NCBI GenBank assembly: GCA_944325225.1
Contig: CALUZQ010000002.1
Location: forward strand, 1-64,000
Length of the DNA stretch: 64,000 bases
Reading direction: 5' to 3'
DNA from: an uncultured Elusimicrobiales bacterium
Lineage (GTDB): Bacteria; Elusimicrobiota; Elusimicrobia; Elusimicrobiales; Elusimicrobiaceae
Made by a program: the position numbers and the translations under genes. The notes under the pieces were generated by a model, which was not told the DNA's origin, did no database searches, and was given only the letters and a program-made list of their open reading frames with translations. Positions within the stretch are counted from its first letter, which is position 1. Each line of letters opens with the position of its first letter. Of the stretch, positions 1 to 64,000 are shown in pieces.

Positions 1-259
1 CGGCATTTTGCAAATCGTACTTAACCTGTCTGTTGGCAGCTTGTTGGCTAAGCGCCGCCTGTGATTCCAGCGCGGCCGCTTGCGCATAATAGCTGTCGCG
101 TTGGGCATTCCCAGCAATATATTGTCCCGCAGCTCCCATAATCCCTGCGCCTACGGCCAGCCCGCTGCCCGCGCTTTTCCAAAAAGAAGGGTTTTTCCAA
201 AAAGAGCTGCTAGCCGCAGCTCCGGTGTTGGCGGCGGAAGCATTATTGGCGGTACACAT
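1..259 (-). CDS. Internal virion protein, T7 gp14-like (partial, C-terminus off window)
   Basis: An open frame starts at ATG 257-259 and reads leftward off the window; 86 residues are visible. It begins MCTANNAS, continues with a Gly/Ala-rich hydrophobic stretch (SGLAVGAGIMGAAG) and then a Gln/Ala-rich helical segment. T7 gp14 and related podovirus internal virion proteins have this style of N-terminus, and the gene sits directly after the gp13-like gene as in T7. It overlaps that gene by 17 bp. The assignment rests on position and composition, not on a strong motif. It would be ejected into the cell to help form the DNA channel. Confidence 0.6.
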   Translation of the reverse strand, partial: MCTANNASAANTGAAASSSFWKNPSFWKSAGSGLAVGAGIMGAAGQYIAGNAQRDSYYAQAAALESQAALSQQAANRQVKYDLQNA

Positions 260-716
260 GGTTTGTTCTCCTAATTTCAAAAAATAAAAACGGCGCGCCC
301 GTATCCAGGGTAATTTTTTTACCAAAAGAGGCGTCCAGAAAATTAAGCAACCTAATCGCTTGGGGGTAGTTGGCATCCACCAGGTTATACAGCACAGGGT
401 AAATATCCAACATACCGTTAACGACGGATCGGCAAGTTTTCAGAAATTCTTTTTTATTTTCATTAATTGCCTGGGTTCCCAACATCCAAACCCGCGCGCC
501 TGGGGAAAGGACTCCGTCAGGAACCATTCCAAAAACACACAATGGCACTCTGCCGGACAGAGCGGCGAAAGCAAATGGGCTTACGCGAACACTTTCCAGT
601 ACGGCCTGTTCATAGTCGTATTGACCGGCTCTTTTTAATTCCCTTTTATCCGTATCGCGCAGGTTTTTAGATACAAAGAGAGCATCTTGCATGGTTGCTT
701 TTTTTATACAAATCAT
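243..716 (-). CDS. T7 gp13-like internal virion protein (GNAT-like fold, DUF2833 type)
   Basis: This 157-residue protein resembles the small GNAT-fold proteins that podoviruses encode after tail tubular protein B. It starts with the acetyltransferase-like pattern MICIKKATMQDALFV, has a central strand segment ending in WMLGT, and a late NYPQAIRLLNFLDA segment where GNAT proteins have their last helix. I see no clear acetyl-CoA loop, so enzymatic activity is doubtful. The start ATG overlaps the gp12-like stop (ATGA), showing translational coupling. In T7 the equivalent is needed for assembly of the internal core. Confidence 0.65.
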   Translation of the reverse strand: MICIKKATMQDALFVSKNLRDTDKRELKRAGQYDYEQAVLESVRVSPFAFAALSGRVPLCVFGMVPDGVLSPGARVWMLGTQAINENKKEFLKTCRSVVNGMLDIYPVLYNLVDANYPQAIRLLNFLDASFGKKITLDTGAPFLFFEIRRTNHVYRQ

Positions 717-3475
717 AGATTCCCCACCTGAACAAAAGGCATCACGGCCGTTACAGTCAAAGGCAACGGGTCTCGTTGTTCCACAATGATGGAAGGCATA
801 TTCTCGTAATCGGCCGCAAAAGTAAATTTTTTGTCTTCGGTAATCAATCCTTTTGCGCTGTTAAAACTTATAGGTTTTTCAGGCAGCCATTTTTCAAGGC
901 GTCCATCTTTGGTTCCAACCATAGCTCCGCGGCTGTCCACAAAGCTGATCAGCGCGCCTATATATCTTTTCTTTTTTGCCAACACGCTTCCGGAAGATGT
1001 ATTCAAATCGCCCGAAAGCGTGCGCAAACGCGCTTTATAAGGAAGTCCCACATGAACGACAGACGCCGCAAACGGAAGCGAAATTTTGCCTTTTTCAACG
1101 ATTTTATGCGGAAGTACCTGTCCATCAGCCAATACCGCCACTTCTTTGCCTTCCAGATACTCAAGCCCCGATATTACATTTGCCGGTTCTCCCCGGTAGG
1201 AGCGTCCGCAATCCACAAAAAATTGTTCTTTCGGGTCTTTGCTTTCCAGTCGGGCGGCCATTTTTTCCACGAAACGAACGCCGCCTCGGTTTACTACCAA
1301 AAACAGCTCATCGCGCTTATCGCCGGGTATGCAGCATACGCTTTCCACCAATCCGTCAGTTTGCATTTGTGTCCACGCGCACACCTGTTCCGCGGCCACA
1401 TAGGTTAAACACAGCAATTTCCCGCTAGCCAGCACCACCCACAAAAGTCCATACGGCTCTTGCTGGTAGCACATATCTACTATTTGTTCGTTTTCAAACA
1501 AATGTTCGGCAATCAAGCACAGGTCTCCGCCGTCAAATGCGTCGGTAGAATAGTCATAAGCGCTATCATACAACTTGCCGGATTTTGGCAGGGCATACAG
1601 CACGCGTGTTCCAATTACAACGGGCCTCACGCTGGAGCCGCCAATCCCGGATTGTTTGGGCATACCGGCGTCTGTCGGCGTCATTACGGCTGCGTTGGAA
1701 GCAAACACGCCTCCGGCTGTAAACGCCAACAGACTTTTCATAGAAACAAGCGCGTTTACGGCGTTTACTCCGTCATCTCGCAAAGTGGTGGAAATTCCGT
1801 CGCTGTCTTCCAGCGGGGAGGAAGTGGCAAACGAATGGTTGTCTCCTATTTGCGTTCCCTGGGCGCTGTCTTCTTGTCCCCATACCAAACGGCCGCCATG
1901 CTGCGCGACACAGGAAGGCCAACCATTTTTAAGACTCCACGCCCCTTCGCTCCACTGCGCCGTAGCATCAATGGTTAATTCCGTCCCCGCTTTATAGTCA
2001 TAGCCACGCACCACAAAGGAAACCAAGTATTTGTCTTTTGCCAAAGAGTTATTAATAGACAGCGTAATTTTATTTGCTGATACCGGCGCTACATGCAAAA
2101 CCCGCCAGGTATTTGTCCGCAATTCTCCGTCTGCTTCAAAACTTACTTCTTCGCCGCGTTCTTCGCTTCGGATATTAATTTGTTTTGAATCATTGTAAGT
2201 AAGCAGCTGGGCATCCTCTCCGGAAGCCGTATTAGAAAATTCCGCATCAATTCCATATCCCAAAATGGAAATAGAATTAATGACTACGCCAGAATCGGAG
2301 AAATCGTAAGAAAAAGTGAGATTTCCGTTTTTAGGCACTTCGGCGTAAGTATCCAGTTGTCCGTCCAATGCGTGCCAGGCGTCCGTGTTCAGACTGGTAA
2401 AATTTCCTGATGGCGCCACAGCTGAAGTCATTAAAGGAATACAGGATTTGTATTCGCGCCCGGCCGAAAAATAGGATTCCAAATCTTTTGTATCGTTTAT
2501 CAAATCCACGGACACTTTCATGGGGGAAAGATATTCCGTCAGTTTGTAAAATACGGCTACTTCCTGTTCGTTGCAATCCAGTGTAAAGTAACATCTTCCG
2601 TCGCTTATATCGGTTACGATCCGCACCCACCACATTCCTGCCGGAATGCTTATAATATCGTTGGCGTTATAGTCGCTTAAACTGCTTATCTCCCGAAGAG
2701 TTCTCCAGGAGTTTTCATCCTGCGGATCATTGGTGTATTCTAATTTCACTTGCCCTTTCCAAGTGCCTGAGGTGTGAAGCGTTACTTCTCCCGTAACCAG
2801 CATAGGTTCCGCCGTGATATTGCTTTGAGGGGCGGCATCCGCCTGATAATGAACCGATTTTAAAGTGTGTTTTACTTTCCACCACGCCCCGATATCGCCT
2901 TTTTTAAATAAATCGTTCGCGCAGGTCAAATAGAATTTTTTGTCGGTCTCGGAAAAACAGGCGGCAATTTTCATTTTTTCGTTGGAATTTTGCAGTTTTA
3001 GCGGGCCATACAAATACAGGTAATCCAAAAATTTCCAATCCGTATGTCCGTATCGCTCCAGCTGTTTGGGCCGGCTGCCGTTTCTGGCGAAATACATCAC
3101 ATCGGCCGTTTGGCAATAATACAAATCCTTCAGTTCCGCTTCTTCTAAATCTGTTATTGTTTCATAAACCAGTCCTTTTTCATCCAGCAACTGTCCGCTA
3201 GAGGTAAAAAACCGGATATATCCTTCTCCCACTTCTAAAGCATAGGCCTGCGTTTTGCTAAACACAAAGGGGAGCAGCCGCACTTTTTTCCCCAGCGTTT
3301 TTGTTTGCGCAAGCATAATTGTTCCGGGGCGGTTAGATAATCCTCCCTGTGGGCGAACAAACAGGTTTACGGCTTGCCGCACCCAGGTAGAGAATTTGGC
3401 TAAATCTATTCTGTGCCAAAGCCCAGGAGCGGCTTCTCCTCCGTTTAGCGTTGGCTGTAAGAGATGAAGCGCCAT
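713..3475 (-). CDS. Tail tubular protein B (T7 gp12-like tail nozzle)
   Basis: A 920-residue protein with the N-terminal signature of podovirus tail nozzle proteins: QPTLNGGEAAPGL near residues 7-19, followed by FVRPQGGLSNRPGT near residues 39-52. The long body is beta-rich, as expected for the nozzle that forms the end of the tail tube. It follows the gp11-like gene with a shared base at the stop/start junction and precedes gp13-like, matching T7 gene order. It is somewhat longer than T7 gp12 (about 790 residues), so extra surface domains are possible. The family assignment is secure from the N-terminal motif and the context. Confidence 0.85.
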   Translation of the reverse strand: MALHLLQPTLNGGEAAPGLWHRIDLAKFSTWVRQAVNLFVRPQGGLSNRPGTIMLAQTKTLGKKVRLLPFVFSKTQAYALEVGEGYIRFFTSSGQLLDEKGLVYETITDLEEAELKDLYYCQTADVMYFARNGSRPKQLERYGHTDWKFLDYLYLYGPLKLQNSNEKMKIAACFSETDKKFYLTCANDLFKKGDIGAWWKVKHTLKSVHYQADAAPQSNITAEPMLVTGEVTLHTSGTWKGQVKLEYTNDPQDENSWRTLREISSLSDYNANDIISIPAGMWWVRIVTDISDGRCYFTLDCNEQEVAVFYKLTEYLSPMKVSVDLINDTKDLESYFSAGREYKSCIPLMTSAVAPSGNFTSLNTDAWHALDGQLDTYAEVPKNGNLTFSYDFSDSGVVINSISILGYGIDAEFSNTASGEDAQLLTYNDSKQINIRSEERGEEVSFEADGELRTNTWRVLHVAPVSANKITLSINNSLAKDKYLVSFVVRGYDYKAGTELTIDATAQWSEGAWSLKNGWPSCVAQHGGRLVWGQEDSAQGTQIGDNHSFATSSPLEDSDGISTTLRDDGVNAVNALVSMKSLLAFTAGGVFASNAAVMTPTDAGMPKQSGIGGSSVRPVVIGTRVLYALPKSGKLYDSAYDYSTDAFDGGDLCLIAEHLFENEQIVDMCYQQEPYGLLWVVLASGKLLCLTYVAAEQVCAWTQMQTDGLVESVCCIPGDKRDELFLVVNRGGVRFVEKMAARLESKDPKEQFFVDCGRSYRGEPANVISGLEYLEGKEVAVLADGQVLPHKIVEKGKISLPFAASVVHVGLPYKARLRTLSGDLNTSSGSVLAKKKRYIGALISFVDSRGAMVGTKDGRLEKWLPEKPISFNSAKGLITEDKKFTFAADYENMPSIIVEQRDPLPLTVTAVMPFVQVGNL

Positions 3476-4074
3476 TATCGTACCTCCACAAATACGCTTG
3501 TTTGTTCCGGCTTTTCAAACTGTTCCACTTTATTGCTCAGGCGCGCTTCTTCCAACTTGGCCTGGTATTTTTGATACATCAGCGTTGCCATATTGCTGTC
3601 GCCCGTTATGGGGATGGCTAATTCAGCGGCCAGCAACAGCGCAAAACAGGCCACAAAAGCTGGGTCAAACACGCTTTCATTGGCTTCGTCTTTTATATAG
3701 CAGGCGCTTGCTTCCTCATAAGGGCAAGCCACCAAATTTTCATTTTTTTCAGACACAAACAACCGGTAAGGCAGGTTGTTCTTCTGCGGAATTTCGTCAT
3801 AGACGATTTTTTTCAAAAACAGGCAATCAGCCGGGCGAGCGAACACATGCGGAAGTTCCACGAAGGGGGAAATCTCCGTGCTTTTTGCCAATTTTTTCCA
3901 TCGCAGGGCAAAACTCCAATCGTGCGCGCGCAGCAGATTTCTTCGCACTACATCGTAGAACAAGCTTGCCGTCCGAGCAGGAGCGGTTTCCTCTTCAGAG
4001 CTGCTTATGGTATCCTGTCCCAAGCTGGCCAGCGCCATATTGATAAGGTCCGTTTTTGAAATAGAATTTGCCAT
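3475..4074 (-). CDS. Tail tubular protein A (T7 gp11-like head-tail adaptor)
   Basis: A 199-residue protein with the conserved pattern of gp11-type adaptors: an N-terminal helix that starts KTDLINMALASLG, then LFYDVVRRNLLRAHDW near residues 38-53, and a C-terminal helix LLLAAELAIPITGDSN. These proteins form the gatekeeper ring between portal and nozzle. The gene lies between the cement protein and the nozzle gene, as expected. A diverged second homologue of the same family is encoded at 13036-13539 in the early region (see findings). Confidence 0.85.
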   Translation of the reverse strand: MANSISKTDLINMALASLGQDTISSSEEETAPARTASLFYDVVRRNLLRAHDWSFALRWKKLAKSTEISPFVELPHVFARPADCLFLKKIVYDEIPQKNNLPYRLFVSEKNENLVACPYEEASACYIKDEANESVFDPAFVACFALLLAAELAIPITGDSNMATLMYQKYQAKLEEARLSNKVEQFEKPEQTSVFVEVR

Positions 4075-4129
4075 ATTTCCCCTTGAAATCCGGGAGGGGG
4101 AGAAAGACCCTCCCGGATTTTTTAGTTGT

Positions 4130-4504
4130 TTACAGGTTGCTTCCCGGATTGTCCATCAGGCAGAAGTCCAGCGTTCCGGCCGTGCCGGACCCTTCCACGG
4201 TGTAATACCCGCGCAGATATTTTTTGACGCCCAACGGTACGCAGACTTTGCACAGGGTTTTCCCCTCGGTCAATTCTGCCAGCGCATATTTCAGCGAAAA
4301 CAGGGTTTTCTTATCCGAAAAATCGCTATTGCCTGCGGTTTCCAATGCAACCGTTACGGAAGTTGCACCCGCAAACGCCTTTCTCACTTGGGCTACCGCA
4401 AACAGGCCATGCCACAAATCGCCTCTCACATCCAGCATGTTTTGGCTGGCGGCCGAAGACTTTACTTCTTGGTTTTCCGATAAAAATAAGGTTTGGTCTC
4501 TCAT
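4130..4504 (-). CDS. Bbp16-like capsid cement protein
   Basis: A 124-residue protein immediately downstream of the major capsid gene. It matches the general pattern of the Bbp16 family of podovirus cement proteins: an N-terminal segment with SENQEV, a central VTVALETAGNSDFS strand pair describing a small beta domain, and a C-terminal VGVKKYLRGYYTVEG-like segment (here LGVKKYLRGYY). In BPP-1 the protein decorates and stabilises the capsid. The assignment is by recognition of these segments plus position between capsid and tail genes. Confidence 0.7.
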   Translation of the reverse strand: MRDQTLFLSENQEVKSSAASQNMLDVRGDLWHGLFAVAQVRKAFAGATSVTVALETAGNSDFSDKKTLFSLKYALAELTEGKTLCKVCVPLGVKKYLRGYYTVEGSGTAGTLDFCLMDNPGSNL

Positions 4505-4513
4505 GATACGCTC

Positions 4514-5488
4514 CTATTTCACCACATCTTCCGTGTCCTCAATGGCCTCGCAGGTATGCACGGGGACTTCGTTAAACGACATGATCGGACGCGCCGTTAC
4601 CTGATCCGGCGTATAATGCACATTCTGTTTGCCGCTGGCTGCCTTGCGGACAATGGCTTTGGCCGTGCGGTTCATATACCAAACCGGCTTGCCCAGGTTC
4701 AGGTTCTGCACGCGTTCTTCCAGTTCGCACATTTTTTCAATGATGTCTTCCGGCGGATTGGTTACATCAATGTTGCACAGACGCGCGCCGTAGCGCCAGT
4801 CCTGCACGGCAAGCCCCAATTTCCACTCAAAGTGTTCTTTGTAGGCCGGATACTCAGAGCCATCCGTATCAACATGATCTACTAAACCATAATCAATGCG
4901 TTGAATACCGGCTTTCGTTCCTTTTGGGAAGAAAGTGTATATTTTATCCGTATCCCACACAATCAGGTAAATGGAAGTATTCTTCCCACTCGTAGAACCG
5001 CCGGCGGAAATTATGTTTCTGGACACTTCCGCGCCGGAAAGAGCGCCATAGCGTTCAGCCAATCCCACAAAAGCGTCTTTGTCGCCTTTTTTTCCGTGAA
5101 ACAGCTGTCTCGCCATCGTGTTAGACATGCCGCTAATGATGGCTCTGCTCTGTCCCGAGCGGACGGCGTCCACATTGCCGCCTTTTTCAGCGATGATTTT
5201 ATCCACCACCGAATTGGCACCCAGGATTCCAAAGCGTTCCACTACCACTTTGGTGGTGGCTTTGGCAGGAGCAATTCCCTTATACGCTCTGCGAAAGGCG
5301 CCTTCGGGGATACCGGTGCGTACCGCAAACTCATGCCCGTTGTCCAGGTTGGACTCCACCACCAACATATCTTGGATGATGTCGTTTTGCTGGGTTAATA
5401 CTTCGGCAATCGCCAGTTCCATACCGGACGGGTCAAACTGTTTGGCGTAGTCGGCTAAGTTGTAATACTTGTCAGCAATAATTGCCAT
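4514..5488 (-). CDS. Major capsid protein (BPP-1 Bbp17 type)
   Basis: This 324-residue protein is encoded between the scaffold and cement genes. It starts MAIIADKYYNLADYAKQFDP and contains the capsid-family segments NGHEFAVRTGIPEGAFRRAYKG near residue 50 to 70 (split here across a loop) and KATTKVVVERFGILG. It has the length and the N-terminal arm expected of an HK97-fold capsid protein in BPP-1-like podoviruses. A good ribosome binding site precedes ATG 5488. No separate fused protease domain is visible. Confidence 0.85.
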   Translation of the reverse strand: MAIIADKYYNLADYAKQFDPSGMELAIAEVLTQQNDIIQDMLVVESNLDNGHEFAVRTGIPEGAFRRAYKGIAPAKATTKVVVERFGILGANSVVDKIIAEKGGNVDAVRSGQSRAIISGMSNTMARQLFHGKKGDKDAFVGLAERYGALSGAEVSRNIISAGGSTSGKNTSIYLIVWDTDKIYTFFPKGTKAGIQRIDYGLVDHVDTDGSEYPAYKEHFEWKLGLAVQDWRYGARLCNIDVTNPPEDIIEKMCELEERVQNLNLGKPVWYMNRTAKAIVRKAASGKQNVHYTPDQVTARPIMSFNEVPVHTCEAIEDTEDVVK

Positions 5489-5502
5489 ATTTTAGTTCCT
5501 CA

Positions 5503-6282
5503 TTATTTTGAACGGCTGCCGTAGAGGGCTTCGGTAAAAGTCTTATCGCCTGAAGCAGATCCGTTAGAGGGCACACTTACATCTTCTTTTAAGAGCGCCC
5601 CCGCTTTAGAAAACGCTTCCACCAGCACAGGATGGTTTCCCAGCCCCGTTTGGTCCAGCAAAACACGCAGCTCATCGCCGCCAAACTTATCTACCGCCCG
5701 CGCGGCCGTCGCCATCACGGTGGGAAGTTTATCGCCGTATTTTTCCTGCGTTTGCTGTTTCCAAACCGCTGCGCTTTGAGCGGCCTGTTCGGTTAAGCGT
5801 TTGGCCTCAAAGTCCAGCAATTGTTGTGCATGCTGGGGGGTAAGGCCAATTTCTTGGGCTAATTTTTTATAATTGCCCGCTTGCGTTTCATCCAACGCCG
5901 CCCCTTCCGGCAATTTTAAATCTCCGTAAGGGTCGTCCTGTTTTTGTCCGTCGCCGGGTTGTCCGCCGTCCGGTTTTTTGTTGGCGTTGCCGTCCTCGCC
6001 GTTTTTTTGTTTGGCGGCGTTTACGGCTTCCCCAAGTAAAGTGGTTTTTGTATTTGGATTTGCCGGCGGATTGTCATCGCCCGCTTTCGCTTGCGGATTT
6101 TGGCTCGGATTTGCGTCCGTCGGGTTGGGTTCAGCGGAAGCCGGCGTCTGTTGTGCGGCAGTCGCTGAGGTTGTTTCTGCCGTTTGCGCGGCCTGTTGCA
6201 CGGTCGGATCAGTCCCCGAACTTCCGGTATCAGTTTGGCTGTTCTCCGGCAACAAAGTCATGTGTAAAAATTTTCTTTTCAT
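5503..6282 (-). CDS. Capsid scaffolding protein
   Basis: A 259-residue acidic protein encoded just upstream of the capsid gene. Residues about 10-120 are low-complexity (Gln, Thr, Ala, Pro, Asn, Gly), followed by a predicted helical region with LTPQHAQQLLDFEAKRLTEQ and a further helix around VMATAARAVDKFGG. This is the usual layout of a podovirus scaffold: a disordered N-terminus and a helical C-terminal half. Its ATG overlaps the stop of the Bbp19-like gene and is preceded by CTGGAGGA, a strong ribosome binding site. A second in-frame ATG (residue 8) is a less likely start. No protease motif is visible. Confidence 0.75.
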   Translation of the reverse strand: MKRKFLHMTLLPENSQTDTGSSGTDPTVQQAAQTAETTSATAAQQTPASAEPNPTDANPSQNPQAKAGDDNPPANPNTKTTLLGEAVNAAKQKNGEDGNANKKPDGGQPGDGQKQDDPYGDLKLPEGAALDETQAGNYKKLAQEIGLTPQHAQQLLDFEAKRLTEQAAQSAAVWKQQTQEKYGDKLPTVMATAARAVDKFGGDELRVLLDQTGLGNHPVLVEAFSKAGALLKEDVSVPSNGSASGDKTFTEALYGSRSK

Positions 6283-6605
6283 AAGTATTCCTCCAGTTTT
6301 TCAGCTTCCAGCGCGTGTTGTTTGATTTCCGCGACATATTCTTTTTCCATTTGCAAAAACACCTCGGCGTCCATCTCTTTTATGGTTTGCTCAATCAAAA
6401 AAGCAACAGCCAGTTTGCCGCAATTAAAAGAGGTTGCATGTGGGTCCCCCGGTACGAAGGGGTGTGTTCTATATCCGCACACTTGCAGCAGTTTCAGAAT
6501 ACATCGGCGTCCAGCCGGGGTGCTAAGCACCTGACGCCAATCGTTTATCGCGCGCTTTTGCAAGTCTTTTTGACGCTCTGCCAAAAATTCTTCTTTGCTA
6601 GGCAT
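6279..6605 (-). CDS. Bbp19-like protein of the head gene cluster
   Basis: A 108-residue protein between the portal and scaffold genes. It carries the pattern I associate with the Bbp19 family: an Asp-Trp helix near residue 22 (INDWRQVLSTPAGRRCI), then HATSFNCGKLAVAFLI, and a C-terminal helix ending in LQMEKEYV. The function of the family is not established; its fixed position beside the portal suggests a role in head assembly. The start overlaps the portal gene stop by 8 bp. Confidence 0.7.
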   Translation of the reverse strand: MPSKEEFLAERQKDLQKRAINDWRQVLSTPAGRRCILKLLQVCGYRTHPFVPGDPHATSFNCGKLAVAFLIEQTIKEMDAEVFLQMEKEYVAEIKQHALEAEKLEEYL

Positions 6606-8253
6606 TGGTTTCTACTCCTTGGGCTTTGGCTACCGCATCTAATGCGCTTCCCGTATTTAACGGCGTGTCCGCCAATGTTTTGGCGCTTTGCAGCGCTTGC
6701 GCCAACTGCGCCTGCTGCTGAGCCGCCTGTTGGGCTTTTGCGCGGTTCTGCCGCGTATTTTGCACCTCTTCTTCCGCCCGTATCATTTTGGGCGTGGCCC
6801 CGATAGCCGCCAGACCCTCGCGCAGCGCTCCGTCAAAATCCAAGTTATCCATAACGGACGGGTTTGCGTTTGCCAGTTCCTCCGCAAAAGAGAACCCTTG
6901 CCTAATGGTATTTAGCGCGGCGGCTTTTTGCGCCTGGGCAATCATAGATATGTACGAAACATGCAATTCCCGTCCCTGTATTTCTTCCGGCGGCTGAGGA
7001 AGTATACCCGCACGCAGGCAGATATTAAATGTGCGTTCAATTAATGGGTCTAAGAGTTCGTTTTTCAGCCGCTCCAAAACCGGGCCAAGCATCATCATTT
7101 TTTCTTGCGTGCGTTCGGCCACTTCGGTAGCGGTCATTTTTCCGGCGTCCACATTGGATATCATCAGAAACATATCGGCAAAAAACTGTTTTGAAATCTG
7201 CGCTTTGGTTTGCTCAATGATATACGAGAGCGATTTCAAATCCGTATTTGCCTGGAATACGGGCTTTACGCCCGCGTCCGTATTGGAGTTGTAGCGTGTA
7301 ATTCCGCCGGGAAGCAAATTAATTTCCCCTTGTACGCCAGCCGAAACTTGCACGGGTGGATTTGTGGCTTTATCCAAAGCCACGAGCATAGTCTTTTGCA
7401 ATTTTTGAAGCATTTTCACATCGCCAAGCGTCGTCCAGCCCGGTGCGTGCCCATATACATCGCTGACGCGGTTTAATTCCCATCTTGCGGCAATTACCGG
7501 GAAATCCTCGTATCCGCTTTCCCGCAGAAAACCGTTTTGTCCGTCCATAAAATACACGGACACCCACGGCATATTTTTGTTTCCGTCCTGCCCCGGTTTT
7601 CTGTCCGTATTGGGTGTGATTAAGTGGCAGATTTTGTGCGTGGAAGTAAATTGTTTGTTCTTAAACTGCTGTTTCACAGCCATCGGTACATTGTCCAACC
7701 CAAACTGTTGCACCATTTGCCAGGTGGTCATATAGAATTCACGGGCAAAGCGGTCAACCCGTCCGAAATCGTTTTCCCCAAGCATAAATTCGCCGATGGT
7801 CATTGCGCGGGCGTGAACCACGGTATCGTAGTTTTCTTCCAGCAAAAAGGCGGCCGTTCCGAATACGGCAATTTCCTGATAAAAATGGTGCAGTGTGCCA
7901 TATACATTTGACTTGGCAAACACATTTTCTATGGTCTGTTTTACGTCATAAAGCCAGCGTTTTACGGTGTTGGAGTGGTCTTTTTGGTCATCCAAGGTAA
8001 GTTCAAACCAAGGTCTAGAGGGGCTGGTCAGCCCGCTTACCATTCCGGCGCACAGGATTTCCACGGCCATTAAGGGCGAAGAATCAAGTAGTACTTTGTG
8101 GTCAATTTTTCTTCCCCGTTTAGAAATGGCGTCATCGTCAAAACTTCCGGCACTTGGCGCGAGATAGCGACCTATTTCCTTCCAGGTTGATATCCACAAA
8201 TCCCGGTCATTTTTTAAATCGTTAAAAATACGCTGAGCTTCTGCTTTTTGCAT
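6598..8253 (-). CDS. Portal protein (podovirus head-tail connector)
   Basis: A 551-residue portal of the podovirus head-tail connector family. The N-terminus has the typical helical start EAQRIFNDLKNDRDLW and then WKEIGRYLAPSAG, with the DSSPLMAVEILCAGMVSGLTSP motif near residues 58-80 (two parts around the Ala-Val). The middle holds the wing and stem, and the C-terminal 60 residues are Gln/Ala-rich, as in other podovirus portals with a helical barrel. It lies in the expected place between terminase and scaffold. Confidence 0.9.
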   Translation of the reverse strand: MQKAEAQRIFNDLKNDRDLWISTWKEIGRYLAPSAGSFDDDAISKRGRKIDHKVLLDSSPLMAVEILCAGMVSGLTSPSRPWFELTLDDQKDHSNTVKRWLYDVKQTIENVFAKSNVYGTLHHFYQEIAVFGTAAFLLEENYDTVVHARAMTIGEFMLGENDFGRVDRFAREFYMTTWQMVQQFGLDNVPMAVKQQFKNKQFTSTHKICHLITPNTDRKPGQDGNKNMPWVSVYFMDGQNGFLRESGYEDFPVIAARWELNRVSDVYGHAPGWTTLGDVKMLQKLQKTMLVALDKATNPPVQVSAGVQGEINLLPGGITRYNSNTDAGVKPVFQANTDLKSLSYIIEQTKAQISKQFFADMFLMISNVDAGKMTATEVAERTQEKMMMLGPVLERLKNELLDPLIERTFNICLRAGILPQPPEEIQGRELHVSYISMIAQAQKAAALNTIRQGFSFAEELANANPSVMDNLDFDGALREGLAAIGATPKMIRAEEEVQNTRQNRAKAQQAAQQQAQLAQALQSAKTLADTPLNTGSALDAVAKAQGVETNA

Positions 8254-8256
8254 AAG

Positions 8257-8577
8257 TTACCCCATTGTGGTCCGCGTGGCCGTTCCGGTAAGCGAGGTAC
8301 CGGCCGTTCTGGGCAAACCAAGAGCCCCTTTCCGGCTGGTCAACACGGAGCTTCGGTTCATAACCGCCGTTCTTCTCTTGCGCTCGGCGTCCGCGGCCGC
8401 CGTATCGGTGTTGGATATAGCGTCAGGTCCTTTTCTCTCCAGCGCAGCTTGCTTTCGGTTTTCTGCTTCCTGCTGGATTTGAGCGGCTTCTCTGGCGGCT
8501 TTTCTTTGGTCGCTAGAACTTTTAGCGGCAAATCCAAGTCCGGCTAATGCTCCAATTGCTGTAAAAGGGTCGCACAT
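8257..8577 (-). CDS. Small phage protein with MCDP start, Gly/Ala helix
   Basis: A 106-residue protein between terminase and portal, starting MCDPFTAIGALAGLGFAAKS. A short hydrophobic Gly/Ala segment is followed by a charged, Gln/Ala/Arg-rich helix and a Thr/Gly-rich tail. Proteins of this type are common in podovirus head clusters and are often annotated as internal or head-associated proteins, but no function is certain. The strong AGGAGGAA ribosome binding site upstream of ATG 8577 and the 3-bp gap to the portal gene support it as real. Confidence 0.7.
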   Translation of the reverse strand: MCDPFTAIGALAGLGFAAKSSSDQRKAAREAAQIQQEAENRKQAALERKGPDAISNTDTAAADAERKRRTAVMNRSSVLTSRKGALGLPRTAGTSLTGTATRTTMG

Positions 8578-8589
8578 GGGTTGTTCCTC

Positions 8590-9954
8590 CTAAATCACAT
8601 CGTATTCCGTCCGGGCAAAACTGGCCTTTGCGCCCGAACGCAAAAAATCTTTGGGAAGCGGCGCAATCATACTGGCCATGACGGCCGCGTCTGCAAAATC
8701 GGGTGATTTCCCGCTTTCTTTGCGCCACTCTTTCTTCTGCTGCAAGACGCGCTGTCCCTTATTGTTAAATTCATACATCCGCGCCCCCAGTTCACTAATC
8801 ACGCGGTCATCCCGTAAAAACACTTTCCCGGCCTCCGCGTCCCGCGCCAATTCAAAATACCCCTGCGTCGTGCGGTTGGCATACGGGCCGGTAAGCGGCG
8901 TGTTATGGTATTCTTCAAACACGATGCGCTTACCGTCGCACAAAGCGCGCACATTGTCTATAATCGGCCCGCCCACACCGTCGCCGTCCATAGCACATTG
9001 GTCCACCTTGCCCCGCGTTAATACTTCGGCAATTTTTCCTTGGGTAAATACGGCGTCCGTACCGCCCCAAGAAACTACTTCTCTTTCAACCAAACTGCCG
9101 TCTGATCTGCGATCCGCCACAAAAATCACATTGTTGTCACCGCCGAACCGCGCCAAGTCAATGCCCGCCACGCGGCAGACTACTTCAGCCGGCTGAGGAT
9201 TCTCTCTCATACGCTGTCCGGCCCCTTGCCCGAACACAGAATTGAAGGTAGCGATAAAGGCGTTTTCGTCGTTTTCGTACTCTTGCAAAAACATCCCTTC
9301 GCCCTGTTCCTGTCCGTATTGGGCACCGTATTCGGCTTTAATTTTGTCTAATTGTTCTTTGCTAAAAACGCCGGCTTCGCTGGCGCGCACATAAGAACAC
9401 AGCCATTGGGGATTAGTTTTTGCATAATGTGCCATTTCGGTAAAATGATTTTGTCCGCGTACCGTGGAATTGAATACTACCCATCCGTCATTTTCATCTA
9501 AAATTGGCTTTAAATATCCCCACGCTTCCGGCTTGCAAAGGGCGTATTCGCTAAACACGATTCCGGCGCATCCGGAACCTACCAAAGAGTCGTAGTTATC
9601 ACTTCCGCACAGCTGCCAAACGGAGCCGTTTTTGAAAACGATTTTCATTTCCGTGTCGTTGGTGCTGGAGCGGATTTCTTTGGGGAAAGCCCAATCAATG
9701 CGTCGGATTCCCGTGTGCGCGTCCACCGCGTCCCAAATAGCTTTTCGTGCCTGCGCATATTGGGGGAGCATGTGCCAATAGGTTCCGGGCTTTTTCATGA
9801 GCTGTATAGCCGTCAAATGCAGGCAAACATCATCCTTTCCGTGGCGGCGCGGCCACACCAATACGGCGCGTTTTCCGCCGTTTGCAAAATAGGCAAGCAC
9901 CGGCAGCTGGTACGGGCGAGGGTTCCAATTGTTTGGAATTATAACGGAGGTCAT
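8590..9954 (-). CDS. Terminase large subunit (DNA packaging motor)
   Basis: A 454-residue TerL. The ATPase Walker A is WPRRHGKD near residues 34-41, and the Walker B-like segment is GIVFSEYAL near residues 130-138. The C-terminal nuclease begins with AGIDLARFGGDNN near residue 263, with the first catalytic Asp, and a later DGDGVGGPI segment and PDFADAA, with further metal-binding Asp residues. The protein cuts and packages phage DNA. ATG 9954 overlaps the terS stop and is preceded by GGAGGA. Confidence 0.93.
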   Translation of the reverse strand: MTSVIIPNNWNPRPYQLPVLAYFANGGKRAVLVWPRRHGKDDVCLHLTAIQLMKKPGTYWHMLPQYAQARKAIWDAVDAHTGIRRIDWAFPKEIRSSTNDTEMKIVFKNGSVWQLCGSDNYDSLVGSGCAGIVFSEYALCKPEAWGYLKPILDENDGWVVFNSTVRGQNHFTEMAHYAKTNPQWLCSYVRASEAGVFSKEQLDKIKAEYGAQYGQEQGEGMFLQEYENDENAFIATFNSVFGQGAGQRMRENPQPAEVVCRVAGIDLARFGGDNNVIFVADRRSDGSLVEREVVSWGGTDAVFTQGKIAEVLTRGKVDQCAMDGDGVGGPIIDNVRALCDGKRIVFEEYHNTPLTGPYANRTTQGYFELARDAEAGKVFLRDDRVISELGARMYEFNNKGQRVLQQKKEWRKESGKSPDFADAAVMASMIAPLPKDFLRSGAKASFARTEYDVI

Positions 9955-10553
9955 TTTTCTTCCTCCCGTTTTTCGTCCGTACCAGCGTTACTGGAGGACT
10001 GGGCCACTTTGGAGTAGTCCACGGTTTGCACAATCACACTAGGCCCGATAGCCACCATTTCCTTTTCCGGCTTAAACAGCCCGTGAATTTGGGCAATTTT
10101 CACAAGCGCGTCAAAGCTGTCCTTGCCCCCTTCACGGGCCAAAGCGGTCAGGCGCTCCATCGTCTCCGTCGGGGACATAAGAGCGCGTTCAGCCAGCTGT
10201 TTGCGGATAGCGTCAATTCTTGCCTCCACCTTGCCCAATTTTGCCAAGCGGGATGCTTTTGGATAAACGGTATTTAGATTTTCAGTTTTACAGGCGGGGT
10301 GGGATAATCGGTAGGATTCCAATTTGGAATATCCGCGGGCCACGAGCCCAGCGAACACTTCTTGCGCCCAAGTTAATCCGTCTTTATTTTTTGGGTTTTT
10401 GCGCTCAAGTTCCGCATTGGCATCGGCAAATTCTTCAAACAGACAGAGCTGTCTGTTTGGCTGCGCAACCGGTTTTAGCAGCAGGTCTTTGGCTTCCTGT
10501 GCAATTTCCTCAAAAACGGCCATATCACGCGATTTGCCCGGCTTTTTTGCCAT
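9951..10553 (-). CDS. Terminase small subunit
   Basis: A 200-residue protein directly upstream of terL, overlapping it by 4 bp. The helix-turn-helix region is about residues 64-110 (GLTWAQEVFAGLV, then YSKLESYRLSHPACK and VYPKASRLAKLGKV), the style of TerS DNA-binding domains. A C-terminal segment TMERLTALAREGGKDSF follows. I chose ATG 10553 over the upstream in-frame TTG at 10568 because the TTG lies within the stem of a terminator hairpin. ATG 10553 directly follows the U-run of that hairpin, with GGGGCG as the only possible ribosome binding site. This suggests that terS translation and transcription are both controlled by the leader. Confidence 0.85.
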   Translation of the reverse strand: MAKKPGKSRDMAVFEEIAQEAKDLLLKPVAQPNRQLCLFEEFADANAELERKNPKNKDGLTWAQEVFAGLVARGYSKLESYRLSHPACKTENLNTVYPKASRLAKLGKVEARIDAIRKQLAERALMSPTETMERLTALAREGGKDSFDALVKIAQIHGLFKPEKEMVAIGPSVIVQTVDYSKVAQSSSNAGTDEKREEEK

Positions 10554-10590
10554 AAAAAAACGCCCCAACCGATTAAATTCGGCGAAGCGT
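10554..10590 (-). terminator. Intrinsic terminator abutting the terS start codon
   Basis: On the minus strand ACGCTTCGCCGA pairs with TCGGTTGGGGCGT (several G-U pairs, one bulge) across a 6-nt loop. Seven T residues follow and run directly into ATG 10553. A terminator between the late promoter and the first late gene would keep late genes off unless it is overcome. Confidence 0.65.
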
Positions 10591-10605
10591 CATTTTGCGA
10601 ACCAA
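10585..10605 (-). promoter_or_regulatory. 21-bp leader element shared with the early leader (late copy)
   Basis: On the plus strand it reads AAGCGT, then CA, then TTTTGCGAACCAA. It matches 19 of 21 positions at 18792-18812 in the early-operon leader, in the same orientation relative to transcription. It overlaps the 5' arm of the leader terminator by six bases. Its place between promoter and terminator in both operons suggests a recognition site for an antiterminator, or an RNA element. Confidence 0.55.
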
Positions 10606-10646
10606 AATTTGAGTCAATCGCACAAAGTGCTAGCAGAGATATAACA

Positions 10647-10675
10647 AGTATAGAGAAAATTTTTTAAAAAGTCAA
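10647..10675 (-). promoter_or_regulatory. Candidate late promoter
   Basis: On the minus strand TTGACT (10675-10670), a 17-bp spacer and TATACT (10652-10647) form a near-consensus sigma-70 promoter. It lies in an AT-rich gap between the early and late operons and would start transcription about 90 bases before terS. The 10554-10707 stretch contains no gene and consists of this promoter and the leader. Confidence 0.65.
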
Positions 10676-10707
10676 CAAAAAAATTATATTTATTTTTTAA
10701 TACATTT

Positions 10708-10911
10708 TTAATTTAACGCCGAATTTGCAACACGCACCGCCGCCGAAACAGAGAAAAAAATATCATCTTCCCAAAGCGTCCAAATTTTATCTTCACAGCG
10801 CACGCTCCACACGCCGCGGCAGGCGTCCAACGCAACGCCGTGGCGAACGCGGAATCCGTCCAAAAAGCAAACCGGCGCGGGGAAATTAGAATTTTTCTTT
10901 GGCTTTGTCAT
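10708..10911 (-). CDS. Hypothetical small phage protein
   Basis: A 67-residue protein with ATG at 10911, overlapping the previous gene by 26 bp. It reads as a compact beta-rich domain (VCFLDGFRVRHGVALDACRG, then VWSVRCEDKIWTLWEDDIFF). I do not recognise the family. It is the last gene of the early operon before the late promoter region. Confidence 0.55.
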   Translation of the reverse strand: MTKPKKNSNFPAPVCFLDGFRVRHGVALDACRGVWSVRCEDKIWTLWEDDIFFSVSAAVRVANSALN

Positions 10912-11329
10912 ACACTTCGTCCTTGTAAAAACTCCGTTCTGTCGGGCGCTGGAGCTGCAAGGAAAGCAGGGCCCGCACCAGCCGCACTTTCAAGGCGATA
11001 TCTGCCTTTCCGTCGGGTGTTTCGTACATTTCGCGGGGCAGGAAAAAATCCCGCAGCGCGGTAAGCACCCGGCGGGTGGCGGAATGAAGGGTAAAAAAAG
11101 CATACTCTTTCTTTTCCGTGCCGTCAGGCGTAATGCGGGTTATTTGTTGGATTTTTCCGCAATATACGCAAATGGTCTTATAGCAGACCACATGTGCCGG
11201 CCCGTCCGCTTTCACATGCAGGAACACCGGCATACTGCACAGGCCAGCTTTACCGCAAAATTGACAAGTCCGTGCCGGTTTCGCCGGATCGCTTTCTTCC
11301 CTTCCAAACTTTCGTTTGTATGGTGTCAT
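10886..11329 (-). CDS. Zinc-ribbon-like phage protein
   Basis: A 147-residue protein with two Cys pairs, CQFCG near residues 22-26 and CVYCG near residues 54-58, that could form a zinc ribbon. The rest is helical, with TRRVLTALRDFFLP and VRLVRALLSLQLQ. Its ATG overlaps the stop of the replication gene (ATGA). The family is unknown to me; the position suggests a role in replication or in the early-late switch. Confidence 0.65.
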   Translation of the reverse strand: MTPYKRKFGREESDPAKPARTCQFCGKAGLCSMPVFLHVKADGPAHVVCYKTICVYCGKIQQITRITPDGTEKKEYAFFTLHSATRRVLTALRDFFLPREMYETPDGKADIALKVRLVRALLSLQLQRPTERSFYKDEVYDKAKEKF

Positions 11330-12426
11330 TTCCCTTCCTCCCTAATTTCGTCCAAATAAGCGGCCGTTCTTTCGCAGATAGCGCGCATGGTAAAACATCC
11401 CTTCTTCCAGCCATGGCGAAGCACCAGAAAAGCTTTTTGCAGGTTTCCGCCGCATTTTAGAACGATTTGCTCAAACTGTACCCGATCCGGTTCAAAAACG
11501 CCGTTTATTTTTTGATTGTCGTTTTTAAGCAAAGCCGGGTTAGTGGCGTCCAGCCAGTTAAAAAGCACTTTTTCCCTTTCGGTGGTTGGGTTTTTAAAGT
11601 CCAACGCAAAGGCTTCTTCCCCGGCCGGCAACGGGTCTTCCCAGCGCCGCTGGTTCAAGTAGGCATCCGCCCGCGGTACAAACTGTCCGTCGGCTTTCAC
11701 CCAATCGCGCAGCTGTTTTTGCCGCTTGAGCACCGGCAAAATCTCAATCAGCCGGTAGTTTCCTTTGCGCCAGCGCTTCAGGGCCCGCTGTTTGCTTTTT
11801 TTGTTTGGATATTCTTTCCAAAAAGCATTAAAATCAGCCATCACATCGGCTTGGGGGAATAGTAAGGGGGTATTATTATTCTTGCTATCTGTTACTTCTT
11901 GTTCTCTTATATATGGCGTGTCATTTTTTGATACAGGATTTGTGTCAAAATTTGATACGCTCTGTGTCAAAATTTGACACACTTGCGTGTCATTTTTTGA
12001 TACGGGTGCTGTGTCAAAATTTGATACAGGTTTGGGGTCAAACACGCTTTCGGGTTCGGGTTTGGCAGCCTTCCGGATAGCCGGGGTTTTATCCGCGGCG
12101 CGCACGGCGCCCAGGCTTAAACGGCTCAAATCGGGCTCCTCGTCGCCAAAAACAATTTCAAAGCGGGACACATCCCCCGCGTCAGTTTCCACGCGCAAAA
12201 GCCCGATTTCGGCTAGTTCCGCTACGGCCTTGCGCAGCGTGTTCACGGACATTTTCATCCGCTTGGCCAATTTACGCAGCGGCGCCGAAACCACCCACTC
12301 CGGCCGGGTGGCGATTGTTTTCAGTTTATGATAGGTACAATAGAGCGTTGCATTATCCCAAAGCGGCCGAATCAATTCTTCCGCTCGCCACAAACGCGCA
12401 TATCCCCGGCTGTGTTTTTCGTTCAT
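11326..12426 (-). CDS. Phage replication initiator with winged-helix domain
   Basis: A 366-residue protein. Residues about 1-105 form a winged-helix DNA-binding domain (APLRKLAKRMKMSVNTLRKA, then VAELAEIGLLRVE). Residues about 130-180 are a linker made of repeats of the type VSNFDT and VSKNDT. The C-terminal region has the pattern found at the end of many phage replication proteins: FWKEYPNKKSKQRALKRW near residue 201 and ADAYLNQRRWEDPLP near residue 255. The linker DNA carries five iteron-like repeats (11918-12027), so the gene appears to contain the origin, as lambda O does. No helicase or loader is seen next to it. Confidence 0.8.
   Translation of the reverse strand: MNEKHSRGYARLWRAEELIRPLWDNATLYCTYHKLKTIATRPEWVVSAPLRKLAKRMKMSVNTLRKAVAELAEIGLLRVETDAGDVSRFEIVFGDEEPDLSRLSLGAVRAADKTPAIRKAAKPEPESVFDPKPVSNFDTAPVSKNDTQVCQILTQSVSNFDTNPVSKNDTPYIREQEVTDSKNNNTPLLFPQADVMADFNAFWKEYPNKKSKQRALKRWRKGNYRLIEILPVLKRQKQLRDWVKADGQFVPRADAYLNQRRWEDPLPAGEEAFALDFKNPTTEREKVLFNWLDATNPALLKNDNQKINGVFEPDRVQFEQIVLKCGGNLQKAFLVLRHGWKKGCFTMRAICERTAAYLDEIREEGK
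11918..12027. repeat. Five 17-bp iterons inside the replication gene (candidate origin)
   Basis: Copies of GTGTCAAAATTTGATAC or GTGTCATTTTTTGATAC lie at 11918-11934, 11942-11958, 11964-11980, 11987-12003 and 12011-12027, at 22-24 bp steps. Each is a near-palindrome with GTGTC/GAYAC ends. The third copy is read in another reading frame (VCQILT instead of VSNFDT), so the DNA and not the peptide is conserved. AT-rich DNA follows at about 11866-11915 and could be the unwinding element. Confidence 0.7.
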
Positions 12427-12578
12427 TTTTTTACCAGTTTTTTCTTATCCAACGGGCACCATTTGGGTGCCGTGCGTATTTTGTTTATCACATAGCACAC
12501 GCCAATTTCTTTTCCGGTCAGCAGGCACACCCCCTGCGGATTATGCCGGCACCGGTTGCACTTAGATTTCTTTTCCAT
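12423..12578 (-). CDS. Cys-rich 51-residue phage peptide
   Basis: ATG 12578 to TGA 12423 encodes 51 residues: CNRCRHN near the start, then single Cys residues at 18 and 28 and WCPL near the end. Five Cys and one His could bind zinc. The stop overlaps the start of the replication gene (ATGA). The function is unknown. Confidence 0.6.
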   Translation of the reverse strand: MEKKSKCNRCRHNPQGVCLLTGKEIGVCYVINKIRTAPKWCPLDKKKLVKK

Positions 12579-12586
12579 GTTTGTCC

Positions 12587-12892
12587 TCACTCAAATACTT
12601 CATACTCAACGCACCGGTTTACTTTAGTCAGCTGCTTTTTCCCCAAAGCAGGAATAAAAATTTCTTCATACGTCTGTTCATACCGGATGCAGTTCCTCCG
12701 CTCATAATACGCAAGAGTACGTATCTTGTCGCCAGAAAACAGAAAACAAAGCACCAAGCAAACCGGGATTAAAATAAGTGCAGCCAAAAGAACCCATTCA
12801 GCCAATGTAAACCCAGCTGGATAATAGCGCAACGCCATCCAAACCGCAGGGCTTATCAGTAGTTCATTTTCCTTTTTCGGATTCGTTTCCAT
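12587..12892 (-). CDS. Small phage membrane protein
   Basis: A 101-residue protein from ATG 12892, preceded by GAGGTGG. Upstream in-frame TTG 12943 is less likely because it would deepen the overlap with the previous gene. One strong membrane segment lies near residues 29-52 (EWVLLAALILIPVCLVLCFL). The following cytoplasmic or periplasmic part is basic and Tyr-rich. The family is unknown. It is one of three membrane proteins encoded in this 1.3-kb stretch. Confidence 0.6.
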   Translation of the reverse strand: METNPKKENELLISPAVWMALRYYPAGFTLAEWVLLAALILIPVCLVLCFLFSGDKIRTLAYYERRNCIRYEQTYEEIFIPALGKKQLTKVNRCVEYEVFE

Positions 12893-13049
12893 ACCTGACC
12901 ACCTCGCACACCTTGCAGCTCTGCTGCCCTTTTCTAAACTCAAGGTCTCCCGCCATTTCCCCCATGCTGCAACCGGTAATCTGTCCCAAGGAAAAAAATA
13001 TGAAAGCTACCACAAATATAAGCAAGAAATGTTCTTCATTTATTGTCAT
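12864..13049 (-). CDS. Very small phage membrane protein, possible lipoprotein
   Basis: A 61-residue protein with one hydrophobic segment (FLLIFVVAFIFFSLG) followed by ITGC, which fits a lipobox. A CKVC pair lies near the C-terminus. The N-terminus is acidic rather than basic, which argues against an ordinary lipoprotein signal, so it could simply be a membrane anchor. It overlaps both neighbours. Confidence 0.5.
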   Translation of the reverse strand: MTINEEHFLLIFVVAFIFFSLGQITGCSMGEMAGDLEFRKGQQSCKVCEVVRYGNESEKGK

Positions 13050-13539
13050 TTTTCGCCTCCGTGTTCATGCATTCAGAATTAAGGATAAAGCAGTATTCGC
13101 CGTTCAACCGGTTCGCCAGGTTGCTATTATTGCAAATGCCCACAGCAAGTATTGCTGCCAAAGCAAAGCAAAATGCTTTTATAAAGCGTTTATCTTGGAT
13201 TTGTTCGTCCTGCAAGCGCTTAATGTATGTGAGTTTAGAAACGCTATAAGGAGCATAGAGAAGCCTCTTTTTTAAACGCTCGTTAAATTTTTCATTAAAA
13301 TTAGCCGAATCAACATTTATCACATACAAACAATCATTCGGAAATGTATACAAAAATTTATTTCCCTCTTTCCCCAAAGGCTTTAACTTTTTTTGACATA
13401 CAGCAAATTCCCAAAATTTTGCCCTTAAAACTTCGTCTTTCACAGATTCATAGAACAAATTAAAAATGCTATTGCGAGCCGGATTTGGTTCTAAATTCAA
13501 AAGAGAAAACACTTTTTTAGCTATTTGATTTTTGTTCAT
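13036..13539 (-). CDS. Second gp11-type tail adaptor homologue, encoded in the early region
   Basis: A 167-residue, AT-rich gene whose product aligns along its length with the structural gp11-like protein at 3475-4074. Shared segments are PAR...LFY..V....LRA..W.FA...KKL near residues 20-53, P.DCL near residue 70, and ALAAILAVGICNNSNLA against LLAAELAIPITGDSNMA near the C-terminus. It lacks the N-terminal LGQD loop and part of the middle. A tail adaptor paralogue away from the structural genes is unusual. It may be a lysogenic or early-expressed decoy, or an alternative virion part; its role is not known. Confidence 0.7.
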   Translation of the reverse strand: MNKNQIAKKVFSLLNLEPNPARNSIFNLFYESVKDEVLRAKFWEFAVCQKKLKPLGKEGNKFLYTFPNDCLYVINVDSANFNEKFNERLKKRLLYAPYSVSKLTYIKRLQDEQIQDKRFIKAFCFALAAILAVGICNNSNLANRLNGEYCFILNSECMNTEAKNDNK

Positions 13540-13903
13540 TTTTCACATCTCCTTCTTTTGTAACTCCGCGGGCATTAACCGGGCAATCAGCAAAAACAAA
13601 ATAGGGGGAATTTCTATAAATAACTGGGTCAATATTCTTTTTAATAATCCGACAACCAATTACCTTATTTCCATCTTCATTTTTCCATAATCCAAAAAAG
13701 GCGCATCCATCGCATTTTCTTTTCCCTGTTTTCGGATTCTTTTTTGGCCACAAATTAAGCCATTCTAAAACCAGCTTAACAAGCTGTACCAGATTTTCTG
13801 CAAGACTAAAAACAAAAAAAATCAAAATCACACAAAAGCTCGCCCCAAAAGAAAACCAAAATCCAATACAAAAACTATATCCCGACAAATCACTTTCAAT
13901 CAT
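13517..13903 (-). CDS. Phage membrane protein with Cys-containing soluble domain
   Basis: A 128-residue protein. Residues about 8-38 are strongly hydrophobic and aromatic (FCIGFWFSFGASFCVILIFF), giving one or two membrane passes. The soluble part has CDGCAFFGLW near residue 64 and later single Cys residues (GCRII, ADCPVN) that resemble a small metal-binding knuckle. The gene is AT-rich compared with the structural genes. The family is unknown. Confidence 0.55.
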   Translation of the reverse strand: MIESDLSGYSFCIGFWFSFGASFCVILIFFVFSLAENLVQLVKLVLEWLNLWPKKNPKTGKRKCDGCAFFGLWKNEDGNKVIGCRIIKKNIDPVIYRNSPYFVFADCPVNARGVTKEGDVKNEQKSNS

Positions 13904-14076
13904 TCTTTACCCCCCAGGTTTTCCGAAAGTTTAAAAGAAACCTTAAAATTTCCTAATTCGTAACTTAAATCAATTTCAGTAGGTTTCGTATCTAAAAAAT
14001 CCTGGTCAAAATTTTTATTTACCAGATTGACCAACCCCAAACAAATCGCAATTAATTGTTCCTTACTAATTATCAT
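13900..14076 (-). CDS. Hypothetical 58-residue phage protein
   Basis: ATG 14076 to TGA 13900 encodes MIISKEQLIAICLGLVNLVN followed by an acidic, beta-like tail (EIDLSYELGNFKVSFKLS). Stop and start overlap with the next gene (ATGA). I do not recognise it. Confidence 0.55.
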   Translation of the reverse strand: MIISKEQLIAICLGLVNLVNKNFDQDFLDTKPTEIDLSYELGNFKVSFKLSENLGGKE

Positions 14077-14539
14077 TCGTTGCCTCCTTCTTCATAAACA
14101 CCAAAAAGTGCGTTTTCCCCCGCCGGTGTCCAAACAGCGGGCGAGCGCCCAAAATACGCAGAATTTCAGAAAGCTTTACTTGGTCCTCATTCCACTTAAA
14201 AACCAGCGTTCCGTAAGGTTTCAAAACCCGCATACACTCGTCAAAGCCTGCCTTCAAGTCAGCCCGCCAATCGGGTCCTAATTTCCCGTATTTCGCAGCC
14301 AGCCAGCTATTTTCTCCGGCGCGAATCAGATGCGGGGGGTCAAACACTGCCAGGTAAAACGATTCATCCGGATAGGGAATGTTCCGGTAGTCAGCCACCA
14401 AATCCGGCTTTATTTCAAGTTTCCTTCCGTCGCAAAGTGTTTGCTCTAGCGACCGGTTATCCATAAACACCACGGCCGGATTTCGCTTATCAAACCAAAA
14501 CATTCTGCTCCCGCAGCACACATCAATGATTTTTTTCAC
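14066..14539 (-). CDS. SAM-dependent methyltransferase, probably DNA-modifying
   Basis: I place the start at GTG 14539, preceded by GGGGGAAGA, giving 157 residues; an ATG at 14593 would overlap the previous gene by 71 bp. The SAM-binding motif is IDVCCGSRMFW near residues 4-14, and the catalytic-type motif is VFDPPHLI near residues 81-88, similar to the DPPY/F motif of amino-methyltransferases. The ending VLKPYGTLVFKWNE fits motif VI-VIII of class I methyltransferases. Phage enzymes of this type often methylate DNA to escape restriction; the target base is not known here. Confidence 0.75.
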   Translation of the reverse strand: MKKIIDVCCGSRMFWFDKRNPAVVFMDNRSLEQTLCDGRKLEIKPDLVADYRNIPYPDESFYLAVFDPPHLIRAGENSWLAAKYGKLGPDWRADLKAGFDECMRVLKPYGTLVFKWNEDQVKLSEILRILGARPLFGHRRGKTHFLVFMKKEATNDN

Positions 14540-15050
14540 AGGTCTTCCCCCGCGCTTTTCTGGCTTCTTCCTCTGTTGGATACAGTTCCACATCTTTTTC
14601 TTCGATTTCTAAAGAAACTGTGTCAAAATCAACCAAATCGGCCGTAAAAGTAACCTCTAATCCTTCCTCAAAAACATTTGTTACTTCACAGGAAACCAAA
14701 CGACCGAATACAAAACCCCATACTACCTGCCCCACCTTAAATTTTTGCTTGCTCATGCCTGCCCCCACCACCTTGCAAAACGCTTGTAGCTTTTCCGGGG
14801 TTTCAAAATACCATCTATACCCGTGATAGACGGTACTGTAAAGGTGTTCCACAAAAATTAGCAAATCGTCGTAGCAAGATTCTATAGCTTCATCTCCACG
14901 CTCAATTTTTTCTTTCACGGCTTGTTCTTCTTCCGTAAGCGTATTTTCAAACGGCCGAAAAGAAACCCGATAAGCCCCGACATTGGCTAATGTTTGGGCT
15001 GTGAGACAGTGTTCTATATCATAATCCAGTTGTTCTTTTGTGTAATTCAT
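14523..15050 (-). CDS. Hypothetical phage protein with C-terminal SH3-like segment
   Basis: A 175-residue protein. The first half is helical and charged (EEEQAVKEKIERGDEAIESC), and the second half has KFKVGQVVWGFVFGRLVSCE, which looks like a small SH3-like beta barrel as in many phage accessory proteins. It overlaps the methyltransferase gene by 17 bp. The function is unknown. Confidence 0.65.
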   Translation of the reverse strand: MNYTKEQLDYDIEHCLTAQTLANVGAYRVSFRPFENTLTEEEQAVKEKIERGDEAIESCYDDLLIFVEHLYSTVYHGYRWYFETPEKLQAFCKVVGAGMSKQKFKVGQVVWGFVFGRLVSCEVTNVFEEGLEVTFTADLVDFDTVSLEIEEKDVELYPTEEEARKARGKTCEKNH

Positions 15051-15240
15051 AATCCCTCGGTGTATTGGGGTATTCTGCCCAATGTGTTATAAAATTATCC
15101 CCGTATTCCCAGCCGCTATACGGGCTGTATCTGCGCGTTTTTATCACGCGGCCTGTTTGATACGCGTCGCTTGAAAAAACCAAGTAAATCCCCGTTTTGG
15201 TCGGTTTAACAGCAGGGAACTTATGCCAAATGATGCTCAT
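15019..15240 (-). CDS. DUF551-like phage protein
   Basis: A 73-residue protein beginning IIWHKFPAVKPTKTGIYLV and with ITHWAEYP near residue 51. The DUF551 pattern is an N-terminal W...P...G.YLV and a later (V/I)THWMPLP. These small proteins are common in phages and their function is unknown. Confidence 0.65.
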   Translation of the reverse strand: MSIIWHKFPAVKPTKTGIYLVFSSDAYQTGRVIKTRRYSPYSGWEYGDNFITHWAEYPNTPRDYELHKRTTGL

Positions 15241-15794
15241 TTTTTGTTCTCCAACATGTGCCCGGGAAGTTGCTGCCTGATATCCACGTTGTCCATCTTG
15301 TCATACAAATCCCGGAATATATCCAAATCAATAGAAGTAGAACTTCGCCCCTCTTGTTTTTGATTGGAAAAGATGTTGTGCTTGTGTACAAAAGCGGTTA
15401 CTAAAACCTTTCTCTCTTCCTTCTGTTTTTTTTGTAATTTTTTAGCCTCTTTTCTAAACGCCATTAGATAAACATCCACCAGCATGGAAGCCAATACAGT
15501 TTCTTGATGCGTTAATTCCGCACATATTTCTTTAGACTTTGGTTTAATAAGAACCGGCACCCTGTTTATGTTTTTTATTTTTCCCAAAATCTGTACTATC
15601 AACCGTTGCTCAGCGATATTGGAATACTTGAACCATCTCCGGTATTTGTAATTTTGCCCTTTGAGCAAATCTTCAATAGTCAGATTGTTCGCGGTTAATG
15701 CCCGCTGTAAAATAGCTTCCGCGTTTTCTTTTTCGCCGCCTACTCCCTGCTGGGCCAAGGCATAAATCTTCAGTAATCTTTCTTTTAAGTCCAT
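15237..15794 (-). CDS. DUF2786-like phage protein
   Basis: A 185-residue protein. The N-terminal 45 residues (LLKIYALAQQGVGGEKENAE, then AILQRALTANNLTIEDLL) match the helical DUF2786 pattern found in phage and plasmid proteins. The rest is helical and rich in Lys (KEAKKLQKKQKEERK). The start overlaps the next gene by 4 bp. The function is unknown. Confidence 0.65.
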   Translation of the reverse strand: MDLKERLLKIYALAQQGVGGEKENAEAILQRALTANNLTIEDLLKGQNYKYRRWFKYSNIAEQRLIVQILGKIKNINRVPVLIKPKSKEICAELTHQETVLASMLVDVYLMAFRKEAKKLQKKQKEERKVLVTAFVHKHNIFSNQKQEGRSSTSIDLDIFRDLYDKMDNVDIRQQLPGHMLENKK

Positions 15795-15804
15795 ACAAGC
15801 TACC

Positions 15805-16029
15805 TCAAAAAAAATCTTTCTCTGCCATTCGTACCAGCACGGCTATCGTATCGTAAATTTCCGCCTCAATCTGTTCCCAGCTGGTCATATCGTTTATCGC
15901 CTTAGCCGTTTCGCCCAATTCTTCCGCCGCCAGGCAGAGCGCGTGATGCAAGTTTACAGCAAACTGCGGGTGTTTTTCGCGGGCCGCTTTCACGGCCTGT
16001 ATAATTTTTTTCATTGTGTTAGGTTTCAT
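15805..16029 (-). CDS. MazG-like nucleotide pyrophosphatase
   Basis: A 74-residue all-helical protein with the metal-binding pattern of MazG-type NTP pyrophosphohydrolases: LAAEELGETAKAIN near residues 30-43 and EAEIYDTIAVLVRMA near residues 55-69 (EExxE followed by ExxD). These enzymes hydrolyse NTPs or dNTPs, and phage copies can modulate nucleotide pools or (p)ppGpp. Starting at Met6 would give 69 residues; the overlap with the next gene (4 bp, ATGA) favours the first ATG. Confidence 0.75.
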   Translation of the reverse strand: MKPNTMKKIIQAVKAAREKHPQFAVNLHHALCLAAEELGETAKAINDMTSWEQIEAEIYDTIAVLVRMAEKDFF

Positions 16030-16289
16030 TCTTCCACCGCCTTATAAAAATCCTGTTTTGCCTTTGCCACGCTGGCAAAAGGCCCATTTTGTAAAACAGC
16101 CCCGTTTTTTATTTTTCGGGCCTTCCAAGTCCAACCCTCTGCCCCTCTTTCAAAAACAGCTTCCCAGCCGAATTTGAGCAGTTTCTTCGGGTTTTTTCTG
16201 TCTTTCCATCGCCGCCAGTATTCCAGCTGGCGTTCATGCTTTTTCCCTGTTAAAAACTTCTTCAACTGCTTGCAATTGTTTGCGTTCAT
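16026..16289 (-). CDS. Hypothetical basic phage protein
   Basis: An 87-residue, very basic protein rich in Trp and Lys (YWRRWKDRKNPKKLLKFGWE), with a compact C-terminal part (GPFASVAKAKQDFYKAVE). It is likely to bind nucleic acid, judging by charge only. It overlaps the MazG-like gene by 4 bp. Confidence 0.6.
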   Translation of the reverse strand: MNANNCKQLKKFLTGKKHERQLEYWRRWKDRKNPKKLLKFGWEAVFERGAEGWTWKARKIKNGAVLQNGPFASVAKAKQDFYKAVEE

Positions 16290-16461
16290 TCTCTACACCG
16301 TGAACGCTTCCGGTCGGACGCGAAAAGCAAATTGCTCTCACATATATTCCTTTTGCCACACAGATATGGCACAGGTCTTTGGAGGGGGAAAACCCCCTGC
16401 ACACACTCGGCCCGATTACAAATGTGTCAAATTCTTCCTGTTTCTTTCTGGTCATACCCAT
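16234..16461 (-). CDS. Possible small Cys-containing phage protein
   Basis: A 75-residue reading frame that fills the gap between two genes, overlapping the next by 56 bp and the previous by 10 bp. It has a CHIC pair and other Cys residues (SVCRGFS, AICFSR). The large overlap with 16026-16289 is a warning, but without it a 160-bp gap would remain in a packed operon. The family is unknown. Confidence 0.45.
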   Translation of the reverse strand: MGMTRKKQEEFDTFVIGPSVCRGFSPSKDLCHICVAKGIYVRAICFSRPTGSVHGVENERKQLQAVEEVFNREKA

Positions 16462-16937
16462 ATCTCCGGAACGCTTGACGGGAAAAACGCCGGTATCCCT
16501 TCCTGTTTGTACATGCGGACCACTCTTTCGTCGTCGTCAACCGCCATCAGCGGGACCGGGCCGCCGGGTTTTCCAAGCGATTCCTCTTTTCGCAAAACCG
16601 AAAGCATTTTTTTCTTCAACAGATGGTCGGCCGTTTTATCGCCTTTCGGGCGCATCAGCACCTTATCCACAGAAACGCCCTTTTCCTTCAGCCAAGCCAT
16701 TGTATTGGGCCGCAGTTTTTCGCTGCGGGCCGTTAGAACAAACACGGCAATTTTGTCCAGTTTTAAAGCACGGGCAAAGCAAATGAAATCCATATTAGCC
16801 ACCGCATTGGGGCAGCGCCGCGCAAATAAAGCATAGTCCCTGTCATCGCCGTATTCCCGGCGGAATGTGTTTTCGCACAGTACTCCGTCCAGGTCAAGCA
16901 GAACCGCTGCTTGCGCGGGTTGTTGGTTTTTAGACAT
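16452..16937 (-). CDS. HAD-superfamily phosphatase (PNKP-3'-phosphatase-like)
   Basis: A 161-residue HAD protein. Motif I is LLDLDGVLCE near residues 13-22 (Asp nucleophile), motif II is VLTARSEK near residues 64-71, and motif IV is AVDDDERVV near residues 130-138; a conserved Lys lies at RPKGDKT. It resembles the phosphatase half of phage polynucleotide kinase/phosphatases, though no kinase half is present. The start at ATG 16937 overlaps the stop of the 39-residue peptide gene; the ATG at 16967 lies deep inside it and is less likely. Confidence 0.75.
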   Translation of the reverse strand: MSKNQQPAQAAVLLDLDGVLCENTFRREYGDDRDYALFARRCPNAVANMDFICFARALKLDKIAVFVLTARSEKLRPNTMAWLKEKGVSVDKVLMRPKGDKTADHLLKKKMLSVLRKEESLGKPGGPVPLMAVDDDERVVRMYKQEGIPAFFPSSVPEIWV

Positions 16938-17049
16938 ATTCTTTTTCTTCCTTTTCCTTTTGAGCATTTCTGCATTTCCGGCAGATTCCCAGGTGGGGTT
17001 CCAGGCCGGGTTTTAATCGTTTATAGCACCGTGTGCAAAATTTATCCAT
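16930..17049 (-). CDS. 39-residue zinc-ribbon peptide
   Basis: ATG 17049 to TAA 16930 encodes a peptide with FCTRCYKRL and GICRKCRNA, two CxxC pairs 19 residues apart, the minimal plan of a zinc ribbon. A Lys/Glu tail follows. It overlaps the start of the phosphatase gene. The role is unknown; small zinc ribbons of this size can act on RNA polymerase or nucleases. Confidence 0.6.
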   Translation of the reverse strand: MDKFCTRCYKRLKPGLEPHLGICRKCRNAQKEKEEKEYV

Positions 17050-17064
17050 AGTATTGCGCCCTCA

Positions 17065-17238
17065 TCAGTTTTTCGGAATGTTTTCTCCGCGGGCGTCCGC
17101 CAACTCTTTTGCAAAGAGCGTTTCAAACTCCAGTCGCACGCGCTTAAAAGCGTCCGCTTCTTGGCGTTTTGGCGCCTGGATAATCAAGGCGTCCAATACA
17201 TGCAAAAACAGCAAAAATTTATCGTCTGTTATTTTCAT
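17065..17238 (-). CDS. Hypothetical 57-residue helical phage protein
   Basis: ATG 17238 to TGA 17065. The product is a helical, charged protein (KFLLFLHVLDALIIQAPKRQ, then FKRVRLEFETLFAKELADAR) without recognisable motifs. It directly follows the hairpin-rich stretch at 17247-17597. Confidence 0.55.
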   Translation of the reverse strand: MKITDDKFLLFLHVLDALIIQAPKRQEADAFKRVRLEFETLFAKELADARGENIPKN

Positions 17239-17246
17239 GTTATACA

Positions 17247-17597
17247 GGGCGGCGAATAATGCCGCCCCAGTCGTTTGTTCGCCAAATCTCCGGAAGATAT
17301 TTATTCCATCCCCGGAGAGGCCCGCCCAAAACCAATTATTTAAGCGGGCAAACTTTCGGCACGGTTATTGTCAGGAGACTCTTACGATGGCCGTGCCGTC
17401 CGGTTATTCAGCCGGAAGATTTTGGCGCGAGGTGTATTATGTCGGCCTATGCAGGAGGGAATCTCGCGCCTTCCGGCTATGCCGGAAAATCAATTTGCCG
17501 GGTTATTTGCGCCACCCGGCCTGGCGGTACTTGCACTATTTAACGGGCGTGGTCGCGGAAGAGAGTGCCAACCGAAACGCCCGCCGGCTTACGCCGG
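17247..17597. ncRNA. Hairpin-tiled stretch, candidate structured RNA
   Basis: This 380-bp gap between two early genes has no convincing gene. Ten perfect inverted repeats follow one another end to end: 17247/17261, 17287/17312, 17320/17344, 17357/17391, 17399/17412, 17424/17463, 17471/17481, 17497/17514, 17544/17577 and 17584/17593 (arm starts; arms 5-8 bp, GC-rich, with mostly AT-rich loops). On the plus strand G-U pairs extend several stems; the fourth becomes 14 bp (17357-17370 with 17385-17398). Two stems extend only on the minus strand, so the transcribed strand is unresolved. An ATG with a Shine-Dalgarno-like AGGAG at 17387 lies in the fourth hairpin. The family is not one I can name. 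Confidence 0.45.
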
Positions 17598-17618
17598 AAA
17601 ATTTGCAGTAAGTAATTA

Positions 17619-18233
17619 CTAAAGAGTCTCTTTAATTTCACCGTTTTCAAGCTTATAGAATGTATTGGGGCGAATTTTTTCCCCATCCACCTTAACGGCT
17701 TTGATGTTAATAATTTGATACGATTCGTTTCTTTCTGCCAGAACAAGCCATGTTCCCACTTCTCCGCAGGAGAGACTATTAAATCCAAATCCTAAAGCTA
17801 TGCTGTCTTTCCCCGCTGCGCGGGCACAGGCATTTCGGCCCATCGTTATGGCTACACTTCTTGTACCTTTAGCAATGGCATCACTATTATCTTCCATGGC
17901 TAACGCCGCACTTTTTGTCCCCTCCGCCACAACATCCGATTGTCCCCAAGTAGAGATACTTACACTGAAATCATTTTCTGCGATGGCTGTACCTTTAAAT
18001 CCCGTTACTGCTGCTATACTATGCAGACCTTCTGCTGTAGCTACTCCATTTTCTGCAGTATTTACAGCCACGCTCCAGTCTCCAAGGGAAGCTGCCCGGC
18101 TCATCTCTTTGGTAGCTGCAGCCACACTATCATCCCCCTCCGCATAAAAAAGATTCCTTTCCGTAGATACCGTTTGTTCTTTTGAAACAATGGCTTCTTT
18201 GCCTTTTATAATTTTTTTAATGATTTCCCACAT
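17619..18233 (-). CDS. Phage protein with YadA-like beta-roll repeats
   Basis: A 204-residue protein. Residues about 30-150 contain repeats of 14-15 residues of the type SVAVNTAENGVATAE, SAALAMEDNSDAIAKG and SIALGFGFN, as in the left-handed beta-roll of YadA-type adhesin heads. The C-terminal part (NIKAVKVDGEKIRPNTFYKL, then ENGEIKE) is a small domain seen in phage proteins of the DUF7666 type. It is encoded in the early operon, not with tail genes, so a virion adhesin is unlikely; the role is unknown. Confidence 0.65.
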   Translation of the reverse strand: MWEIIKKIIKGKEAIVSKEQTVSTERNLFYAEGDDSVAAATKEMSRAASLGDWSVAVNTAENGVATAEGLHSIAAVTGFKGTAIAENDFSVSISTWGQSDVVAEGTKSAALAMEDNSDAIAKGTRSVAITMGRNACARAAGKDSIALGFGFNSLSCGEVGTWLVLAERNESYQIINIKAVKVDGEKIRPNTFYKLENGEIKETL

Positions 18234-18241
18234 AAATCCTC

Positions 18242-18370
18242 CTAAAACTGTGCGTCAAATGCAGCTCCAAAAAGTACGGAAAAAGTAAATGCGGCCGCAA
18301 TTCCTACCGCAAACAAGCTGAAGGGGCTCCACTCCTGCGGATTAGAAACCGTCCAAATAAATTTTTTCAT
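18242..18370 (-). CDS. 42-residue membrane peptide
   Basis: ATG 18370 to TAG 18242 encodes 42 residues with one membrane segment (FSLFAVGIAAAFTFSVLFGA) and a short N-terminal part. A strong AGGAGG lies at its 3' end for the next gene. The role is unknown. Confidence 0.55.
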   Translation of the reverse strand: MKKFIWTVSNPQEWSPFSLFAVGIAAAFTFSVLFGAAFDAQF

Positions 18371-18624
18371 TAGTAATCCTCCCTCTTGTTGTAGATCCGT
18401 TCCACATCCGCCAGTACATACACTTTATGACCCCTAATATATCTATCCAACGGGCGCAGCCCTTTGCGTTTGTAAGTGGTAGATAAGGCCTGGGCGGAAC
18501 ATTCCAGCAGGTTTAGTACGGCCGTGCGTTTTAAAAACACATTCCCCACCCGGTCCACGATTAAGTCCTCTTTCGGGAATGCTTTTATGTCCAATTTCAT
18601 AAGGGTTTCTTTATCTGCCAACAT
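18370..18624 (-). CDS. Helix-turn-helix protein, first gene of the early operon
   Basis: An 84-residue protein from ATG 18624, with GAGG six bases upstream; an in-frame TTG at 18660 is less likely. The region TAVLNLLECSAQALSTTYKR near residues 34-53 and the end GHKVYVLADVERIYNKR resemble small MerR/excisionase-like winged helices. As the first leftward gene it could be an excisionase, a Cro-like regulator or an early-late regulator. The sequence does not decide between these. Confidence 0.65.
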   Translation of the reverse strand: MLADKETLMKLDIKAFPKEDLIVDRVGNVFLKRTAVLNLLECSAQALSTTYKRKGLRPLDRYIRGHKVYVLADVERIYNKREDY

Positions 18625-18682
18625 ATAATGCCTCACAAATCTTTGCGCCAGTTCCCCCAAAACGGGTGGAATATGCTAAACT

Positions 18683-18729
18683 AAATAAAAGACCGTACAG
18701 GACTCTCTGCTAAGACTCCCCGTACGGTC
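18683..18729 (-). terminator. Intrinsic terminator in the early-operon leader
   Basis: GACCGTAC (18691-18698) and GTACGGTC (18722-18729) form an 8-bp stem that continues inward as GGGA/TCCT in the minus-strand transcript. It is followed by TTTTATTT. It lies between the early promoter and the first early gene, mirroring the late leader. Confidence 0.65.
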
Positions 18730-18791
18730 AGGTTCGCAATCAGGCCGCTTACGCCTTTTTGCGCACAAAACTTTTTATACTGCAATTGTTT

Positions 18792-18812
18792 AAGCGTTTT
18801 TTTGCGAACCAA
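18792..18812 (-). promoter_or_regulatory. 21-bp leader element shared with the late leader (early copy)
   Basis: On the plus strand it reads AAGCGT, then TT, then TTTTGCGAACCAA and differs at only two positions from 10585-10605. Within this leader its GGTTCGCAA can pair with TTGCGAACC about 60 bases downstream (18731-18739). A second hairpin (18831-18837 with 18847-18853) lies between it and the promoter. Confidence 0.55.
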
Positions 18813-18866
18813 CCCGTTTTTCGGGGCTACACCGCTTCCCAAGGACAAGCGGTAAAAGTTTCCTTT

Positions 18867-18896
18867 GTTTCATATATTATGAAACATTTGAAACAA
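18867..18896. promoter_or_regulatory. Repressor operator cluster
   Basis: GTTTCATA-TAT-TATGAAAC (18867-18885) is a perfect 8-bp-arm palindrome. A further TGAAACA half-site starts ten bases after the second one (18890-18896). The cluster overlaps the early promoter -10 region and is the likely binding site of the repressor encoded at 18938. Confidence 0.65.
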
Positions 18897-18904
18897 TTTG
18901 TCAA
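18876..18904 (-). promoter_or_regulatory. Leftward early promoter
   Basis: On the minus strand TTGACA (18904-18899), a 17-bp spacer and CATAAT (18881-18876) form a strong sigma-70 promoter. The -10 box lies within the operator palindrome, so repressor binding would block it. The transcript has a leader of about 245 bases before the first gene. The 18625-18937 gap consists of this leader and the control region. Confidence 0.75.
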
Positions 18905-18917
18905 GCTGTTTTTTTAT
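18888..18917 (+). promoter_or_regulatory. Candidate repressor promoter
   Basis: TTGAAA (18888-18893) with an 18-bp spacer and TTTTAT (18912-18917) could drive the repressor gene rightward. The match is weak, and the operator half-site overlaps the -35 box, consistent with autoregulation. Confidence 0.35.
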
Positions 18918-18937
18918 GTCGGAGAATAGAAATTTTT

Positions 18938-19594
18938 ATGAACGAATTTGTAAAAATGTTGACCAAATGGAACAACAATCTGGAGCGCGGTGCGCAAATT
19001 CGTCTATCCGAAAAATTAGGAGTTTCACGGGGATTAGTTTCCAAGTGGGTATCCGGTGAAGCAAAGCCCGGAGCGGACTATATCAAGCGGATTGCAGCCG
19101 TCTTTCAATGTTCCGAACAGGAAATAAAAGCTGCGTTTGGAATAAAAGGGGCAATTCCAACCATAAACGCTTATCCAATAACCGCATATGTACCGGTACT
19201 AGGCACAGTGAAAGCAAATCGTTTTAACATCGCAGTTGTATATTCCGAGCCGGAACTCTATATGCCCACCCTAAAGAGTGGGGATAAAGACTATGCCCTT
19301 CGCGTAACGGGCGATTGCATGGAGCCGGAAATCAAGGACGACCAACTCATCATCATCCGCCCGTGCGTTATCACGGATGTGAAAGAGGGGGAAATCGTCG
19401 TGGCCCGCATGGGCGAAGAATGTACCCTCAAGCGCTTTTATCTTAAAAAGAACACCATTTGGCTCATCCCGGACAACAAAGATTACGATCCTATTTCCGG
19501 CAGCATTAAAGAAATAGAAATTATCGGCCGCGTGATAGACATTCCCCGCAAGCCCACCCGCAAGCGCCGCCCGGATTTTTTAGAGGATAAATAA
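18938..19594 (+). CDS. CI/LexA-like prophage repressor with Cys nucleophile
   Basis: A 218-residue protein. Residues about 17-60 hold a helix-turn-helix (LSEKLGVSRGLVSKWVSGEA), and residues about 80-200 a peptidase S24-type domain. The usual GDSM motif is GDCMEP here (Cys127); the general base Lys is in CTLKRFY (Lys165). The expected Ala-Gly cleavage bond would be at LGTVKANR, where the sequence is Ala93-Asn94. These changes suggest altered or lost self-cleavage and so an altered SOS response. It maintains lysogeny by binding the operators upstream. Confidence 0.88.
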   Translation: MNEFVKMLTKWNNNLERGAQIRLSEKLGVSRGLVSKWVSGEAKPGADYIKRIAAVFQCSEQEIKAAFGIKGAIPTINAYPITAYVPVLGTVKANRFNIAVVYSEPELYMPTLKSGDKDYALRVTGDCMEPEIKDDQLIIIRPCVITDVKEGEIVVARMGEECTLKRFYLKKNTIWLIPDNKDYDPISGSIKEIEIIGRVIDIPRKPTRKRRPDFLEDK

Positions 19595-19622
19595 CTCTTT
19601 TTGCTCTTAAAGGGGAGGGAAA

Positions 19623-20162
19623 ATGTTTTATTTTTTGATTTTCCTTGTGGTTGTGCTGGCGCAGGCTCTAGCGTTATCCTTGGCTGGACGGAGCGAACTA
19701 AAAGACCGTGTGGCATTTTTGGAACGGGAAAAAGAGCAATACCGCCCCAACCATAGCCAGGAACTAGAGAAAGCTTACAAATACGCTTCCCAGTTAGAGA
19801 GAGAAAACGAAGAATTAAACACCAAAAATCAAGTATTGGAGGGGGAAATTGAAAATCTAAAGCTAGAAAGAGAAATCTGTCCAGTTTTTCCCTCTTTGAA
19901 AGATTATTTATCCTCTCTTTTTGCCTGGCTTTCCCAAGAAATATCCCATAACCCGGAAACGATATTTTCCGCCGCCAGGCAAAAAAATGTTCCCGTAAAA
20001 GCGGTATTGTGTTCCTTGCTTTTTTTTCAAGTTTCTGAACAGATTAGATATGAAGAATCCAAGGAAGATGTATCGGAAATAGAAAAATTCCGTCAATACT
20101 TGTTAGATAAATTGTCCGCATACAAATACTTCAGAGAGGATTCTTCCGATCAGGAAAAATGA
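19623..20162 (+). CDS. Membrane-anchored coiled-coil protein of the lysogeny region
   Basis: A 179-residue protein with an N-terminal membrane segment (FYFLIFLVVVLAQALALSLA), a coiled coil over about residues 24-85 (heptad Leu/Glu pattern, LERENEELNTKNQVLEGEIE) and a helical C-terminal part. It is transcribed with the repressor, a place often used for superinfection exclusion or defence genes expressed in the lysogen. I recognise no family; the exclusion role is inference from position and topology. Confidence 0.65.
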   Translation: MFYFLIFLVVVLAQALALSLAGRSELKDRVAFLEREKEQYRPNHSQELEKAYKYASQLERENEELNTKNQVLEGEIENLKLEREICPVFPSLKDYLSSLFAWLSQEISHNPETIFSAARQKNVPVKAVLCSLLFFQVSEQIRYEESKEDVSEIEKFRQYLLDKLSAYKYFREDSSDQEK

Positions 20163-20218
20163 CGGGGAAAATATATTGAATTTTTTAGCTTCTCTCCAAA
20201 TTTACGAAGGAATGATAT

Positions 20219-21394
20219 ATGGCAGATAAAATTTCCAGCTTCAAACGCCCGGGCCGTACCGGCCGCCGCTACCGCAAGCAAATTAATGGCCGGCGGTACG
20301 AGATTTTTTTGCGCGGCAATAAGGAACAGCGCGAAACGCAATACAAGCGTTGGGTAGAAAAGCTGGAAAGAGAAAACAAATCCCGCAAATTTGACGGTTC
20401 AAAGACATGGGAATACTTCGCCAGCGCCTTCCTTAAATTCATGCGAAGCGAAAAGGATTTTAAGACGGGGCGAAACATTTGGCGCACCCGTACTATTGCC
20501 GAATACCAGTATGCTTTTGATCATTTTAAAGACATTATTCGCCCACATTATGTGCAGGATTTGCGTCCGGAAGATTTAGCCGCCTTTCGCCGCGCCCGCG
20601 CCCAGGAAGCCATAGAGAAGGGGGACGATAATTACGGCGTAAACAAAGATATGGGCTGCCTGCTGCGCGCCTTTGATTGGGGGATGTCCGAAGGGTACAT
20701 ACCTTTTATGGACCTTACCCCGCTTCGCAATACGCCCAAACGGACCAGCGCGCCTATCGTCAAAGTGCTTTCTCCGTGGGAACTCTCTATGCTTTTAAAG
20801 TATAGCTCTCCTGCTATGCGTGTGGCCACGCGCATGGGCTTTGAAGGCAATTTGCGCCCGGAAGAAATGTACAATTTTCTTATAAGCAAAATTGACATGA
20901 AAACGGGTATTGCCTGGGTGTCGCACAATGACGAAGATAAAAAAGCCGGCATTCGCGCGTGGACAGTCAAACGGGATAAAGAGCGCCCTGTATTTTTTAC
21001 GCCGCAAACCATAGCGGATATTCTTTCCTTAAATCCAAAGACTTACATTTTAACCAATTCCAACGGGAAACCGTTTGACGACAGCACCTTCTCAAAGGAA
21101 TGGCGGAGCAATCTAGAGAAGGTAAACGATGAAATTTTGCGCCATGAAAAAGACGCTCCCAAAATTTTATGCACCTACAAAGCGCTGCGCAAAACGCACA
21201 CCACCTATATGATGCGTGCCGGTGCGAAAGAAAAGGATGTTTCGCTCTATGTGTCTCATGCAGATACAAAAACAACCGAACGGCATTACATAGACAAAGA
21301 AACTCTGCGAAAAGCGGAAAATCAAAAGCGTTTGGCGCATTTAGAGGCAATGAAACAGTTTGTTCTTAAACTGCCCGAAATGATTGAAAAATAG
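20219..21394 (+). CDS. Tyrosine-recombinase integrase
   Basis: A 391-residue integrase. The N-terminal arm- and core-binding regions span about residues 1-170 (SAM-like domain with TIAEYQYAFDHFKDIIRPHY). Catalytic residues visible are Arg213 (EGNLRPEEMY), Arg324 in CTYKALRKTHTTYM, His347 (YVSHADTKT) and Tyr357 (ERHYID). The box II position that is usually His (HxLR) is Lys321 here. It integrates the phage at the neighbouring tRNA-Ser and faces it directly. Confidence 0.92.
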   Translation: MADKISSFKRPGRTGRRYRKQINGRRYEIFLRGNKEQRETQYKRWVEKLERENKSRKFDGSKTWEYFASAFLKFMRSEKDFKTGRNIWRTRTIAEYQYAFDHFKDIIRPHYVQDLRPEDLAAFRRARAQEAIEKGDDNYGVNKDMGCLLRAFDWGMSEGYIPFMDLTPLRNTPKRTSAPIVKVLSPWELSMLLKYSSPAMRVATRMGFEGNLRPEEMYNFLISKIDMKTGIAWVSHNDEDKKAGIRAWTVKRDKERPVFFTPQTIADILSLNPKTYILTNSNGKPFDDSTFSKEWRSNLEKVNDEILRHEKDAPKILCTYKALRKTHTTYMMRAGAKEKDVSLYVSHADTKTTERHYIDKETLRKAENQKRLAHLEAMKQFVLKLPEMIEK

Positions 21395-21493
21395 TGTCCC
21401 CCACTTTTTTGAAGTGTCCCCCACTTTTTTCAAGGCATTTTGCCCCCACTTTGTCCCCCACTTTAAGGATTGAAAAACCTTGAAATGCCTTGA
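21393..21493. repeat. Integrase-proximal repeats, candidate arm-type sites
   Basis: Four copies of (G)TCCCCCACTTT occur within 72 bp: two long ones, AGTGTCCCCCACTTTTTT at 21393-21410 and 21413-21430, then shorter ones near 21442-21452 and 21453-21464. An 11-bp perfect inverted repeat (TCAAGGCATTT, 21430-21440, with its complement at 21483-21493) encloses the last two. Their place between the integrase gene and the tRNA fits integrase or accessory-factor binding sites. Confidence 0.6.
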
Positions 21494-21581
21494 AAAGAAT
21501 TGAAACAAATTTATTGATTTATCGTCATAAAAAATCCAAAAAAGAACCCGCTTCTTCCTAGAAACGGGTTGTAGAGTGAAA

Positions 21582-21666
21582 CGGAGAGGGAGGGATTTGA
21601 ACCCTCGAAACCTTGCGGTTTACAGGTTTTCGAGACCTGCTGTTTCAACCACTCACACACCTCTCC
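21582..21666 (-). tRNA. tRNA-Ser(CGA)
   Basis: The minus strand folds as a tRNA with a long variable arm, as in tRNA-Ser. The 7-bp acceptor stem is GGAGAGG/CCTCTCC with discriminator G; the anticodon stem CAGGT/ACCTG encloses CTCGAAA, giving anticodon CGA (codon UCG). The T arm is GAGGG-TTCGAAT-CCCTC. CCA is not encoded. Its 3' end faces the integrase, so it is the likely attachment site. Confidence 0.93.
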
Positions 21667-21761
21667 AATTATACCGTCGCCGAGTGGTGGGCATCGGGTA
21701 TCTGCCTTTATTATACAAAACTTCAGGCCGGGGACGGGTATGGTTTTAAAAAATCCGCAAT

Positions 21762-22637
21762 TTACTGACGGGAATTCAATTCGCCGCCGTCTATTTCTGG
21801 CGGGGAATCTAACTGTTCCAAAAAGCCGATTGCCGCGGTTTCCATCCATTCCGGATTGTAATGGATTCCCGTAGGCGCGAGAAATTGAACCGTTCCTTTC
21901 GGGGCGTGTGCCGCCAAGGCGCGGCTCATCGTCCAGGGAATGGTTCCGTCCGCCCGGGAAAAACCAATAAATAAAGGAACTTTTACCTGACCGATCTTTT
22001 GTGTGTTGTCAAAATTTTTATTCCACAAAAGCGGTTTTAAAAACAGCGGCAGTATGGCGGCGGCGGAAGTTCCTTCGTATTTCTGGGCCAACATATAGAA
22101 GCCCATATCCGCCATATTGGTAAACGGACTTTGCAGAATTACCGCTCTAAATGCAAGCCGATTGTATTGCGAAGCCAAATGCAGGGCCGGCGCACAGCCC
22201 AGCGCAAAACCCCACAGCACAATATCCTGCGGAAATACCCGCTGTTTAAGCATCAGATAGAACAGCGCAGATCGGGCATCTTCATACATATTTTGTTCGG
22301 AAGGACGGCCGCCACTTTTCCCGTATCCGCGGTAATCAAACAGGAAGATGCCGTATCCTTTTTGGGCATAGGGAAGCACAAAATCTTGAAAACTGTAAAT
22401 ATTGTAGCGGCTTCCGTGGAAAAAGAGCAGGGTGGGTTTACCCGAATCTGCCTTGTGGTAAATGCCATGCAAGGGGGTACCGTCCGGCGCTTCAAAATGT
22501 ACTTCTTCAAAGGGCTGCTGCAGGGAATATATTTGGGCGGAAGGTTTGAAGATAAAATAATCGGTGGCCCGGTCAAAAAATACCGCCCAGGCGGACAGCA
22601 ATACAATTAACAACAAAGCGGGAATATAATTACGCAT
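21762..22637 (-). CDS. Alpha/beta hydrolase paralogue lacking the nucleophile Ser
   Basis: A 291-residue protein from ATG 22637 (GGAGAGGGG upstream); an in-frame GTG at 22655 is less likely. It has an N-terminal membrane anchor or signal (PALLLIVLLSAWAVFF), then FFHGSRYN (oxyanion region), the nucleophile elbow, SRADGTIPW (acid) and TGIHYNPEW (His). The elbow reads GFALG, where the paralogue next door has GHSLG, so the catalytic Ser is Ala. It may be a pseudoenzyme or may act on something without hydrolysis. The two genes look like a tandem duplication. Confidence 0.82.
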   Translation of the reverse strand: MRNYIPALLLIVLLSAWAVFFDRATDYFIFKPSAQIYSLQQPFEEVHFEAPDGTPLHGIYHKADSGKPTLLFFHGSRYNIYSFQDFVLPYAQKGYGIFLFDYRGYGKSGGRPSEQNMYEDARSALFYLMLKQRVFPQDIVLWGFALGCAPALHLASQYNRLAFRAVILQSPFTNMADMGFYMLAQKYEGTSAAAILPLFLKPLLWNKNFDNTQKIGQVKVPLFIGFSRADGTIPWTMSRALAAHAPKGTVQFLAPTGIHYNPEWMETAAIGFLEQLDSPPEIDGGELNSRQ

Positions 22638-22681
22638 AAAAAGGCCCCTCTCCACGCTTTATAGTATCAAAAAAAAGCGGT

Positions 22682-23503
22682 TTAAGAAAGCTTTTTTAGG
22701 AAAGAATCGGCCGCGGGCGCCGCCCAGGAAAACTCGTCGTGCCCGCCGGAGGCCGAAAGAAAGCGGACCGTGTGGGGGATATCGTCGGCCAGCCGGGCGC
22801 TCATGCGCCAGGGAATGGTGGCGTCAGCGCGGCTCATGCAAACGAGTGTCGGCAAATGCAGCCGCCGGGCGGGGAGAGTATTGTCAAAGCGGTTAGAATA
22901 CAAAAAAGGAGTAACAAAAATTTTGGTGGCCCGGTATAAAAAGGAGCAAGGTTCATAGCGGTGTTTCCATAAACAAACGGCCATATCGGGCGTGCTTAAA
23001 AACGGACTTTGCAAAATAAGGGCTTTAAAGGGCAGTTTCTCCAGCGTAACCGCCGTAAACAAGGCGGGGGCATTGCCCAGCGAATGACCGTACAGCACGA
23101 GGTCCTGCGGACGGATTTTTTTAACACTCATCAGATACCTGGCGGCACTAAGCGCATCTTCAAAAAGTGTCTTTTGGGAAGGCGTGCCGCGAGAGAGTCC
23201 GAAGCCGCGGTAATCAAACATAAAAATTCCATATCCCAACGGGGCGTACGCTTGGGCAAAATTTTCAAAGTGCGATACATTCCCTCCGCGCCCGTGGAAG
23301 AAAAGAAGCGTCGGCCGGCCGGCCTGGGCGGGCAGATAAACGGCGGTAATTTTTTTGCCGTCTGGCGCGTCAAAAGCGGCTTTTTCAAAGGGAAGCTTCA
23401 GCGGCCAGCGTTTTTTTTGCGGGCGGAAAATAATACGCGCCCCAAGGCGGGATAAACCTACCCATACGCTAAGCAACGCCGCCGTGATAAACAGATATAG
23501 CAT
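22682..23503 (-). CDS. Alpha/beta hydrolase, membrane-anchored
   Basis: A 273-residue protein of the esterase/lipase-like alpha/beta hydrolase family (FFHGRGGNVSHF, nucleophile elbow LYGHSLGNAP, acid in SRADATIPW, His in GGHDEF). An N-terminal hydrophobic segment (LYLFITAALLSVWVGL) anchors or exports it. I chose ATG 23503 over the ATG at 23539 because a TATAAT box lies between them, only six bases before ATG 23503. The transcript would therefore have no leader. The substrate is unknown. Confidence 0.82.
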   Translation of the reverse strand: MLYLFITAALLSVWVGLSRLGARIIFRPQKKRWPLKLPFEKAAFDAPDGKKITAVYLPAQAGRPTLLFFHGRGGNVSHFENFAQAYAPLGYGIFMFDYRGFGLSRGTPSQKTLFEDALSAARYLMSVKKIRPQDLVLYGHSLGNAPALFTAVTLEKLPFKALILQSPFLSTPDMAVCLWKHRYEPCSFLYRATKIFVTPFLYSNRFDNTLPARRLHLPTLVCMSRADATIPWRMSARLADDIPHTVRFLSASGGHDEFSWAAPAADSFLKKLS

Positions 23504-23509
23504 ACTTAT

Positions 23510-23549
23510 ATTATAGCTTTTCCGTTCATTCGGACGCATTTAGTATAAT
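23510..23549. promoter_or_regulatory. Divergent promoters close to both start codons
   Basis: TATAAT occurs on the minus strand at 23515-23510, six bases before ATG 23503, and on the plus strand at 23544-23549, seven bases before ATG 23557. Transcripts starting at the usual distance would begin at or next to the start codons, so both mRNAs may be leaderless. The -35 matches are poor. Confidence 0.5.
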
Positions 23550-23556
23550 AAACCAT

Positions 23557-24426
23557 ATGAATCAAAAACATACGGCGAATGCTTTCCTACCCAACGATTT
23601 TTTCCCTTCCTTGTGGGCTTCTCTGCCGGATTGGACGGCGCCGCTGTGCGGACTGACGGGCGCTGTTTTATTTTTAGCCGGTACGGTGTGCTTTGTGGCC
23701 TATAATTGGAATGTGTTGGGAGCACTTGGGAAGTTTGCTCTGCCGCTTATTGGGCTGGTGGGCTGTGCGGCCGGCGGCTATATAAAAGGATTGGAAAGCG
23801 GCGCGGGTAAAGTTTGTTCTTTTGCCTGCGGTTTATTTATCGGTCTGTTTTGGACTGTTTACGGGCAGGTGTTCCAGACGGGTGCTTTTGTGTATGAGTT
23901 TTGTTTGGGCTGGGCCGTTAGTTTGGTGCCGCTTGCGCTGGTGGCGGGAAACCGCTGGCTGTGGCTGTTGTTGGCGGCGGTGGTCAATCTGTATATCCTT
24001 TCTTTTTTAGATCTGTTGATTTATGTGCAGCATGCTTGGATTCTGTTTGTGTTCAATATCGCCTGCTTTGCCGTTAGCGAATGGGCGGCCCGGCGAAGCG
24101 GAAAGGGCGGTTGGTTTTCGCTGTTCTTTTTGGCGGCGGCTTTGTCGGGCTGTTTCTTGACGGCAGTGGGCCGGTGGGGAGTATCTTTTTGGGGGAATTT
24201 AGGTCTGATATTGCTGGTGGGTTTTTATGCGTGGCGGTTTAAACGCGGTGCGGCACAGCTTGGGTTTTGTGCGCTCGCGTTGGATATACTGCTGGCGGAG
24301 CGGATTATTTCTTCTCTACATTACGGAAACGGAATAATTACGGTAACGGCGTTGCTGTTGGTGTTTGTATGCAGTGCGGCGGGAGTCTATGGTTTAAGTC
24401 GGCCGGAGGAAGCAAATGACTGCTGA
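23557..24426 (+). CDS. DUF2157 membrane protein
   Basis: A 289-residue membrane protein with about eight hydrophobic segments. It begins with an N-terminal soluble stretch and then GAVLFLAGTVCFVAYNWNVLG, the typical start of DUF2157 proteins. It overlaps the next gene by 11 bp, and with the following two genes forms the common DUF2157, DUF4401, GDYXXLXY set. The joint function is not known; an envelope role is likely. Confidence 0.8.
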   Translation: MNQKHTANAFLPNDFFPSLWASLPDWTAPLCGLTGAVLFLAGTVCFVAYNWNVLGALGKFALPLIGLVGCAAGGYIKGLESGAGKVCSFACGLFIGLFWTVYGQVFQTGAFVYEFCLGWAVSLVPLALVAGNRWLWLLLAAVVNLYILSFLDLLIYVQHAWILFVFNIACFAVSEWAARRSGKGGWFSLFFLAAALSGCFLTAVGRWGVSFWGNLGLILLVGFYAWRFKRGAAQLGFCALALDILLAERIISSLHYGNGIITVTALLLVFVCSAAGVYGLSRPEEANDC

Positions 24427-25327
24427 TACAGAAAAGAAACTGCCTTTTATGGTAGCTGCCCTGTTGGCGCTGGGGGCCTGGCTGGCGTGTTTGACAGCGT
24501 TATTTTTAATAGGAAGAACTAATTTTTTATGGACCGGGGCCGTGTTCACAGCGTTGGCGGCTTGGTTTGTCTATATGGCTGGCCGAAAAAGCGGTAAGCT
24601 GGGTGCGTTTTTAGAGCAGGCGGCGCTGGCGTTTTCGTTATGCGGCAAAGCCCTGCTGATTTTTGGATTCGCTGTTTTATGGTCTTTAACCGCCGGGCAG
24701 GTGTGCTGGCTGGTATGGGGTATGACGGCGCTTAGTTATCCCGTCTTTACACAGAAAATGGACCGCGCCGTGATGAGCTTTGCCAGTGTGCTGATTTTGC
24801 TGATATGGGTTTTTCAGCATAGGGCGGTTATGGGGCCGTATATGGAAAGTTTGAGCGTACTGCTGTTTGTGTCGGCGTATGTACTGTTTTTGGTACCGAA
24901 CGAAAAGCTCCGGCCGCTGGCCTGGGGAATCTTGCCCGGCTGTGCGGCGGGGTTTGTGTTTTCGCTGATTGGACAGGAAGATTTTTTCATATCGCTGAAT
25001 CCTTTATTCTTAGCCGTTTGTTTGTGCGCGGTGTATGGCTGGCGCGCCCGGGAAAAATGCCAGGTAGGGGTGGTGGCGCTTATTTTATTTCTTTCCTATC
25101 TGACCAATACCGGCACGGTAATGGGAATAGCCCTTTTGGCGCTGGGCTTTGTGCAAAAAAGCGTGAGTATGAAAATAGTTGGGGCGGCGGTGTTTGCGCT
25201 GTCGCTGGTGTGGCTGTACTATCAGATGAAAACGACGCTGTTAGTCAAAGCATACTATCTGTGGGCGTCGGGGCTTATACTGCTGGCGGTGTATGGCTGG
25301 CAGAAAAGGGGGTTGTATGCGCGCTAA
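24416..25327 (+). CDS. DUF4401 membrane protein
   Basis: A 303-residue membrane protein with about ten hydrophobic segments and little soluble sequence. It matches the DUF4401 type mainly by position between a DUF2157 protein and a GDYXXLXY protein and by its architecture. It overlaps its neighbours at both ends, so the three are translationally coupled. Confidence 0.7.
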   Translation: MTADTEKKLPFMVAALLALGAWLACLTALFLIGRTNFLWTGAVFTALAAWFVYMAGRKSGKLGAFLEQAALAFSLCGKALLIFGFAVLWSLTAGQVCWLVWGMTALSYPVFTQKMDRAVMSFASVLILLIWVFQHRAVMGPYMESLSVLLFVSAYVLFLVPNEKLRPLAWGILPGCAAGFVFSLIGQEDFFISLNPLFLAVCLCAVYGWRAREKCQVGVVALILFLSYLTNTGTVMGIALLALGFVQKSVSMKIVGAAVFALSLVWLYYQMKTTLLVKAYYLWASGLILLAVYGWQKRGLYAR

Positions 25328-25757
25328 AATTTTTTTAGGGGCGGCTTGCTTGCTGACGGTTTTGTTGGGCGGATATGCTTATTACACGCAAGCCGCGCGG
25401 CAAAACGCGCCCGTGTTTTATTTTGAAATGGCTCCCGTGGATCCGCGGGCGATGTTAAGCGGGGATTATATGGCCCTTTCCTATGAACTGGAGAACGCGG
25501 TACGGGCGGACTTGCGCGGCCGCGGCACCCTTACCTTTTATGCTGCGCCAAACAGCGTGGTGCAAGCGGGCTACACAAAACGACCCGTAAAAATTGCTTA
25601 CCACGGACGGCGTTTTCAATTGCCGCACCAATTCTATTTTCAAGAAGCCACCGGCCAAAAGTACGAAAACGCTGCATATGCCCAAATGCGCAGGTTGCCG
25701 GGCGGAAGATTTTTGATAGATGCTTTGACGGACGAAAACTTTAACGAAATTAAATAG
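25317..25757 (+). CDS. GDYXXLXY-motif protein
   Basis: A 146-residue protein from ATG 25317 (GGGGG upstream; an ATG at 25293 would increase the overlap). It has an N-terminal membrane segment (IFLGAACLLTVLLGGYAYY), then DPRAMLSGDYMALSYEL with the family's name motif near residues 44-54. The C-terminal domain is probably periplasmic. It completes the three-gene set with the two preceding membrane proteins. Confidence 0.82.
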   Translation: MRAKIFLGAACLLTVLLGGYAYYTQAARQNAPVFYFEMAPVDPRAMLSGDYMALSYELENAVRADLRGRGTLTFYAAPNSVVQAGYTKRPVKIAYHGRRFQLPHQFYFQEATGQKYENAAYAQMRRLPGGRFLIDALTDENFNEIK

Positions 25758-25767
25758 AGGTTCTAAT

Positions 25768-26595
25768 ATGAGCGAAAATTGCAACCACGATTGCAGCTCC
25801 TGCAGCGCCAACTGCTCCAGCCGCAACCCGGGCCAAATGCCCAAAGACAAACCCCACTTGAGAAGCCGCATTAAACATGTGATAGGTGTCGTCAGCGGCA
25901 AAGGCGGGGTGGGAAAATCGTTTGTTACCGGGCTGCTGGCGGCCGAAATGACGCGCCGCGGTTACTCCTGCGGCATTTTAGACGCCGACATTACCGGCCC
26001 GTCTATTCCCAAAATGTTCGGTATTCACGAACGAGCCACCGGCGACCAGGACGGCATTTATCCCGTCAAAAGCCAGGAAGGCGTGCAGGTGATGTCGTTA
26101 AATTTGTTGTTGGAAAAAGAAACCGACCCCGTCATTTGGCGCGGAGCGCTGATTACGGGTACCGTGCGCCAGTTTTGGACGGATGTCATCTGGGAAGATA
26201 TAGATTACCTGTTTATTGATATGCCGCCCGGCACCGGCGATGTAACGCTGACGGTGTTCCAATCCCTGCCTATTGACGGAATTGTGATTGTATCCTCCCC
26301 GCAGGAACTGGTGCAGATGATTGTGGGCAAAGCCGTTAAAATGGCCCAGATGATGCAGGTGCCCGTGCTGGGGCTGGTGGAAAATATGAGTTATTTGAAA
26401 TGCCCCGACTGCGGCAAAGAGATTGAACTTTTCGGCAAAAGCCATGCCGAAGAAATGGGGCGGGAATTTCATATTGCGCCGGTGATGCGCGTGCCGTTAA
26501 ATCCGGCCGTGGCCAAAGCCGCTGACGAAGGCCGCATAGAATTCGTGCGCGAGGAGGCCATTTCTCCGCTGGCCGATAAATTCGCCGCGCTGTAA
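25768..26595 (+). CDS. mrp: Mrp/NBP35-type Fe-S cluster carrier ATPase
   Basis: A 275-residue P-loop protein with the deviant Walker A GKGGVGKSF near residues 44-52, ADITGPSIPKMFG, DMPPGTGDVTLT, and a C-terminal CPDC pair that binds the bridging Fe-S cluster. The N-terminus has four Cys (CNHDCSSCSANC), as in NBP35-type carriers. It assembles and delivers [4Fe-4S] clusters. It starts ten bases after the GDYXXLXY gene and is followed by a terminator. Confidence 0.9.
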   Translation: MSENCNHDCSSCSANCSSRNPGQMPKDKPHLRSRIKHVIGVVSGKGGVGKSFVTGLLAAEMTRRGYSCGILDADITGPSIPKMFGIHERATGDQDGIYPVKSQEGVQVMSLNLLLEKETDPVIWRGALITGTVRQFWTDVIWEDIDYLFIDMPPGTGDVTLTVFQSLPIDGIVIVSSPQELVQMIVGKAVKMAQMMQVPVLGLVENMSYLKCPDCGKEIELFGKSHAEEMGREFHIAPVMRVPLNPAVAKAADEGRIEFVREEAISPLADKFAAL

Positions 26596-26650
26596 ATCCT
26601 AAGACCGACGCAGAAGCGAACGGAAAGGAACGCTTCCAAGCGGGTAATAC

Positions 26651-26681
26651 ATCTCCGCGTTTTAAGGCGCGGAGATTTTTA
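26651..26681 (+). terminator. Intrinsic terminator after mrp
   Basis: ATCTCCGCG and CGCGGAGAT form a 9-bp stem with an 8-base loop, followed by TTTTAT. Confidence 0.85.
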
Positions 26682-26728
26682 TACCCCGTTTGCTTCAATT
26701 AAATGATAAAATGTGCGTAGAGGAAAAA

Positions 26729-27940
26729 ATGTCTATTTCACTAAGTAAGTTAGCCAGTCAAATCGGCGATTCGCCGACTTTAAAAATTAATGCCAAAGCG
26801 CGTGCGCTCAAAGCCGCCGGAGAACCCGTCATTCATTTAGGAGGCGGTGAACCCACTTATCCGGCGCCTGAGTCGGCGGTGGACGCTATTATCCAAAAAG
26901 CGCAAACCCGCAAAATTAAATATACCCCTTCGTCCGGCACACCGGAACTGAAGGCCGCCGTGCTGGGATATACCCAGCAGCATTATGGGCGCAAGTATGA
27001 ATTGAACCAAGTGATTGTTTCCGCCGGTGCCAAACAGGCCTTGTTTAATTTCCTGCTGGCGGCGGTGGATCCGGGCGATGAAGTTATTTTCCCGGCACCG
27101 TATTGGGTAAGCTATCCGGAAATGGTGCGCATGGCGGGCGGAAAACCCGTTATCGTGCACGGAACCCAGGGCGGACTGGGCGTAAGCGCCAACGATATTT
27201 TAAACGCCGTTACCCCGCGTACAAAAGTAATTTTGATTAACAGCCCCTGCAACCCTTCCGGCCAGATTTACAGCGAAGAGTTTATCCGGACCGTGGTAGA
27301 ATTTGCCGAACAAAAAAATATCTTCCTGGTTATGGACGATATTTACCACCAACTTGTTTTTGACGGTAAAAAAACCCCCAATCCGTGTGCGTATGCCAAA
27401 GAAGCCAAAAACCTGGTTATCATCAACGGGGTATCCAAATTGTATGGCTTGACCGGGCTGCGCATCGGCTGGGCGGTATGTGCCAATAACGAACTGATTG
27501 GCGCGATGGGCCGCATACAGGCGCAGAGCACTTCCTGCAACGGCGATTTGTCCGAAGTGGGGGCGGCCGCCGCTTTAAAAGGCGACCAAAGCGTCGTGGC
27601 GGATTTGTGCCGCGTCTTGCAGCAGAACCGCGATGTCTTGCTGGCCGAAGCCGCCAAAATCCCCCATGTGCGGGTGGAAAAACCCGCAGGGACTTTCTAT
27701 TCGTTTATGGATTTTAGCCATTACAACGCCGATTCCAATGCGCTTGCGCAGTACCTGTTGGAAAAAGCGTTGGTGGCCGTAGTGCCCGGTGTGTCCTTCG
27801 GGGCGGAAGGGTACTTGCGTATCAGCTACTGTGCGGATCAGGCCTCTATTATAGAGGGTATGCGCCGCATTCGCTGGGCGCTTGATGAAAACGCTCCGAA
27901 AGAAATTCAAATCGGGGATAAATTACTTACGAGGAATTAA
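26729..27940 (+). CDS. Pyridoxal-phosphate aminotransferase, aspartate type
   Basis: A 403-residue class I/II aminotransferase. Seen are SSGTPELKAAVL near residue 70, the cofactor-binding NSPCNPSGQIY near residue 172, VMDDIYH, and the Lys in NGVSKLYGLTGLRIGW, which forms the Schiff base. Length and motifs fit aspartate (or aromatic) aminotransferase, which makes oxaloacetate for the adjacent pckA. The start ATG 26729 follows GAGGA; an upstream in-frame TTG at 26690 is not credible. Confidence 0.88.
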   Translation: MSISLSKLASQIGDSPTLKINAKARALKAAGEPVIHLGGGEPTYPAPESAVDAIIQKAQTRKIKYTPSSGTPELKAAVLGYTQQHYGRKYELNQVIVSAGAKQALFNFLLAAVDPGDEVIFPAPYWVSYPEMVRMAGGKPVIVHGTQGGLGVSANDILNAVTPRTKVILINSPCNPSGQIYSEEFIRTVVEFAEQKNIFLVMDDIYHQLVFDGKKTPNPCAYAKEAKNLVIINGVSKLYGLTGLRIGWAVCANNELIGAMGRIQAQSTSCNGDLSEVGAAAALKGDQSVVADLCRVLQQNRDVLLAEAAKIPHVRVEKPAGTFYSFMDFSHYNADSNALAQYLLEKALVAVVPGVSFGAEGYLRISYCADQASIIEGMRRIRWALDENAPKEIQIGDKLLTRN

Positions 27941-27941
27941 C

Positions 27942-29558
27942 ATGAAAACACTTAACGCAAAACCGGATTTTTTTAAACCGGATTACGGGCTGGAAAATGC
28001 TGGCATTACGACCGGTAAAACCGTTTATTGGAACTATTCCACCCCGGCTCTGTACCAGGAATCCCTGTCCCGCGGGGAATCCAATATCGTTTACGGCGGC
28101 CCGCTGTGCGTAAGCACCGGCAAACACACCGGCCGCAGCCCCAATGACCGCTTTTTCGTGGAAACAAAAGATATTGAAGGCAAACTCTTTTATAACAAAA
28201 GCAATAAGGGCATTAAACCCGAATACTTTGACAAAATTTTTGCCAAAGTGCAGGAATATGTCAAAGATAAAGACCTTTTCGTGCGCGACGCCTATGTGGG
28301 CTCCAGCGAAGCTTCCCGCTTAAAAGTGCGCGCTATTACGGAATGCGCCTGGACGAACCTGTTTGTCAAAAATATGTTCATTGAACCCAAGCAGGAAGAA
28401 CTTAAATCGTTCGTGCCGGAATTTACGCTCATCTGCCTGCCTAAAATGAAAGTGGATCCCGCCACCGACGGCACGCTGACCGAAACCGCCATTTTGATTA
28501 ACTTTGAAAAGAAAATGATTCTCGTCATCGGCTCTGAATACGGCGGCGAAAATAAGAAAGCGCTTTTTACGGTAATGAACTTCCTCTTGCCGCAAAAAGG
28601 CATTATGACGATGCATTGCTCCGCCAATGTGGGCGATAAGCAGGACAGCGCTATCTTCTTCGGTTTGTCCGGCACCGGCAAAACCACCCTGTCGGCCGAT
28701 ATTACCCGCGGGCTCATCGGCGACGATGAACACGGCTGGGACGAAGAAGGCGTATTTAACTTTGAAGGCGGCTGCTATGCCAAGGTTATTAAACTGAGCC
28801 AGGAGGCCGAACCTCAAATCTACTCCACCACTCACCGCTTTGGCACGGTCTTGGAAAATGTGGTATTTGACCCGGAAACCGGCAAACTTAACTTGGACGA
28901 TGATTCCCTGACGGAAAATACCCGCGCCTGCTATCCGCTGAACTTCATTGAAAATGCGGTGGAATCCAAACGCGCCACCCACCCGAAAAACATCATTTTC
29001 TTAACCTGTGATGCTTTCGGTGTGATGCCGCCTATTTCCAAACTCACGCCCGACCAGGCCCTGTACCACTTTATCAGCGGCTATACCGCCAAAGTGGCCG
29101 GTACGGAAAAAGGCGTTAAAGAACCTACCAGCACCTTCTCTACCTGCTTCGGCGGGCCGTTTATGGCGCTGCACCCCTCCGTGTATGCCGAACTCTTGAA
29201 AAAGAAAATCAAAGAGCACAATGTGGACTGCTGGCTGGTCAACACCGGCTGGATTGGCGGCCCGTACGGCGTGGGGCACCGCATCAGCATTAAGTACACC
29301 CGCGCGCTCTTAAACGCGGCGTTGGACGGCAAATTGGCGAAAGTCCACTTTGTAACCGACCCGGTTTTCGGTTTCCAAATCCCGACCGAGTGCGAAGGCG
29401 TACCGTCTGAAATCTTAAATCCGATGAACTCTTGGGCCAATAAGGAAGAATATATGGTAAAATATGAGTCCTTGGCCAAGTCGTTTATTGAAAACTTCAA
29501 AAAGTATGAAGACGGTTGTTCCAAGGAAGTCTTGGCCGCTGCACCGAAGGTGAAATAA
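27942..29558 (+). CDS. pckA: ATP-dependent phosphoenolpyruvate carboxykinase
   Basis: A 538-residue enzyme that interconverts oxaloacetate and phosphoenolpyruvate with ATP/ADP. Seen are GLSGTGKTTLS (P-loop) near residue 244, IGDDEHGWD with metal-binding residues, and the substrate motif STGKHTGRSPNDRF near residue 52. The length matches bacterial PckA (about 540). It begins two bases after the aminotransferase stop, preceded by GAGGA at ATG 27942. In fermenters it can fix CO2 and yield ATP on the way to succinate. Confidence 0.95.
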   Translation: MKTLNAKPDFFKPDYGLENAGITTGKTVYWNYSTPALYQESLSRGESNIVYGGPLCVSTGKHTGRSPNDRFFVETKDIEGKLFYNKSNKGIKPEYFDKIFAKVQEYVKDKDLFVRDAYVGSSEASRLKVRAITECAWTNLFVKNMFIEPKQEELKSFVPEFTLICLPKMKVDPATDGTLTETAILINFEKKMILVIGSEYGGENKKALFTVMNFLLPQKGIMTMHCSANVGDKQDSAIFFGLSGTGKTTLSADITRGLIGDDEHGWDEEGVFNFEGGCYAKVIKLSQEAEPQIYSTTHRFGTVLENVVFDPETGKLNLDDDSLTENTRACYPLNFIENAVESKRATHPKNIIFLTCDAFGVMPPISKLTPDQALYHFISGYTAKVAGTEKGVKEPTSTFSTCFGGPFMALHPSVYAELLKKKIKEHNVDCWLVNTGWIGGPYGVGHRISIKYTRALLNAALDGKLAKVHFVTDPVFGFQIPTECEGVPSEILNPMNSWANKEEYMVKYESLAKSFIENFKKYEDGCSKEVLAAAPKVK

Positions 29559-29679
29559 CCCGCGCGTACCGGACCAAATTTAACGGGGCCCTGTTGTAGG
29601 GAACACTTACAAAAGGGCTCCAAATATAATAGAATCTAGAAAACGATATTTTCGTATTAGTAACAGGAGAATAAGTAAT

Positions 29680-29937
29680 ATGGCAAAAGCAAATGCAAAA
29701 TTTATGGCCCCTTTAACCCCCAGCGCTGAACTCGCCGCCGTAGTGGGTTCTGCCGCCTTGCCGCGCACCGAAGTCGTAAAGAAGATGTGGGATTACATCA
29801 AGAAAAACGGCTTGCAGGATGCCAAAAACAAACGCATGATCAACGCTGATGAAAAATTAGCCGCTATTTTTGAAGGCAAAAAACAAATCAGCATGTTTGA
29901 TATGAGCAAATATATTTCTAAACACCTGTCCAAATAA
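29680..29937 (+). CDS. SWIB-domain protein
   Basis: An 85-residue protein made entirely of a SWIB/MDM2 domain: LPRTEVVKKMWDYIKKNGLQ, then DAKNKRMINADEKLAAIFEG. The SWIB domain is known mainly from eukaryotic chromatin and p53-binding proteins, but single-domain copies occur in some bacteria, such as Chlamydiae. It has its own promoter region with TATAAT and a good ribosome binding site (CAGGAG). A terminator follows. The role is unknown; DNA or protein binding is likely. Confidence 0.88.
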   Translation: MAKANAKFMAPLTPSAELAAVVGSAALPRTEVVKKMWDYIKKNGLQDAKNKRMINADEKLAAIFEGKKQISMFDMSKYISKHLSK

Positions 29938-29953
29938 CGGTGAACGGAAATTT

Positions 29954-29983
29954 AAAACCCCGCTTAACGGCGGGGTTTTTTTA
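29954..29983 (+). terminator. Intrinsic terminator after the SWIB gene
   Basis: AACCCCGC and GCGGGGTT form a GC-rich stem with a short TTAACG loop, followed by TTTTT. Part of the hairpin sequence recurs at 30025-30042 without a T-run. Confidence 0.85.
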
Positions 29984-30113
29984 TGGAGAAGCGTGCCGTG
30001 CAGCGGCCAAAAACCGATCTATCGGCGCTTAACGGCGGGGGGAATCAGAACGCGCTTTTGTTTTCCCCGCGGGGAATTGCCCGCAACCCCCTACAAACTG
30101 CTACAATAAAAAT

Positions 30114-30728
30114 ATGAGCAAAACCACATATCCCAATGAAGGCATGCATCAACTGGTGGACGGATACCGCCATTTTTTTAAAGGCAATCCGCCGCGCAAA
30201 GGTTTTTGTGCGTTACACGCGGAACAAATTACCCATACGCAAAACCCGCATTCTATGGTAATTAGCTGTTTTGACAGCCGCGTCTGCCCGGAGGCGATTT
30301 TCGCCACGAACGACGGTCATATCTGCGTGCACCGCAATATGCTCAACCAGGTGGATACGCAGGACGCTTCTATGATGGCTTCGCTGCGTTTTGCCGTGGA
30401 AAGTTTGAAGGTGCAGAATATCATTGTGCTCGGGCACAGCCACTGCAACGCCGTGGATAAATTGAAAGATTTGACGCATTTGCCGGCGGAAATTTCCGCC
30501 TGGCTTGGCGGCTGCGGTGCAAAATACCGCGGTAACAGTTACGAAGAAGCCGTCAAAAATAATGTGCTGGACCAATTGGACCGCTTGCGGAAAATAGATT
30601 TTATCCGGCGGGCGGAAAATTTAAATTTGGAAGGAATGCTGTTTCATATTAACACCGGCCGTTTGGAACGCTTTGACGCTCAGCAAAACCGGTGGGGTTT
30701 GATTGATACGGAGGAATATGCCGGCTGA
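30114..30728 (+). CDS. Beta-class carbonic anhydrase
   Basis: A 204-residue enzyme that interconverts CO2 and bicarbonate. The zinc ligands are Cys52 (SCFDSRV, with the Asp/Arg pair), His108 and Cys111 (LGHSHCNAV). Length fits bacterial beta-class enzymes. The TACAAT box ends six bases before the ATG, so the transcript may have no leader. It overlaps the PTS gene by 11 bp. Bicarbonate supply could serve the PEP carboxykinase encoded upstream. Confidence 0.93.
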   Translation: MSKTTYPNEGMHQLVDGYRHFFKGNPPRKGFCALHAEQITHTQNPHSMVISCFDSRVCPEAIFATNDGHICVHRNMLNQVDTQDASMMASLRFAVESLKVQNIIVLGHSHCNAVDKLKDLTHLPAEISAWLGGCGAKYRGNSYEEAVKNNVLDQLDRLRKIDFIRRAENLNLEGMLFHINTGRLERFDAQQNRWGLIDTEEYAG

Positions 30729-32124
30729 TTTAAAAACGATGTATGAAGGAATTTTGGCGGCCTGCGGCGGGGCGGATAATATCGTTACGCTGGGCTGCTG
30801 TATGACGCGCTTGCGTTTTACCGTAAAAGACGAAGCGTTGGTTTCGCCCGATGCACTGCGGCAGGTAAAAGATGTAGCGGGTTATTTTTACTCCGGTTCC
30901 CAGCATCAGCTGATTGTGGGGCCGTCCACCGCGGGGAAATTGGCGGCTTATTTTAATGAGCGCCATGGATTTGCGCCGCTGACTGTGTCGGAGGGATTTG
31001 TGCCGCCGCGGGCGGCCGCGGCAGAAGCTGGCGTGGGAGAAGTAAAAGAAAACAAGGCCGCTGTGCGTAAAAAATACGCCAGCCGGTTAAGCCGCGCCTG
31101 TGCGGTGATTGGCAATATCTTTATGCCGCTGATTCCCGCTTATATCGGCTGCGGGCTGTTGCTGGGAATTACAAACATTTTATCCAAAACCTTGTTGGCG
31201 CAGGACCCCAATACCACGGCTTTGCTGGGGGTGTTTGGAAATGCGATTTTCTTTTATTTGAATGCCATCGTCGGTTATAATGCCAATAAAGAATTTGGCG
31301 GAACTCCGGCTCTGGGAGCGGCTTTTGCGGGTATTTTAAATATGCCGGCCTTGGCCAATATCACGCTGTTTGGCGCCTCGCTGGTGCCCGGAAAAGGCGG
31401 CGTGATTGCGGTGCTTTTGGTATGCTGGGCCGGCAGCTGGCTGGAAAAACGCCTGCGGGCGTGGTTTAAGGGCAGTTCCGAGATGTTCCTAACCCCTACG
31501 CTGACTATTTTTATTGTCGGATTTGCTTCGCTGGTATTGATTCAGCCGCTGGCGGGGTGGCTGTCGGAACAGTTGGCGGTTCAAACCCAAAATGCACTGA
31601 AACACGGCGGTATTGTGGCCGGTGCGTTGCTGGGCGGCACTTTCCTGCCGTTGGTGATGATGGGCATTCACCAAAGTTTGGTGCCGATTCACCAGCAATT
31701 AGTAGATGCGTTGGGCAATAATCCGTTATTCCCCATTTTGTGTATGGCCGGGGCCGGCCAGGTGGGCGCCAGTTTGGCCGTTTTGTGGAAAACGAAAAAT
31801 ACGAAACTTAAAACGATTGTGAAAAATGCGCTTCCCGTAGGACTTTTGGGCATTGGCGAGCCGCTTATTTATGGGGTTACCCTGCCGTTGTTTAAGCCCT
31901 TTATCGGCGCGTGTTTGGGCGCCGCGGTAGGCGGGGCAGTGATTGCGTTCTTTCAGGTTTCGTCGGCCATTCCGTTTGGCGTTTCGGGGGTGGTGTTGTT
32001 CCTGGCGCTTTCTAATTTGCACAGCGTGATTTTTTACGGCGTTGGATTTTTGACGGCGGTTATCTGCGGTTTTCTGTTCACTTGGAAACTCGGTTTTGAG
32101 GACCCCGCCGAAGAAAACGCTTAA
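30718..32124 (+). CDS. PTS permease, EIIBC of the glucose/sucrose/MurNAc superfamily
   Basis: A 468-residue membrane transporter. The N-terminal IIB domain has LGCCMTRLRFTVKD near residues 25-38, with the phosphorylated Cys28. A roughly 30-residue linker leads to a ten-helix IIC domain with MMGIHQSLVPIHQQLVDALG and LLGIGEPLIYGV. The arrangement fits EIIBC proteins for MurNAc, trehalose or sucrose. No EIIA, HPr or hydrolase gene is adjacent, so the sugar cannot be named. ATG 30718 has GGAGGA upstream. Confidence 0.85.
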   Translation: MPADLKTMYEGILAACGGADNIVTLGCCMTRLRFTVKDEALVSPDALRQVKDVAGYFYSGSQHQLIVGPSTAGKLAAYFNERHGFAPLTVSEGFVPPRAAAAEAGVGEVKENKAAVRKKYASRLSRACAVIGNIFMPLIPAYIGCGLLLGITNILSKTLLAQDPNTTALLGVFGNAIFFYLNAIVGYNANKEFGGTPALGAAFAGILNMPALANITLFGASLVPGKGGVIAVLLVCWAGSWLEKRLRAWFKGSSEMFLTPTLTIFIVGFASLVLIQPLAGWLSEQLAVQTQNALKHGGIVAGALLGGTFLPLVMMGIHQSLVPIHQQLVDALGNNPLFPILCMAGAGQVGASLAVLWKTKNTKLKTIVKNALPVGLLGIGEPLIYGVTLPLFKPFIGACLGAAVGGAVIAFFQVSSAIPFGVSGVVLFLALSNLHSVIFYGVGFLTAVICGFLFTWKLGFEDPAEENA

Positions 32125-32140
32125 TTCTTTCGTTGGACGC

Positions 32141-32174
32141 AAGCCCCCGTTTATAACGGGGGCTTTGCTGTTTT
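32141..32174. terminator. Bidirectional terminator
   Basis: AAGCCCCCGT and ACGGGGGCTT form a GC-rich stem. It lies between the rightward PTS gene and the leftward radical SAM gene; on the minus strand the stem is followed by GCGTCC rather than T, so it is stronger for the rightward gene. Confidence 0.75.
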
Positions 32175-32203
32175 GGGTAACTGGAAAAATACACTGGCTG
32201 CGT

Positions 32204-33028
32204 TCAGCCGCCGGAATAGGAACGGGAAGAACCAAAATAAACTTCCGCCCGGATATGGTGCTGCCGGCAGTAAGACAGGATTTCTTCGCCGAGTTTTTGC
32301 CAATAATCCGTGGGCTCTTCCTGCAGGAAAATATCGCTGTAAAGCGGGAGGGTTTGGGGATAATGCCGCGCCACAAACGCCAATACTTTCTTTTGATAGG
32401 CCGGGCGCATATTCAAACTGTCAAATCCGTAGCGGTCCACATAGGGGCGGGTTTGTTCAATAATACTTTGCCAATCGCTGATCCCCGGGAAAAGCGGCGC
32501 ACCCATAACAGCGGTTTTAATACCGGCTTTGTGCAGGGTTTTTAAAGCATTTATTTTATCGGAAACGCTGGAGACACCCGGTTCGGCCAACTGGCGGAAA
32601 TGATCATCGGTAGAAGAAAATGAAAAAGCCACCTCGCACCCGGGAATTTGCTGAAATAAATCCAAGTCCCTTAACACCAGGGCGGACTTCGTTAAAATAT
32701 ACACCTGCGCCTGGCATACAATTAACTGCTTAATCAAGCGGCGGGTCAGCTCGTACTGTTTTTCGTACGGATTATAGGGATCCGTTACCGAACTTAACAT
32801 CACGCGGGTGCGAAACAGCTTAAAGGGCCTCAGCGGAACTTCGCAGGTTTTGATGTCTAAAAAATCGCCCCATTCTTCGGCGTGTCCGGTAAATTTCCGC
32901 ATATATTCTGCATAACAGTACACGCATTTGTGCGGGCAGCCCACATAGGGATTGATGACATAATCAAATCCGGGAATTTTGGATTTGGACAGGTAGGTTT
33001 TAACGGGTGTCGTAGCAACGGTAATCAT
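32204..33028 (-). CDS. Radical SAM protein, SPL/Rv2578c type
   Basis: A 274-residue radical SAM enzyme. The Fe-S cluster motif CPHKCVYCYAEYM lies near residues 31-43 (CxxxCxxC), in the sequence GFDYVINPYVGC typical of the spore photoproduct lyase-like family. A further SSVTDPYNPYEKQY motif is family-typical. The C-terminus ends without an added domain. It probably repairs or modifies nucleic acid, but members of this group are mostly uncharacterised. Confidence 0.82.
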   Translation of the reverse strand: MITVATTPVKTYLSKSKIPGFDYVINPYVGCPHKCVYCYAEYMRKFTGHAEEWGDFLDIKTCEVPLRPFKLFRTRVMLSSVTDPYNPYEKQYELTRRLIKQLIVCQAQVYILTKSALVLRDLDLFQQIPGCEVAFSFSSTDDHFRQLAEPGVSSVSDKINALKTLHKAGIKTAVMGAPLFPGISDWQSIIEQTRPYVDRYGFDSLNMRPAYQKKVLAFVARHYPQTLPLYSDIFLQEEPTDYWQKLGEEILSYCRQHHIRAEVYFGSSRSYSGG

Positions 33029-33095
33029 AAGCGGTTCCTCCCTGGCGAAAATATACTTATATAGTGTACAATATCTAAAAAGGAGAGCAAAAACA

Positions 33096-33518
33096 ATGGC
33101 GTTTAATGTGGCAACCTGGTGGGAACGGATTCGGCATTTTTTTGATTTTGCCGCACGCCGCCGAGAAAGGTACCAAAAATGGGATCAGTTAGCCCAAAAT
33201 GGGGACGAAGAAGCCCGATACCGCCTGTTGATGCTTTACCGCGAAGAAGGGCCCGAATACTATCCGCTGGCCTTTAAATGGACCGTGATTGTTGCCAACA
33301 ACGGCGATGACTGCGGTGTGATGCTCCAAACGGCCGAAATGTACGCCGCTGGTCATGGCGCTCCGCAAAATGAAGAAAAAGCCCTGCTGTGGTTTGAGCG
33401 TGCCCTATCGCTGCATATTATGCAGGGGCGCAATTCGCCGCTTTCGTTAGAAGCCGCCAACTATATTCAAGAACGCATACAACAGCTGCGTGTGAAACTG
33501 GGGCGGGATAATCAGTAA
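33096..33518 (+). CDS. Sel1-repeat protein
   Basis: A 140-residue helical protein. The region MLQTAEMYAAGHGAPQNEEK and then ALLWFERAL is a Sel1/TPR-type repeat, and the region around WDQLAQNGDEEARYRLLMLY looks like a partial repeat. Such proteins mediate protein contacts. An ATG at 33096 follows AAGGAG; TACAAT lies 25 bases upstream. A terminator follows. Confidence 0.75.
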   Translation: MAFNVATWWERIRHFFDFAARRRERYQKWDQLAQNGDEEARYRLLMLYREEGPEYYPLAFKWTVIVANNGDDCGVMLQTAEMYAAGHGAPQNEEKALLWFERALSLHIMQGRNSPLSLEAANYIQERIQQLRVKLGRDNQ

Positions 33519-33540
33519 ATTTTACGGGTTGCTGCAGTTG

Positions 33541-33572
33541 CCGCGGCCGCGCTTGCGGGCGCGGATTTTTTA
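33541..33572 (+). terminator. Intrinsic terminator after the Sel1 gene
   Basis: CCGCG and CGCGG arms with GC-rich inner pairing, followed by ATTTTTTAT. Confidence 0.75.
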
Positions 33573-33700
33573 TGCCAGCCCAATACTAATTAATTTATTT
33601 AACGCTTCTTTAGACCCAGTTGGTGTACAATAAAAGAAAGCGTGCGATGGCTTCTCGTGCGGCTGTTTCTCGGGGCGCGTTTTCTGAAAAGGAGCGTTTT

Positions 33701-34492
33701 ATGGAACCAGTACAGCAAAACCGTTCTGTATGGTGGGAACTTTCTACAACCGGGCCTTGTATGCTGTTAAGGCGGTTAATTGACCGGCATAACCAGGGCT
33801 CTTTTGATCCCTTCTATTGGCTGGCCGTTTGCTATTGCAGCCCGGAATTTGACCGGGCGGATATTATCCCGCCGCCCTTGCACCCTCAACGGGAAACTTT
33901 AAATTATCTGGTAACGGGGTTGGTGGATCCGCCGGAATTGGAAGATGAACACCTGTCCCGCCCGGCCGGCAAAAACCGGTGGGTAAATGTCGTGGGGGGA
34001 TTAAAACAGGCAACGCCCAGCCAAAGCGTGTATGTATTAAATATGGAGCTTTGGATGCATATCCTGCCCGGGGCCAGCGGCGGCGGCAAACGCTGGGAAT
34101 TGGAAAGCGAACAGGTGCCGCTGGTCCGTACCGACGGCGCCCAGGTTCGGGTTTTATGCGGCCGTTTTGCCCACCGCGAGGGCCGTATCGCCCAGCATCC
34201 GCTGGGAACTACGATTTTAGATGTTACTTTGTGCCCGGGCGGGGCGTTTGAATACCAGGCGCCGCCGGAAAATACGACAGTGCTGTATGTGTTTGGCGGG
34301 AATGTATTTTTTGGCAAAGAGGCCGAGGCCTGTTTTGGCAAAGATTCTTTTTTGCGTATTTGCGGCGGAAGTATTATTGCTTCTTCATTTGCCAGCGGCG
34401 GGCGTTTTTTGTTGTTTTCAGCCAAGCCCATTTCGCGTAAAAAACCGGCTGTATGCCCGGCCAACGACAGCGTGTGCCCCATTCAAAAATAA
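33701..34492 (+). CDS. Pirin-like cupin lacking the usual metal ligands
   Basis: A 263-residue protein from ATG 33701 (AAGGAG upstream). It has two cupin halves; the C-terminal one is pirin-like (ELWMHILPG, then GEXQV-style QVPLVRTDGAQVRVLCG). The usual N-terminal HPHRGFETVTYLL is PLHPQRETLNYLV here, with one His missing, and the later His/Glu ligands (HSE) are absent (VGGLKQATPSQ). It may no longer bind iron as pirins do. The function is unknown. Confidence 0.7.
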   Translation: MEPVQQNRSVWWELSTTGPCMLLRRLIDRHNQGSFDPFYWLAVCYCSPEFDRADIIPPPLHPQRETLNYLVTGLVDPPELEDEHLSRPAGKNRWVNVVGGLKQATPSQSVYVLNMELWMHILPGASGGGKRWELESEQVPLVRTDGAQVRVLCGRFAHREGRIAQHPLGTTILDVTLCPGGAFEYQAPPENTTVLYVFGGNVFFGKEAEACFGKDSFLRICGGSIIASSFASGGRFLLFSAKPISRKKPAVCPANDSVCPIQK

Positions 34493-34558
34493 ACACGCGG
34501 CTTGATTTTTGTAAAAAGACGGTTAAAGTAACTATATCCTTGTCTGACAGGAGAATCT

Positions 34559-35308
34559 ATGCGAAAATGGGTTGTGTTGAGCGTTGCGTTACTGTGCGGC
34601 GTGCCGGTTTGTGCCCAAATCCAGCGGACCTATCATTACGGGGTGGTGCCTACGGAAAATATCACCACCTTTGAGGTAAACCCTTCCATTACCGTGGCGG
34701 ACGACAGCGCCGGCGTTTCCGTCAACCAGCTGACGCTGAAAACTTACCGCGTGATTAATGAGCGGTTTAACTGGGGGGTGGAAGTTCCGCTGGCACGCTA
34801 TGAATCGCCGGAAAAATCCGTGAATGGGCTGGGCGATATTTTAGCCAATATCACTTGGACGCTCCCCGCCGAGAATTTATTCGGCTTCGGCGCCAAAATA
34901 GAATTCTTTTTCCCCACGGCTACCGATAAATTGTTAGGAACCGGGCAGCTGCAGGCCAGTCCCTCCGCCTTCGTATTGCTGGCTTTTGCCGACGGGTTCT
35001 ACGGAGCTGTTGGCTATAAGCATTATGTGTCGGTCGTCGGCGACCACGCCCGCGATGATATTAATATCGGCCGCTGGCGCGCCAATATCGGCTATACTTC
35101 ACCCAACGAATGGTGGGTGCTGACAAACTTGTATTATTATGTGGATTACGAACACAGCGGTATGGCGGAATTTATCCCGGAGTTGGAAGTCGGTACTTTG
35201 GTAAACGACGGGACGGCGTTCTATGCCAACGCCAGTACCCACGCCGGCGGAAACTGGCACAGCAAAGATTGGAGTTTCGGCGTAGGATTTAAATTGTTGT
35301 ACTTATAA
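34559..35308 (+). CDS. Predicted outer-membrane beta-barrel protein
   Basis: A 249-residue protein with a signal peptide (MRKWVVLSVALLCGVPVCAQ, cleavage near residue 20). Alternating strands follow (TFEVNPSITVADDS, FNWGVEVPLARYES, GFGAKIEFFFPTAT), and the end WSFGVGFKLLYL is like a barrel-terminal strand. I do not know the family; a small outer-membrane barrel is the best reading. A terminator follows at 35319. Confidence 0.65.
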   Translation: MRKWVVLSVALLCGVPVCAQIQRTYHYGVVPTENITTFEVNPSITVADDSAGVSVNQLTLKTYRVINERFNWGVEVPLARYESPEKSVNGLGDILANITWTLPAENLFGFGAKIEFFFPTATDKLLGTGQLQASPSAFVLLAFADGFYGAVGYKHYVSVVGDHARDDINIGRWRANIGYTSPNEWWVLTNLYYYVDYEHSGMAEFIPELEVGTLVNDGTAFYANASTHAGGNWHSKDWSFGVGFKLLYL

Positions 35309-35318
35309 AACAAAGCAA

Positions 35319-35347
35319 AAATCCCCGGGGTAACCCGGGGATTTTTT
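35319..35347 (+). terminator. Intrinsic terminator after the beta-barrel gene
   Basis: AATCCCCGGG and CCCGGGGATT form a strong stem around GTAA, followed by TTTTT. Confidence 0.9.
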
Positions 35348-35416
35348 GTATGTTGTGAAAACCCCCAGCTTGGCTGGGGGTTCGGTAAAGGTTTCACCGT
35401 TGAGGAAGATAAAAAA

Positions 35417-35468
35417 CTCCTTTTGTATAATAAATTGCCTGTGTCAGCAGGCAATTTAACAAAAGGAG
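35417..35468 (+). promoter_or_regulatory. 5' leader fold hiding the transposase ribosome binding site
   Basis: CTCCTTTTGT (35417-35426) is fully complementary to ACAAAAGGAG (35459-35468), which contains the Shine-Dalgarno sequence of tnpA. Between them a second perfect 10-bp hairpin (35432-35441 with 35448-35457) stacks. The structure should block translation initiation, as is known for IS200. Confidence 0.7.
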
Positions 35469-35477
35469 GTCATTGCT

Positions 35478-35939
35478 ATGACCAATGACATAAATAAACT
35501 ATCACATACGCAGTGGAATTGCAAATATCACATAGTGTTTGCCCCGAAGTACCGAAGAAGGTTCTTTTATAAAGAGAAGAAAGTAGAAGTGGGCAAGATA
35601 TTGCGACAGTTATGCGAATGGAAGGAAAGCCGTATAGAAGAAGCCGAACTGTGCCCTGATCATATCCACATGCTGGTATCCATACCTCCGAAATATAGCG
35701 TATCAAGTTTTATGGGGTACTTAAAAGGCAAGAGCAGTCTAATGATATATGAGAAGTGGGGAAATGTGAAGTATAAGTTTAGGAACCGAGAGTTTTGGTG
35801 CCGAGGGTATTATGTAGATACGGTAGGGAAGAATAAAAAGCGGATAGAAGAATATATAAAGAACCAGTTAAAGGCGGACGAGGCGGGGAGTTTGCTTCCG
35901 TTTGACACGAACCCCTTAGATGGAAGGGGACGCAAATGA
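35478..35939 (+). CDS. tnpA: IS200-type HUH transposase TnpA
   Basis: A 153-residue Y1-type transposase. The HUH motif is in CPDHIHMLVSIPP near residues 58-70, and the catalytic Tyr is within RGYYVDTVGKN near residues 112-122. It begins WNCKYHIVFAPKYRRRFF, typical of the family. It cuts and joins single-stranded DNA at the hairpins. A strong AAAGGAGG lies nine bases before ATG, but within the inhibitory fold. Confidence 0.93.
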   Translation: MTNDINKLSHTQWNCKYHIVFAPKYRRRFFYKEKKVEVGKILRQLCEWKESRIEEAELCPDHIHMLVSIPPKYSVSSFMGYLKGKSSLMIYEKWGNVKYKFRNREFWCRGYYVDTVGKNKKRIEEYIKNQLKADEAGSLLPFDTNPLDGRGRK

Positions 35940-36071
35940 CAGGTCGTGGGAACTACTTCAAGTAGTAGCTAGTAGAGTGAGGGCTAGGCCCGTATTGAGA
36001 AAAACCCCCGGCTACGCCGGGGGATATTTATTTAAAGTTACTGCGGTTTTTACTACACCGTCGTCTAAAAC

Positions 36072-36146
36072 TGGTGCGCTCGGCGGGAGTCGAACCCACA
36101 TTTCCAGCTTCGGAGGCTGACGCTCTATCCATTGAACTACGAGCGC
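36072..36146 (-). tRNA. tRNA-Arg(CCG)
   Basis: The minus strand folds as a complete tRNA: acceptor GCGCTCG/CGAGCGC, discriminator A and encoded CCA (36072-36074), anticodon loop CTCCGAA with anticodon CCG (codon CGG), and T arm TGGG-TTCGACT-CCCG. It lies between the IS200 element and nhaC. Confidence 0.95.
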
Positions 36147-36200
36147 GCAAATCGGCTTCTTTTATTTTATCAAAATTCGGCGTCGGACGGAACAAGCTGT

Positions 36201-37508
36201 CTAATTTTTGGCAGTATTCAAGCGGTATTTGCGCGGATAACCCAGCCAAATGGCCAGCAGCGCTCCGATACCTAATAAGTACGGATAATACAAATACTGC
36301 ATAATGCTTACCGGCGATACGCCCGACAAACTGGCCGCCATCAGCAGCTGCGCCCCGTAGGGAATAATCCCCTGCACAAAGCAGGAAAAAATATCCAGCA
36401 AGCTGGCCGATCGGCTGGGGGCTATTTCAAACCGCTGGGCGATTTCTTTGGCAATCGGGCCTGCCATAATCAAGGCAATTGTGTTGTTGGCCGTACAGAG
36501 GTTGGCGAAACTCACTACGCCAGCGATGCTCATTTCGGCCCCGCGGCGGGAATTGATTTTGGCCGTCATTTTTTGGATAATCCAGGCCAGCCCTCCGTTG
36601 CAGCGAATCATTTCTAACATGCCGCCCGCCAGTATGGTTACAATAATCAGCTCCCCCATACCGTTAATGCCGGCGCCCATGGAAGTCGTCCAGCCCCATA
36701 TATCAAATCCGCCCGTCAGCAGGCCGATTATCCCGCACAGTACCGTGCCGCCCAGCAGCACCAGCATCACATTCACGCCCATCACTGCGGCCGCTAACAC
36801 GGCGCCGTAGGGCAATACTTTTATCCACGAAACGGTTCCGCCGGCAAACGAACTTTGGGCGCCGCTTCCCAGCAAGATATAGATAATGGTCGTCAGTAAG
36901 GCAAAAGGCATCACAATATGAAAATTGGTTTTAAACTTATCGGCCATTTTACAGCCCTGGGTGCGGGTGGCGACGATGGTGGTATCGGAAATAAACGAAA
37001 GATTGTCCCCAAACATAGCTCCGCTGACGACTACCGCACTCATCAGTGCGGGGGAAATGCCCGTCTGGGCCGAAAGCCCCGCCGCTACCGGCGTGAGCGC
37101 AACAATCGTGCCGACCGATGTTCCTACGGAAACAGAAATTACGCAGGCCGCCAAAAAGATTCCGGCCGCCAATACATTGCCGGGCAGGATAGAAAGCGTT
37201 AAGTTGACGGTGGCCTCTACCGCGCCCATGGCCTTGGCGGTTTGGGCAAAGCTGCCGGCTAAAATAAAAATCAGCACCATCAGCATAATGTTGGAATTGG
37301 CCGCCCCTTTGCAAAATAGTTCTATGCGGCTGTGCAGGGGGTTGCCTTTGCGCGTAGGAATAGGTACCAAGGGAGCCAAGCCAAAAGCTACCGGAAGGGG
37401 CATTTTGTAAAAGGCGCCGGCCGCGACCGATTCCGCCAGGTAGAAAATAAAAAAGACTCCCAGCGGAACGAGGGCCCAGGGATTGGGAACGATGTTTTCC
37501 GGTTTCAT
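36201..37508 (-). CDS. nhaC: NhaC-family Na+/H+ antiporter
   Basis: A 435-residue membrane protein with about eleven hydrophobic segments. Family features are SVGTSVGTIVALTPVAAGL near residue 135 and GAMFGDNLSFISDTTIVATR near residue 165, which carry the transport-site Asp residues. It exchanges Na+ for H+ across the inner membrane. A hairpin with a T-run lies between its promoter-like TATAAT and its AGGAG-ATG, so leader control is possible. Confidence 0.88.
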   Translation of the reverse strand: MKPENIVPNPWALVPLGVFFIFYLAESVAAGAFYKMPLPVAFGLAPLVPIPTRKGNPLHSRIELFCKGAANSNIMLMVLIFILAGSFAQTAKAMGAVEATVNLTLSILPGNVLAAGIFLAACVISVSVGTSVGTIVALTPVAAGLSAQTGISPALMSAVVVSGAMFGDNLSFISDTTIVATRTQGCKMADKFKTNFHIVMPFALLTTIIYILLGSGAQSSFAGGTVSWIKVLPYGAVLAAAVMGVNVMLVLLGGTVLCGIIGLLTGGFDIWGWTTSMGAGINGMGELIIVTILAGGMLEMIRCNGGLAWIIQKMTAKINSRRGAEMSIAGVVSFANLCTANNTIALIMAGPIAKEIAQRFEIAPSRSASLLDIFSCFVQGIIPYGAQLLMAASLSGVSPVSIMQYLYYPYLLGIGALLAIWLGYPRKYRLNTAKN

Positions 37509-37525
37509 AATACTCCTGCGTTTGA

Positions 37526-37561
37526 CAAAAAGAAGCCGCCGGAGTCTAACGCGTCCGGCGG
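37526..37561 (-). terminator. Hairpin with T-run upstream of nhaC
   Basis: CCGCCGGA and TCCGGCGG form an 8-bp stem on the minus strand, followed by CTTCTTTTT. It ends the alcohol dehydrogenase gene or attenuates nhaC. A TATAAT box lies just upstream (37585-37580). Confidence 0.65.
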
Positions 37562-37613
37562 ACGGCAGTACATACTGATATTATATAAAGTTTAATGCTT
37601 TTCCGCTTTAAAC

Positions 37614-38798
37614 TTACCGGTTTGCCGCGGTGTAAATGCGGAGTAAATCCGGCTTGGCCAGCGGTTTTAATCGGCTGACGGTGCGTTTTCCGCCGCGGCT
37701 GCATTTATCAGCCAGTTCGTTTAATTCCTGTTCCGTCAGCGGGCGGCCCAACAGCTCGCGCAGATTGGTGGGCATACCCAGTGAGGCAAAAAAGCGGACC
37801 GTCGCCTCAATCCCGCCCCGGGCGGCGGTGTCTATATCGGTTATTGTGTTCATACGCCATACATTGGTTGCATAACGGGCAAAGCGGGCCGGGTCTTTTT
37901 CATAAACATACAAGGCCCAAGCACCCCACACGGCGGATAAGCTTTCCCCGTGCGTTACGCCAAAGCGTCCGCTGAGTTCATGCCCTAATTGGTGGACGGC
38001 AAATTCTTTTTCCGCGCCCAGCCCAGTTAGGTTGTTGTGCGATAAACTGCCCGCCCACATAATTTCGCTCTGGGCCTGGTAATCCCGCGGGTTTTGTACG
38101 GCCTTGGGGCCATAAGTAAGGACAGTACGCATCAGCGCTTCGGCTAAAGCGTCGGTCAGTTCGTTGCTTTGCATGGGGGTAAAATACCGGTCCAGCGTGT
38201 GCATGAGAATATCCGTTACGCCGCAGGCAATTTGGTGCGGGGAAAGCGTGAATGTCAGCTCCGGGTTCATCAACGCAAAGCGCGGGCGGTTAAAAGGCGT
38301 GTTTATGCCGCGCTTGTCTTGGTGGGCGTCGTCCGTAAGTACGGCTGAATCGCTGGTTTCACTGCCGGCGGCGGAAATCGTTAAAATACAACCGACCGGC
38401 AGGGCGCGCTTGACGGCGGCTTTGCCCTGCCAATAGGTCCAGATATCGGTATGCGGGTCGGCCGCGCCAATGGCTACGGCTTTGGCGGTGTCTATCACGC
38501 TGCCGCCGCCGACGGCTAAAATAAAATCGGATTGGAAGGTAATGGCTTCCAGCACGCCTTTGCGCGCAAAAGAAAGCGTGGGATTGGGCTGTACGCCGCC
38601 TATTTTTTTAACGGACAATCCCGCTTCGCCAAGCGATTTTTCCACCCGGTCTATCAATCCGCTTTTTACGGCGCTTTGACCTCCGTAAATGACCAATACG
38701 CGCGAACCGCCGTATTTTTTTACGACCTCACCGGCGCGGGATTCGGCATTTTTGCCAAAAATAATTTCAGTGGGGGAATAAAAAGTAAAATCTCTCAT
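37614..38798 (-). CDS. Iron-containing alcohol dehydrogenase, BDH/YqhD type
   Basis: A 394-residue group III dehydrogenase that reduces aldehydes to alcohols with NAD(P)H. Seen are the nucleotide-binding GGGSVIDTAKAVAIG near residue 97 and the metal ligands: the Asp/His in GVTDILMHTLDRYF near residue 198, and His residues in HQLGHELSGRFGVTHGESL. The overall sequence fits butanol-dehydrogenase-like proteins (PTEIIFGKNAE at the N-terminus). The role fits fermentation. Confidence 0.88.
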   Translation of the reverse strand: MRDFTFYSPTEIIFGKNAESRAGEVVKKYGGSRVLVIYGGQSAVKSGLIDRVEKSLGEAGLSVKKIGGVQPNPTLSFARKGVLEAITFQSDFILAVGGGSVIDTAKAVAIGAADPHTDIWTYWQGKAAVKRALPVGCILTISAAGSETSDSAVLTDDAHQDKRGINTPFNRPRFALMNPELTFTLSPHQIACGVTDILMHTLDRYFTPMQSNELTDALAEALMRTVLTYGPKAVQNPRDYQAQSEIMWAGSLSHNNLTGLGAEKEFAVHQLGHELSGRFGVTHGESLSAVWGAWALYVYEKDPARFARYATNVWRMNTITDIDTAARGGIEATVRFFASLGMPTNLRELLGRPLTEQELNELADKCSRGGKRTVSRLKPLAKPDLLRIYTAANR

Positions 38799-38931
38799 AA
38801 TTTCTCCTGGTAAAAAGCATGCACTTCATTATATAACACTTCGCAGGCGGTGTGGGTGTAAAAGTGCTACAATAAAAAAGCGTTCTGCCGTGAGTTCCGG
38901 CAGAAGAATTGGCTGCTTGCAGGAGAAAACC

Positions 38932-40164
38932 ATGAAAGCCGCAATCATTACGATCGGAGATGAAATTTTACTGGGACAAATTTTAGACACCAATTCCCAT
39001 TTTATCGCCCGGGAACTGGCCAAGTTGGGCGCGGAAACCGTGCAAATGCGCTCGGTGTCTGATGAAAAAAAGGCCATTTGGCAGGCCGTTGATGATGCGT
39101 TTGCCGCCGCCGACGCCGTTTTTGTTACCGGCGGGCTGGGCCCCACAAAAGACGATTTAACCAAAACCGTTTTAGCGGAATATTTTGGCACCGAACTGGT
39201 GTTTAATAAGCAGGTTTACGCGTGGCTGGAAGAAATGTTTGCAGCAAATCCCCAGCGCCTAAACGCCTATAACAAATCCCAGGCCCTGCTGCCCAAAACC
39301 TGTATCCCCTTGCGTAATTTAAGAGGCACAGCCAGCGGAATGTGGTTTGAAAAAAACGGTAAAGTGTTGGTTTCTCTGCCGGGCGTGCCGTTTGAAACGG
39401 AATACCTGTTCCCGGCCGAAGTCCTGCCGCGGCTGAAAACCCAATTTCGCGATTTGCTTCTGCAGTACCGAATGGCGGTTGTCTATCATATCCCCGAAGC
39501 GGAATTAGCGATGAAACTGGCGGAGTACGAAAAACAGCTGCCGGACGGTATTTCCCTGGCCTATTTGCCGGCGGTAGGATATGTGCGCCTGCGGCTGACG
39601 GCCAAAGGTGCGGCGGTAGAACAGTTGGACACTTATTGGCGCGGCCTGCGGCAGGCGTTAAACGGACTGTCGGCCGAAGAACTGCACGAAGAAGCCGCCG
39701 AGGACGCCCTTATCCGGCAGATTGCCCAAAGTGGCGCTACGGTGGCCTGTGCCGAAAGCTGTACCGGGGGGAATATCGCGCATCTGATTACGACTGTTCC
39801 CGGCGCGTCGGCTTTTTTCTTGGGCGGCGTGGTGGCTTATTCCAACGAAGTAAAAAAGCGCGTGCTGGGTGTTCAGCCCGCCGATTTGGAAAAATATGGC
39901 GCCGTCAGCGAGCCGGTGGCTTTGCAAATGGCCCAAGGCGTGCGCCGGCTGACCGGAGCCCAGTGGGCCGTGGCAACTACGGGAGTGGCCGGGCCGGACG
40001 GCGGAACGCCGCAGAAGCCCGTCGGTACCGTATGGATTGCCGTGGCCGGGCCTCAAGGCGCCCGGGCGGAGAAATTCCTCTTTTCCCATACCCGCCAGCG
40101 CAATATCGGCCGGGCGTCGGTTCAAGCGCTGCTGTTGTTGCTGCGGGAAATGGAAAAGCGGTAA
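38932..40164 (+). CDS. cinA: CinA-family protein with nicotinamide-nucleotide amidase domain
   Basis: A 410-residue protein. The N-terminal MoaB/MoeA-like domain begins KAAIITIGDEILLGQILDTN and has TGGLGPTKDDLT near residue 70. The C-terminal amidase domain has AESCTGGNIAHLITTVPGAS near residue 275 and GVVAYSNEVK, typical of CinA/PncC. It probably recycles NMN or hydrolyses oxidised nucleotides. ATG 38932 has CAGGAG upstream; an in-frame GTG at 38890 is inside a leader hairpin (38882-38904). Confidence 0.92.
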   Translation: MKAAIITIGDEILLGQILDTNSHFIARELAKLGAETVQMRSVSDEKKAIWQAVDDAFAAADAVFVTGGLGPTKDDLTKTVLAEYFGTELVFNKQVYAWLEEMFAANPQRLNAYNKSQALLPKTCIPLRNLRGTASGMWFEKNGKVLVSLPGVPFETEYLFPAEVLPRLKTQFRDLLLQYRMAVVYHIPEAELAMKLAEYEKQLPDGISLAYLPAVGYVRLRLTAKGAAVEQLDTYWRGLRQALNGLSAEELHEEAAEDALIRQIAQSGATVACAESCTGGNIAHLITTVPGASAFFLGGVVAYSNEVKKRVLGVQPADLEKYGAVSEPVALQMAQGVRRLTGAQWAVATTGVAGPDGGTPQKPVGTVWIAVAGPQGARAEKFLFSHTRQRNIGRASVQALLLLLREMEKR

Positions 40165-40190
40165 ACCAGCCGGCCGCCGGCGGGCGCGGG

Positions 40191-40511
40191 TTACTGCAGC
40201 AAGCTCTCTAAGTGTTGGCGCAGCTGCGCTTCGGAAAATTCGCCCGCCAGCCGTTTGACAATTTCTCCGTTTTTTACAAATACAAACGCCGGTACGCCCT
40301 GTACGCCAAAACGGCGGGCTGTTTCGGGGGCAGTTTCCACATTTACCCCTAGCACCGCTATTTGGCCCGCGTAACTTTTGGCCAGCCCGTTTACCACGCC
40401 GGCCATGTGTTTGCAGTGATGACACCAGGAAGCAAAAAATTCAATCATTTCCGCCCGTTCGTATTTTTTAAAAGCCGTTTCAAACGATTGATCCGTTACG
40501 GTTATTTTCAT
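40191..40511 (-). CDS. Thioredoxin-family protein with CHHC active site
   Basis: A 106-residue single thioredoxin domain. The active site is FFASWCHHCKHMAG near residues 25-38, with CHHC in place of CGPC. The cis-Pro loop is GVQGVPAFVFVKNG near residue 70. There is no signal peptide, so it acts in the cytoplasm. The His-His dipeptide would raise the redox potential compared with CGPC (DsbA has CPHC). Partner unknown. Confidence 0.88.
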   Translation of the reverse strand: MKITVTDQSFETAFKKYERAEMIEFFASWCHHCKHMAGVVNGLAKSYAGQIAVLGVNVETAPETARRFGVQGVPAFVFVKNGEIVKRLAGEFSEAQLRQHLESLLQ

Positions 40512-40600
40512 ATTCCTTCTTATTTCCCCTGTTTAAAGTGTAGTTTAATTCGCGGCATTTTGCGTGTTTTTTTTCGGGATTAGTTCCCCAGCCCATGGGG

Positions 40601-40729
40601 TTGACGGATATATCCGGGTTTGATAAACTGTAAGAAAGAATCCAAAGTAACATTGGATTTTTAATAATCTAACTGTTTCGTATTAAAATAAAACGGGTAA
40701 AGTTATGCCGGGTAGGTGTGAGTGGCCTA
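40601..40729 (+). promoter_or_regulatory. Promoter and leader of the CDP-sugar cluster
   Basis: TTGACG (40601-40606), 17 bp and TAAACT (40624-40629) form a promoter. A 7-bp hairpin (40639-40645 with 40653-40659) with TTTTAAT follows. A GGTAGGTGTG segment (40711-40720) in the loop of an imperfect GTTA-GCC/GGC-TAAC stem resembles the JUMPstart/ops element of polysaccharide operons. The ops comparison is loose. Confidence 0.4.
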
Positions 40730-40756
40730 ACTTGATTTTTTAAAAAGAGGAATACT

Positions 40757-41536
40757 ATGAAAGTTTTATTGCTTGCCGGCGGGCTGGGAACCCGGCTGGG
40801 CGAAGAAACCTCTATCCGCCCAAAACCCATGGTGGAAATTGGAGGATATCCCATTTTATGGCATATTATGAAGCTATATACCCATTATGGGCTGACGGAT
40901 TTTATCATTCTGTGCGGGTATAAGAGCGAAGTAATTAAAGAGTATTTTTTAAATTACTACACCAATAACTCCGATGTAACCATTGATTTTTCCAATAACC
41001 AGATTGATATCCACCGCAACCGCTGCGAGCCGTGGAAAGTAACCATGCTCTACACCGGCCGCAACGCGATGACCGGATCTCGCATTAAACAAGCCCGGCA
41101 TTATGTGGGACAGGACCCTTTTATGCTGACTTACGGCGACGGCGTGGCCGATGTGAATATCAAAAAACTGCTGGATCAGCATAAACAGTCCGGCAAATTG
41201 GCCACCTTAACGGCCGTTCAGCCCTCGGGCCGCTTTGGGGCGCTTAATATCCAGGCCGATAATTCTATTTCCCGCTTTCAGGAAAAACCGGTGGGGGACG
41301 GCGCTTGGGTAAACGGCGGATTTTTTGTCTGCCAGCCGGAAGTGTTTGAGTATATCCCGGACGGGGAAAATATCGTCTGGGAGAAAGAACCTTTAATGGC
41401 ATTGGCCCAGGCCGGGCAGTTAAATGCTTATAAACACAGCGGATTCTGGCACCCGATGGACACCCTGCGCGATAAAATTGAACTCAACGAGCTGTGGAAT
41501 ACCGGCAAGGCCCCTTGGAAAGTGTGGGAGGATTAA
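40757..41536 (+). CDS. rfbF: Glucose-1-phosphate cytidylyltransferase
   Basis: A 259-residue nucleotidyltransferase that makes CDP-glucose from CTP and glucose-1-phosphate. Motifs are LLAGGLGTRLGEETSIRPKP near residues 4-23 (signature and the Lys of the RPKP loop) and LTYGDGVADV near residue 127. The length fits RfbF. It is followed one base later by the reductase gene and starts the CDP-sugar cluster. Confidence 0.93.
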   Translation: MKVLLLAGGLGTRLGEETSIRPKPMVEIGGYPILWHIMKLYTHYGLTDFIILCGYKSEVIKEYFLNYYTNNSDVTIDFSNNQIDIHRNRCEPWKVTMLYTGRNAMTGSRIKQARHYVGQDPFMLTYGDGVADVNIKKLLDQHKQSGKLATLTAVQPSGRFGALNIQADNSISRFQEKPVGDGAWVNGGFFVCQPEVFEYIPDGENIVWEKEPLMALAQAGQLNAYKHSGFWHPMDTLRDKIELNELWNTGKAPWKVWED

Positions 41537-41537
41537 A

Positions 41538-42437
41538 ATGAAAAAAATTCTCATTACGGGCGCCAGCGGATTTATCGGCCGGCAAGTAACCCGCGAAATG
41601 ATAGCGCGGGGTTATACCGTGTATGCCCCTTCGTTGGCGGCTACCTTGCCCCAACAGGAAGGACTGATCCAACACGAACTGGATTTTTTTAAACCCGGCG
41701 CTTTGCGGGATTATCTGAAAGAACATCAATTTGAAAATTTAATCCACTTGGCGTGGTATGTGGGGCCCAAATGCCATATGCACCCCGGAAATGCTGATTG
41801 GCTGGGCCTGTCGTTGGAGATGCTGAAGCATTTTATAGAAAACGGCGGGAAAAAGTTTTTGGGCGCGGGCAGTGTGTCGGAATATGATTTTTCCTACGGG
41901 CTGCTGCGCGAAGATGAAACGCCGCTTAACAACCCTTCCCTCTACGGGCAGAGCAAGGCCGCTTTGTATAAGGTAGGCGGCGCGCTGTGCCGGCAGGCCG
42001 GAGTGGATTTTAAGTGGGCACGCATTTTTAATTTGTACGGGCCGTACGAACGCGCCGCACGGCTGATGCCGTCGGTCATTTGTTCCATGCTCAAAGGCGA
42101 AGAAGTAAAAGTAAGCCCGTGTACCAAATTTTTGGATTACCTGCATGTAGAAGATACCGCCCGCGGTATTGCGATGTTGTTTGATTCCCCCGTTACAGGG
42201 GCGGTAAACATTTCTTCCGGCCAGCCCGTTCAGCTTCGTGTGATTGTGGAAGAAATTGCCCGGCAAATCGGATTTAAAGGCCAAATCCATTGGGGCGCTT
42301 TGGAAGAAAATTTTGCCGATCCCGTTCTGGTTGGCGCCAACGAACGGCTGACGAAAGAAGTGGGCTGGAAACCCAACTATACGCTTGCGTCCGGCTTGGA
42401 ACAAACGATTAATTGGTGGAAGGAGCATTTGAAATGA
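41538..42437 (+). CDS. NAD-dependent epimerase/reductase for a CDP-6-deoxysugar
   Basis: A 299-residue extended SDR. The nucleotide-binding motif is ILITGASGFIGRQV near residue 4, the catalytic pair is in SLYGQSKAAL (YxxxK) near residue 137, and a Ser/Thr position is in GAGSVSEYDF. It lies between rfbF and rfbG, so it probably acts on CDP-4-keto-6-deoxyglucose, as reductase or epimerase. The exact sugar is not known. ATG 41538 overlaps nothing and follows a GGAGGA region in the rfbF end. Confidence 0.82.
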   Translation: MKKILITGASGFIGRQVTREMIARGYTVYAPSLAATLPQQEGLIQHELDFFKPGALRDYLKEHQFENLIHLAWYVGPKCHMHPGNADWLGLSLEMLKHFIENGGKKFLGAGSVSEYDFSYGLLREDETPLNNPSLYGQSKAALYKVGGALCRQAGVDFKWARIFNLYGPYERAARLMPSVICSMLKGEEVKVSPCTKFLDYLHVEDTARGIAMLFDSPVTGAVNISSGQPVQLRVIVEEIARQIGFKGQIHWGALEENFADPVLVGANERLTKEVGWKPNYTLASGLEQTINWWKEHLK

Positions 42438-43516
42438 ACGATTTTAACGGTGTTTATAAGGGGAAAACTATTTTAGTAACCGGGCATACCGGGTTTAAAG
42501 GTTCGTGGCTGGCCATTTGGCTGACGGCGTTGGGCGCCAAAGTGGTGGGATATGCGCTGGACCCATATTCCGACCGCAGCAATTATTGTGCCTCTCACTT
42601 AAAAGACCGCCTATTCGCCGACGAACGCGGCGATGTGCGCGACGCCCAGCGGCTGGAAGAAGTGATTGCCAAATACAAACCTTCTATGATTTTTCACCTG
42701 GCGGCTCAGGCGTTGGTGCGTACTTCGTATGAACACCCTAAAATGACTTATGAAACCAATTTAATGGGGTCGCTAAACATCTTAGAGGCGGTGCGTAAGT
42801 TTGATTTTATCAAACAGGTGATTATGATTACCTCCGATAAATGTTACGAAAATGTGGAACAAATTTGGGGGTACCGCGAAACCGACCGTATGGGCGGGTA
42901 TGACCCGTATTCTTCTTCCAAGGGTTGTGCAGAGTTGATGATTTCTTCGTGGAGAAATTCGTATTTTAATCCCAAAGATTACGCCAAGCACGGCAAAGCT
43001 GTGGCCAGCGTGCGGGCCGGAAATGTGATTGGCGGCGGCGACTGGAGCGACAACCGGCTGATTCCGGATTGTATCCGCGCGATTGAAGCCGGCAAAGATA
43101 TTGAAATCCGCAGCCCGCAGGCCACCCGGCCGTGGGAACATGTAATGGAACCGCTTTCCGGTTATTTGAAAGTCGGTGAAAAACTGGTGGAAGATCCGGT
43201 TACCTACAGCACCGGGTTTAACTTCGGCCCCCACATTGAAGCCAACCGCACCGTGTGGGAAGTGGTGCAAAAATGCGTGGCGTATTACGGGAAAGGCAAA
43301 GTGGTAGATGCTTCCGTGCCGGGCGCCGTGCACGAAAACACTTTGTTAAGCTTAGATGTTACCAAGGCCTATCGTATGTTGGACCAGTGGCATGCCAAAC
43401 TTTCTTTTGACGAAGCCATTGAATTTACCGTAGATTGGTATAAAGAAGCGTTAAGCGGTAAAGATATGTGGGACTATTGCGTAAAACAAATTCAAGCCCA
43501 CGACGATAAAAAATAA
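42434..43516 (+). CDS. rfbG: CDP-glucose 4,6-dehydratase
   Basis: A 360-residue extended SDR with TGHTGFKGSWLAIWL near residue 13 (NAD-binding), ITSDKCYEN near residue 122 and YDPYSSSKGCAE (catalytic YxxxK) near residue 153. It converts CDP-glucose to CDP-4-keto-6-deoxyglucose. It overlaps the preceding SDR gene (ATGA) and has GGAAGGAG upstream. No RfbH-type dehydrase is nearby, so the product is probably a 6-deoxy rather than a 3,6-dideoxy sugar. Confidence 0.93.
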   Translation: MNDFNGVYKGKTILVTGHTGFKGSWLAIWLTALGAKVVGYALDPYSDRSNYCASHLKDRLFADERGDVRDAQRLEEVIAKYKPSMIFHLAAQALVRTSYEHPKMTYETNLMGSLNILEAVRKFDFIKQVIMITSDKCYENVEQIWGYRETDRMGGYDPYSSSKGCAELMISSWRNSYFNPKDYAKHGKAVASVRAGNVIGGGDWSDNRLIPDCIRAIEAGKDIEIRSPQATRPWEHVMEPLSGYLKVGEKLVEDPVTYSTGFNFGPHIEANRTVWEVVQKCVAYYGKGKVVDASVPGAVHENTLLSLDVTKAYRMLDQWHAKLSFDEAIEFTVDWYKEALSGKDMWDYCVKQIQAHDDKK

Positions 43517-43519
43517 GGT

Positions 43520-44803
43520 ATGAAAGAAGTTGTTATTCTTGGCGGAGGCATAGCAGGTTTGTCGGCCGCGTATCGGTTGCGCCAAGCCGGCTGGGAGTCC
43601 CGCATCTTTGAAAAAGACCCGGACTGGGGCGGTTTGTGCGGCAATTTTACAATAAATGGCTTCCGCTTTGACCGTTTCGTCCATTTTACATTTACCTCAG
43701 ATCCGCAGCTTCAGCAACTTTTCGCCGCTTCCGGGCCGCTTTGGAATCATCCGCCGGTTTCTTCCAACTATTATCACGGATATTGGCTGTATCATCCGGC
43801 GCAAAATAATCTGTATCCTTTACCGACGGAAGAAAAAGTAAAAATTATTGCCGGCTTTGTAAAACGCAAGCAAGTCCCTGTGTCAGAAATTACTGATTAT
43901 GAAACTTGGCTGCGCGTGCAGTACGGTAATTATTTCGCCGAGCATTTCCCATTTGCTTATACGCGCAAATACTGGGGAGCGGAACCCAAGGAGTTGGAAA
44001 CCAAATGGGTAGGAAACCGTATGCATGCTCCCACGCTGGAAGAAGTTTTGAAAGGAGCTTTTGAAAAACCCACTGAAAATTTTTACTATACTTCGGTAAT
44101 GCGTTACCCGCAAAAAGGCGGTTTTAAAAGTATCTTGTCGGCACTGGCCCAAGGGGCGGATATTACGCTAAATAAACAAGCGGTTTCTATAAATCCGGCT
44201 GCCAAAAGCGTGTGTTTTGCCGACGGAACAACCGGCACATATGAAAAATTACTTTCTTCTTTGCCGTTGCCGGAGATAGTCAACTTGCTGCCGGATGTGC
44301 CGGCGTCCGTTCAAAATTCCGCTAAAAGTTTACGACATACCTGCGGGTATCAAATTTCCTTAGGGTTTAATAAGCCGGATATCGCCAAACACCTGTGGTT
44401 CTATATTTACGACGAGGATATCCCGCCGGCCCGGGTGTATTCGCCTAGTTTAAAATCGCCCGATAATGTGCCGCAGGGCTGTTCTTCTTTGCAGGCGGAA
44501 GTGTTTTACGGAAATACCGCCAGCATTCCTCCCGCGCAGACAGTTTTACAGACAACAGTGGAAAAGTTGCAGCAGATGGGGCTTTTTAAATCGGAAGATA
44601 TCCTGGTTAAAGATATTCGTTTTGAGCCGTATGCCAATATCACATTTGACCATGCTATTTATCAAAACCGTCAGATTGTATTGGATTATTTAACTTCGTT
44701 GGGTATTTACAGCATGGGCCGTTTTGGCAAATGGGCTTATTACTGGACGCACCAAGCGTTTGAAGACGGGAAAATAACGGCAGAGAAAATAATAAATGAC
44801 TAA
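43520..44803 (+). CDS. FAD-dependent amine-oxidase-like protein, polysaccharide cluster
   Basis: A 427-residue flavoprotein. The dinucleotide-binding motif is VVILGGGIAGLSAAYRL near residues 4-20 and a second GLCGNF motif lies near residue 39. It resembles the NAD(P)-binding amine oxidase/UDP-galactopyranose mutase-like proteins that are often encoded in O-antigen clusters. The substrate is unknown; an action on a nucleotide sugar or on a lipid-linked sugar is likely. It begins three bases after rfbG. Confidence 0.78.
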   Translation: MKEVVILGGGIAGLSAAYRLRQAGWESRIFEKDPDWGGLCGNFTINGFRFDRFVHFTFTSDPQLQQLFAASGPLWNHPPVSSNYYHGYWLYHPAQNNLYPLPTEEKVKIIAGFVKRKQVPVSEITDYETWLRVQYGNYFAEHFPFAYTRKYWGAEPKELETKWVGNRMHAPTLEEVLKGAFEKPTENFYYTSVMRYPQKGGFKSILSALAQGADITLNKQAVSINPAAKSVCFADGTTGTYEKLLSSLPLPEIVNLLPDVPASVQNSAKSLRHTCGYQISLGFNKPDIAKHLWFYIYDEDIPPARVYSPSLKSPDNVPQGCSSLQAEVFYGNTASIPPAQTVLQTTVEKLQQMGLFKSEDILVKDIRFEPYANITFDHAIYQNRQIVLDYLTSLGIYSMGRFGKWAYYWTHQAFEDGKITAEKIIND

Positions 44804-45695
44804 TATGGCACCCCTGGTTAAAATTTTAGTCAGTTATCACGATAAGCACCACCTCTTTAAATCGGATATTTTAACGCCGATTCAAACGGGTTGCGCTTTA
44901 GCGGCAGAACGGTTTGAGGAAATGATCCAGGATGATGACGGCAAAAATATATCTGCCGAAAATCCCAGATATGCCGAACTGTCGGCCCAGTATTGGGCCT
45001 GGAAAAATTATCAGAAATTGGGCAATCCGGACTATATTGGTTTTATGCATTACCGCCGTCATTTTATTTTTAATGAGCCCAAAAAGTTTCCCAGTTATCA
45101 TCCGGAATTGGAACAGTGCTATCAGTTGGTGTATTTTCACAGAATACACAAGTCTTATTTAAAAGATATCGGCTTAACTGATGATAATATTTTGCGCATG
45201 GTTCCACAGTATGACTGTATTTGCGTGAAAGAGGCGGACTTTAGTAAATTGGGTGTTCAAAATTCCGTTGAGGATTATGAGAAAAGAATCCCGGGTTCAC
45301 GGGTTAAAGATTTAGAGCTGTTTTTTAAATTGATTGAAACGGATTATCCCGAATATCTGCCTTTTGTAAAACGCTTGCAAACAACTCCTTATAAATACCT
45401 GTACAATATGTTTATTATGCGCCGGGAGTTGTTTGAAAGGTATAATAAATTTCTGTTTGCAGTATTAGAAAAGCTGGATAAACAAATTGATACAACCCAT
45501 TATATTCCTAACTACAAGCGGGTATTGGGATATTTGGGGGAATTTTGTTTGAGCGTTTTTATCAATCAATTAAAATCAGAACAGAAATGGAAGATTAAGG
45601 AAGTTCTTTGTGCGTTTTGTTGTGATACAAAGCCCAAACGCTCCAGGATAACTCGTTTTTTTCACAAATTATTTCATAAAAATAACTGGGCTTAG
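44796..45695 (+). CDS. DUF4422 glycosyltransferase
   Basis: A 299-residue protein with the DUF4422 pattern: VKILVSYHDKHHLFKSD near residues 6-22, AQYWAWKNYQKLGNPDYIGF near residue 65 and MHYRRHFIFN. Proteins of this family are usually glycosyltransferases of capsule or O-antigen clusters. It overlaps the preceding gene by 8 bp. A second ATG at 44805 is a possible start. Confidence 0.8.
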   Translation: MTNMAPLVKILVSYHDKHHLFKSDILTPIQTGCALAAERFEEMIQDDDGKNISAENPRYAELSAQYWAWKNYQKLGNPDYIGFMHYRRHFIFNEPKKFPSYHPELEQCYQLVYFHRIHKSYLKDIGLTDDNILRMVPQYDCICVKEADFSKLGVQNSVEDYEKRIPGSRVKDLELFFKLIETDYPEYLPFVKRLQTTPYKYLYNMFIMRRELFERYNKFLFAVLEKLDKQIDTTHYIPNYKRVLGYLGEFCLSVFINQLKSEQKWKIKEVLCAFCCDTKPKRSRITRFFHKLFHKNNWA

Positions 45696-45718
45696 CAAAA
45701 TTCAAATAAGGAGAAATT

Positions 45719-46744
45719 ATGTCTTTTGAACCTATTGTACCTGCTTTTGAAGATTGTGCTTATGTAATTGGTATGAGCAGCAGCAACCAGTATGCCCCGT
45801 ATTTGGCGGTGTATTTGCAGTCTATCATAGACCACGCCCGGAAAGAAAATTACTACGATATTGTAGTGTTTGAAACGGATATGAGCACTGAAAATAAAAA
45901 GAGGATTCAAGCGTTGGCGTCCGCTCCCAATTTTTCTATTCGTTTCTATAATTTGCACAATACTTTTGAGGAAAATTTATATATTTCGGCAAGCTATTTT
46001 GCTAAACAGTGTTATTATCGCTTGGCCTTGGGAGAAGTATTTAAGAAATATCAGAAAGCTGTTTTTACCGATATTGATTTGGCGGCCGTTTCGGATATTT
46101 TTGAGTTATTTAAAATAGATATGCAGGGAAAGTCCATCGCCGCGTGCGAAGAAATCCTATGGCATGCCGATACCCGGCAAGGAAAACGCCAGCATGGCTT
46201 TTATATTGACGACTACTTAGATAAAATCGGCTGTTCCGGTGTGTATTATAATACGGGCGTAGTGGTGGCGGATATTGCCAAATTTAACGAGAAGGCAAGC
46301 TTCCGGAAATTGTTGCAAATTGCACAAGAAAATAAATTTATTAACTTGGAGCAGGATGTTTTGAACAAAGTGTTCAATAACAGCTTTTATACCTTGCCTC
46401 CTTGTTATAATTTTGAAGTAATTAATGGCGTTTTTGAAGGGAATTTGGCGTGTTTTAAAAACTATGCCGCCGAGGTGGATAAAGCAAAAATCTATCACTA
46501 TTTAGCAGCGGATAAGGTATGGTTTTTTCCTAAGTTGCCTAAAGGATATGTGTGGTGGGAAACGGCGCGCAAGACCTCCTATTATGAAGAGATTTGGGCA
46601 AATTATTTGAATTTTTATTCTTGGAATTTTATACCCAATTATTTAAAATACTTAAAATATCATTGCTTCTCTAAAGTTGTATTCGGGAAAATGAAAAAAA
46701 GGTATTTGCGCAAGGCAGACACTTATTTAAGACGAATCAAATAA
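45719..46744 (+). CDS. Family 8 glycosyltransferase (LPS type)
   Basis: A 341-residue glycosyltransferase. The nucleotide-sugar/metal motif is AVFTDIDLAAV (DxD) near residue 119, and the family features YYNTGVVVADI near residue 177 and LEQDVLNKVFN near residue 213 are seen. It transfers a sugar, probably galactose or glucose, to the LPS core or O-unit. The cluster ends with a terminator 14 bases later. Confidence 0.87.
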   Translation: MSFEPIVPAFEDCAYVIGMSSSNQYAPYLAVYLQSIIDHARKENYYDIVVFETDMSTENKKRIQALASAPNFSIRFYNLHNTFEENLYISASYFAKQCYYRLALGEVFKKYQKAVFTDIDLAAVSDIFELFKIDMQGKSIAACEEILWHADTRQGKRQHGFYIDDYLDKIGCSGVYYNTGVVVADIAKFNEKASFRKLLQIAQENKFINLEQDVLNKVFNNSFYTLPPCYNFEVINGVFEGNLACFKNYAAEVDKAKIYHYLAADKVWFFPKLPKGYVWWETARKTSYYEEIWANYLNFYSWNFIPNYLKYLKYHCFSKVVFGKMKKRYLRKADTYLRRIK

Positions 46745-46757
46745 CAGCTGCAGTTTT

Positions 46758-46787
46758 TAAAACCGCTCTCTTGGGGGCGGTTTTTTG
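46758..46787 (+). terminator. Intrinsic terminator of the polysaccharide cluster
   Basis: AAAACCGC and GCGGTTTT form an 8-bp stem with the loop TCTCTTGGGG, followed by TTGT. Confidence 0.88.
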
Positions 46788-46805
46788 TCTAACCTAAAAT
46801 GCATC

Positions 46806-46853
46806 TTGACAAAATAATTACACGCCCGTATAATAATTATACAACCGTGTAAT
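46806..46853 (+). promoter_or_regulatory. Consensus promoter with TetR-type operator
   Basis: TTGACA (46806-46811), a 17-bp spacer and TATAAT (46829-46834) are the perfect sigma-70 consensus. The palindrome ATTACACG...TATAAT-A-ATTATA...CGTGTAAT (46817-46853, centre 46835) covers the spacer, the -10 box and the start site. It is the likely operator of the TetR regulator and its export operon. Confidence 0.85.
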
Positions 46854-46866
46854 AAAGAGGTGTTTT

Positions 46867-47499
46867 ATGGGCAGAAATTCTTCCGGCATTGATGACAAGT
46901 TGCTTCAGACCGGAATCCGGCTGGCGCGGGCGCGCGGATTAGGTGGTTTTACCGTGCGGGAGTTGTGTGCCGAAAGTCGGGTAAATTTGGGAATGTTTCA
47001 TTATTATTTTACTAATAAGGATAATTTTGATAGGGCGCTACTTAGCACACTGTATGAAAATTTGATGAAGAACATTCGCCTGGAAGTATTGGACGAAAAA
47101 ACCGCCCGGGAAAATGTATTGAATATCCTGTTGGCGGTACAGCGTTTCGCGCGGGAAAACCGGCGGCTGCTTTCTTCGCTGGCGGGGGATGTTTTCAGCG
47201 GGAACGCCAAAATTATAGATTTTATCGGGCGTCATTTTACGCACCACATCTCGCTGCTGCTTGCACAGCTGGAGCGGGCGGAAAAGGCGAAGGAGCTGGT
47301 TTTGAAAGACGCCGCCAACGCCGCTTTGGTTTTGGTGATGCCGGTCGTATTTCCGCAGTTGGTGGCCGGGTTGGACGAGCGGGTGGCGCTGCCGTGGAAA
47401 GGGAGAGTGCGTCCGTCCGTAGCGGCCTTGTTTTCGGACAAAGGCGCCGAAGAACGCATTAAAGTATTGGTCGGCGCTGTTTTTAAGGGGGACAAATGA
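46867..47499 (+). CDS. TetR-family regulator of the export operon
   Basis: A 210-residue regulator. The N-terminal HTH is RELCAESRVNLGMFHYYFTN near residues 31-50, the usual TetR signature. The C-terminal ligand-binding part is divergent. It is the first gene of the operon and overlaps tolC-like by 4 bp, so it controls its own expression. E. coli has a similar set, cecR-ybhGFSR, for drug efflux. Confidence 0.88.
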   Translation: MGRNSSGIDDKLLQTGIRLARARGLGGFTVRELCAESRVNLGMFHYYFTNKDNFDRALLSTLYENLMKNIRLEVLDEKTARENVLNILLAVQRFARENRRLLSSLAGDVFSGNAKIIDFIGRHFTHHISLLLAQLERAEKAKELVLKDAANAALVLVMPVVFPQLVAGLDERVALPWKGRVRPSVAALFSDKGAEERIKVLVGAVFKGDK

Positions 47500-48827
47500 A
47501 AAAATTTTTAGCGGGGGCAGTGTGTTGTTGTATCGCTATAAGCGGGTGGGGGGCCGCGGTGAAAGACTTGCCGCTGGAATCGTGCGAAACGGCCGCCTTG
47601 CAATTTTCGCCCGCGGTCAAAGCGGCGCAGGCGCAGGCGCAGGCCGCGCAAGCGGCATATGAAAGCGCCCGGGGCTATTTATATCCGTCCTTATACCTGG
47701 ACGCCGCCGGCAGCTGGGTGTCGGAGGTGCCTCAAATGCAGGTGGGCCCGCAAACCTTTGAATTTGGCAGCGAGTGGGGGTATTCCGTCGGTCCGACGGT
47801 GGAATATGTCCTTTTTGACAAAGGGGCCCGTTCGGCGTCCGCCAACCGCGCGGTATCGGTTTATCAAAGCAAACTGATGGAGTATGCCCTGGCCCGCAAG
47901 CAGGCGCTTCTTCAAGTGCGCCAGGCGTATTTTGCCGTCCAGCGGGATTTAGAGAGCATTTATCTGCTTTCCGAACAGCTCAAAGTAGCGCGCAAACAGC
48001 GGGCGGATGTACAGTCTGCCTACAAAGCCGGCGCCAAAAGCCGCCGGGATTTGCTGTTGGCCGAAAAGCAGGCCCTGCGCAGCGCGGTGGACGCCAGCGC
48101 CGCCCGGGCGGAACTGGCGCGCGATTTGCGGGAACTGTTTAAATTAACCGGCACGGATTTCGGCATTGATCCGCATTATCCGCTGGATTGGCGCGTGCAC
48201 GAAAAACTGGACGGGGAAACTTCGTCCGTTATCCGCGCCGACGATCCGGCCCAAACCGTCGCGCAGTTTGAACCGTTTGCCCAGCTTTCGTTTGATGCCG
48301 ACACGCCCCGCCTGGCCGCCTACGACGGGGTCATTAAATCGTATGAATACGCCGCCCGCGCATATGCCGCGGCAGTATGGCCCCGGCTGGCGTTAAGCGC
48401 CGGCGCTTATGCGCAGTATCCCAACGGGCCGATCCAAGAAGATGTGTTCCTGGGCAAGGCCGGGCTTTCTTTGCGGCTGCCGCTTTTTGAAGGGGGAAAG
48501 AATAAACAACAAGCCCAGGCCCAGCGGCTGACGGCGCAAGCCGCCGAACATCAAAAGCAGGATACGGCCCAAGCGCTGAAAGCGTTGTTTGCTTCCGCGC
48601 AGGACTCGCTCTCCGCGCTTGATATAGAAATGGATTTGGCTAAACAACTATCGGAAAAAGCCGCCCAGGCCGCTTCGCTTACTTACCAGGCCTATAATGC
48701 CGGCGCGGTTACCTTTTTAGAAGTAGATGACGCCAATCTTTCGGCCTTGCAAAGCAAGCTGATGTTAAATGAACTGAATATCCGCCGGTTAAACGGGTTG
48801 GCGGTGCTGGACAGTTTGGGAAAATAG
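47496..48827 (+). CDS. TolC-like outer-membrane efflux protein
   Basis: A 443-residue protein with a signal peptide (MKKFLAGAVCCCIAISGWGA) and two helical repeats rich in Gln/Ala coiled-coil sequence (AQAQAAQAAYESARGYLYPS and QAQRLTAQAAEHQKQDTAQA). This is the duplicated TolC/OprM plan. It forms the outer-membrane channel for the MFP and ABC partners encoded downstream. Overlap of 4 bp with the regulator gene. Confidence 0.85.
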   Translation: MKKFLAGAVCCCIAISGWGAAVKDLPLESCETAALQFSPAVKAAQAQAQAAQAAYESARGYLYPSLYLDAAGSWVSEVPQMQVGPQTFEFGSEWGYSVGPTVEYVLFDKGARSASANRAVSVYQSKLMEYALARKQALLQVRQAYFAVQRDLESIYLLSEQLKVARKQRADVQSAYKAGAKSRRDLLLAEKQALRSAVDASAARAELARDLRELFKLTGTDFGIDPHYPLDWRVHEKLDGETSSVIRADDPAQTVAQFEPFAQLSFDADTPRLAAYDGVIKSYEYAARAYAAAVWPRLALSAGAYAQYPNGPIQEDVFLGKAGLSLRLPLFEGGKNKQQAQAQRLTAQAAEHQKQDTAQALKALFASAQDSLSALDIEMDLAKQLSEKAAQAASLTYQAYNAGAVTFLEVDDANLSALQSKLMLNELNIRRLNGLAVLDSLGK

Positions 48828-48834
48828 GAGCGTT

Positions 48835-49566
48835 ATGAAAAAGATGATTGTCATAGCAGTAGTTTTATTAGTATTGGCGGTAACGGCGGGATTGTTGTTT
48901 TTCCGCCATACGCCGTTTGCCTACAGCGGGGTGGTAGAAGCGGTGGAAGTAAATGTGCCCAGCCGCCTGTCGGATACGATTGCTCAAATGAATGTACAGG
49001 AAGGCAGTGCAGTGGAAAAAGGCGAAGTATTGGCCCGGCTGGACTGCCGCGACACCCGTCTTAAAGCCGCTATTGCCAACAAGGAATTTAAGCGTGCCGA
49101 AACGCTGCTCCAAACCACGGCCGGTTCGCGCGAAAACTACGACCTCAAAAAACACCAAAACGACCAAGCCGCTCTGTATGAAAGCTGGTGCGAAATTACC
49201 AGCCCGATTTCGGGCAAAGTGCTGTATAAGTATTACGAACCGGGCGAGTTTATTGCCGCCGGACGCAAACTTTTAACCGTGGCCGATATGGCGCAAGTAG
49301 ATGTGTGGGTGTATGTGGAACACGATTTGCTGGCCCGCTTGTCCGTCGGCCAACTGGTAAGCGGTTTTTTGCCGGAAACGGAGCAAACTTTTAACGGAAA
49401 GATTTTAAGTATTAACGACGAGGCCGAATTTACTCCCAAAAATGTGCAAACCCGGCGCGAGCGCGAGCGGCTGGTCTATGGGGTTAAAACGCGTTTTGAA
49501 AACGACTCCGCCCGGACGCTTAAATCCGGTATGACGATGGAAGTTTCTTTTGAGGGGGAAAAATAA
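48835..49566 (+). CDS. HlyD/YbhG-type membrane fusion protein
   Basis: A 243-residue periplasmic adaptor. An N-terminal anchor (MIVIAVVLLVLAVTAGLLFF) is followed by a biotinyl-lipoyl-like half (VEAVEVNVPSRLSDTIAQMN) and a short helical hairpin; the second lipoyl half has ITSPISGKVLYKYYEPGEF. The short hairpin fits a YbhG-type adaptor between an ABC exporter and TolC. It starts eight bases after the tolC-like gene. Confidence 0.85.
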   Translation: MKKMIVIAVVLLVLAVTAGLLFFRHTPFAYSGVVEAVEVNVPSRLSDTIAQMNVQEGSAVEKGEVLARLDCRDTRLKAAIANKEFKRAETLLQTTAGSRENYDLKKHQNDQAALYESWCEITSPISGKVLYKYYEPGEFIAAGRKLLTVADMAQVDVWVYVEHDLLARLSVGQLVSGFLPETEQTFNGKILSINDEAEFTPKNVQTRRERERLVYGVKTRFENDSARTLKSGMTMEVSFEGEK

Positions 49567-49567
49567 C

Positions 49568-50293
49568 ATGGCGGCCCTGCGTGCCGAGGTCAGCAAGGTC
49601 AGCAAAAAAATGGGCCGCGTGCAGGCGCTCAGGCGCGTGAACGCCGTTTTTGGCGCAGGAGAAGTACACGGTATTATCGGCCCCAACGGAGCCGGCAAAA
49701 CCACCCTCATACGCCTGCTGGCCGGATTGCTGCACTCCGATACCGGGCGCGTATCGTATGGCGAAGCCGCCGATCCCTTCAGCGCGGCGCAGGCCAAACG
49801 CGTAACGGGGTATTTTCCGCAGGAACCCAGTTTGTATCCCGATTTAACCTGCGAGGAACATTTGGAATTTTTTCGCGATTTGTACGGGCTGGCGCAAGAG
49901 GAATTTGTCCGCCGGTCGGAAGAATTGCTGCAGGCAACGGGTATGGCGCCTTTTAAGGACCGCCCGGCCGGGAAACTTTCCGGCGGTATGTACAAAAAAC
50001 TGGGGCTGATGTGCGTGTTGTTAAACCGCCCCAAACTGCTGCTCTTAGATGAACCTACCGTGGGGGTGGATCCGGTCAGCCGGCAGGAACTGTGGGATTT
50101 GGTGTACGGATTTGCCGGCGAGAATATGACGGTTATTTTAAGCACTTCGTATATGGACGAAGCCGGCCGCTGTGCGCGCGTGCATGTGCTTAGCGGCGGG
50201 GAAATGCTGGCGTCCGGCGCGCCGCAGGAAGTAATGGCGCAGTTTGGCGTTGCCGATTTTGCGGAGATATTTTTAAACCATGACCGAAAATAA
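49568..50293 (+). CDS. ABC transporter ATPase, first of the pair
   Basis: A 241-residue ATPase with Walker A GPNGAGKTTLIRLL near residue 38, signature LSGGMYKKLG, Walker B LLLLDEPTVGVDP and the H-loop replaced by STSYMDEA, where the switch His is Ser/Tyr. It corresponds to the N-terminal half of YbhF. ATG 49568 lies one base after the MFP stop. It overlaps the second ATPase gene by 14 bp. Confidence 0.9.
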   Translation: MAALRAEVSKVSKKMGRVQALRRVNAVFGAGEVHGIIGPNGAGKTTLIRLLAGLLHSDTGRVSYGEAADPFSAAQAKRVTGYFPQEPSLYPDLTCEEHLEFFRDLYGLAQEEFVRRSEELLQATGMAPFKDRPAGKLSGGMYKKLGLMCVLLNRPKLLLLDEPTVGVDPVSRQELWDLVYGFAGENMTVILSTSYMDEAGRCARVHVLSGGEMLASGAPQEVMAQFGVADFAEIFLNHDRK

Positions 50294-51206
50294 ACCCATT
50301 ATCCGTGTGAAAGATTTAGTGGTGTCGTTCGGCGCGTTCCGCGCGGTGGACGGCGTGAGTTTCAGTGTGCGCCGCGGCGAGATTTTCGGATTTTTGGGTG
50401 CCAACGGCGCCGGCAAAACCACCACCATACGCACCATTTGCGGCATTTTAAATCCTTCTGCGGGGTCGGTGAAAGTGGACGGACACGATATTTCCTCCTC
50501 TACGGCGGTGTTAAAGCCGCATATCGGATATATGTCCCAAAAATTTACGCTCTATCCCGACTTGACCGTGCGGGAAAATCTGTACTTTGCCGGCAGTCTA
50601 TACGGTATGACGCCTGCGCAAATCGCCGCGCGTTCGCACAAGTTGATGGATTTTATCGGGCTGTCTGAGGACCTGCCCGACCCGGTCAGCCATTTATCGG
50701 GCGGGGTGAAACAAATGGCGGCGTTGGCGTCGTCGTTGCTGCATGATCCCGAACTGGTATTTTTAGACGAACCTACCGCGGGCACTTCTCCCCAAACGCG
50801 GGCCTCTTTCTGGGCGCTCATTCGCCGTTTGGCCGAATTGGGAAAGACGGTGTTCGTTACCACGCATTATATGGACGAAGCCGAATACTGCGGCCGGATT
50901 GCTTTAATGGAAAGGGGCAAAATCGTGGCGCTGGGAACGCCGCAGGAACTCAAGGCGCAGTTTTTCCCGGTTAAGCCGCTGGAACTTTCGTTTAGCAAAC
51001 CCGTAGCGCACGCCTTGCGCCAGGCGTTGGAACAGGCGGGGATTTCGGCGGCGGTGTTTGGTACTCATTTGCGCGTGCGCGCGCCGGACCGGGCCGCGTT
51101 TGAACAGGCAACCGCGCCGTTTCGGGGCGGCTTCTCCGTCCGGGAAACGGAACCCACGCTGGAAGATGTATTTTTGCAGGCGGTCAGCGGGAGGAAAGCG
51201 GTATGA
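50280..51206 (+). CDS. ABC transporter ATPase, second of the pair
   Basis: A 308-residue ATPase with Walker A GANGAGKTTTIRTI near residue 39, signature LSGGVKQMAALA, Walker B LVFLDEPTAGTSP and the switch His in TTHYMDEAEYC. It corresponds to the C-terminal half of YbhF. In E. coli the two are fused in one protein; here they are separate genes. It drives the two ABC-2 permeases encoded next. Confidence 0.9.
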   Translation: MTENKPIIRVKDLVVSFGAFRAVDGVSFSVRRGEIFGFLGANGAGKTTTIRTICGILNPSAGSVKVDGHDISSSTAVLKPHIGYMSQKFTLYPDLTVRENLYFAGSLYGMTPAQIAARSHKLMDFIGLSEDLPDPVSHLSGGVKQMAALASSLLHDPELVFLDEPTAGTSPQTRASFWALIRRLAELGKTVFVTTHYMDEAEYCGRIALMERGKIVALGTPQELKAQFFPVKPLELSFSKPVAHALRQALEQAGISAAVFGTHLRVRAPDRAAFEQATAPFRGGFSVRETEPTLEDVFLQAVSGRKAV

Positions 51207-52348
51207 ACTTTTCCTGGCGCCGCGCGCGAAGCGTGGCTTTAAAAGAGTATAAGCATATCTTGCGCGATCCCTTTACCCTGCTCGTTACGCTGGTGCTGCC
51301 GCTGGTGTTTGTGGGGATTTTCGGCTTTGTCATTGACCTGGATTACAAACATATGCGCGTGTATGTGCGCGATAACGACCAGACCAGCGTTTCGCGCCGC
51401 TTTTTGCAGGAGGCGGCCTCGTCGGGCTATTTTGATTTGAAACCCATACATGGGCAGTTTCAGTTAGATCAGGCCCTGGAACGAAACGACAGCCCGGCCT
51501 TGCTAGTTATCCGCCGCGGGTTTGGGCGCCATATTCGGGCCGGAAATCCGGAGCAACCGGGAGAGATTCAGCTCCTTGCCGATGGGACGGACAATGTGCA
51601 GGCCAGTATTATGGGCAGTTATATGCAAGGCGTCATTCAAAAGGCCAACGCGGTTTTTGCCAAAGACAATCCCGACCTGGCTGACGCTTCCGCCAGCGCA
51701 GGAGAGCGCATTCGCAGCCGGTTTCTGTTTAACCCCGAACTTAACAGCCGCTGGTTTATCGTGCCGGCCCTGAGCACCATTATTATCGGCTTTTTGGCTA
51801 TTGTGCTGACGGCGCTGACGGTGGCCAAAGAGTGGGAAAACGGTTCTATGGAATTATTGCTTTCCACGCCGGTTCGTCCGGCGGAAATCGTACTGGGCAA
51901 ACTCGTGCCGTATTTCTTGCTGACTTTTTTTGATGTGCTGGTGGTGTTTCTGCTGGCAATCTATGTGTTTCGCATTCCGTTTTTAGGCAGTTTTCTGTTT
52001 TATGTGGCGGCGTGTTGGGTGTATATTACGGGGGCGCTGGCGCTGGGGCTGGTGATTTCCGTCGTAACGCGGCAGCAACAGGCGGCCATTCAGTTTGCTT
52101 TTGCGGTAGGATTGCTGCCGTCGTTTATTTTCTCCGGGTTTATTTTCCCCATTGAAAATATGCCGGCTTTCTTCCAGTATTTTACGGCCCTGTTTCCCCA
52201 ACGGTGGTTTTTGCTCATCAGCCGTACGGTGTTTTTGAGCGACGCCGCCCCCGCCACCCTGGCCACTGCGCTGGGAGCGATTGTGGCGTTTGCCGGTGCG
52301 ATGATTTTGCTGGCAGTGCATAAATTTAAAACGGATGTGGAACCATGA
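51203..52348 (+). CDS. ABC-2 permease, YbhS-like
   Basis: A 381-residue ABC-2 type permease. An N-terminal membrane segment (TLLVTLVLPLVFVGIFGFVI) is followed by a large periplasmic domain (residues about 50-190) and five C-terminal membrane segments, including LTALTVAKEWENGSMELLLS. It overlaps both neighbouring genes by 4 bp. It exports an unknown substrate together with the next permease. Confidence 0.87.
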   Translation: MNFSWRRARSVALKEYKHILRDPFTLLVTLVLPLVFVGIFGFVIDLDYKHMRVYVRDNDQTSVSRRFLQEAASSGYFDLKPIHGQFQLDQALERNDSPALLVIRRGFGRHIRAGNPEQPGEIQLLADGTDNVQASIMGSYMQGVIQKANAVFAKDNPDLADASASAGERIRSRFLFNPELNSRWFIVPALSTIIIGFLAIVLTALTVAKEWENGSMELLLSTPVRPAEIVLGKLVPYFLLTFFDVLVVFLLAIYVFRIPFLGSFLFYVAACWVYITGALALGLVISVVTRQQQAAIQFAFAVGLLPSFIFSGFIFPIENMPAFFQYFTALFPQRWFLLISRTVFLSDAAPATLATALGAIVAFAGAMILLAVHKFKTDVEP

Positions 52349-53460
52349 AACTGCGCGCGCGAACCTTGAAGGGTTTTTTTGTAAAAGAGATTATCCAGAT
52401 TATACGCGATCCCAAAATGATTCTGGCCATCTTTTTTATTCCCGTGGTGCAAACCATTATGTTTGGCTTGGCGCTGACCAGTGAAGTAAAAAACATTAAA
52501 TTTGTGGTGGTTTCCAAGCCGGGCAAAATAGCCCGGGAATTGGAAAACCGGGCGTTGGGGTCGGGCTGGTTTACGAAAGTGCCGGGCGTAAACGGTGCGC
52601 AAGTGGCGGATCCGGAGGGTCTGGTGGCTTCCCACAAAGCCGAAGCTGTACTGGCGGCGCCGCCCGAAGGGTTTGAAAAAGCCCTGGAGCGCGGTTCTTC
52701 GCCCATACAACTGCTTTTAAACGCCACCAATGCCCAGCGCGCCCAGCAGGTAAACAGCTATGTCCAGCAGATTGTGGCCGAAGTGGCGCGGGATAACGGG
52801 TATGACCTGTCCGGCGGGCTGATTGACCTGGATATGCGCGTGTTGTTTAACCACTATATGGATACCACTTCGTTTATGATTCCAGCGCTTTTGGTGATGT
52901 CCACCTTTATCGTTTTACTGGTGGTGGGAGGTATGGCCCTGGCCAAAGAGAAAGAAACCGGCACGATGGAAAAACTGATTGTTTCGCCTTGCAGCGTGGA
53001 AGAAATTATGGTGGGCAAAACGCTGCCGTATTTTGTCATCGGGCTGTGTATTGTGGGGCTTATTTTGTTTATTGGCGTAGCAGGGTTTGGCATTCCGTTT
53101 AGGGGGGATTTGTGGCAGATTGCCGTTAATGCGGTGCTGTTTGCCGTATCTGCCTTGGCATGTGCCTTGCTTATCAGCACGGTGGTACATACCCAACAGC
53201 AGGCCATGATGGCAAGCGCCCTTTTTTTAATGCCGGCTATTTTGCTTTCCGGCGTGTTCTTTCCGGTGGCGAATATCCCGCCGCTGTTTCGTTGGCTGTG
53301 CTATTTGAACCCGATGATGTACTCCGTAGTGAACTTCCGCTCCATTATCCTCAAAGGGGGCGACGCGGCCTTCTTTTGGCAAAATTGCTGTTGGCTGGCC
53401 ATTATTTCCGTCGTACTGTGTGCGGCGGCTTACAAAAACTTCAAATCCAAGCTGAACTGA
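52345..53460 (+). CDS. ABC-2 permease, YbhR-like
   Basis: A 371-residue ABC-2 permease with the same plan as its upstream partner: an N-terminal helix near residue 30 (FFIPVVQTIMFGLAL), a periplasmic domain, and C-terminal helices with GMALAKEKETGTMEKLIVSP. The two form a heterodimer. It ends the operon. Confidence 0.87.
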   Translation: MKLRARTLKGFFVKEIIQIIRDPKMILAIFFIPVVQTIMFGLALTSEVKNIKFVVVSKPGKIARELENRALGSGWFTKVPGVNGAQVADPEGLVASHKAEAVLAAPPEGFEKALERGSSPIQLLLNATNAQRAQQVNSYVQQIVAEVARDNGYDLSGGLIDLDMRVLFNHYMDTTSFMIPALLVMSTFIVLLVVGGMALAKEKETGTMEKLIVSPCSVEEIMVGKTLPYFVIGLCIVGLILFIGVAGFGIPFRGDLWQIAVNAVLFAVSALACALLISTVVHTQQQAMMASALFLMPAILLSGVFFPVANIPPLFRWLCYLNPMMYSVVNFRSIILKGGDAAFFWQNCCWLAIISVVLCAAAYKNFKSKLN

Positions 53461-53544
53461 GCGGATTTGCCGGGCCCTTTTCATAGGGAAAATCTCTCCG
53501 CGCGCGCGTGCAGGAGCTGGGATAAATTAGTAAAATAGAAAGGT

Positions 53545-54180
53545 ATGGAAGTAATTGTATTTTTACCCATTTTGTTTTTTTCCATTATCCTGCACGAGTT
53601 TGCACACGGGCTGGCGGCTTACCGCTTGGGCGATGATACGGCTTACCTAAGCGGCCGGCTGACTCTCAACCCGCTGCATCATATAGACCCAATCGGCACG
53701 CTGGCCGTGCCGGCTTTCTGCTGGCTGCTTGGTATGCCGCTTTTCGGCTGGGCCAAACCCGTGCCGATTAATCCCCTGCGGCTGCCTTCGCCCCACCGGG
53801 ATATGGGAAAAGTCGCTTTTGCCGGGCCGGCCGTCAACTTGCTGCTGGCGGCGGTGTGTGTGCTGGTTATGAAAATACTTCTCTTGGCGCACACGGCTTT
53901 TGCCCCGCATACGCTGGAGCAGATTTTTGTGTTTTTGCAGTACGGAATGTTTATCAATATCTTTTTGGCCGTATTTAATTTAATTCCTATCCCACCGCTG
54001 GACGGCGGACGCATCGTTACTGCGCTGTTGCCCATACGGGCGGCAATCAAGTACGACGGCTTCTTTGGGCGGTACGGAATGTATGTGGTGTTGGCGCTGA
54101 TTTTGACGGGCGCCGTAAAATACCTGCTTCTGCCGCCTACGATGCTGTTGGTGGGGATTTTTTCTAAGTTTTTAATGTAG
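53545..54180 (+). CDS. Site-2-protease-type (M50) membrane protease
   Basis: A 211-residue membrane protein. The zinc site is ILHEFAHGLAAYRLG, with His17-Glu18-His21, and the third ligand Asp is in PIPPLDGGRI near residue 149. It has four to six hydrophobic segments and no PDZ domain, so it is a minimal intramembrane protease. It precedes trpS by eight bases. The substrate is not known. Confidence 0.87.
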   Translation: MEVIVFLPILFFSIILHEFAHGLAAYRLGDDTAYLSGRLTLNPLHHIDPIGTLAVPAFCWLLGMPLFGWAKPVPINPLRLPSPHRDMGKVAFAGPAVNLLLAAVCVLVMKILLLAHTAFAPHTLEQIFVFLQYGMFINIFLAVFNLIPIPPLDGGRIVTALLPIRAAIKYDGFFGRYGMYVVLALILTGAVKYLLLPPTMLLVGIFSKFLM

Positions 54181-54188
54181 AGGTCTTT

Positions 54189-55244
54189 ATGCAAACTGAT
54201 AAAATTGTGCTTTCCGGTATGCGCCCGACGGGGAAACTCCACTTGGGAAATTTCCACGGAGCGCTTAAAAACTGGGTCGCCCTGCAGGAGAAGTACAACT
54301 GCTACTTCTTTGTGGCGGATTTACATTCCCTTACCACCGCGTATGAACATACCGAAAATCTGGCCGAAAACAGCCGCAATATGCTGGTGGATTGGCTGAC
54401 CGCCGGGCTGGATCCGAAAAAATGCACGATTTTCATTCAGTCCGATGTGCCCGAAGTAAGTGAACTTAACACGCTCTTGGGAATGATTACCCCCTTGGGC
54501 TGGCTGCTTAGAAATCCGACCTATAAAGAACAAATCCAGGAACTTTTAAAACAAAAATACGCCGGCCAGCTGGACGAAAAATCCCTGGGTGAAAAAATCA
54601 ACTCCATCGCCGGGGACGAGGATATTTCTTCTTTTGGCTTTTTGGGATACCCGGTGCTGATGGCAACGGATATTCTCATTCAGCAGGCCTCGTATGTGCC
54701 CGTGGGAAAAGACCAAACCGCCCACTTGGAAATCGCCCGGGATTTAGCCCGCCGGTTTGCCGAAATTTACGGGGTGGAAGTTTTTAACGAGCCGGCGCCG
54801 CTCTATACCAATGTGGCGCGCGTGCCGGGCATTGACGGGCGGAAAATGTCCAAATCGTACAACAACGCCATTAGCTTGGGCGAAGATTTGGATTCCGTGC
54901 GCAAAAAAGTAATGGCGATGTTTACCGACCCCAATAAGAAAAAAGCCAACGACCCCGCCAACCCCGACGGGTGCGTGGTGTACGCGTTCCATCAGATTTA
55001 TAACCCCAACGCCGCCAAACGCTGCGAAGAATGCAAAGCGGGTGCGTTGGGCTGTGTGGCGTGCAAAAAAGAACTTTTTGCTCTTATGGAGCCGGAATTA
55101 AAGGCCTTCTCCGAGCGGCGCAAAACTTTTGAAAACGATAATGAACTGTTGGAAAAAATCGTAACTGAAGGAAAAGAACGCGCCCGGGCCAATGCCGCTA
55201 AAACGCTGGCGGCCGTTAAAAAAGCGATGAGGATTACAAGATAA
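54189..55244 (+). CDS. trpS: Tryptophanyl-tRNA synthetase
   Basis: A 351-residue class I synthetase. The HIGH-type motif is GKLHLGNFHGAL near residues 17-28 and the KMSKS loop is DGRKMSKSYNNAI near residue 216. It charges tRNA-Trp. A CEECKAGALGCVACKKE segment near residue 280 carries four Cys and may bind zinc. It lies two bases before scpA. Confidence 0.95.
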   Translation: MQTDKIVLSGMRPTGKLHLGNFHGALKNWVALQEKYNCYFFVADLHSLTTAYEHTENLAENSRNMLVDWLTAGLDPKKCTIFIQSDVPEVSELNTLLGMITPLGWLLRNPTYKEQIQELLKQKYAGQLDEKSLGEKINSIAGDEDISSFGFLGYPVLMATDILIQQASYVPVGKDQTAHLEIARDLARRFAEIYGVEVFNEPAPLYTNVARVPGIDGRKMSKSYNNAISLGEDLDSVRKKVMAMFTDPNKKKANDPANPDGCVVYAFHQIYNPNAAKRCEECKAGALGCVACKKELFALMEPELKAFSERRKTFENDNELLEKIVTEGKERARANAAKTLAAVKKAMRITR

Positions 55245-55246
55245 CT

Positions 55247-56008
55247 ATGCTGGCTCCCGCTCCGATTAATGTGCACATCAATGTCTTTGAAGGTCCGATG
55301 GACCTGCTTTTGCATTTGATTAAAAAAGACAACCTGGATATTTGCGACATTAACATCGCGGAGATTACCAAGCAGTATTTGGACTACTTAAATGTTATGA
55401 AGGAGCTGAACCTGGAAGTGGCCGGCGAATTTTTGGTCATGGCCAGTACGCTTATGCAAATTAAAGCCAAAACGCTCCTTCCTTCCCAGGCGCCCACTAC
55501 CGAGGACGAAGGCCCTAACCCGGTCAAAGAACTGGTAGCCAAGCTGGTGGAGTATCAAAAATACAAAGAAGCCAGCAAATTTTTAGAACAGAAGTTTGAA
55601 GAAAATAAAGACAATTTTTACCGCTCCGCCCCCATTTTTGACGATGGGGAAAAAGTCATCAACCTGCAGCTGTTTGATTTGCTTTCCGCCGTTAAGCGCG
55701 CCTTTGAACGGCTGGACGAACGAAAACGCATTGAGCTGTTAAAGGTGGAAGAATTCCCCATTGAAATGAAAATGGAGAAAGTGGTAAATATGTTTAAACG
55801 CCGCGAGTGGGTGTTGCTGGACGATATCTTTGTGGGTGAAACCAAAAAGCGCGGAATCATCACCTGCTTTATGGCGTTGTTGGAACTGATGAAAATCAAA
55901 AAACTGATTGCCCGCCAAGATGAAAAACTGGGCCAAATCCGGATTTATTTAAACCCGGAAAACAAAGACAAAGATTTTAAAACCTTAATGCACGGCGACG
56001 AAAAATAA
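55247..56008 (+). CDS. scpA: Segregation and condensation protein A
   Basis: A 253-residue kleisin that bridges SMC heads with ScpB. The N-terminus has INVHINVFEGPMDLLLHLIK and NIAEITKQYLDYL, typical of ScpA; the C-terminal winged helix is near residues 175-245. It is followed by scpB, as in most bacteria. Confidence 0.93.
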   Translation: MLAPAPINVHINVFEGPMDLLLHLIKKDNLDICDINIAEITKQYLDYLNVMKELNLEVAGEFLVMASTLMQIKAKTLLPSQAPTTEDEGPNPVKELVAKLVEYQKYKEASKFLEQKFEENKDNFYRSAPIFDDGEKVINLQLFDLLSAVKRAFERLDERKRIELLKVEEFPIEMKMEKVVNMFKRREWVLLDDIFVGETKKRGIITCFMALLELMKIKKLIARQDEKLGQIRIYLNPENKDKDFKTLMHGDEK

Positions 56009-56028
56009 CCGCCCCGGAGGATTTTGAT

Positions 56029-56886
56029 ATGCCAACCGAAGAACCTTTGCAAGAAACCGAAAATGCGGCGCCTGCTGTTTCGCCGGCAGAAACCTCCGCC
56101 GCGGCTGGCTTGCCGGAAACGGCTGCCGCGCAGGAATCCCAATCCAACGAGCCGGTCTCTTCCGCAGAAGCGCAGTCCGCCGCACGCCCGGCTGACGCAC
56201 CGGCGCCGCAAGCCGGCCAACCCCCGCTTTCCGCACAGCCGGCAAACACTGCCGAGGATTCGGAAAAACCTTTTGAACTGGTGCCCACCAGCGAATTTAA
56301 ACAAATTGTAGAAACGCTTTTGTTTATTACCGACCGGCCGGTAAAGCCCAGCCGCATTGCCGATGTGATTGACGGCGTGGACGCGCGGCGCGTGCGGGAA
56401 ATGATCCTGGAAATTCAAGACGATTATATCCGCCGCAACAGCGCCGTACAAGTGGTGGAACTGGGCGGCGGGTTTCAAATGTCCACCAAGCCCGAATACG
56501 GCCGCTGGGTGCGCCGGCTATATAACGAAAAAATGACCGCTAAACTTTCCAACGCCGCCTTGGAAACCCTGGCGATTGTGGCCTATAAACAACCCATTAC
56601 CCGGGCGGAAATGGAGGCCATTCGCGGGGTGGATGTGGCAGGGCCGCTGGAGCGGCTTTTGGAACGCTCCTTGGTGCGTGTGGTGGGCAAGAAAGATACC
56701 GTAGGCCGCCCGATGGTTTATGGCACTACCGACGAATTTTTACGGATGTTTGGGCTCAATAAAATTTCCGATCTGCCCGATTTGCAGGTATTCGCCGCCA
56801 AATCCCTGCGGGAAAAACAAGAAGATTTGCCCTTCGGCGAACCGCTGCCGCCGCTTTCCGACCCGGCCATTATTCCGGTGGAATAA
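56029..56886 (+). CDS. scpB: Segregation and condensation protein B
   Basis: A 285-residue protein. Residues about 1-85 are a low-complexity Ala/Pro/Glu-rich extension that standard ScpB lacks. The tandem winged-helix core follows: FKQIVETLLFITDRPVKPSR near residue 90 and LETLAIVAYKQPITRAEMEA near residue 180. The frame remains open after the TAA stop at 56884-56886 for another 93 codons, so a C-terminal tail seems to have been cut off by a nonsense mutation or to be made by readthrough. Confidence 0.88.
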   Translation: MPTEEPLQETENAAPAVSPAETSAAAGLPETAAAQESQSNEPVSSAEAQSAARPADAPAPQAGQPPLSAQPANTAEDSEKPFELVPTSEFKQIVETLLFITDRPVKPSRIADVIDGVDARRVREMILEIQDDYIRRNSAVQVVELGGGFQMSTKPEYGRWVRRLYNEKMTAKLSNAALETLAIVAYKQPITRAEMEAIRGVDVAGPLERLLERSLVRVVGKKDTVGRPMVYGTTDEFLRMFGLNKISDLPDLQVFAAKSLREKQEDLPFGEPLPPLSDPAIIPVE

Positions 56887-57168
56887 CCGGAGGGGGAAGA
56901 GCGGCTGGAAGTATTGGATTCGTCGGCCGATCCGTTCTTTACGCGCAACAGTTACAATAAAGGCGATTTCTTCGGCGCGGAAAACGCTTCGCAGGACGCT
57001 TTTTCCCAGCCCGATACCGTCCCGCCGGCGGATTCGTCCGACTCTCAGTCCGTTTTAGAAAATCCGCCAGCCGGCGAAGCCGCTGTTAAACCCGAGGGGG
57101 AAAACGCGTCCGCCCCGGAAGCGGCCGCCCCTCAGCCGTTCCAACCCAACAACCAGGAGGAAAAATAA
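56887..57168 (+). pseudogene. In-frame continuation of scpB after a stop codon
   Basis: After TAA (56884-56886) the same frame continues 93 codons to TAA 57166-57168 without another stop. The product would be Glu/Pro/Ala/Ser-rich (EERLEVLDSSADPFFTRNSY near the start), like the N-terminal extension of ScpB. TAA could derive from CAA by one C-to-T change. As a separate gene it could start at TTG 56914, with GGAGGGGG some 17 bases upstream, but that is less likely. Confidence 0.55.
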
Positions 57169-57169
57169 T

Positions 57170-58618
57170 ATGAATATCGTTTTAGCCGCCAGCGAGGCGT
57201 TCCCGTTTTGCAAAACCGGCGGATTGGCCGATGTAGTAGGCGCTTTGTGCCAGCAGTTTGCCATGCGCAAAGGCAATAAAGTGCTGTTGTTTTTGCCGCA
57301 TTACCGCAATATCGTGCGGGTTTCCTCTTTAAAGGTGGTGCCGGGGGTGTATTTAATTCCGATTGGCGACCGGATTGAACAAGTCTCGCTTTCCTATATT
57401 AACTGGGGTAATGTGCTGGTGTTTTTTGTGGGAAGCCGCAAGTATTTTGACCGGCCGGAACTCTACCGCACCAAAACGGGCGAATTCCCGGATAACGATG
57501 AACGCTTTATTCTCTTTAGCCGGGCCGTGCTGGAAGGATGCAAATTTATCGGCTTCCGCCCGGATATTATCCATTGTCACGACTGGCAGACGGGGCTTAT
57601 CCCCGCGTATTTAAAGACGGTGTATAAATTGGACGCTTTCTATACCCGCACCCGCAGCTTATATACCATTCACAACATCGCCTATCAGGGGCATTATCCG
57701 TATTCTTCCTTCAAAAAAGCGGGCTTCCACCCGGTGGATTATACGCCGGATAAATTTGAATACTACGGCGGTATCAGCTTTTTAAAAAGCGGGATTGTAT
57801 TTGCCGATAATATCAATACCGTCAGCCCGAACTATGCCCGCGAAGTACAAACCGATCCCGCTATGGGGTTTGGTATGGAAGGGTTGCTGCGATACCGCAG
57901 TAAAAATTTCTGCGGAATCGTAAACGGAATTGATACCGAAGTGTGGGATCCGGAAATAGACCCGGTACTGCCCATCGGCTACGATGTGGCCGAAGCCGTC
58001 AAAGGCAAACTGGCCTCCAAGCTGGCTTTGCAGCAACAGTGCAAGCTGGCGCAGGATCCTGATAAACCGCTGTTTGGCATTGTGTCCCGGCTGGATTATC
58101 AGAAAGGGCTGGATATTGTGGTCAATTTGATTGAACGCTTTAAAGACCGGGCCCAGTTTGTGGTGTTGGGAATGGGCGATCCGATGCTGGAAAAAGCATA
58201 CCAAAGCTTGGCGCGCAATAACCCGGCTTCCGTGAGCTATAACGGGCGGCTGGACGAAGATTTAGCCCACCGCATTTATGCCGGGGCGGATATTTTCTTG
58301 ATGCCTTCGCGGTTTGAGCCGTGCGGATTGTCGCAGTTGATTGCTATGAAATACGGGGCTTTGCCGGTGGTTTCTAAAGTAGGCGGATTGGTAGATACCG
58401 TCAGAGGATATCAGCCCGGAAAAGAAGATACGGCGACCGGTTTCTTTATTGAAAATTTTACCGAAAACGGCATTTGCGCCGCGGTGGAAAAAGCCCTCAA
58501 AGTATTTAACGACCGCCAACTGTGGAACCGGCTGGTGCGTAACGCGATGCGGCAGGATTTGTCGTGGGATAAATCCGCCCAGGATTACTTGGAACTATAC
58601 AAAAAAACTATTTCGTAG
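57170..58618 (+). CDS. glgA: Glycogen synthase
   Basis: A 482-residue GT5 starch/glycogen synthase. The ADP-glucose site is CKTGGLADVVGAL near residues 14-26; the C-terminal donor-binding region has SRLDYQKGLDIVV and SRFEPCGLSQLIAMKYG, typical of the family. It adds glucose from ADP-glucose to glycogen. It has AGGAGG upstream and follows the scpB tail. Confidence 0.94.
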   Translation: MNIVLAASEAFPFCKTGGLADVVGALCQQFAMRKGNKVLLFLPHYRNIVRVSSLKVVPGVYLIPIGDRIEQVSLSYINWGNVLVFFVGSRKYFDRPELYRTKTGEFPDNDERFILFSRAVLEGCKFIGFRPDIIHCHDWQTGLIPAYLKTVYKLDAFYTRTRSLYTIHNIAYQGHYPYSSFKKAGFHPVDYTPDKFEYYGGISFLKSGIVFADNINTVSPNYAREVQTDPAMGFGMEGLLRYRSKNFCGIVNGIDTEVWDPEIDPVLPIGYDVAEAVKGKLASKLALQQQCKLAQDPDKPLFGIVSRLDYQKGLDIVVNLIERFKDRAQFVVLGMGDPMLEKAYQSLARNNPASVSYNGRLDEDLAHRIYAGADIFLMPSRFEPCGLSQLIAMKYGALPVVSKVGGLVDTVRGYQPGKEDTATGFFIENFTENGICAAVEKALKVFNDRQLWNRLVRNAMRQDLSWDKSAQDYLELYKKTIS

Positions 58619-58627
58619 GAGATAAAT

Positions 58628-60007
58628 ATGAACGGATTTCGCCGGATAGCCGGAATTATTTTTGCGGGATTGTTGCTGACAGGCAGTTTAGCTGCCGGAG
58701 AAGTAAAGAATGTCATTTGGATTATTGGCGACGGCATGGGGCCGGAAGCCATGGGTTTTTTTATGCAGGGCGTTCGGTATGCCGGGCTGGAAGCGTATCC
58801 GGGAAAAGTGTCTAACCTGGAAACTCTTATGAACGGCGGCGAGTGGGGCTTATTTTTTAACAATACCCACGATACCGTGGTTACCGATTCGGCCGCTTCT
58901 GCTACCCAAATGGCGACCGGCAAATTTTCCCGCCCGGAGTTTGTGGGAATGGACTACAACAGCCAGCCGGCCGAAACTTTGCTGGAACTGGCCCGCAAAC
59001 AAGGCAAATCCATTGGAATTATTTCGGATACCTATATAACCGACGCCACCCCGGCCGGATTCACCGCTCATGTACAGAACCGTAACCAGAAAATGGAAAT
59101 TGCCCGGCAAATAGTGGCCTTGGCGCCCGAAGTAGTGATGGGCGGCGGACAAAAGTATTTTACAACGGGCGAAAATAAGAAGTTATTGCGGCAGGCCAAG
59201 AAAAAGGGATATCGCGTTGCATTGAACAAAAAGGACTTGGCGGCTGTAAAATCCGGCAAAGTGTTGGGGCTGTTTGCCCCGGAAGCGATTCCCATGTCGG
59301 TAGAGTTGGACCAATACCCGGCTATCCCCTCGCTGGCGGAACAAACCCAAAAAGCCGTAGAACTTTTAAGCCAAAACGAACAGGGGTTTATCTTAGTGGT
59401 GGAGGCCGGTAAAATTGACTGGGCCGGCCACGCTAACGACGCCGGCGCCTGGTTTCACGAAATGAAAGCGCTGGACGATTTGCTCGGATATGTAAAATCC
59501 TACGCGGATAAAAACGGGGAAACTTTAGTCTATTTAAACGCGGACCACGATACCGGCCTGGGAGCTTTTACTTACCGACATCTGGGCAAAGAAAAAGCCA
59601 TGCAAAAAACCGCCCAGGGGGAAGTGCTCTACGGCGGAGATACGGATTATGCATCTTTTGACGCTTTTCGTCAGTTTGCCCAACAAAAAAAGAGCTTATA
59701 CAACTTGGAGCTGGAACTGAAAAAAATGCCGGCCGCCCAGTTAACTCCCCAATACCTGCAGAAACGGCTTTCCGAGGCCCTGGGGTACGAAGTGGATATC
59801 AACGAATTTGAAAATTTGAGCGATGTGAGCGGCCTGTTTAAACAATTAAATAAATCCCGCGGCTTGGTGTGGGCTACGCCAAACCATTCTTCGCTGCCTA
59901 TTTTAAGCGTGGCGTATGGCCAGGAAGCCGACGAATTTACCGGCGTTTATCACAATACCGATATCCTTCCCCGTATGAAGAATGCCTTGGGCTGGAGTGA
60001 AGAATGA
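58628..60007 (+). CDS. Alkaline phosphatase, PhoA family
   Basis: A 459-residue enzyme with a signal peptide (GIIFAGLLLTGSLAAG). The metal site begins VIWIIGDGMGPEAMG and the phosphorylated Ser is in VVTDSAASATQMATGK near residue 87. Later metal ligands are in EAGKIDWAGHANDAGAWFHE and NADHDTGLGAF. It hydrolyses phosphate esters in the periplasm. It overlaps the FtsX-like gene by 4 bp. Confidence 0.92.
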   Translation: MNGFRRIAGIIFAGLLLTGSLAAGEVKNVIWIIGDGMGPEAMGFFMQGVRYAGLEAYPGKVSNLETLMNGGEWGLFFNNTHDTVVTDSAASATQMATGKFSRPEFVGMDYNSQPAETLLELARKQGKSIGIISDTYITDATPAGFTAHVQNRNQKMEIARQIVALAPEVVMGGGQKYFTTGENKKLLRQAKKKGYRVALNKKDLAAVKSGKVLGLFAPEAIPMSVELDQYPAIPSLAEQTQKAVELLSQNEQGFILVVEAGKIDWAGHANDAGAWFHEMKALDDLLGYVKSYADKNGETLVYLNADHDTGLGAFTYRHLGKEKAMQKTAQGEVLYGGDTDYASFDAFRQFAQQKKSLYNLELELKKMPAAQLTPQYLQKRLSEALGYEVDINEFENLSDVSGLFKQLNKSRGLVWATPNHSSLPILSVAYGQEADEFTGVYHNTDILPRMKNALGWSEE

Positions 60008-60810
60008 AAGAAAAAGAATTAAAGGAAATGTTTGAAGGGAAAAAAGAATCCGCTCCCGCCGTGCCCAAACAGGTATTTCGGCTGCATCGGCGGTTATTTT
60101 TGCTGGTGTTTGCCGTGGCGGTATTGCTGCAAAGCGTTACTTTCGTTAATATGCGGCTGAATAATTATTACAAAGAACTGGATACGAGTTTCAAGGTTCT
60201 TTTAACCGTCAGCGGGCAAACCGATAATGAACAGTTGGAGCAGATGGGCGAGTCGCTGAATCAAAAAGAAGATATTGTGTCCGTTCGGCTGTTTTCGCCG
60301 CAGGACGCGCTGGAAGCCGTCCGCCGGCAAAATCCCCAGCTGACCGAAGCTCTTTTGCTGATGGGCAAAAATAAAATGCCCGCGTATTTTGAACTGAAAT
60401 TAAATTACAAAGCCATTAACAATATCCGTCCGTTCGTGGATAACCTGGCGGCGGAATATCCCGGTTTACAGCCGCATTATAACGCCGATCACGCCCGGCT
60501 GTTGTTCTATACGGGGCTGTGCGCAAAACTGCTTAATTTGGCGGTGTTATTCGGGCTGTTGTTATTTTTGGCTTTTATGTTTTTGGTGGAAGCGTATCCT
60601 TCCAACCAAGCGCGTGCCCATTATTTGGGCGGGGCCGTTTCGGGCGTATTGGCCGGGGTGGCTTCGGGTGCTTTTTTTGCGGTGCTGGTGTATCCGACGG
60701 GCTTTTTAGCAGCCGCGGTCAGCCAGTTTACTACGCCGGGGCGGCAGTTGCTTTTGTTGGCTTTTTGCGGACTGTTCGGGTGGACTTTATCCAAATGGCA
60801 AAAGTTTTAA
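60004..60810 (+). CDS. FtsX-like membrane protein
   Basis: A 268-residue membrane protein with the FtsX plan: an N-terminal helix (FLLVFAVAVLLQSVTFVNM), a periplasmic domain of about 120 residues, then three helices. It pairs with the EnvC-like gene that overlaps its end. No ftsE gene is in the window; FtsX usually forms a complex with FtsE, so either it is elsewhere or the protein works alone. Confidence 0.8.
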   Translation: MKEKELKEMFEGKKESAPAVPKQVFRLHRRLFLLVFAVAVLLQSVTFVNMRLNNYYKELDTSFKVLLTVSGQTDNEQLEQMGESLNQKEDIVSVRLFSPQDALEAVRRQNPQLTEALLLMGKNKMPAYFELKLNYKAINNIRPFVDNLAAEYPGLQPHYNADHARLLFYTGLCAKLLNLAVLFGLLLFLAFMFLVEAYPSNQARAHYLGGAVSGVLAGVASGAFFAVLVYPTGFLAAAVSQFTTPGRQLLLLAFCGLFGWTLSKWQKF

Positions 60811-61961
60811 GCGTTTTTTTATTGCTCGCGTTTTGTGCTTCGCCGCTTTTCTGCGACGAGGCCGCCGACCGTAAACGCGAAATAGAAAAGCTGAAAAACG
60901 AAGCCGCCCAAAAAGAACGCGAACTTAAAAGATACCGCGAACAGGAACAAAAAATTTCTAAGGAAATTTCCGTCTTGGAGGATAAAAAAGCCCGCGCTGA
61001 GCGGCTTAAAAACCAGGTGGAATCCGATATTTCGTATGTGGAGCAGAATTTGCTGTCTATAGAAGATAAGCGCGCCGCGCTGGAGCGCAGTATGCCTATG
61101 TGGCAGGGAGTGGTGGAGGAGGAACTCCGAAATTATTATTTCACGCCCGGCTGCCCCTATTGCCCCAACGGATACAGCATAGAACAGGAAATTTTTGTGG
61201 ACCGTATGCTTACGCACAAGGCCGTGTTTGCCGCCGCCCTTAAAAAAGAAAACGCCGAAGCTAAAAAACGGATTCATTCCTTTGAAGAACGCAACAAAAA
61301 ATTGCTGGCGCAAAGTTCCCAGATTAAAAAAGAACAGGCGGTTATCTCGCAATCCTTTAATAAGAAAAAACAAGATTTAGATTTGACCAAACGCAAAGTG
61401 GCGGCCGTGCGCAAAGAAATTAACGAGTTGAATAAATCGGCCGAAGAATTAAACCGGCTGCTCGCTTCCTTTGAGCGCAAACGCAAGGCGGCGGACGCTA
61501 AGAAAACGGCCGCTTCCAAAACGGCTGCCAAAAAGACGGCCGGGCCGAAAATTGATGTGCCGAAAAATTCGCTGCCATGGCCAGTAACGGGAAAAGTCAT
61601 CAGTAAATTTGGCAAGGAGTACCGGTCGGATTTGAATACCTGGATTTTCCGCGACGGTATTAAAATAGCCGCCAGCGCCGGCGCGCCAGTCCGCACGGTG
61701 GAGGAAGGCAGCGTCATTTATGCGGGGCCGTTCCGTTCGTACGGGAATGTGGTGATTATGGACCACGGAAAAGGGTTCTTTAGCATTTATGGATTTTTGC
61801 AGCAGATCAGCGTTGGCGTGGGGGACAAACTGGCTCAGCAGGGGGTATTGGGTACGGCCGGGAAAGATACGCAGGCCTCGTCCGGTACGGGGCGGATTGC
61901 CGTCTATTTTGAAATCCGCCAAGGAACCACTGCCGTTGATCCGCTAAATTGGTTAAAATGA
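60795..61961 (+). CDS. EnvC-like murein hydrolase activator
   Basis: A 388-residue protein with a signal peptide (VLSVFLLLAFCASPLFC), coiled coils over about residues 25-230 (RKREIEKLKNEAAQKERELK) and a C-terminal LytM (M23) domain. Zinc ligands are missing: RDGIKIAA where active enzymes have HxGxD, YGFL for YxHL, and YFEIR for HxH. This is as in EnvC, which activates amidases but does not cut. A Cys pair (TPGCPYCPN) lies near residue 117. ATG 60795 was chosen over 60765, inside ftsX. Confidence 0.88.
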   Translation: MAKVLSVFLLLAFCASPLFCDEAADRKREIEKLKNEAAQKERELKRYREQEQKISKEISVLEDKKARAERLKNQVESDISYVEQNLLSIEDKRAALERSMPMWQGVVEEELRNYYFTPGCPYCPNGYSIEQEIFVDRMLTHKAVFAAALKKENAEAKKRIHSFEERNKKLLAQSSQIKKEQAVISQSFNKKKQDLDLTKRKVAAVRKEINELNKSAEELNRLLASFERKRKAADAKKTAASKTAAKKTAGPKIDVPKNSLPWPVTGKVISKFGKEYRSDLNTWIFRDGIKIAASAGAPVRTVEEGSVIYAGPFRSYGNVVIMDHGKGFFSIYGFLQQISVGVGDKLAQQGVLGTAGKDTQASSGTGRIAVYFEIRQGTTAVDPLNWLK

Positions 61962-61977
61962 TAGTTACGAGGAATTT

Positions 61978-63372
61978 ATGAAATCAAAAAAATTAAACCG
62001 TTATGCCGTTCTGGCAGCTGTTGTATTTTTTGTGGGTACGCTGTTTCCGTATGCTTATGCGGCGGCGGATAACAGCTTAAAACAGCTTCGTACCTTTGTA
62101 GATGTGTTGGAGTTCGTTAAAGAAAATTATGTGGAAACTACCGATACCGATAAATTAATTACCGGTGCCATTAAAGGGGTAGTCAACGAGTTGGACGATT
62201 TCTCACAATACCTGGATCCCAAAGATTATAAAGCATTAAAAAACGATACCCGCGGCGATTTCGGCGGGTTGGGAATCCGCCTGCAAATGATAGACGGATT
62301 CGTTACCGTGATGACCCCGATGCCCGGCACCCCTGCGTTTAAAGCCGGCATTATGCCGGGGGACCGCATCGTGTTTGTAGATGACCAGGACTTGGCCGGT
62401 ATGCAGTTAGATGAAGCGGTGGAACTGATGCGCGGCCCGGTGGGAAGCAAAGTAAAAATTACCATCAGCCGCAAAAATGAGAAAGGAACTTATGAAAACC
62501 TGCCGGATTTTAAATTTAAACGCGAAAAAATCGTGCCGGAAGTCGTTTATTACCGCATGCTGGACAACCAGGTAGGATACCTTTATATGGTGGATTTTTC
62601 CGGCCACAGCCACGAAGAAGTCAAAAAAGCGCTGGCGGATCTGCAGAAGAAAGGCATGAAATCGCTGGTGCTGGATTTGCGCTTTAATCCGGGCGGGCTG
62701 CTTACCGGAGCGGTGGATATCTCCAAACTGTTTTTGCAGCCCGATGAGATGATTGTCTATACCCAAGGAAGAAAGCCCGAATACTATCAGGAATTTAAAA
62801 CTTCCGCCAAGCCCGATTATCCCGATGTGCCGATGGCGGTGTTGGTCAACCAAGGTTCCGCCAGCGCCAGCGAAATCGTGGCCGGCGCTTTGCAGGATAA
62901 CGAGCGTGCTTTTGTGGTGGGGCAGCGCACCTTCGGCAAAGCCAGTGTGCAGCAAGTGCTGCCGCTTTCCGGCGGGGCTGGGCTGCGGCTGACGATTGCT
63001 AAATACTACACCCCTTCGGGCCGGTTAATCCAGCGCGATTACCGCGATAAATCCAAGGCCAACGAAGGCGGCATTCTGCCTGATGTGGAAGTAATCGTCC
63101 CCGCGCAGGACGAAGCCAAAATTTTTATGCAGTACAACGATATCGTCTATACGCCCGGCAAGCCCATGCCTACCCCGCAGTTTAAGGAAAAAGATCCCGT
63201 GCTGGACAAAGCGGTAGAAATCCTGACGGGCAAAACCTCGCTGGAAGATGCCAAGGCGCAGTCTAAAAAAGAAGCCGAAGCCCGCAAATCCGCAAAAGCG
63301 GCTGATAAAAAAGACGCTCCCGCTGCCAAAACGGAACCCGAAAGCGAAACAAGTAAAGACGCTCAAAAATAA
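61978..63372 (+). CDS. ctpA: C-terminal processing peptidase (S41)
   Basis: A 464-residue periplasmic protease. It has a signal/anchor (AVLAAVVFFVGTLFPYAYAA), a PDZ domain (DFGGLGIRLQMIDGFVTVMT, then GTPAFKAGIMPGDRIV) and the catalytic region with GSASASEIVAGAL (Ser) and FGKASVQQVLPL (Lys). It cleaves C-termini of envelope proteins. A Lys/Ala/Glu-rich tail ends it. It starts 16 bases after the envC-like gene. Confidence 0.92.
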   Translation: MKSKKLNRYAVLAAVVFFVGTLFPYAYAAADNSLKQLRTFVDVLEFVKENYVETTDTDKLITGAIKGVVNELDDFSQYLDPKDYKALKNDTRGDFGGLGIRLQMIDGFVTVMTPMPGTPAFKAGIMPGDRIVFVDDQDLAGMQLDEAVELMRGPVGSKVKITISRKNEKGTYENLPDFKFKREKIVPEVVYYRMLDNQVGYLYMVDFSGHSHEEVKKALADLQKKGMKSLVLDLRFNPGGLLTGAVDISKLFLQPDEMIVYTQGRKPEYYQEFKTSAKPDYPDVPMAVLVNQGSASASEIVAGALQDNERAFVVGQRTFGKASVQQVLPLSGGAGLRLTIAKYYTPSGRLIQRDYRDKSKANEGGILPDVEVIVPAQDEAKIFMQYNDIVYTPGKPMPTPQFKEKDPVLDKAVEILTGKTSLEDAKAQSKKEAEARKSAKAADKKDAPAAKTEPESETSKDAQK

Positions 63373-63375
63373 GTT

Positions 63376-64000
63376 ATGAAAAAAGATTTAATGATTTTGG
63401 GAATTGAATCCACCTGCGATGAAACCTCCGCCGCTTTGTTAAAAGGCGGGAAGGAAATCGTAACCAATGTAATTTATTCCCAAATAGAAGAACATAAAAA
63501 ATATCACGGAGTCGTGCCGGAACTGGCCAGCCGCGCCCATGCGGCTAAAATTGCCACTGTGATTGCTGAAGCCCTGGGGGATAACCCCCTGGATTATGTG
63601 GCTTTTGCCAGCGGGCCCGGGCTGCCGGGCGGGCTGATGGTGGGGCGCGTGGCGGCGGAAACCCTTGCAAATTTTAAAAAAGTCCCTATACTAGGAATAA
63701 ACCACCTGGAGGGGCACATCTTCGCGTGCGATTTTGAAGGTACGGAAGCGAAGAGCCGCTTACAGTTCCCCCTGGTGGCTTTAGTTGTTTCGGGGGGACA
63801 TACCGAATTGTGGTATGTGGAAGGGTACGGGAAATATAAAGTGCTTGGCAAAACGCGCGACGACGCCGCCGGCGAGGCCTTTGATAAAGTAGCCAAACTG
63901 TTGGGGCTTGCCTATCCGGGCGGGCCACAGGTGTCCAAACAGGCGCTTTTGGGAAAGCGCGACGCTATTCATTTCCCCCGTCCGCTGTTGCCCGGCACTT
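63376..64000 (+). CDS. tsaD: tRNA N6-threonylcarbamoyltransferase (partial)
   Basis: 208 residues are visible before the window ends. It starts LMILGIESTCDETSAALL and has the metal-binding NHLEGHIFACDF and SGGHTELW, the motifs of TsaD. It transfers the threonylcarbamoyl group to A37 of ANN-reading tRNAs. Three bases separate it from ctpA. Confidence 0.93.
   Translation, partial: MKKDLMILGIESTCDETSAALLKGGKEIVTNVIYSQIEEHKKYHGVVPELASRAHAAKIATVIAEALGDNPLDYVAFASGPGLPGGLMVGRVAAETLANFKKVPILGINHLEGHIFACDFEGTEAKSRLQFPLVALVVSGGHTELWYVEGYGKYKVLGKTRDDAAGEAFDKVAKLLGLAYPGGPQVSKQALLGKRDAIHFPRPLLPGT

What the first reader, a model, noticed from the sequence alone, without database searches (positions are those of the whole stretch)
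10585..10605. Shared 21-bp element in the leaders of the early and late operons, each before an intrinsic terminator
The element differs at two of 21 positions between 10585-10605 and 18792-18812. In both cases it lies downstream of a strong leftward promoter and upstream of a hairpin/T-run before the first gene. Both copies can pair with nearby sequence (GGTTCGCA arms). This layout is like lambda nut/qut or HK022 put, but I recognise no known N, Q or put homologue. It suggests an antitermination system using either an RNA or an early protein (candidates are the HTH protein 18370-18624 and the zinc-ribbon peptides).
Basis: partly seen in the sequence, partly recalled or inferred. Interest (0 to 1): 0.78.

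Follow-up and report, generated by a model that had tools for sequence, protein, structure and literature searches.

The report
RNA-only late-gene switch in prophages
A family of gut prophages appears to switch on its virion genes with a small RNA copied from the early-gene leader, which base-pairs to the late-gene leader and stops a built-in transcription terminator from forming, a job that phage lambda gives to a protein (Q).

Summary
The shared 21-bp element, both promoters and both terminators are real. It is not a protein operator or a put/nut-like cis element in the simple sense. In relatives, the element changes completely between phages, but within each phage the early leader's 3' arm stays complementary to the late leader at two collinear segments: A (the element) and B (the 5' arm of the late terminator). 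Five phages have both leaders (the window, L012, L054, L101, L083). Segment A has compensatory changes at 7 of 9 pairs, with no misfit (0/500 shuffles). In three phages the pairing is unmatched anywhere in the locus (0 of 6,780-8,323 windows). B complementarity is significant independently of A (combined p 6e-8). Sequestering A and B abolishes the terminator in silico and exposes the ribosome-binding site in its 3' arm, right before terminase small subunit. Best reading: a terminated early leader RNA acts in trans as an antiterminator, a natural counterpart of synthetic STARs, giving lambda-Q logic without a Q protein. The window itself is the weakest of the five (its B segment alone p = 0.18; cofolding not significant); the case rests on the relatives. 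Nothing was tested in vivo. A conserved zinc-ribbon protein remains as a rival or co-factor.

The parts
10647..10675 (-). late promoter, TTGACT-17-TATACT; no palindromic operator seen
   Evidence: sequence
10595..10603 (-). late segment A (GGTTCGCAA), target of the early RNA
10581..10589 (-). late segment B (CGCTTCGCC), 5' arm of the late terminator, complementary with a 1-nt bulge to early GGCG-U-AAGCG
   Evidence: on its own p = 0.18 in this phage
10554..10591 (-). late intrinsic terminator; 7-U tract directly before the ATG; Shine-Dalgarno-like GGGG in the 3' arm
9951..10553 (-). terminase small subunit, first gene of the late operon
   Evidence: PHROG 51, E 1.6e-13
18876..18904 (-). early promoter, TTGACA-17-CATAAT
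18867..18885 (.). palindrome GTTTCATATATTATGAAAC over the -10 region, probable repressor operator (inferred); the early promoters of relatives carry different palindromes
   Evidence: sequence
18681..18869 (-). early leader RNA, about 185 nt from promoter to terminator; proposed trans-acting antiterminator RNA
   Evidence: structure; covariance model match, built in part from this sequence
18791..18810 (-).
18731..18755 (-). 3' arm of the early hairpin, GGCGTAAGCGGCCTGATTGCGAACC: complementary to late A and B
18691..18729 (-). early intrinsic terminator (GACCGTACGGGG...CTGTACGGTC + TTTTATTT)
   Evidence: stem conserved with double changes in relatives
18370..18624 (-). excisionase-like HTH protein, first early gene after the leader
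   Evidence: weak hit to PHROG 4691 excisionase, E 0.0053; alignment
10886..11329 (-). conserved zinc-ribbon protein upstream of the late promoter; rival or co-factor
18938..19594 (+). S24/HTH phage repressor, divergent from the early promoter
   Evidence: Pfam PF00717 7.9e-25, PF01381 8.2e-9

Best explanation
The early promoter makes a short RNA that usually stops at the leader terminator. Its 3' arm is antisense to two segments of the late leader: A, just upstream of the late terminator, and B, the 5' arm of that terminator. In the lysogen the repressor keeps the early promoter off, and late transcription starts but stops at the terminator in front of terminase small subunit. After induction the early RNA accumulates, pairs with nascent late leader at A and then B before the 3' arm of the terminator is made, prevents the hairpin, and exposes the Shine-Dalgarno sequence held in the hairpin's 3' arm, so the late operon is transcribed and translated. 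Shown by sequence: the leaders, the two-segment complementarity, its covariation across phages, and that B coincides with the terminator's 5' arm. Inferred: that the RNAs are made, that they pair in the cell, that the result is antitermination, and that the repressor controls the early promoter.
For: (1) Late leaders of relatives (L011-L015, L054, L101, L123) keep promoter - hairpin - A - terminator - ATG although the sequence of A changes. (2) An unbiased search of each late leader against its whole locus found the early leader as the longest complement: 13 + 12 nt adjacent and collinear in L012, 16 nt in L054, 13 nt in L101. (3) Two-segment score of the early arm versus its own late leader: 0 of 8,016 / 8,323 / 6,780 other windows reach it in L012 / L054 / L101; W 16 of 8,589 and L083 9 of 5,759. 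(4) Cross-matrix: L012, L054, L101 and L083 early RNAs each fit their own late leader (and that of close kin) best. (5) Segment A: 45 of 45 cells paired, 7 of 9 pairs with changes on both sides, 0/500 shuffles. (6) B is complementary independently of A: p = 0.001, 0.001, 0.001, 0.014, 0.18; Fisher 6e-8. (7) The trans match exceeds the early hairpin's own cis match in four of five phages (23 v 16, 25 v 15, 22 v 15, 17 v 8; W 12 v 13) and B extends into bases with no cis partner. (8) In all five the minimum-energy cofold of the early RNA with nascent late leader contains the A duplex, with B or B-region pairing beside it. (9) Blocking A and B removes the terminator hairpin and raises SD accessibility, e.g. 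L012 0.27 to 0.81, L101 0.14 to 0.78, L083 0.26 to 0.74. (10) Negative controls: five late leaders of other prophages of the genus have no such partner (best score 13-14). (11) L101 keeps the pairing although its TerL is only 29% identical.
Against: No expression or interaction data. In W the cofold gain (-3.9 kcal/mol) is no better than shuffles (57/100) and L054 is also not significant by that measure (21/100); RNAduplex scans rank the early leader first only in L012 and L101. W's early RNA fits L054's late leader about as well by score and better by energy. With the complete late leader the terminator wins at equilibrium, so the model needs co-transcriptional timing. The early cis hairpin must open. 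Only five phages have both leaders; the two early RNAs of G071 could not be tested because no late half is in that assembly. In L083 a first hairpin lies between A and B. A, B and segment boundaries were chosen by me after seeing them, though one search found them unbiased in three phages. No Hfq was found in the host genome, so any chaperone is unknown.
Confidence: 0.7

Rival explanations
1. A Q-like protein is the antiterminator: the conserved zinc-ribbon protein 10886-11329, encoded near the late promoter as Q is in lambda, modifies RNA polymerase at the late promoter or leader; RNA pairing is accessory.
For: The protein is conserved in W, L012, L101, L054, L123 and also in L083, L086-L088; in W it is the second-last early gene before the late promoter, a Q-like position. 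Late promoter-terminator-TerS leaders without an RNA partner exist in L086-L088.
Against: No Pfam, PHROG, NCBIfam or fold match to Q or another antiterminator (no fold match below E 0.001). It does not explain the covarying two-segment complementarity or why B is the terminator's 5' arm. In L083 the protein gene is not next to the late promoter.
Confidence: 0.2
2. The RNA pairing is real but represses: the early RNA is an antisense inhibitor that delays late genes, like P1/P7 C4 or P4 CI RNA.
For: Known phage antisense RNAs with short complementary segments are repressors (C4: PMC12197685; P4 CI from general knowledge).
Against: The pairing covers the 5' half of an intrinsic terminator whose 3' half holds the SD, so pairing removes the OFF structure; no alternative terminator is formed when A and B are blocked. 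The early RNA should be absent in the lysogen, when late genes need to be off (inference).
Confidence: 0.08
3. The element is a DNA operator or loading site for a phage protein at both operons.
For: Same orientation and similar position after both promoters in W.
Against: The sequence changes completely between phages while the candidate HTH protein stays 54-57% identical; the compensation is in a complementary arm and extends into the terminator stem.
Confidence: 0.04
4. The reverse direction: the constitutively made, terminated late leader RNA is the trans-acting one, and titrates or alters the early RNA.
For: Same complementarity; lambda also makes a terminated late leader RNA (general knowledge).
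Against: The early terminator does not overlap the pairing region, so pairing has no evident effect on early genes. It may still act as a threshold sponge.
Confidence: 0.06
5. Each leader acts only in cis (early hairpin as a put-like or stability element; late copy shared by common ancestry or chance).
For: The early 5' and 3' arms pair in cis in six of seven early leaders by the chain score, and in the folds of all seven.
Against: The trans match exceeds the cis match in four of five phages, and late leaders follow the 3' arm where the early 5' arm departs from it.
Confidence: 0.07

Closest known systems
Synthetic small transcription activating RNAs (STARs), including pT181 dual-control STARs (PMC5435934, PMC10465534)
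   Same: An antisense RNA complementary to the 5' half of a terminator stem stops the terminator from forming; in the dual-control version the RBS in the 3' half is also exposed. This is the anatomy seen here.
   Different: STARs are engineered. Here the pair is natural, encoded in a prophage, has a second contact (A) upstream, and the RNA is the terminated leader of the early operon.
Lambda Q / qut late antitermination (PMC7171158)
   Same: Unregulated late promoter, short leader, terminator, then the late operon; an early product allows read-through.
   Different: Q is a protein needing a DNA element and a sigma-dependent pause. Here the proposed agent is an RNA acting on one terminator, not shown to be processive.
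HK022 put RNA (PMC9378689)
   Same: RNA-only phage antitermination, leader position after a promoter.
   Different: put acts in cis on RNA polymerase through two stem-loops and is processive; here pairing is in trans with the target RNA and sequence-specific.
P1/P7 C4 RNA and P4 CI RNA (PMC12197685; P4 from general knowledge)
   Same: Phage-encoded RNA complementary to a leader of the same phage at short segments presented in loops.
   Different: Those repress; this is predicted to activate.
Gifsy-1 IsrK RNA (PMC4825925)
   Same: A short prophage RNA, terminated before downstream genes, acts in trans to activate phage gene expression.
   Different: IsrK opens a ribosome-binding site on its own read-through transcript; here the target is a separate operon and the main effect is on an intrinsic terminator.
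sRNA-controlled Rho-dependent termination (review PMC6582626)
   Same: sRNA pairing to a leader changes termination.
   Different: Rho-dependent; that review covers intrinsic termination of sRNAs but sRNA-regulated termination of mRNAs only for Rho.

Membership tests
STAR-type trans RNA antiterminator | RNA complementary to the 5' half of an intrinsic terminator stem in a target leader | tested here: met
   strong in L012, L054, L101, moderate in L083, weak for the window alone
STAR-type trans RNA antiterminator | Pairing prevents the terminator and allows read-through | not testable with these tools
   In silico only: blocking A and B removes the hairpin; nascent cofold shows the duplex
STAR-type trans RNA antiterminator | RNA is transcribed as a separate, terminated molecule | tested here: inconclusive
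   Promoter and terminator present and conserved; no expression data
Lambda-type Q antitermination | A Q-family protein | tested here: not met
   No hit among the phage proteins scanned in Pfam, PHROGs, NCBIfam; zinc-ribbon fold search without significant match
Lambda-type Q antitermination | Late promoter, short leader, terminator, late operon | tested here: met
HK022 put | Two stem-loops of about 70 nt acting in cis, similar sequence at both sites | tested here: inconclusive
   The two leaders share only the 21-bp element and fold differently; no Rfam match in the window beyond two tRNAs and STnc490; RNA polymerase binding not testable
C4 / P4 CI antisense repressor RNAs | Trans RNA complementary to a leader of the same phage | tested here: met
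C4 / P4 CI antisense repressor RNAs | Represses its target | not testable with these tools
   Anatomy predicts activation
DNA operator of a shared regulator | Site sequence conserved with its conserved DNA-binding protein | tested here: not met
   Sites differ fully between phages, HTH protein 54-57% identical

The most novel reading that the evidence does not exclude
A natural trans-acting RNA antiterminator of an intrinsic terminator that serves as the early-to-late switch of a temperate phage family, replacing a Q-type protein and controlling transcription and translation of the late operon together; the specificity co-evolves freely, so related prophages in one cell need not cross-activate.
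Probability: 0.6. Interest if true: 0.92.

Novelty: new variant of a known kind. Interest (0 to 1): 0.8.

Why it matters
Phage early-to-late switches known to me use proteins (Q, sigma factors, RNA polymerases, activators). An RNA that does this job by base-pairing would be simple, sequence-programmable and fast to diverge, and would show that nature uses the design that synthetic biologists built as STARs. It would explain how related prophages in one genus keep separate late switches. It is directly testable with two-plasmid reporters and compensatory mutations.

Tried and rejected
Exact search for the 21-bp element in viral contigs found one unrelated coding match, L061: the element itself is not conserved, only the pairing. 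One-mismatch matches in related genomes (L001-L009) were not examined further; the reversed-pattern control gave as many or more. Loose-gap Smith-Waterman on whole leaders was uninformative. RNAduplex scans gave many wobble-rich false hits. Cofold energy gain as a statistic failed for W and L054. Late halves for the two early RNAs of G071 are not in that assembly. Two weak covariance-model hits (L216, L217) are not this RNA. A degenerate pattern of the early terminator in viral contigs brought only L012 again. Late leaders of other terminase types (L084-L088) have no RNA partner in the stretches fetched. Zinc-ribbon protein as Q: no support from families or fold. Genus-to-order search for the HTH gene found no other genus.

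Full report
Setting. The left part of the window is the early and late region of a temperate phage with podovirus-like head and tail genes: an integrase (20219-21394) next to tRNA-Ser, an S24-type repressor (18938-19594, +), an early operon running left from about 18.8 kb, and a late operon running left from terminase small subunit (9951-10553). The genome is a 1.63-Mb assembly in a genus with 66 genomes held; several close relatives of the phage come from metagenome contigs.

Observation. The two copies of the element, two differences in 21, are the only ones in 64 kb and are not chance (0.08 expected). Each follows a strong leftward promoter and precedes a stable hairpin with a T-run. In the late leader the T-run ends directly at the ATG of terminase small subunit. 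The inverted partner of GGTTCGCA exists only in the early leader.

Relatives change the picture. Terminase-based searches gave close relatives (L011-L015, L054), and a search with the first early gene gave further early leaders in the genus (L101 = G026, L102 and L103 = G071, L083 = G023). All late leaders of the close group keep promoter - hairpin - element - terminator - ATG, but the element is different: GGTTCGCAAAA in the window, GGTTACAAAAG in L054, L013 and L015, GCTTATAAATAAC in L011 and L012, GCTTACAAATTG in L101 and L123. The early leaders of the same phages changed with them.

Two-segment complementarity. The relation that is kept is not identity but complementarity: the 3' arm of the early leader hairpin is antisense to the late leader at segment A (the element) and, collinearly, at segment B, which is the 5' arm of the late terminator. 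An unbiased k-mer search of each late leader against its whole locus put the early leader first in L012 (13 and 12 nt, adjacent), L054 (16 nt) and L101 (13 nt). With a two-segment score no other window in these three loci reaches the observed value (0 of 8,016, 8,323 and 6,780); in the window 16 of 8,589 and in L083 9 of 5,759 windows do. The cross-matrix of early RNAs and late leaders is dominated by cognate pairs and their close kin, except that W's early RNA scores L054's late leader equally and binds it better by energy. Segment A has 45 of 45 paired cells and 7 of 9 pairs with changes on both sides, against none in 500 shuffles. B is significant without A in L012, L054, L101 (p = 0.001 each, the limit of the test) and L083 (0.014) but not in the window (0.18); combined 6e-8. 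The B match reaches into apical bases of the early RNA that have no partner in the early hairpin, and in four phages the trans match exceeds the cis match.

Why antitermination. B is the 5' half of the late terminator in all five phages. With A and B blocked, the terminator hairpin is lost and the SD-like sequence in its 3' half becomes more accessible. With nascent late leader the cofolded minimum-energy state contains the A duplex, and pairing at or beside B, in all five; with the finished leader the terminator wins, so timing matters. This is the anatomy of synthetic STARs, including the dual-control kind in which the RBS lies in the 3' half of the terminator (PMC5435934). The logic equals lambda's late switch: late promoter always available, terminator in the leader, and an early product that lets polymerase pass. 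The early promoters carry palindromes over or near the -10 region that differ between phages, as expected if each phage's repressor controls the early RNA (sequence; inference).

Limits. The window on its own would not carry the claim: its B segment and its cofold energy are not significant. L054 fails the cofold statistic as well. Only five phages have both leaders. G071's two early RNAs have no late half in the assembly. All is computed; no RNA has been seen. How early genes downstream of the early terminator are expressed is open (leaky termination is the simplest guess). The host genome has no detectable Hfq.

Rivals. A Q-like protein is the strongest: a zinc-ribbon protein is conserved near the late promoter, also in prophages whose late leader has no RNA partner. 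It has no match to an antiterminator by family or fold, and it does not explain the covariation. Both could act together. A DNA operator is made very unlikely by complete change of the site beside a conserved HTH protein. A repressive antisense RNA is against the anatomy.

Known systems. In the papers searched I found no natural RNA that antiterminates an intrinsic terminator of phage late genes. The library lacks most subscription journals, so this is not proof of novelty. The review on sRNAs and termination treats sRNA control of mRNA termination for Rho only (PMC6582626). T-box leaders, where tRNA stabilises an antiterminator, are a natural trans-RNA precedent from general knowledge. IsrK (PMC4825925) is the nearest phage RNA in logic, put (PMC9378689) the nearest RNA antiterminator, and C4 the nearest two-segment antisense RNA, with opposite sign.

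Noticed in passing
window 35360-35465 (+): Rfam match to STnc490, named as an Hfq-binding RNA (64.6 bits, above the gathering score), outside the prophage, in a genome without detectable Hfq.
   Followed up: no
G000:C29:1354-2586 and 57 other genomes of the genus: 58 of 66 genomes of the genus have a relative of the phage TerL, mostly around 30% identity; possibly a widespread prophage or gene-transfer-agent-like element.
   Followed up: no
L084, L085, L086, L087, L088 upstream of terminase: Prophages with other terminases in the same genus also have a promoter, hairpin and terminator directly before the terminase genes, without a detectable RNA partner; their release mechanism is unknown.
   Followed up: partly
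window 16452-16967 (-): Early HAD-type phosphatase related to polynucleotide kinase 3'-phosphatase (PF25109, 1.5e-11), with similar genes in L012, L101 and L083.
   Followed up: no
L102, L103 (G071:C20 and C17): One genome holds two different early leaders of this kind, both cut at the contig start just after the excisionase-like gene, with no terminase small subunit found in the assembly.
   Followed up: partly
early leaders, between the two hairpin arms: A short conserved stretch (A)ACAATTTG occurs in five of seven early RNAs, with a close variant in L103 and a diverged one in W; possible binding site of an unknown protein.
   Followed up: no
window 21581-21667 (-): tRNA-Ser(CGA) beside the integrase, a likely attachment site.
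   Followed up: no
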